Below, piece after piece: positions 1-14,987 of a stretch of 14,987 nt of DNA. The notes below the pieces were generated by a model, which was not told the DNA's origin, ran no database searches, and was given only the letters and a program-made list of their open reading frames with translations. Both the position numbers and the translations under genes were made by a program. Position 1 is the first letter of the stretch. Each line of letters opens with the position of its first letter. Source of the stretch: Candidatus Altarchaeum sp. (GTDB lineage Archaea; Altiarchaeota; Altiarchaeia; Altiarchaeales; Altiarchaeaceae); NCBI GenBank assembly GCA_018260755.1, contig JAGTWP010000035.1, positions 1-14,987 of the forward strand. The letters run 5' to 3'.

Positions 1-300
1 TAAGGCATCCTGATGATATTTAAGTGCATTATCCAAATCCCCTTTATACGAATAGATAAGCCCGATATTTCCCAATTGGTTTGCTTCACCTTGTTTATGA
101 CCAATTTCCCTGTCAATTTTTAAGGCATCCTGATGATATTTAAGTGCATTATCCAAATCCCCTTTATACGAATAGATAAGCCCGATATTTCCCAAATCCG
201 ATGCTTCACCTTGTTTATGACCAATTTCCCTGTCAATTTTTAAGGCATCCTGAAGATGTTTAAGTGCATTATCCAAATCCCCTTTATACAAATAGATAAC
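1..300 (-). repeat. Near-identical 120-bp tandem repeats encoding TPR units
   Basis: Bases 1-120 and 121-240 differ at only five positions, all clustered near 77-82/197-202. Bases 241-300 match the first half of the unit with four changes. Each unit encodes one 40-residue TPR. Such DNA-level identity points to recent duplication or gene conversion. The array continues off the left edge, so the copy number is unknown. Confidence 0.9.
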
Positions 301-1104
301 CCCGATATTTCCCAAAGCCAATGCTTTTCCTTTTAATGCATCTTTTTTGTCGACTTTTTCAGTTATATTGAGACCTGCATTGTAATTTTCAAGTGCTTTG
401 TTATTTTGGCTTAATGAATAATATGCATTACCTAAATTCAAAAGAATTGACATTTTTTCTGTCGGGGAAATTATACATGTCCGCAAAATATTTTCAAATT
501 CTTTTATCGCATCTTCGTATTTCTCATTTCTACATAACAAAAGTGCTTTGAGATAATGCTCTTTTAATTCCTTATCATCTGATTTTGGAATACCATCAAC
601 CCAAAATCTTACTTTTTTAATGCTTAACTCTTCTTCAGAAAGATAAATACCGGGTGAAGAATTTTTGGAAAAATACTCTTTCTTCAGAATTCTTTTCATT
701 ACATCATCGACAAGTTCAGATTTATCTTCAAATTTAAAGTATTGTTTTTTTCCTAACCATGTATTTTTAAAGAAATTTTTCGCATAATCTGAATTAACAT
801 CAATATCGCTTTTTAAATATATTCTTATATTCTCTATTTTTTTCTCATTTATAGCATATTGTATCTCTTCTTCAATTGCTCCTTCGGAGTAAAATGTTCC
901 GTAAGTAATTATTAAGAAAATTTCTTCTGAATTCTTAAGTGCAGAATATCTTACTTCTTTTTCATCTTCTCCAGGTGTAATGTCTTCTGGAGCCACAAAA
1001 CAATTTATCTTACATTTGCCCTCAAGAGCATTTTTAAGATGTAGAGCAATGTCGTGTCCCGTAGAGGTTTCGTAGATAATAAATGCTTCAAATTTTTTAC
1101 CCAT
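1..1104 (-). CDS. TIR-domain/TPR-repeat protein, 3' end outside window
   Basis: The frame is open from the ATG at 1104-1102 to the window edge (368 codons, no stop), so the C-terminus is missing. Residues 1 to about 138 look like a TIR domain: an opening strand FEAFIIYE, the motif FVAPEDITPGED typical of the TIR BB-loop region, then FLIIT and SEGAIEEEI. Family TIR NADases carry a catalytic Glu six residues after a Ser in this last motif. Here Ser73 and Glu79 fit, but the usual Trp between them is Gly-Ala. Residues about 165-230 form degenerate TPR-like helices. From about 233 on, 40-residue repeats follow with the core LGNIGLIY, YKGDLDNALKY and KIDREIGHKQGEA, as in kinesin-light-chain/nephrocystin-type TPRs. 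The TIR part may hydrolyse NAD or signal, and the TPR part may sense a partner; both are inferences. It lies 43 bp after the MOSC gene on the same strand. Confidence 0.82.
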   Translation of the reverse strand, partial: MGKKFEAFIIYETSTGHDIALHLKNALEGKCKINCFVAPEDITPGEDEKEVRYSALKNSEEIFLIITYGTFYSEGAIEEEIQYAINEKKIENIRIYLKSDIDVNSDYAKNFFKNTWLGKKQYFKFEDKSELVDDVMKRILKKEYFSKNSSPGIYLSEEELSIKKVRFWVDGIPKSDDKELKEHYLKALLLCRNEKYEDAIKEFENILRTCIISPTEKMSILLNLGNAYYSLSQNNKALENYNAGLNITEKVDKKDALKGKALALGNIGVIYLYKGDLDNALKHLQDALKIDREIGHKQGEASDLGNIGLIYSYKGDLDNALKYHQDALKIDREIGHKQGEANQLGNIGLIYSYKGDLDNALKYHQDAL

Positions 1105-1147
1105 TTTTTGGAAATTTTTACGGATAAATTTTGTAATATCTGAACAG

Positions 1148-1585
1148 TTAAAAATTTTGTTTTTCTATTAAAATTTTATCATCTTTTTTAATAATTCCTC
1201 CTTTTAAGACCTTTGTAAATATTCCGTCTGTCGGCATTATACATTTTCCAACCTTTTTGAAAATTTCGCATTTGTCATGGCATGTCTTTCCTATTTGTGT
1301 AACTTCAAGAATAACATCATTTATTTTTATCTTTGTTCCTATGGGCAATGCAGGTAAATTTATTCCTTCTGTTGTGATGTTCTCTGCAAAGTCCCCTGCA
1401 CCTACTTTTAACCCCCATTTTCTTGCCTTTTCAATGCTTTCAATTGCGAGCAAACTTACCTGTCTGTGCCAGTTTCCAGCGTGAGAGTCACCGTTGATTC
1501 CAAAATTTTCAATAACTTCTGCAAATTCAGTCGGCTCTTTTTTTGTTCCTTTTACTTTGCTTATGTTTACTGAAATGACATTCAT
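1148..1585 (-). CDS. Small MOSC-domain protein
   Basis: This 145-residue protein is a stand-alone MOSC domain, the fold shared with the C-terminus of molybdenum-cofactor sulfurase and YiiM-type proteins. Visible hallmarks are GINGDSHAG near residue 30, HRQVSLLA, a central GDFAENI, and the segment GKTCHDKCEIFKKVGKC, whose conserved Cys is thought to carry sulfur in the family. The length is normal for a single-domain member. The physiological sulfur acceptor cannot be told from sequence, and no molybdopterin gene is nearby. It begins 25 bp after the arsenite exporter gene and is followed after 43 bp by the TIR-TPR gene, all on the minus strand, so co-transcription is possible. No Shine-Dalgarno sequence is seen. 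Confidence 0.85.
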   Translation of the reverse strand: MNVISVNISKVKGTKKEPTEFAEVIENFGINGDSHAGNWHRQVSLLAIESIEKARKWGLKVGAGDFAENITTEGINLPALPIGTKIKINDVILEVTQIGKTCHDKCEIFKKVGKCIMPTDGIFTKVLKGGIIKKDDKILIEKQNF

Positions 1586-1610
1586 TTTTAATCAGCAAAT
1601 CAATTAAAAT

Positions 1611-2657
1611 TTATCCCTCTTTAAATTTAAATTTTTCCCTGAATTTTAATGCAACATTAACAAGCATAATAAGAACCGGAACTTCAAGTAACGGCCCTAC
1701 AACAGTTGCAAATGCCACATTTGACGAAATTCCGAAAATCGCTATTGCAACCGCAATTGCCAGTTCAAAATTATTGCCTGCAGAGGTAAATGCAAGGGTT
1801 GTTGTTTGTTCATAATTTCCAAATTTTTTTGCAATGAAAAATGTTACAAACCACATAATAAAAAAGTATAATGTAAGAGGAATTGCTATTATTATCACAT
1901 CATAAGGGCTTTTTATTATATACCCTCCTTTAAGAGAAAACATAACTATAACCGTAAATAACAGGGCAATTAAGGTGATCGGGCTTATTTTAGGAATAAA
2001 TTTTTGTTCATACCATTCCCTACCTTTCTTTTTTATCAGCATAAATCGTGTTGTTATTCCAGCAATGAAGGGAATTCCTAGATATATAAATACGGTTATT
2101 GCTGTCTCAACAATTGAAATTTCTATGTTTAAATTTTTAACGAGACCAAGCTCATTTAATGCAACAGTTATAAATATGAAGATGTAAGCGGCATAAAACA
2201 GCACCTGAAAAATAGCATTAAGTCCGACTAAACCTGCAGCAAGTTCTCTGTCTCCTTTTGCCAGGTCATTCCAGACAATAACCATTGCTATGCACCTTGC
2301 TAATCCTATTAAAATAACTCCGACCATATATTCGGGATAATCATGTAAAAATATTATTGCCAGAATAAACATAACAATTGGTCCTACAAGCCAGTTCTGA
2401 ATCAGCGAAAATGTTAAAATTTTTTTATTGTGAAGTACTTTTCCGATTTCTTCGTATTTTACTTTGGCGAGAGGCGGATACATCATCAATATTAAGCCAA
2501 TGGCGATGGGAATTGATGTTGTTCCTATTTGAAAGTCCGAAATTACATTTGTAAAATCAGGAATAAAATATCCGATTGCAATTCCGACTGCAATTGCGAT
2601 AAATATCCATAAAGTTAGAAATTTATCCAAAATAGAAAGTTTTTTTATATTATTCAC
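1611..2657 (-). CDS. acr3: Arsenite efflux permease, Acr3 family
   Basis: This 348-residue polytopic membrane protein has about ten hydrophobic segments and matches the Acr3 (BART superfamily) arsenite exporters in length and motifs. The conserved family Cys lies in [19 protein letters not shown] (Cys122), and the conserved acidic residue lies in [12 protein letters not shown] (Glu325). [14 protein letters not shown] is another family signature. Acr3 exports As(III), and sometimes Sb(III), using the proton gradient. No arsR regulator or arsenate reductase is in the window. The gene starts 11 bp after the last stop of the decayed yhcG remnant, so its promoter may lie within that remnant or at nadA. 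The ATG at 2657 gives the normal short cytoplasmic N-terminus. Confidence 0.92.
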
Positions 2658-2668
2658 CTTTATCTTTT

Positions 2669-3051
2669 TTAAAATTTTAGAAAATAATTTTTTAGAAGAA
2701 TGAGAATATTATTTGACCAACTTAATTCTCCAGACAGTGTTTGGATAATTGTATTATTACGATAGGTTAAATAAAACTTTTTCATATACCCTAAATTCTG
2801 AATTGAAAACCCTCTCTGTTCGGGATATTTCATTCTCAAATCCTGAGATATTTTTCAACCACACCGTCTCTCCACCTGCTTTTCTCCTGAAGATCAACGA
2901 TTGTCTTGCCAATAAACCAGTAAAGTTCAATCAATAATTTATTTACTGTTGTGATCGCCTTGTGTTTGCTGTCTTCAACTCTTTTAATAATAGAAAAAAG
3001 CGATTTTTCATAGTCATGAGTTTGCCTTTTTTTACTATCTGTTTTTTTCAT
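2669..3051 (-). pseudogene. yhcG: Frameshifted, truncated DUF1016 (YhcG-type) nuclease remnant
   Basis: The first 67 codons encode the DUF1016 N-terminal pattern: HKAITTVNKLLIELYWFIGK, then QEKSRWRDGVVEK. That frame ends early at a TGA. In the next frame, from 2848, the homology resumes exactly where expected with SQDLRMKYPEQRGFSIQNL, then YMKKFYLTY and [15 protein letters not shown], up to a TAA at 2669. The break falls at 2849-2850, where a Leu codon between VVEK and SQDL has lost one base. Full-length family members are about 330-370 residues and end in a PD-(D/E)XK nuclease domain. None of that domain is present here: the next gene, acr3, starts 11 bp downstream. The remnant is therefore an inactive gene with a frameshift plus a large C-terminal deletion. 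It starts 13 bp after nadA. Confidence 0.85.
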
Positions 3052-3064
3052 CTCTGTGTTTTAT

Positions 3065-3982
3065 TTAAACTATTGCAATCATTCTTTCAATGCTCTTCCT
3101 CGCTTTGTCCATAATTTCTTTATCTAAATTTATTTCATATTTTTCAAATTTTAACGCATTATAAACGCTTTCCAGTGTGGTCATCTTCATATTCGGACAT
3201 ATAGCAGTATTTGAAGCAGGATAAAATTTCTTGTTCGGATTTTCCTTTCGCAAACGATAAATTATTCCAATTTCAGTTCCGACTATAAATTCGCCGTTGT
3301 CTGAACTTTTCACAAATTTGAGCATCTGTTCTGTTGAGCCAACAAAATTAGCAATTTCCAGAACTTCTCTTGTGCATTCCGGGTGTGCAATAAATTTTGC
3401 ATTCGGATGCTGTGTTTTTGCCTCTTTTATATCATTAACCGATATCTGATGATGTGTCGGGCAATTTCCAAATTCGGGAATCGTAATTATATTTTTATTT
3501 GTGTGTTTTTTTGCATAATCGGCTAAATTTGCATCAGGTCCGAAAATTATTGTGTCGTTTGTTATGGAATTTAAAATTCGGACAGCATTTGCCGATGTGC
3601 ACGCATAGTCAGATAATGCTTTGCAGGATGCATGGGTATTCACATAAAGCACAACTGCTGGATTTTGCGACTTAAATTTTTTCTTTGCAGTTAAAATTTC
3701 TTCTGGGGAAAGCATCATCGCCATCGGGCACATTGCTTTTTCAGGAATCAGAACTTTCTTATCTGGATTTAAAATTTTTGCCGTTTCCGCCATAAAATCA
3801 ACACCGCAGAAAATTATAATGTCTGCCTTTGTTTTACCTGCCTCTATTGAAAGTCCAAGCGAATCACCTACAAAGTCGGCAATATCTTGAATTTCCGGAC
3901 GCTGATAATTGTGTGCAAGTATTACTGCATTCTTTTCCTTTTTTAACCTTAAAATTTCCCTAATGTATTCGCTGTTTTCCAT
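3065..3982 (-). CDS. nadA: Quinolinate synthase
   Basis: NadA condenses iminoaspartate with dihydroxyacetone phosphate to quinolinate in de novo NAD synthesis, using a [4Fe-4S] cluster. Signatures are ILAHNYQRPEIQDIADFVGDS, FCGVDFMAETAKIL, GPDANLA, HPECTREV and GTEIGIIYRL. Three Cys (85, 174 and 262 from the chosen start, in EKAMCPM, GNCPTHH and ICPNMKM) have the spacing of the cluster ligands in known NadA. I chose the ATG at 3982 (305 residues, the usual size). An upstream in-frame ATG at 4030 would add 16 Tyr/Ser/Thr-rich residues encoded by a short direct repeat and unlike the family. nadB and nadC are not in the window. The yhcG remnant follows after 13 bp. Confidence 0.95.
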   Translation of the reverse strand: MENSEYIREILRLKKEKNAVILAHNYQRPEIQDIADFVGDSLGLSIEAGKTKADIIIFCGVDFMAETAKILNPDKKVLIPEKAMCPMAMMLSPEEILTAKKKFKSQNPAVVLYVNTHASCKALSDYACTSANAVRILNSITNDTIIFGPDANLADYAKKHTNKNIITIPEFGNCPTHHQISVNDIKEAKTQHPNAKFIAHPECTREVLEIANFVGSTEQMLKFVKSSDNGEFIVGTEIGIIYRLRKENPNKKFYPASNTAICPNMKMTTLESVYNALKFEKYEINLDKEIMDKARKSIERMIAIV

Positions 3983-3988
3983 TTTGTA

Positions 3989-4026
3989 ATATGTTGATAT
4001 ATTATTATATTGATATGTTGATATAT
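3989..4026. repeat. 14-bp direct repeat just upstream of nadA
   Basis: The sequence atatgttgatatat occurs at 3989-4002 and again at 4013-4026, an offset of 24 bp, with a related tattgatat between. The first copy begins 7 bp before the chosen nadA start. It could be a paired operator or promoter element for nadA, or simply an AT-rich repeat. No regulator is recognised. Confidence 0.55.
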
Positions 4027-4093
4027 ACAAAAATTGATAGGATATAATTACATTTCAATAAATTTATTTTTTAATAAAATTTATTTTGTTTAA

Positions 4094-4293
4094 TATTACA
4101 TGACTATCGGCAAAATTAAATTTTGACCAAATTAAATGATTTAAACTAATTGAAACTTGAGTGTAAAACATATATAGATTTTACAATTGTTTTTGTAAGT
4201 AATTTAAGAGTGTTATCTATATTTGGCGGATGCCTCCATAAATAAATTATTTATTTTAACCATATTTTGAAAAAAGCCGATAGTCATGTATTA
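4094..4293. mobile_element. MITE-like 190-bp element with TIRs and TATTA duplication
   Basis: A perfect 13-bp inverted repeat, catgactatcggc (4099-4111) and gccgatagtcatg (4276-4288), bounds a 190-bp non-coding core. Both ends are flanked directly by TATTA (4094-4098 and 4289-4293), as expected of a target-site duplication. No transposase fits inside. A short G+C-richer patch (ggcggatgcctcc, near 4225-4237) stands out in the otherwise AT-rich core. The element sits between the divergent nadA and nikM genes and may influence either promoter. The parent transposon family is not recognised. Alternatively, the arms are two operator sites, one facing each gene. Confidence 0.55.
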
Positions 4294-4393
4294 CCAAAAT
4301 CAAATTAATAATAATATTACCAAAATCAAATTAATAATAATATTACCAAAATCAAATTAATAATAATATTACCAAAATCAAATTAATAATAAA
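4289..4393. repeat. Four tandem copies of a 26-bp repeat
   Basis: The unit attaccaaaatcaaattaat plus aataat starts at 4290, 4316, 4342 and 4368. The copies are essentially identical; the last one ends in aaa instead of aat. The array begins inside the right target duplication of the MITE-like element and ends about 58 bp before nikM. There are no spacers, so it is a minisatellite rather than a CRISPR. Its position in the nikM upstream region could affect expression. Confidence 0.9.
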
Positions 4394-4421
4394 GATAAAT
4401 AATAAAACAAAAAATTTAAAG

Positions 4422-4431
4422 ATTTAAAAAA
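4422..4431 (+). promoter_or_regulatory. TATA-like box for nikM
   Basis: The sequence atttaaaaaa is centred about 25 bp upstream of the nikM ATG. That is where an archaeal TATA box would sit for a leaderless or nearly leaderless transcript. The region is so AT-rich that the call is tentative. Confidence 0.35.
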
Positions 4432-4450
4432 TCAAACTTAATAAACCAAA

Positions 4451-5104
4451 ATGCACATACCTGACGGATTTTTAAGCCCACCCATATTTATCGGAATGTG
4501 GATAATAGCAATATTGATTATTGGCTATGCAGTAAAGAAAACAAATAAAAAAGTATTGGACAAGCATGTTCCATTAATGGGAGTTCTTGCGGCATTTATC
4601 TTTGCTACGCAAATGCTTAATACGCCTGTTGCAAGTGGAACCAGCGGGCACATGCTTGGAGGAGTTCTTGCGGCAATATTTTTAGGTCCTTTTGCGGCAT
4701 CAATTGTTATGGCGTCTGTTTTTATTGTGCAGGCATTATTTTTTGCTGATGGAGGGATTACTTCATTAGGAGCAAATATATTCAACATGGGATTGTTGGG
4801 AACAATAGTTGGATATTTTATTTATAAAGGAATAAGGAAAGCAATTGAAAGAGTAACCAGAAAGGAAAGCAAAAAAGGAATAATAATTGCTGCTGGAATT
4901 GCCTCATGGTGTGCTGTTGTCTTGGCAAGTGCGGCATGCAGTATTGAAATATCCGCATCCGGAATATTTCCGTTAACAGAGTCCTTAATTGCAATGGTAA
5001 GCGTCCATGCGGTTATTGGATTAATTGAAGGACTAATAACAATGGCAGTTGTATCGTTTGTGTTAAAAGTAAGGCCGGATTTGTTAAATCTGGAAAAAAT
5101 TTAA
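4451..5104 (+). CDS. nikM: Nickel ECF transporter substrate-binding subunit NikM (CbiM family)
   Basis: This 217-residue membrane protein is the metal-binding S-component of a Ni2+/Co2+ energy-coupling-factor importer. It begins MHIPDGFLSPP, the family N-terminus in which the Met1 amine and His2 bind the metal. The third ligand, His67, is present in SGTSGHMLGGVLAA, at the same number as in characterised NikM. Other signatures are HVPLMGVLAAFIFATQMLN and SLGANIFNMG; six to seven hydrophobic segments are visible. The nearby PDGLE subunit (NikN), CooC and hyp genes favour nickel over cobalt. No cobalamin gene is seen. The A-component ATPase is not encoded in the cluster. The gene is the first of the plus-strand cluster. 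Confidence 0.93.
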   Translation: MHIPDGFLSPPIFIGMWIIAILIIGYAVKKTNKKVLDKHVPLMGVLAAFIFATQMLNTPVASGTSGHMLGGVLAAIFLGPFAASIVMASVFIVQALFFADGGITSLGANIFNMGLLGTIVGYFIYKGIRKAIERVTRKESKKGIIIAAGIASWCAVVLASAACSIEISASGIFPLTESLIAMVSVHAVIGLIEGLITMAVVSFVLKVRPDLLNLEKI

Positions 5105-5113
5105 ATATAAAAA

Positions 5114-5121
5114 TTTAAAAA
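5114..5121 (+). promoter_or_regulatory. TATA-like box before the GYD gene
   Basis: The sequence tttaaaaa in the 39-bp gap after nikM is centred about 26 bp before the next ATG. It could support an internal promoter, but the gap is also compatible with read-through from nikM. No ribosome binding site is seen. Confidence 0.25.
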
Positions 5122-5143
5122 GCAAAATTTAAAAAAATTTAAA

Positions 5144-5422
5144 ATGGCAATATATATAATGTTGGGTAGGTATAGCACAGAAGGAATTAAGGGAACATCT
5201 AAGGAAAGGACAAATGCGGTTGTTGATGAAATCAAAAAGAACAAGGGAAAAGTTGGTGCAAGGTATGCAATGCTCGGAAATTATGATTTGTGCTTTGTTG
5301 TGGATTTTCCGACAAATAATGAAGCAATTAAGTCATCTGTAAATATTGCAAAAGCAACGGGAATCGGATTTAGAACACTTCCTGCAATATCTGTGGATGA
5401 ATTTGATAAAGTGATATGCTAA
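5144..5422 (+). CDS. GYD-domain protein
   Basis: This 92-residue soluble protein matches the GYD family (PF08734). It starts with a short strand, MAIYIMLGRYSTEG, then has KERTNAVVDEIKKNKGKVGARYAMLGNYDLCFVVDFP with the GNYD variant of the name-giving motif, and ends TGIGFRTLPAISVDEFDKV. The family has a small ferredoxin-like/dimeric alpha-beta-barrel-type pattern and no established function. The gene sits between the nickel transporter subunits nikM and nikN, 39 bp after the first and 48 bp before the second. That suggests a role linked to nickel uptake or its regulation, but nothing in the sequence identifies a metal site beyond scattered Cys (two in 92 residues). Confidence 0.85.
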   Translation: MAIYIMLGRYSTEGIKGTSKERTNAVVDEIKKNKGKVGARYAMLGNYDLCFVVDFPTNNEAIKSSVNIAKATGIGFRTLPAISVDEFDKVIC

Positions 5423-5437
5423 ATAAAACAGAAAAAT

Positions 5438-5472
5438 TTAAAAATTTAAGATAAACTTTAAAAATTTAAGAT
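5438..5472 (+). repeat. 15-bp direct repeat overlapping the nikN start
   Basis: The sequence ttaaaaatttaagat occurs at 5438-5452 and 5458-5472, an offset of 20 bp. The second copy contains the first two bases of the nikN ATG. It may be a duplicated promoter or translation-start element, or a chance product of the AAATTT-rich composition. Confidence 0.5.
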
Positions 5473-5779
5473 GGAAAAGTTATGGATATTCGGACTGGCG
5501 GCTGCATTGATAATTGGAGGAATAATTTCGCTGTTTGCATCTCCTGAGCCAGACGGGCTTGAAAGGGTTGCAATAAATTTATTCGGAGGAGAAGAGCAGA
5601 TGGAAGAAAAAACCACACAATTATTTAATTCCCAGATGCCTGATTATGTAATTCCTGGAATTGAAAACGAAACACTTGCGGCATCTCTCGCCGGAGTAAT
5701 CGGTGTTCTGATAATATTTACAATTGTAATCGTAACCGGAAAAATTTTGAAAGGAAAACAAACTCAGGGTGCAGAATAA
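5471..5779 (+). CDS. nikN: Nickel ECF transporter small subunit NikN (PDGLE protein)
   Basis: This 102-residue protein has two transmembrane segments (about residues 4-23 and 68-91) joined by an extracytoplasmic loop. The loop starts with SPEPDGLERVA, the PDGLE signature of NikN/CbiN-like accessory subunits, and ends MPDYVIPGIENETLAASLAG, also typical of the family. NikN associates with NikM and is needed for metal loading in ECF nickel importers. The gene lies 48 bp downstream of the GYD gene and 89 bp upstream of the CooC-like gene. Confidence 0.9.
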   Translation: MEKLWIFGLAAALIIGGIISLFASPEPDGLERVAINLFGGEEQMEEKTTQLFNSQMPDYVIPGIENETLAASLAGVIGVLIIFTIVIVTGKILKGKQTQGAE

Positions 5780-5868
5780 TAAATAGAATAATAAATTTTT
5801 CAAATTTCAAAATTTTTGATTTTTCAAATTCAATTATTTAATTCAATTTATAATATGAATTTATAGTT

Positions 5869-6642
5869 ATGAAAATTTCAGTCAGCGGAAAAGGCGGAAG
5901 CGGAAAAAGCACAATAACCGCATTACTGGCAAGGGAATTCGCAAGGAAAAATTTTAATACTCTGGTTATTGACAGCGATGAGTCAAACACAAACCTTTAC
6001 CATATCTTAAATTTAGATATAATGCCAACTCCGCTGATGGAAATGGTCGGCGGAAAACAAAGCATTCAAAGAAAATTAAGGCAGGCAGTAGGGTTCCAGT
6101 TTCTATCAAAAGGTATGACAATAGATGAGATTCCCGATGAATTTATACAAAAGAAGGACAAAATAAATTTGGTTGTAATCGGAAAAATTTTGCAGTCAAA
6201 TGAAGGATGTGCCTGTCCGATGGGTTCGTTAACAAAGGAATTTCTGAAAAAGCTCAATCTAAGAAATAACGAAATTGCCATTGCAGACATGGAAGCGGGA
6301 ATTGAACACTTCGGAAGGGGAATTGAGGACTATGTTGATGTCCTTGTTATTGCTATTGAACCATCTTATGAATCAATAGGTCTTGCTTTGCGAATAAAGG
6401 AACTTGCAGAGCAGTCAAATATCAAGAAAATTTTTGCAGTTATCAATTACAACAAATCCGTCAGTCAAAATATTAAAGAAAAGATAGAAAAAATTATCAG
6501 AGAAAAGTTTGAATTGGTCTTTTCAATTCCTTACAGTGAGGAAATTTTAAATTTTGGAATCATAAGCGAGAAATTTTCAGAGAGTAGGGATGTCCGGGAA
6601 AGTGTTAAGTGTCTTGCGACTCAAATTTTGGAGGAAATTTAG
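5869..6642 (+). CDS. cooC: CooC-type nickel-insertion ATPase (MinD/SIMIBI family)
   Basis: This 257-residue protein has a deviant Walker A motif, GKGGSGKST (residues 7-15), a DSDESN motif (35-40) and ADMEAGIEHFGRG, where related ATPases have their switch II region. EGCACPMG holds a CxC pair (Cys114, Cys116), at almost the same numbers as the nickel-binding CxC of CooC1. CooC proteins dimerise through this CxC, bind Ni(II) and use ATP to mature the Ni cluster of CO dehydrogenase; a paralogue, AcsF, serves acetyl-CoA synthase. There is no ABC signature, so it does not replace the missing transporter ATPase. It sits between nikN and nikQ, with 23 bp to the chosen nikQ start. The exact client enzyme cannot be told from the window. 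Confidence 0.88.
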   Translation: MKISVSGKGGSGKSTITALLAREFARKNFNTLVIDSDESNTNLYHILNLDIMPTPLMEMVGGKQSIQRKLRQAVGFQFLSKGMTIDEIPDEFIQKKDKINLVVIGKILQSNEGCACPMGSLTKEFLKKLNLRNNEIAIADMEAGIEHFGRGIEDYVDVLVIAIEPSYESIGLALRIKELAEQSNIKKIFAVINYNKSVSQNIKEKIEKIIREKFELVFSIPYSEEILNFGIISEKFSESRDVRESVKCLATQILEEI

Positions 6643-6665
6643 AAATATTTGCCACAAATTTTAAA

Positions 6666-7433
6666 ATGCACCATTATTTTTTAGATAAATACGCTGCCCT
6701 TAACAGCATAATTCATCATTTGGACCCGCGGCTGAAAATAATCGTCTTTATTTCTTATGTTTTCTTTGTTATCCTTACTCCCCCTACCGAATTTATAAAA
6801 TTTTTCCTTTACTTTTTGCTGCTCTTTTCAGTTATCGGACTTTCAAAGTTGCCTTTAAAATTTATTCTTAAAAGGTCTGCGGTTGTTATTCCGTTTGTAT
6901 TGTTCGTAGCGCTCTTTATTCCGTTTTTAAAGGAAGGAGAAATTGCAGGGTCTTATTCTTACGGAAATTTAAATTTTGCAGTAACATACCCCGGACTGCT
7001 GATTTTATTTAATGTTCTGGTTAAGTCATGGCTTTCTGTTATTTCAATGCTTACACTTACATCAACAACAAAATTTGCCGATTTGCTCAAAGCGTTTGAA
7101 TACCTGAAATTTCCAAAGGTAATGCTGCTCGTGATTTCATTTATGTACCGGTATATTTTTGTAATTGTCGATGAAGCGATGCGACTTAAGACAGCAGGCG
7201 ATGCGAGAAATTTTGGAAATTTAAAATTGAAGCATCGGATTGAAATTTTCGGAAACATTATTGCAGTGCTTTTTATAAGGTCTTACGAACGGGCGGAAAG
7301 AGTATATGCGGCAATGCTTTCTCGCGGGTTTGACGGAAATTTCAGGACAATAAAAGAGTTTAAATTTTCCAATATTGACCTTGTGTTTGGTGCAATTATG
7401 GGTTTAATTTTGATGAATATATTTGTGATTTAA
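6666..7433 (+). CDS. nikQ: Nickel ECF transporter transmembrane subunit NikQ (CbiQ family)
   Basis: This 255-residue T-component links the substrate-binding subunit to the ATPases in ECF transporters. The N-terminus MHHYFLDKYAALNSIIHHLDPRLKI matches CbiQ/NikQ (HLDPR motif). Four to six hydrophobic stretches follow. Near the end, ERAERVYAAMLSRGFDG carries the conserved Ala-Arg-Gly coupling-helix motif that docks on the ATPase; a first coupling region is RLKTAGDARNF. I chose the ATG at 6666, because an in-frame GTG at 6609 lies inside cooC and would add residues unlike the family. The stop overlaps that of convergent hypF by three bases. No nikO/cbiO follows. Confidence 0.92.
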   Translation: MHHYFLDKYAALNSIIHHLDPRLKIIVFISYVFFVILTPPTEFIKFFLYFLLLFSVIGLSKLPLKFILKRSAVVIPFVLFVALFIPFLKEGEIAGSYSYGNLNFAVTYPGLLILFNVLVKSWLSVISMLTLTSTTKFADLLKAFEYLKFPKVMLLVISFMYRYIFVIVDEAMRLKTAGDARNFGNLKLKHRIEIFGNIIAVLFIRSYERAERVYAAMLSRGFDGNFRTIKEFKFSNIDLVFGAIMGLILMNIFVI

Positions 7434-9673
7434 ATTTTATGCATCAGCGCATAATAAATCTGTCCGAAAGAAATTCCCCCATCTCCCGCCGGAACCTTTT
7501 GATTAACCAAAACGCCATTTTTTGTCAGAAAAGAAGTCATAATGCGATTGTAAGCACACCCTCCGCTAAATACAATTTCCTTCTTATCCGTCTTAAATTT
7601 CTTTGCAATTTCAAACATTCCGTCTGCAATATACTCCTGAACCGTATAAGCCAGTTTTCCTTTATCTTTGTCCATATTTTCAAGCAGGAATTCAAAGAGC
7701 GGAGTTGTTTTAAGAATATATCTTTGTTCTTTAGTGTTATATTCAATTTTCGGTTTTAGACAGTATCTTCCATTACTGGAATTTGCTTCAAGTTTCATAG
7801 CCGGCTCACCATCATAAGTTCTTTTAGTGCAAAATTTCAGCAAAGCAGATGCAGCATCAAGAATTCTTCCGCAACTTGTTGTTTCCGCGCAATTAAATTT
7901 ATTTGCGTATTGTTTATAAAGCAGGTCTATTTCGGTCGTTGAATAAAATTTTTTCATTACATCCTTAATTTCTCTTTCACTTAAAAATTTGCACAATATT
8001 CCCAATAACATCTTTTGCGGCTCAATTGCAGAGGAATCACCACCGAGCATAACATGTTCTTCCAGCGAGCCAAGTCGTTTATCCTCTTTTCCGCAGTCAA
8101 AAATTTCCCCGCCCCAAATTTTACCGTCTGAACCATAACCAGTTCCGTCACATGCAATTCCGACAAAATTTTCAAGTTCATTTTCTCCTGCAACAGAATA
8201 AACATGTGCAAGATGATGCTGAACCTTAATCAGTTTCAAATTTAAATTTTTGCTTAATTCCTCTGCGTATGTTGATGTATTATAAGAAGGATGCAAATCA
8301 CAAATTAAAATCTCCGAGCGGAGCGAGGCGAAATTTAAAAATTTTTCTAAATTTTCCTTAAAATATTCGTAAATTTCATAATTTTTTGTATCTCCGATAT
8401 ATCCCGACGGGATAGCAAATCCATTTTTATGTATGCAAAATGTATTCATCATTTCAGCACCAAAGGCAAGCATTTCAATGTTATCGTATTTATTTTTATC
8501 CTTTCCGGAAATTTTTATGGGCTCCGGAACATAACCGCGACTCCTTCTGATAAACAAAGGAATATTATTAATAACTTTAAGTACGGAATCATCCAAAGGG
8601 TTTAAAATTTTTCGGTTATGATTAAGAATAACATTAGCGAATTGCTGATGCAAATCAGTTGTAATCGGAAGTCCGGGTTTATTTGACGAAGTCATAATTA
8701 ACGGTTCGTCAATATAGTCGTATAAAAGGAAATGCAAAGCTGTATAAGGAAGCATTATTCCTATTGTGTCTAAATTTGAAACAACGTTCAATTCTGTCTT
8801 GTCCTTTTTCTGCAGTATTACGATTGGTCTCGCTTTACTTTTTAATAAATTTTCCTCTGTCTCATTAATAACCGCAAATTTCTTTGCCATCTCAATATCC
8901 CTTACCATGAGCGCAAACGGCTTGCTTTCTCTGTCTTTCTCAAATTTTCTGAGTTTTGTAACTGTGCTTGCAGAAGTCAAACAGGCAATATGAAATCCAC
9001 CGATTCCTTTTATTGCTACGATATTTCCTTTTTTTATTAATTTTACGGTTTCTTCAATTTCGTTTCCTTGTCCGGTATAAATTTTTTCAAAATTTCCATC
9101 GGGGTTTTTGATATAAATTTCAAGTTTTGGTCCGCAATTTCGGCATGCAATTGTTTGTGCATGATACCTCCTGTTTAACGGATTTTCATATTCCTTTTTG
9201 CATGTCTCGCACATATCAAAATCACGCATTGAAGTATTAACTCTGTCGTAGGGTGTTTTTTCAAGAATAGTAAAGCGGGGACCACAATTTGTGCAGGTTA
9301 TAAAAAAGTAATTATATCTGTAATTTTTTTTATCCCTTAATTCATTCAGACAATCATCGCATAAAAACCCGTCTGCAGGAACAAAACAAATATCCTTGCT
9401 CATACTACTTTCTAAAATTTTAAAACCGTTAAATTTGTCTTTTATGTTGATTTCATTAATTTCGTTGACTTCATAACTTTCAATTCGTGCCAGCGGAGGA
9501 ATTTTTCCTTTTAAAATTTCCGTGAAAATTTCAATATCATTATCAACCACAACTTCAACGCCATCTCCTGTATTTTTGACATATCCGTTTAAATTTCTAT
9601 TAACACATTCTCTATAAATGAATGGTCTGAATCCGACACCCTGCACAATGCCTTTAATGGTTATTTTATACAT
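7430..9673 (-). CDS. hypF: Hydrogenase maturation carbamoyltransferase HypF
   Basis: HypF uses carbamoyl phosphate and ATP to carbamoylate the C-terminal Cys of HypE, the source of the CN ligands of [NiFe] hydrogenases. All domains are present in 747 residues. An acylphosphatase domain (1-88) has QGVGFRPF (Arg16) and Asn34 in VKNTGDG. Two zinc fingers have Cys105/108/127/130 and Cys155/158/177/180. A YrdC-like domain spans about 205-385 (KGIGGFHIAC). A Kae1-like domain follows (CDLHPSYNTS, HHLAHVYS, CDGTGYGSDG, FSGGCAYNRI). I chose the ATG at 9673, which starts directly at the acylphosphatase strand MYKITIKGIVQG; an ATG at 9739 would add 22 basic residues and lies in an inverted repeat. The gene is 128 bp downstream of hypE and convergent with nikQ. 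Confidence 0.97.
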   Translation of the reverse strand: MYKITIKGIVQGVGFRPFIYRECVNRNLNGYVKNTGDGVEVVVDNDIEIFTEILKGKIPPLARIESYEVNEINEINIKDKFNGFKILESSMSKDICFVPADGFLCDDCLNELRDKKNYRYNYFFITCTNCGPRFTILEKTPYDRVNTSMRDFDMCETCKKEYENPLNRRYHAQTIACRNCGPKLEIYIKNPDGNFEKIYTGQGNEIEETVKLIKKGNIVAIKGIGGFHIACLTSASTVTKLRKFEKDRESKPFALMVRDIEMAKKFAVINETEENLLKSKARPIVILQKKDKTELNVVSNLDTIGIMLPYTALHFLLYDYIDEPLIMTSSNKPGLPITTDLHQQFANVILNHNRKILNPLDDSVLKVINNIPLFIRRSRGYVPEPIKISGKDKNKYDNIEMLAFGAEMMNTFCIHKNGFAIPSGYIGDTKNYEIYEYFKENLEKFLNFASLRSEILICDLHPSYNTSTYAEELSKNLNLKLIKVQHHLAHVYSVAGENELENFVGIACDGTGYGSDGKIWGGEIFDCGKEDKRLGSLEEHVMLGGDSSAIEPQKMLLGILCKFLSEREIKDVMKKFYSTTEIDLLYKQYANKFNCAETTSCGRILDAASALLKFCTKRTYDGEPAMKLEANSSNGRYCLKPKIEYNTKEQRYILKTTPLFEFLLENMDKDKGKLAYTVQEYIADGMFEIAKKFKTDKKEIVFSGGCAYNRIMTSFLTKNGVLVNQKVPAGDGGISFGQIYYALMHKI

Positions 9674-9694
9674 ATTTTCTTTATTTTTTGTTCG

Positions 9695-9702
9695 TTTATA
9701 AA
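9695..9702 (-). promoter_or_regulatory. TATA-like box for hypF
   Basis: On the minus strand, tttataaa is centred about 25-26 bp before the ATG at 9673. This supports both that start and a leaderless transcript from its own promoter, in addition to possible read-through from hypE. Confidence 0.45.
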
Positions 9703-9719
9703 TTTTTTTAAGAATTAAT

Positions 9720-9739
9720 TTGGTAAATCCATTTACCAA
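9720..9739. promoter_or_regulatory. Operator-like inverted repeat upstream of hypF
   Basis: The arms ttggtaaat (9720-9728) and atttaccaa (9731-9739) form a 9-bp perfect inverted repeat with a 2-bp spacer, about 18 bp upstream of the hypF TATA-like box. An additional copy of atttaccaac lies at 9778-9787, 47 bp from the copy at 9731-9740. The size and position suit a dimeric repressor or activator site. No matching full palindrome was seen before nikM or hypC, so the regulator is unknown. Confidence 0.5.
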
Positions 9740-9801
9740 CTTTTACCGAGATAAAATTTATTATTTCGAAAATTTAAATTTACCAACTTGGCACATATAA
9801 C

Positions 9802-10800
9802 TTAACATATCCTCGGCACTAATTTACCGCTTGGAACATCCAAAATCCTTGTCCCTCCGATTGCAGTCTTCATAATTACTCCTTTTCCTTCAACAACCTC
9901 TCCCATCATGCTTGCGCCGTCATTAAATTTTTTCAAAATTTTCAGACATTTTTCTGCATACTCTGCTTTGACGCCGCAGACAAATCTTCCTTCGGATGCA
10001 ATTTCGTAAACATTTAAGCCGAGCAATTCACAGACCGCTTTCACTTCCCTTTTGACCGGAATTTTATCTTCATCCAGCACAATTCTTACCTTGCTCTTTT
10101 CTGCCATTTCGTTTAGCGATGCCGCTATTCCCCCTCTTGTCGGGTCTTTCATAGCAGTAACATACTCTGAAATTTTTCTCACTTGTTCAAAGATGGGGGC
10201 ACAATCTGAGATTAAATTTGTCCTGTAATCAAACCTCTTGCTTAATAATGCAATTCCATGCTCTCCAATTCCTCCGGAAACAATAATTTTATCGCCAACC
10301 TTCAGTCCGGAATTTGAAATTACCTTCTTTGTGATTCCGATTCCCGCTGTATTTATCATGATTTTGTCTATTTTTCCTTTTTCAACAACCTTTGTATCTC
10401 CCGTGACAACAGGAATTTTTGTTTCGGATGAAATTTTTCCGATTGATGAAATTATTTTCATTAAATTTTCCTTTTCAAAGCCCTCTTCAATTATCAAAGA
10501 CAGAGACATTCCGACCGGAACGGCATTCATAACGGATAAATCATTGAGCGTTCCGCAAAGAGATAATTTTCCGATATCTCCTCCGGGAAAAAATATTGGA
10601 CTAACCGTATATGAGTCGGTTGTAAAAACAATATTTCTAAAATTTAAATTGCTTAAATTTAAGGTTGCTCCGTCATCATCGGTATTTTTCCAGTCGGATT
10701 TAAATTTGGATTTTATCCTTGTCCTGTTTAATTCAGTTCTTATTTTTTTAATTAATTCATACATCGCTTTTCCGCCGGAACCTTCATCAAGGGTTATCAT
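9802..10800 (-). CDS. hypE: Hydrogenase maturation protein HypE
   Basis: HypE dehydrates its C-terminal thiocarboxamide to thiocyanate with ATP and donates CN to the HypC-HypD iron. This 332-residue protein is of the AIR-synthase (PurM) type. It begins ITLDEGSGGKAM, and has FTTDSYTVSP, GGDIGKLSLCGTLNDLSVM, VTGDTKVVEKG, VSGGIGEHG and MKDPTRGGIAASLNEMA. It ends in the obligatory PRIC, whose terminal Cys is the carbamoyl acceptor. I chose the ATG at 10800 because the family starts at this point; an upstream ATG at 10833 adds 11 residues. It lies 204 bp after hypD. Confidence 0.97.
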   Translation of the reverse strand: MITLDEGSGGKAMYELIKKIRTELNRTRIKSKFKSDWKNTDDDGATLNLSNLNFRNIVFTTDSYTVSPIFFPGGDIGKLSLCGTLNDLSVMNAVPVGMSLSLIIEEGFEKENLMKIISSIGKISSETKIPVVTGDTKVVEKGKIDKIMINTAGIGITKKVISNSGLKVGDKIIVSGGIGEHGIALLSKRFDYRTNLISDCAPIFEQVRKISEYVTAMKDPTRGGIAASLNEMAEKSKVRIVLDEDKIPVKREVKAVCELLGLNVYEIASEGRFVCGVKAEYAEKCLKILKKFNDGASMMGEVVEGKGVIMKTAIGGTRILDVPSGKLVPRIC

Positions 10801-11004
10801 TTTAACAACAAAATATAAATTTATTTTATGCAAAAATTAATCGCTCATATACTTATTATTATTGAACTTTTGTGTTTTGCATTTTTAGTATATTTGAACT
10901 TGGATTGATATTTGAATTTGTGCTTGAATTTTAAAATTTGCAAAACTTCAACAATGTGTTTGAACTCCATCAGTGAAAATCAACATAAGAGCGTTGAAAT
11001 TTAA
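10801..11004 (-). other. hypD-hypE intergenic region with degenerate short repeats
   Basis: The 204-bp gap holds no gene. On the plus strand, ttgaact/ttgaatt-type motifs recur near 10863, 10894, 10912, 10924 and 10953. The longer core atatttgaa is at 10890-10898 and 10908-10916 (18 bp apart). The gap is unusually long for neighbouring hyp genes and may contain a separate hypE promoter. I found no convincing box C/D RNA. Confidence 0.4.
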
Positions 11005-12078
11005 TCACCATAGATTTTTAAATTTAAAATAAATAGCACATGTCCCCTCACCTGAAACCATACACGGCCCTATCGGATTATCCGGATTGCACACTTTTCC
11101 AAACAACGGGCATTCATGCGGTTCAATTAATCCCCTTATAATTTCCCCGCACCTACAAATTTTATTCTCCTTTGATTTTGGAACATTCTTTAATATATCT
11201 TTAAATTTGAGCTTTGCATTTAAGTGAGCGTCTTTCACTTCCAGCCCTGAATTTTTAATTACACCCAAACCCCTCCACTCGCTGTCGCTGCTCTTAAACA
11301 TTTCATTTATTAAATTTTTTGCAAGTAAATTTCCATCATCCTTAACCGCTCTGACATATTCATTTTCAACCTCACATCTTCCTTCTTTTAATTGTCTCAA
11401 AAGCATCAGAATTGCAGCAAGCACATCAATACCTTCAAAGCCGGTAATAACCTGAGGAACCTTCAACTTTTTGTAGTCCTTTGTTCCTGTTATTACTGAA
11501 ACATGTCCTGGATTTATAAATCCATCAATCTTAATTTCCCCCCCCTTTAATAATGCTTCCATAGCAGGAACAACTGTCTTATGAACCGAATAAACTGCTA
11601 AATTTTTCTTTAAGGCATACGTCGTCATCGGAGCGGTTGTCTCAAACCCAATGGCAAAAAAGACAATATCTTTGGTTTTATTCAAATTTTTAAATTTAAA
11701 ACAGTCCTCAACCGAATAAACAACGTTTACATTCGCACCCTTTGCCTTAACCTGTTCTAAACTCGTATTTGTTCCCGGAACCCTTAACATATCTCCATAA
11801 GTTGCTATATGGATTCCGTTCAAAGCAAGTTCTATTACTGCATCAATGTCGTATTGCGATGTTACACAAACAGGACATCCGGGACCTGAAATTAACTTTA
11901 TATTTTTAGGCAAAATTTGTCTGATTCCGCATCTGGCAATTGTCTGTGTGTGTGTCCCGCAGACCTCCATAAATTTCAATTCGTCAAATTCCTTTGCCAA
12001 TTCGTTTATTTCGCTTATTATTTTTAAGCTTTGCTTGGAAATCTCTGAATGAAATGAGGTGATATTTTGAATTTTCAT
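11005..12078 (-). CDS. hypD: Hydrogenase maturation scaffold HypD
   Basis: HypD, with HypC, is the scaffold on which Fe(CN)2CO is assembled. The protein has 357 residues. Cys40 lies in MEVCGTHTQTI, and Cys68/Cys71 lie in SGPGCPVCVT; these match the catalytic Cys41/69/72 of the E. coli protein. GDMLRVPGT and GFETTAPMT are family motifs. The C-terminal [4Fe-4S] region has Cys at 308, 310, 323, 330, 339 and 347, within CRCGEIIRG, EPHECPLFG and PCMVSGEGTC. It starts 12 bp after the hypC stop and is almost certainly co-transcribed with it. The length and residues are complete. Confidence 0.97.
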   Translation of the reverse strand: MKIQNITSFHSEISKQSLKIISEINELAKEFDELKFMEVCGTHTQTIARCGIRQILPKNIKLISGPGCPVCVTSQYDIDAVIELALNGIHIATYGDMLRVPGTNTSLEQVKAKGANVNVVYSVEDCFKFKNLNKTKDIVFFAIGFETTAPMTTYALKKNLAVYSVHKTVVPAMEALLKGGEIKIDGFINPGHVSVITGTKDYKKLKVPQVITGFEGIDVLAAILMLLRQLKEGRCEVENEYVRAVKDDGNLLAKNLINEMFKSSDSEWRGLGVIKNSGLEVKDAHLNAKLKFKDILKNVPKSKENKICRCGEIIRGLIEPHECPLFGKVCNPDNPIGPCMVSGEGTCAIYFKFKNLW

Positions 12079-12090
12079 TGTTGCACAGAG

Positions 12091-12315
12091 TTATTCTTTT
12101 AAATTTAACATCAATGATATTGTTTCATTTGCATCCTTCGCACTTAAAATTTCTATTGCAAAGCCGGCATGCACCAAAACATAATCGCCGATTTTTAAAT
12201 TTTCAACCATAGAGACGTTTATTTTCTTTATCACGCCTCCGAAATCAACATCAGCATAGTCAGCATGACTGCTGTCATAAATTTTTATTATCTTTCCCGG
12301 AATGCCTAAACACAT
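12091..12315 (-). CDS. hypC: Hydrogenase maturation chaperone HypC
   Basis: HypC (74 residues) binds HypD and then delivers the Fe(CN)2CO unit to the hydrogenase large subunit. The required N-terminus MCLGIPGK, with Cys2 exposed after Met removal, sets the start at 12315. An ATG three codons upstream (12324) would bury that Cys and is rejected. The family motif GDYVLVHAGFAIEIL contains the conserved His49. It is the first gene of the hypCD(EF) block. Confidence 0.97.
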   Translation of the reverse strand: MCLGIPGKIIKIYDSSHADYADVDFGGVIKKINVSMVENLKIGDYVLVHAGFAIEILSAKDANETISLMLNLKE

Positions 12316-12335
12316 CTTAAACACATATTATATTT

Positions 12336-12344
12336 TATTTTTTA
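12336..12344 (-). promoter_or_regulatory. TATA-like box for hypC
   Basis: On the minus strand, ttaaaaaat is centred about 26 bp before the hypC ATG at 12315. This fits an archaeal promoter driving hypCD with no leader and supports the short start. Confidence 0.4.
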
Positions 12345-12466
12345 AGTTTATTTCTTTTGATTGTTGAAAAAGTTATTAAAAATACATAGATAAATAATTT
12401 GTATTTTCATAAAAACCCACAAAACAATACTCATTCCATTCATGTATTTCAAAAGCAAGGGGGTAT

Positions 12467-12566
12467 TTATTAGAGTTGTTGCTAATTAAGAACATCTACT
12501 CTTAAATTACTAAATTTTTCTAAATTTTTCTTTTTTAAATTCTTTGTTTTATTATTAGAGTTGTTG
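12467..12566. repeat. 15-bp direct repeat pair
   Basis: The sequence ttattagagttgttg occurs at 12467-12481 and 12552-12566, an offset of 85 bp. The similarity continues as ctaattaa and taaattaa. There are only two copies and the spacing is too long for a CRISPR. The function is unknown. Confidence 0.6.
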
Positions 12567-12683
12567 TAAATTAAAAATTTTAAAGGTGAAAAGTAATAAA
12601 ATTTAAAGGAATTCAAAGGTGGAAAAGTTATTTTGCAACATGTCTATTATAGTAAGTCCATTAAATTTTGTCTTAAATAATTT

Positions 12684-12762
12684 CTGCACCCAGTGTTCGC
12701 AGTTGAAAATTTCCGTATGTGTGCTCAAATTTCTTACTAATTTCTCCTGCCAGTGGCTGGAG
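12684..12762 (-). repeat. Two related 19-nt hairpins downstream of metG
   Basis: At 12684-12702 and 12744-12762, exactly 60 bp apart, stem-loops share the core ccagtg and the flanks tttct and agtt. The outer stems read ctgc/gcag in one and ctcc/ggag in the other, so a G-C pair has become C-G. The second also pairs gcca with tggc. They lie in the metG 3' region (the second is 11-29 bp past the stop) and could act in transcript ending or as a structured repeat. Confidence 0.45.
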
Positions 12763-12772
12763 TTTTAAAATT

Positions 12773-14923
12773 TTATCCGATTTCACTTCCTTCCTTTGCC
12801 TTTTTATCTGGAATGAGCAGTTTTATTCCTTCGTCATCCTCTGCAGCCAGAATCATTCCCTGCGATTCAATATTGAGCATCTTTCTCGGCTTTAAATTTG
12901 TAAGCACAATCACCTGCTTATTTATCAAATCAATTGGTTTATAAAATTTCTTTATTCCCGCAAGGATAGTTCGTTTTTCCCGTCCCAAATTTACCGTAAG
13001 TTTTATCAGTCGCTCCGACTTTGGAATTTCTTCTGCATGTTCAATTGTTCCGACCTTTAAATTTAGCTTTTTAAATTCCTCATAAGTTATAATTTCTTTA
13101 TTTTCTTCTTCATTTTTCGTCTTTATTTCTTTCTTTTCTTCTTCATTTTTCGTCTTTATTTCTTTCTTTTCTTCTTCATTTTTCGTCTTTATTTCTTTAT
13201 TTTCTTCTGCCTTTTTTCCTTCCTTTGTCTCAACTCCGATTTTTGTAACCTTTTCTTTTATTTCCTCAATAATTTTTTCATCCATTTTCTTAAATAAAGG
13301 CGAAATATCCTTAATTTGAAACTCAATATTGTCTTTATAAATATTTTCAAATTTTGCACATTCTTTTATGTTCAGCATTTCAAAAATTTTTTTAGACGAA
13401 TTCGGCAAAAACGGATGGGAAATATTTGCCAGCTCATAACATATTAATGCACAGCAATACATTGTTTTTTTGCAATCGTCAACATCTTTGCTTAAATTTT
13501 TCCACGGCGCCTTTTTCTGCATATACTCATTGCCGATATCGCTGATTTCCAGAATTTTCCTTAACCCGTCCCGAAGATGCATGTTCAGCATAATGTCTTT
13601 ATACTCCTCTGCCTTTTCTCTAACCTCATTCAGTGCATCTTTTTCATCATCGCCAAAATTTATATCCTTAAAATTTATCTTTCCGTTAAAATTTTTATCA
13701 ATGAATGATAGAGTTCTATTTACAAAATTTCCAAAATTTCCGATTAATTCGGTGTTCGTTTTATTCAGAAATTCATCCCATTTCCATTCAGCATCGCTGT
13801 TTTCAGGGATTAAAAATGTAAGATAAAACCGCCACACATCGCTATCAATTCCGCTGTCAGACAAATTTTCACAGAATATCCCTCTGTTCTGCGACTTTGA
13901 AATTTTGCCGCCTTCATAATTCAGATACTGCAATCCGACGACATTGTAAGGCAGATTAAATTTATTGTTCGCAAGCAGCATTGCAGGCCAGAAAATCGTA
14001 TGAAATATTATGTTGTCCTTTCCGATGAAATGATAAATTCGGACATTGTCTGCCTTGCTATCTTTTTCCCATAAATTTTTTCCTAATTCTTTGGTAAAAG
14101 AGATATATCCAATCGGAGCATCGAACCACACATAAAAAACATTGTCTTTAAAATTTTCAAGCGGAACCTTAATTCCCCATTTTATATCTCTTGTTATGCA
14201 CCTTTCTTTTAGTCCTTCTTTAATCCAGCCGAGCGATTCTGCAATTACATTATCCTTCCAGATTCCTTTTTTGCTTTTAATCCACTCATCCAGTTGAGTG
14301 CTTAACTTATTTAATTCAAAAAACAAATGTGTTCTTTCAACAATTTCCGGCTTAGAACCACAAATTGCACATTTCGGATTTTTCAGTTCCGTAGGATTCA
14401 GCATATTTCCGCACATCTCGCACTGGTCGCCTCTTGCCTTTTCATATCCGCAATTTGGGCAGGTTCCCTCAACATATCTGTCCGGCAATACCCGGTTGCA
14501 TTTTTCACAGTACGGAAGTGAAATTTTTCCTTCTTTAATGTATCCATTTTTGTAAATTTGTGTAAAAAATTCCTGCGTTGTAGAATGGTGAATTTCGTTT
14601 GATGTTCTTGAAAATATATCGTAACTTATATTCAGCCATTCATAAATTTTTTTGTGAATATTGTAGTAATAATCGCATAATTCCTTTGGATTTAAATTTT
14701 TCTTTTGGGCAGCAATTTCAATCGGGGTTCCGTGTTCATCCGCACCCCCCACGAAGGTTACATCATAATTTAGCGTTCTCATAAATCTTGCAAATATATC
14801 TGCTGGAAGATGGCTTCCGACAATGTTTCCTATGTGAGGAATGTTATTTACATACGGAAGGGCAGAGGTTATTAAAATTTTTTCCTTTTCCTTATTTTCC
14901 TGTTCAGGTTGTTTTTCGGCCAT
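12773..14923 (-). CDS. metG: Methionyl-tRNA synthetase with C-terminal tRNA-binding domain
   Basis: MetG charges tRNA-Met. The 716-residue protein has the class I signatures HIGN (residues 30-33, after ITSALPYVNNIP) and KISKS (340-344, a KMSKS variant). Four CxxC pairs (Cys139/142, 155/158, 168/171, 185/188) form the double zinc knuckle seen in archaeal enzymes. FYVWFDAPIGY and YHFIGKDNIIFH belong to the catalytic core, and the anticodon-binding helical domain follows to about 555. A Lys/Glu-rich linker with three 11-residue repeats leads to an EMAP-II/Trbp-like tRNA-binding domain (about 612-716; LKVGTIEHAEEIPKSERL, NLKPRKMLNIESQGMILAA). The ATG at 14923 follows a TATA-like box at 26 bp, and the first 14 residues are a charged extension. 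Confidence 0.97.
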   Translation of the reverse strand: MAEKQPEQENKEKEKILITSALPYVNNIPHIGNIVGSHLPADIFARFMRTLNYDVTFVGGADEHGTPIEIAAQKKNLNPKELCDYYYNIHKKIYEWLNISYDIFSRTSNEIHHSTTQEFFTQIYKNGYIKEGKISLPYCEKCNRVLPDRYVEGTCPNCGYEKARGDQCEMCGNMLNPTELKNPKCAICGSKPEIVERTHLFFELNKLSTQLDEWIKSKKGIWKDNVIAESLGWIKEGLKERCITRDIKWGIKVPLENFKDNVFYVWFDAPIGYISFTKELGKNLWEKDSKADNVRIYHFIGKDNIIFHTIFWPAMLLANNKFNLPYNVVGLQYLNYEGGKISKSQNRGIFCENLSDSGIDSDVWRFYLTFLIPENSDAEWKWDEFLNKTNTELIGNFGNFVNRTLSFIDKNFNGKINFKDINFGDDEKDALNEVREKAEEYKDIMLNMHLRDGLRKILEISDIGNEYMQKKAPWKNLSKDVDDCKKTMYCCALICYELANISHPFLPNSSKKIFEMLNIKECAKFENIYKDNIEFQIKDISPLFKKMDEKIIEEIKEKVTKIGVETKEGKKAEENKEIKTKNEEEKKEIKTKNEEEKKEIKTKNEEENKEIITYEEFKKLNLKVGTIEHAEEIPKSERLIKLTVNLGREKRTILAGIKKFYKPIDLINKQVIVLTNLKPRKMLNIESQGMILAAEDDEGIKLLIPDKKAKEGSEIG
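13101..13199 (-). repeat. 33-bp tandem repeat in the metG linker
   Basis: Three copies of a 33-bp unit encode the 11-residue repeat IKTKNEEEKKE, in frame between the anticodon-binding and tRNA-binding domains. The DNA copies are virtually identical, which suggests recent slippage. Copy number probably varies between strains with little effect on the folded domains. Confidence 0.9.
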
Positions 14924-14944
14924 TTTTACAATAAATATTGGCTC

Positions 14945-14954
14945 ATATTTTTAA
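14945..14954 (-). promoter_or_regulatory. TATA-like box for metG
   Basis: On the minus strand, ttaaaaatat is centred 26-27 bp upstream of the metG ATG. It stands in a locally less repetitive upstream region, which makes it the clearest TATA box in the window. It points to a leaderless mRNA starting at or next to the ATG. Confidence 0.5.
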
Positions 14955-14987
14955 GAGAGTGATACGCTTAAAATGATGTTAAAATTT

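Follow-up and report, generated by a model that had tools for sequence, protein, structure and literature searches.

A simple candidate immune receptor of an altiarchaeon: a TIR-TPR gene with a homogenised repeat scaffold and retained amino-acid variation

The window, by which we mean the whole 14,987-nucleotide stretch analysed, is the entire contig C68 of a draft Candidatus Altarchaeum genome (G000, 85% complete). Its host is an uncultivated deep-groundwater archaeon of the same genus as three genomes used here for comparison, the congeners G001, G002 and G003. At the left end of the window lies a gene for a protein with an N-terminal TIR domain and C-terminal tetratricopeptide repeats (TPRs), the parts of which are as follows:

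1–1104, minus strand: TIR-TPR gene, first 368 codons (ORF; truncated by the contig end)
673–1104, minus strand: TIR domain, residues 1–144 (TIR_2 profile, AF2 model, PDB matches)
865–867, minus strand: codon of Glu80, which corresponds to the catalytic Glu of SARM1/tir-1 (invariant; aligns with the Glu of tir-1 VHKELKCA)
580–672, minus strand: linker, residues 145–175 (mostly low-confidence model, pLDDT about 35–60; dN/dS near 1 against G002)
325–579, minus strand: diverged N-terminal TPRs, residues about 176–260 (TPR fold; between-species amino-acid identity 87–93%, dN 0.04–0.07)
205–324, minus strand: near-identical 40-residue TPR unit 1, ALALGNIGVIYLYKGD... (repeat finding, unit alignment)
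85–204, minus strand: near-identical 40-residue TPR unit 2, ASDLGNIGLIYSYKGD... (repeat finding, unit alignment)
1–84, minus strand: near-identical 40-residue TPR unit 3, incomplete at the contig end, ANQLGNIGLIYSYKGD... (unit alignment)
76–81, minus strand: variable dipeptide NQ, TPR positions 2–3 (counterpart SD at 196–201)
1148–1585, minus strand: MOSC-type gene, named by sequence recognition, a conserved neighbour upstream of the TIR-TPR gene (gap 43 bp)

The original prediction had the gene cut by the edge of the window; it is truncated, but by the end of the contig, which stops within the repeats. Elsewhere in the genome the sole match is at the end of contig C39, where the last 84 codons (the C-terminal 84 residues) lie, followed by fdhD. 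The ortholog of G002 (contig C190) is uninterrupted: it has 407 codons and is flanked by a MOSC-type gene and fdhD, the three being co-directional. In G003 the break again falls in the repeats, so that the gene occupies the ends of two contigs, and its neighbours are those seen in G000. Because of this synteny we joined C68 and C39 as one gene, the 3' end of which is thus found at the end of C39 and the whole of which is seen in G002. As the neighbours agree in all three genomes, this is a single orthologous locus with contig breaks caused by the repeats. The cut units on our two contigs differ at position 24, so that the array holds at least five units, against at least five in G003 and three in G002; these counts are minimum values, as assemblies may collapse repeats. 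The absence of a STAND NTPase, predicted from the truncated gene, was borne out in the complete 407-residue ortholog of G002, in which no NTPase family was found.

Other repeats were seen in the same genome. A metG-like gene of the window contains 33-bp in-frame repeats (13092–13216), an EIKTKNEEEKK linker that leads from the synthetase body to the C-terminal domain, and a 26-bp AT-rich unit stands in four perfect copies between nadA-like and cbiM-like genes (4289–4392). On C39 there is an intergenic AT-rich 21-bp repeat of about eight copies (L003, 3587–3745).

The TIR fold is found in known immune enzymes that destroy NAD. The window protein scored 25.8 bits against the TIR_2 profile, for which the cut-off is 28, and 28.5 bits, just above the cut-off, in the genome search; paralogs in the genus far exceed it, reaching up to 74 bits. 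Because a fold search with the full-length protein was filled by TPR entries, the TIR was modelled alone, which gave an AF2 model with a pLDDT of 90.4 and a pTM of 0.85. The PDB matches listed by Foldseek for this model are essentially all TIR domains. The best solved matches are SARM1/tir-1, SPARTA and AbTir, and the closest solved relatives are mostly NADases; VIA Z values were 16.0 for SPARTA (over 132 residues) and 15.4 for SARM1, and a profile search gave E values of 1.9e-10 for tir-1 and about 8e-8 for SARM1. PDB entries 9m0n and 9umd, labelled 'tetratricopeptide repeat protein', matched the TIR profile weakly at the N-terminus. Structure prediction thus confirms that the N-terminus, originally described as TIR-like, has the TIR flavodoxin-like fold.

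A glutamate had been placed at the catalytic position of this domain, and a conserved one does stand there, aligned to the catalytic Glu in helix alpha-C of tir-1/SARM1. It is the invariant Glu80, however, rather than the proposed Glu79, as residue 79 is not conserved. Four residues before it, Ala76 replaces the Trp that contacts NAD in SARM1, and that Trp is present in the paralog L039. With the Glu conserved but the Trp replaced, NADase activity of the window protein is only plausible. Between species, dN was 0.22–0.31 for the TIR, 0.04–0.08 for the TPRs and 0.03–0.11 for flanking genes. It is therefore the TIR (dN three to five times that of the TPRs), not the TPR scaffold, that evolves fastest between species, yet it does so under net purifying selection (dN/dS about 0.26–0.38). 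Public relatives of this TIR outside the genus were two, from Chloroflexi and Bathyarchaeum, and no TPR was seen in their ORFs. Beyond the genus, TIR domains of the A1 type turned up in a single further genome of the phylum, as a weak match, and a scan of IMG/VR found no viral copies of the TIR.

At the other end of the protein, Tandem Repeats Finder reported 2.7 copies of a 120-bp period with 94% matches (1–326). The near-identical 120-bp TPR units of the original prediction are accordingly present, but they cover residues 261–368 only, the stretch from about residue 176 to 260 consisting of ordinary diverged TPRs. Residues 176–368 were modelled as a TPR superhelix like that of kinesin light chain or LGN, with 4y6c, which contains near-identical TPR-like repeats of Podospora anserina, among the TPR fold matches. 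As read from the alignment, adjacent units share 85–93% protein identity over 108 residues, which places the array among repeats of high internal conservation (at least 85% alike across at least 100 residues). The units at 1–120 and 121–240 differ by just five bases, all inside the six-base stretch at 76–81 (AACCAA versus TCGGAT, or NQ versus SD), and none of 200,000 random placements matched the tightness of this cluster. The cluster is therefore real, but substitutions are not confined to one short segment as had been proposed, because positions 12–13, 24 and 31–32 also vary. Taken as a whole, the original observation on this gene is confirmed.

We compared the 13 units of the orthologous array from the three species, all in register. 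Synonymous codon differences amounted to 1.2% within arrays versus 11.4% between species, a within-array value as low as which was obtained in none of 2000 label shuffles, whereas non-synonymous codon differences were 14.4% within arrays versus 15.2% between species (p 0.25). Counted as events, there were 31 non-synonymous and 3 synonymous changes inside arrays, against 0 non-synonymous and 5–6 synonymous fixed differences per pair of species (Fisher p 1e-4 to 3e-4). As the units are few and the pairs non-independent, the p-values for these repeats serve as guides. The scaffold of the array is thus homogenised at the DNA level and its amino-acid variants are not, in agreement with the predicted diversification on a fixed scaffold. 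Columns 2, 3, 9, 12, 13, 24 and 31 each vary in two or more genomes. Seven TPR positions form the ligand groove (2, 5, 9, 12, 13, 33 and 34; PMC1261162), and four of them, 2, 9, 12 and 13 as assigned by motif register, are among the variable columns (p 0.011); columns 3, 24 and 31 lie outside the groove set.

The codons used for Ala, Ser and Leu at position 2 are GCG/TCG/TTG in our genome and GCA/TCA/TTA in G002. Being genome-specific, they make these residues appear to have been remade after homogenisation, and suggest that the position-2 variants arose anew rather than surviving it. We did not accept a purely ancestral origin as the sole explanation of the variants that the repeats share, because each genome has its own third codon positions. 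A diversity-generating retroelement was likewise rejected as the source of variation: no RVT_1 match to a reverse transcriptase was found in the 85%-complete draft of G000, in G002 or in G003, and the NQ/SD difference includes C–G changes and not adenine-only ones. Nor were donor repeats found elsewhere in our own genome, where just the two contig ends match.

Near-identical TPR arrays are present in many genes of the genus, as collected by similarity to the window TPRs. A TIR precedes such arrays in L035, L036 and L039, and in L049 (3656–5182, contig C177 of G002) a near-identical 40-residue array is preceded by a SIR2 domain (SIR2_2 4e-14; PADLOC ThsA 1e-15). TIR and SIR2, both fused to TPR arrays, are NAD-consuming effector types. 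Three further loci, L037 (1–1234), L040 (1–1670) and L046 (3564–4997), carry before their near-identical TPR arrays an N-terminal domain of related appearance that matches no Pfam family and is possibly a degenerate NTPase. In a paralogous TIR-TPR gene of G003 (contig C137) nearly all variation falls at groove positions (p 7.6e-6), and mean entropy was higher at groove positions in each array scored; pN/pS in the other arrays of the genus is mostly below 1. Among the TIR genes of these genomes, the TIR part of the TIR-TPR gene in L036 (about 3314–4217, contig C193 of G002) is disrupted by stop codons or a frameshift. L033 (4075–5556, contig C59 of G000) encodes two tandem TIR domains and a C-terminal domain without a Pfam match (VKNIGEIINKNKRIYFYSPVAP...), and L034 (206–1270, contig C169 of G002) one TIR with the same C-terminal domain.

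The main rival to reading this gene as a receptor is the general fast divergence of repeats in proteins. The product would then be a TPR adaptor of the usual sort that also carries a TIR and has no immune role; tandem duplication would have made the synonymous sites of its young repeats uniform, and their amino-acid differences would stem from the relaxed selection and adaptation of new repeats. Fast divergence of repeat units after duplication is general, indeed universal, inside proteins (PMC5120217), near-identical arrays are widespread in the genus as noted above, and groove positions are the most variable TPR positions generally. However, the differences observed here fall in few columns that are largely the same in three species (seven of ten shared between our genome and G003, p 0.0006), no non-synonymous difference is fixed elsewhere in the unit, and the position-2 codons look like the product of repeated re-creation. 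We therefore regard this explanation as rather unlikely.

The neighbourhood of the gene raises another alternative. Its flanking genes are MOSC, an ACR3-type transporter and fdhD, a conserved housekeeping context in which we found no credible PADLOC match to a defence gene, so that the association with defence genes that had been looked for is not seen at this locus and a defence island is rejected. In G002 the genes MOSC, TIR-TPR and fdhD follow one another in this order, co-oriented and separated by short gaps, and G000 and G003 show these neighbours too. This would suit a signalling or assembly factor for the maturation of the molybdenum cofactor or of formate dehydrogenase, with the TIR as a non-catalytic assembly domain; the substitution of Ala for the NAD-contacting Trp would be in keeping with such a domain. 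Against this, the fdhD genes of G026 and G001 stand without a TIR-TPR gene, the presence of which at the fdhD locus is therefore limited to part of the genus, and a fast TIR and diversified repeats are unexpected for a maturation factor, which makes this role distinctly improbable. At the G001 fdhD locus (L088 2283–3797, contig C184), the position that the TIR-TPR gene has in the other species is occupied by a transposase-like ORF and a stretch of N.

Mis-assembly of metagenomes as the origin of the copies and variants is very improbable, for although the G000 and G003 contigs break inside the array and copy numbers are minimal, the three-unit array of G002 is contiguous, the units of each genome share genome-specific synonymous bases, and the same neighbours recur in three independent assemblies.

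We consider it just probable that the TIR-TPR gene encodes an NTPase-free, two-part intracellular receptor in which a variable groove triggers the TIR. The homogenised 40-residue units would build a TPR superhelix with a binding groove, in which selection would keep the specificity residues variable (unit positions 2, 3, 9, 12, 13 and perhaps 24 and 31), while unequal exchange or gene conversion would keep the scaffold uniform and alter copy number. The groove would bind a ligand, which would most likely be a non-self protein from a virus or another source, and binding would gather the TIR domains; the assembled TIR may then hydrolyse NAD+ or yield an ADP-ribose signal, and the infected cell would be arrested. 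Several lines of evidence point to such a receptor: the closest solved relatives of the TIR are mostly NADases, Glu80 is invariant, the scaffold is homogenised with amino-acid diversity kept, the variable columns overlap the groove positions, TPR arrays are also fused to SIR2, the TPRs of fungal NLRs share the pattern and in part the face, and lytic viruses of altiarchaea exist (PMC8324899). It is weakened in that no defence genes adjoin, the Trp has become Ala76, dN of the TIR exceeds that of the TPRs, pN/pS of other arrays is mostly below 1, young repeats generally diverge fast, and the orthologous array offers just 13 units from three species. A defence role is likely, and the original interpretation as an archaeal TIR-TPR defence receptor is partly supported.

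Fungal NLRs with TPR, WD40 or ANK repeats (Podospora HNWD family, Pa_2_10340) have repeats of high internal conservation, concerted evolution and selected TPR sites on the concave side (PMC4986451). As in these receptors, the repeats of the archaeal gene are alike by about 85% or more, evolve in concert, differ in copy number and follow a domain of toxic type. By motif register its variable residues lie partly at concave positions, with 2, 9, 12 and 13 in the groove and 3, 24 and 31 not. Unlike them, it has no NACHT or NB-ARC NTPase, and a TIR replaces HET or lipase. With the TIR NADases SARM1/tir-1 and SPARTA it shares the fold and the Glu at the catalytic place, but Ala stands where SARM1 has Trp, and its repeat part is TPR instead of ARM/SAM or Ago. 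Thoeris ThsB is a TIR protein too (weak PADLOC match, 6.9e-6), unlike which our protein has a TPR array, and no ThsA-like gene adjoins among the flanking genes examined. TIR-TPR proteins are already known in bacteria: group 6 TIR proteins likewise have an N-terminal TIR followed by TPRs, but are mainly actinobacterial and longer than 700 residues, and the passage of PMC7075850 consulted does not describe their repeats as near-identical. What is new here is the within-array synonymous homogenisation with amino-acid differences retained, a pattern that several genes of the genus show behind a TIR or SIR2 domain.

Apart from CRISPR and restriction, little is known of how archaea defend themselves (PMC12988326). 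Lytic viruses attack altiarchaea, which are abundant primary producers in groundwater (PMC8324899). Tentatively, and with less confidence than for the single gene, altiarchaea may possess a whole set of receptors that lack an NTPase and join near-identical TPR arrays, evolving in concert and with diversified grooves, to interchangeable NAD-consuming effectors (TIR, SIR2), as an independently arisen counterpart of the fungal non-self repertoire. The TIR-TPR gene itself is a good candidate for an immune receptor of simple design. If that is true, the fungal scheme of non-self reception, with a uniform scaffold and a changing groove, would work in archaea too, in a minimal receptor of two domains, and the mutants worth testing could be read directly from the variable residues.
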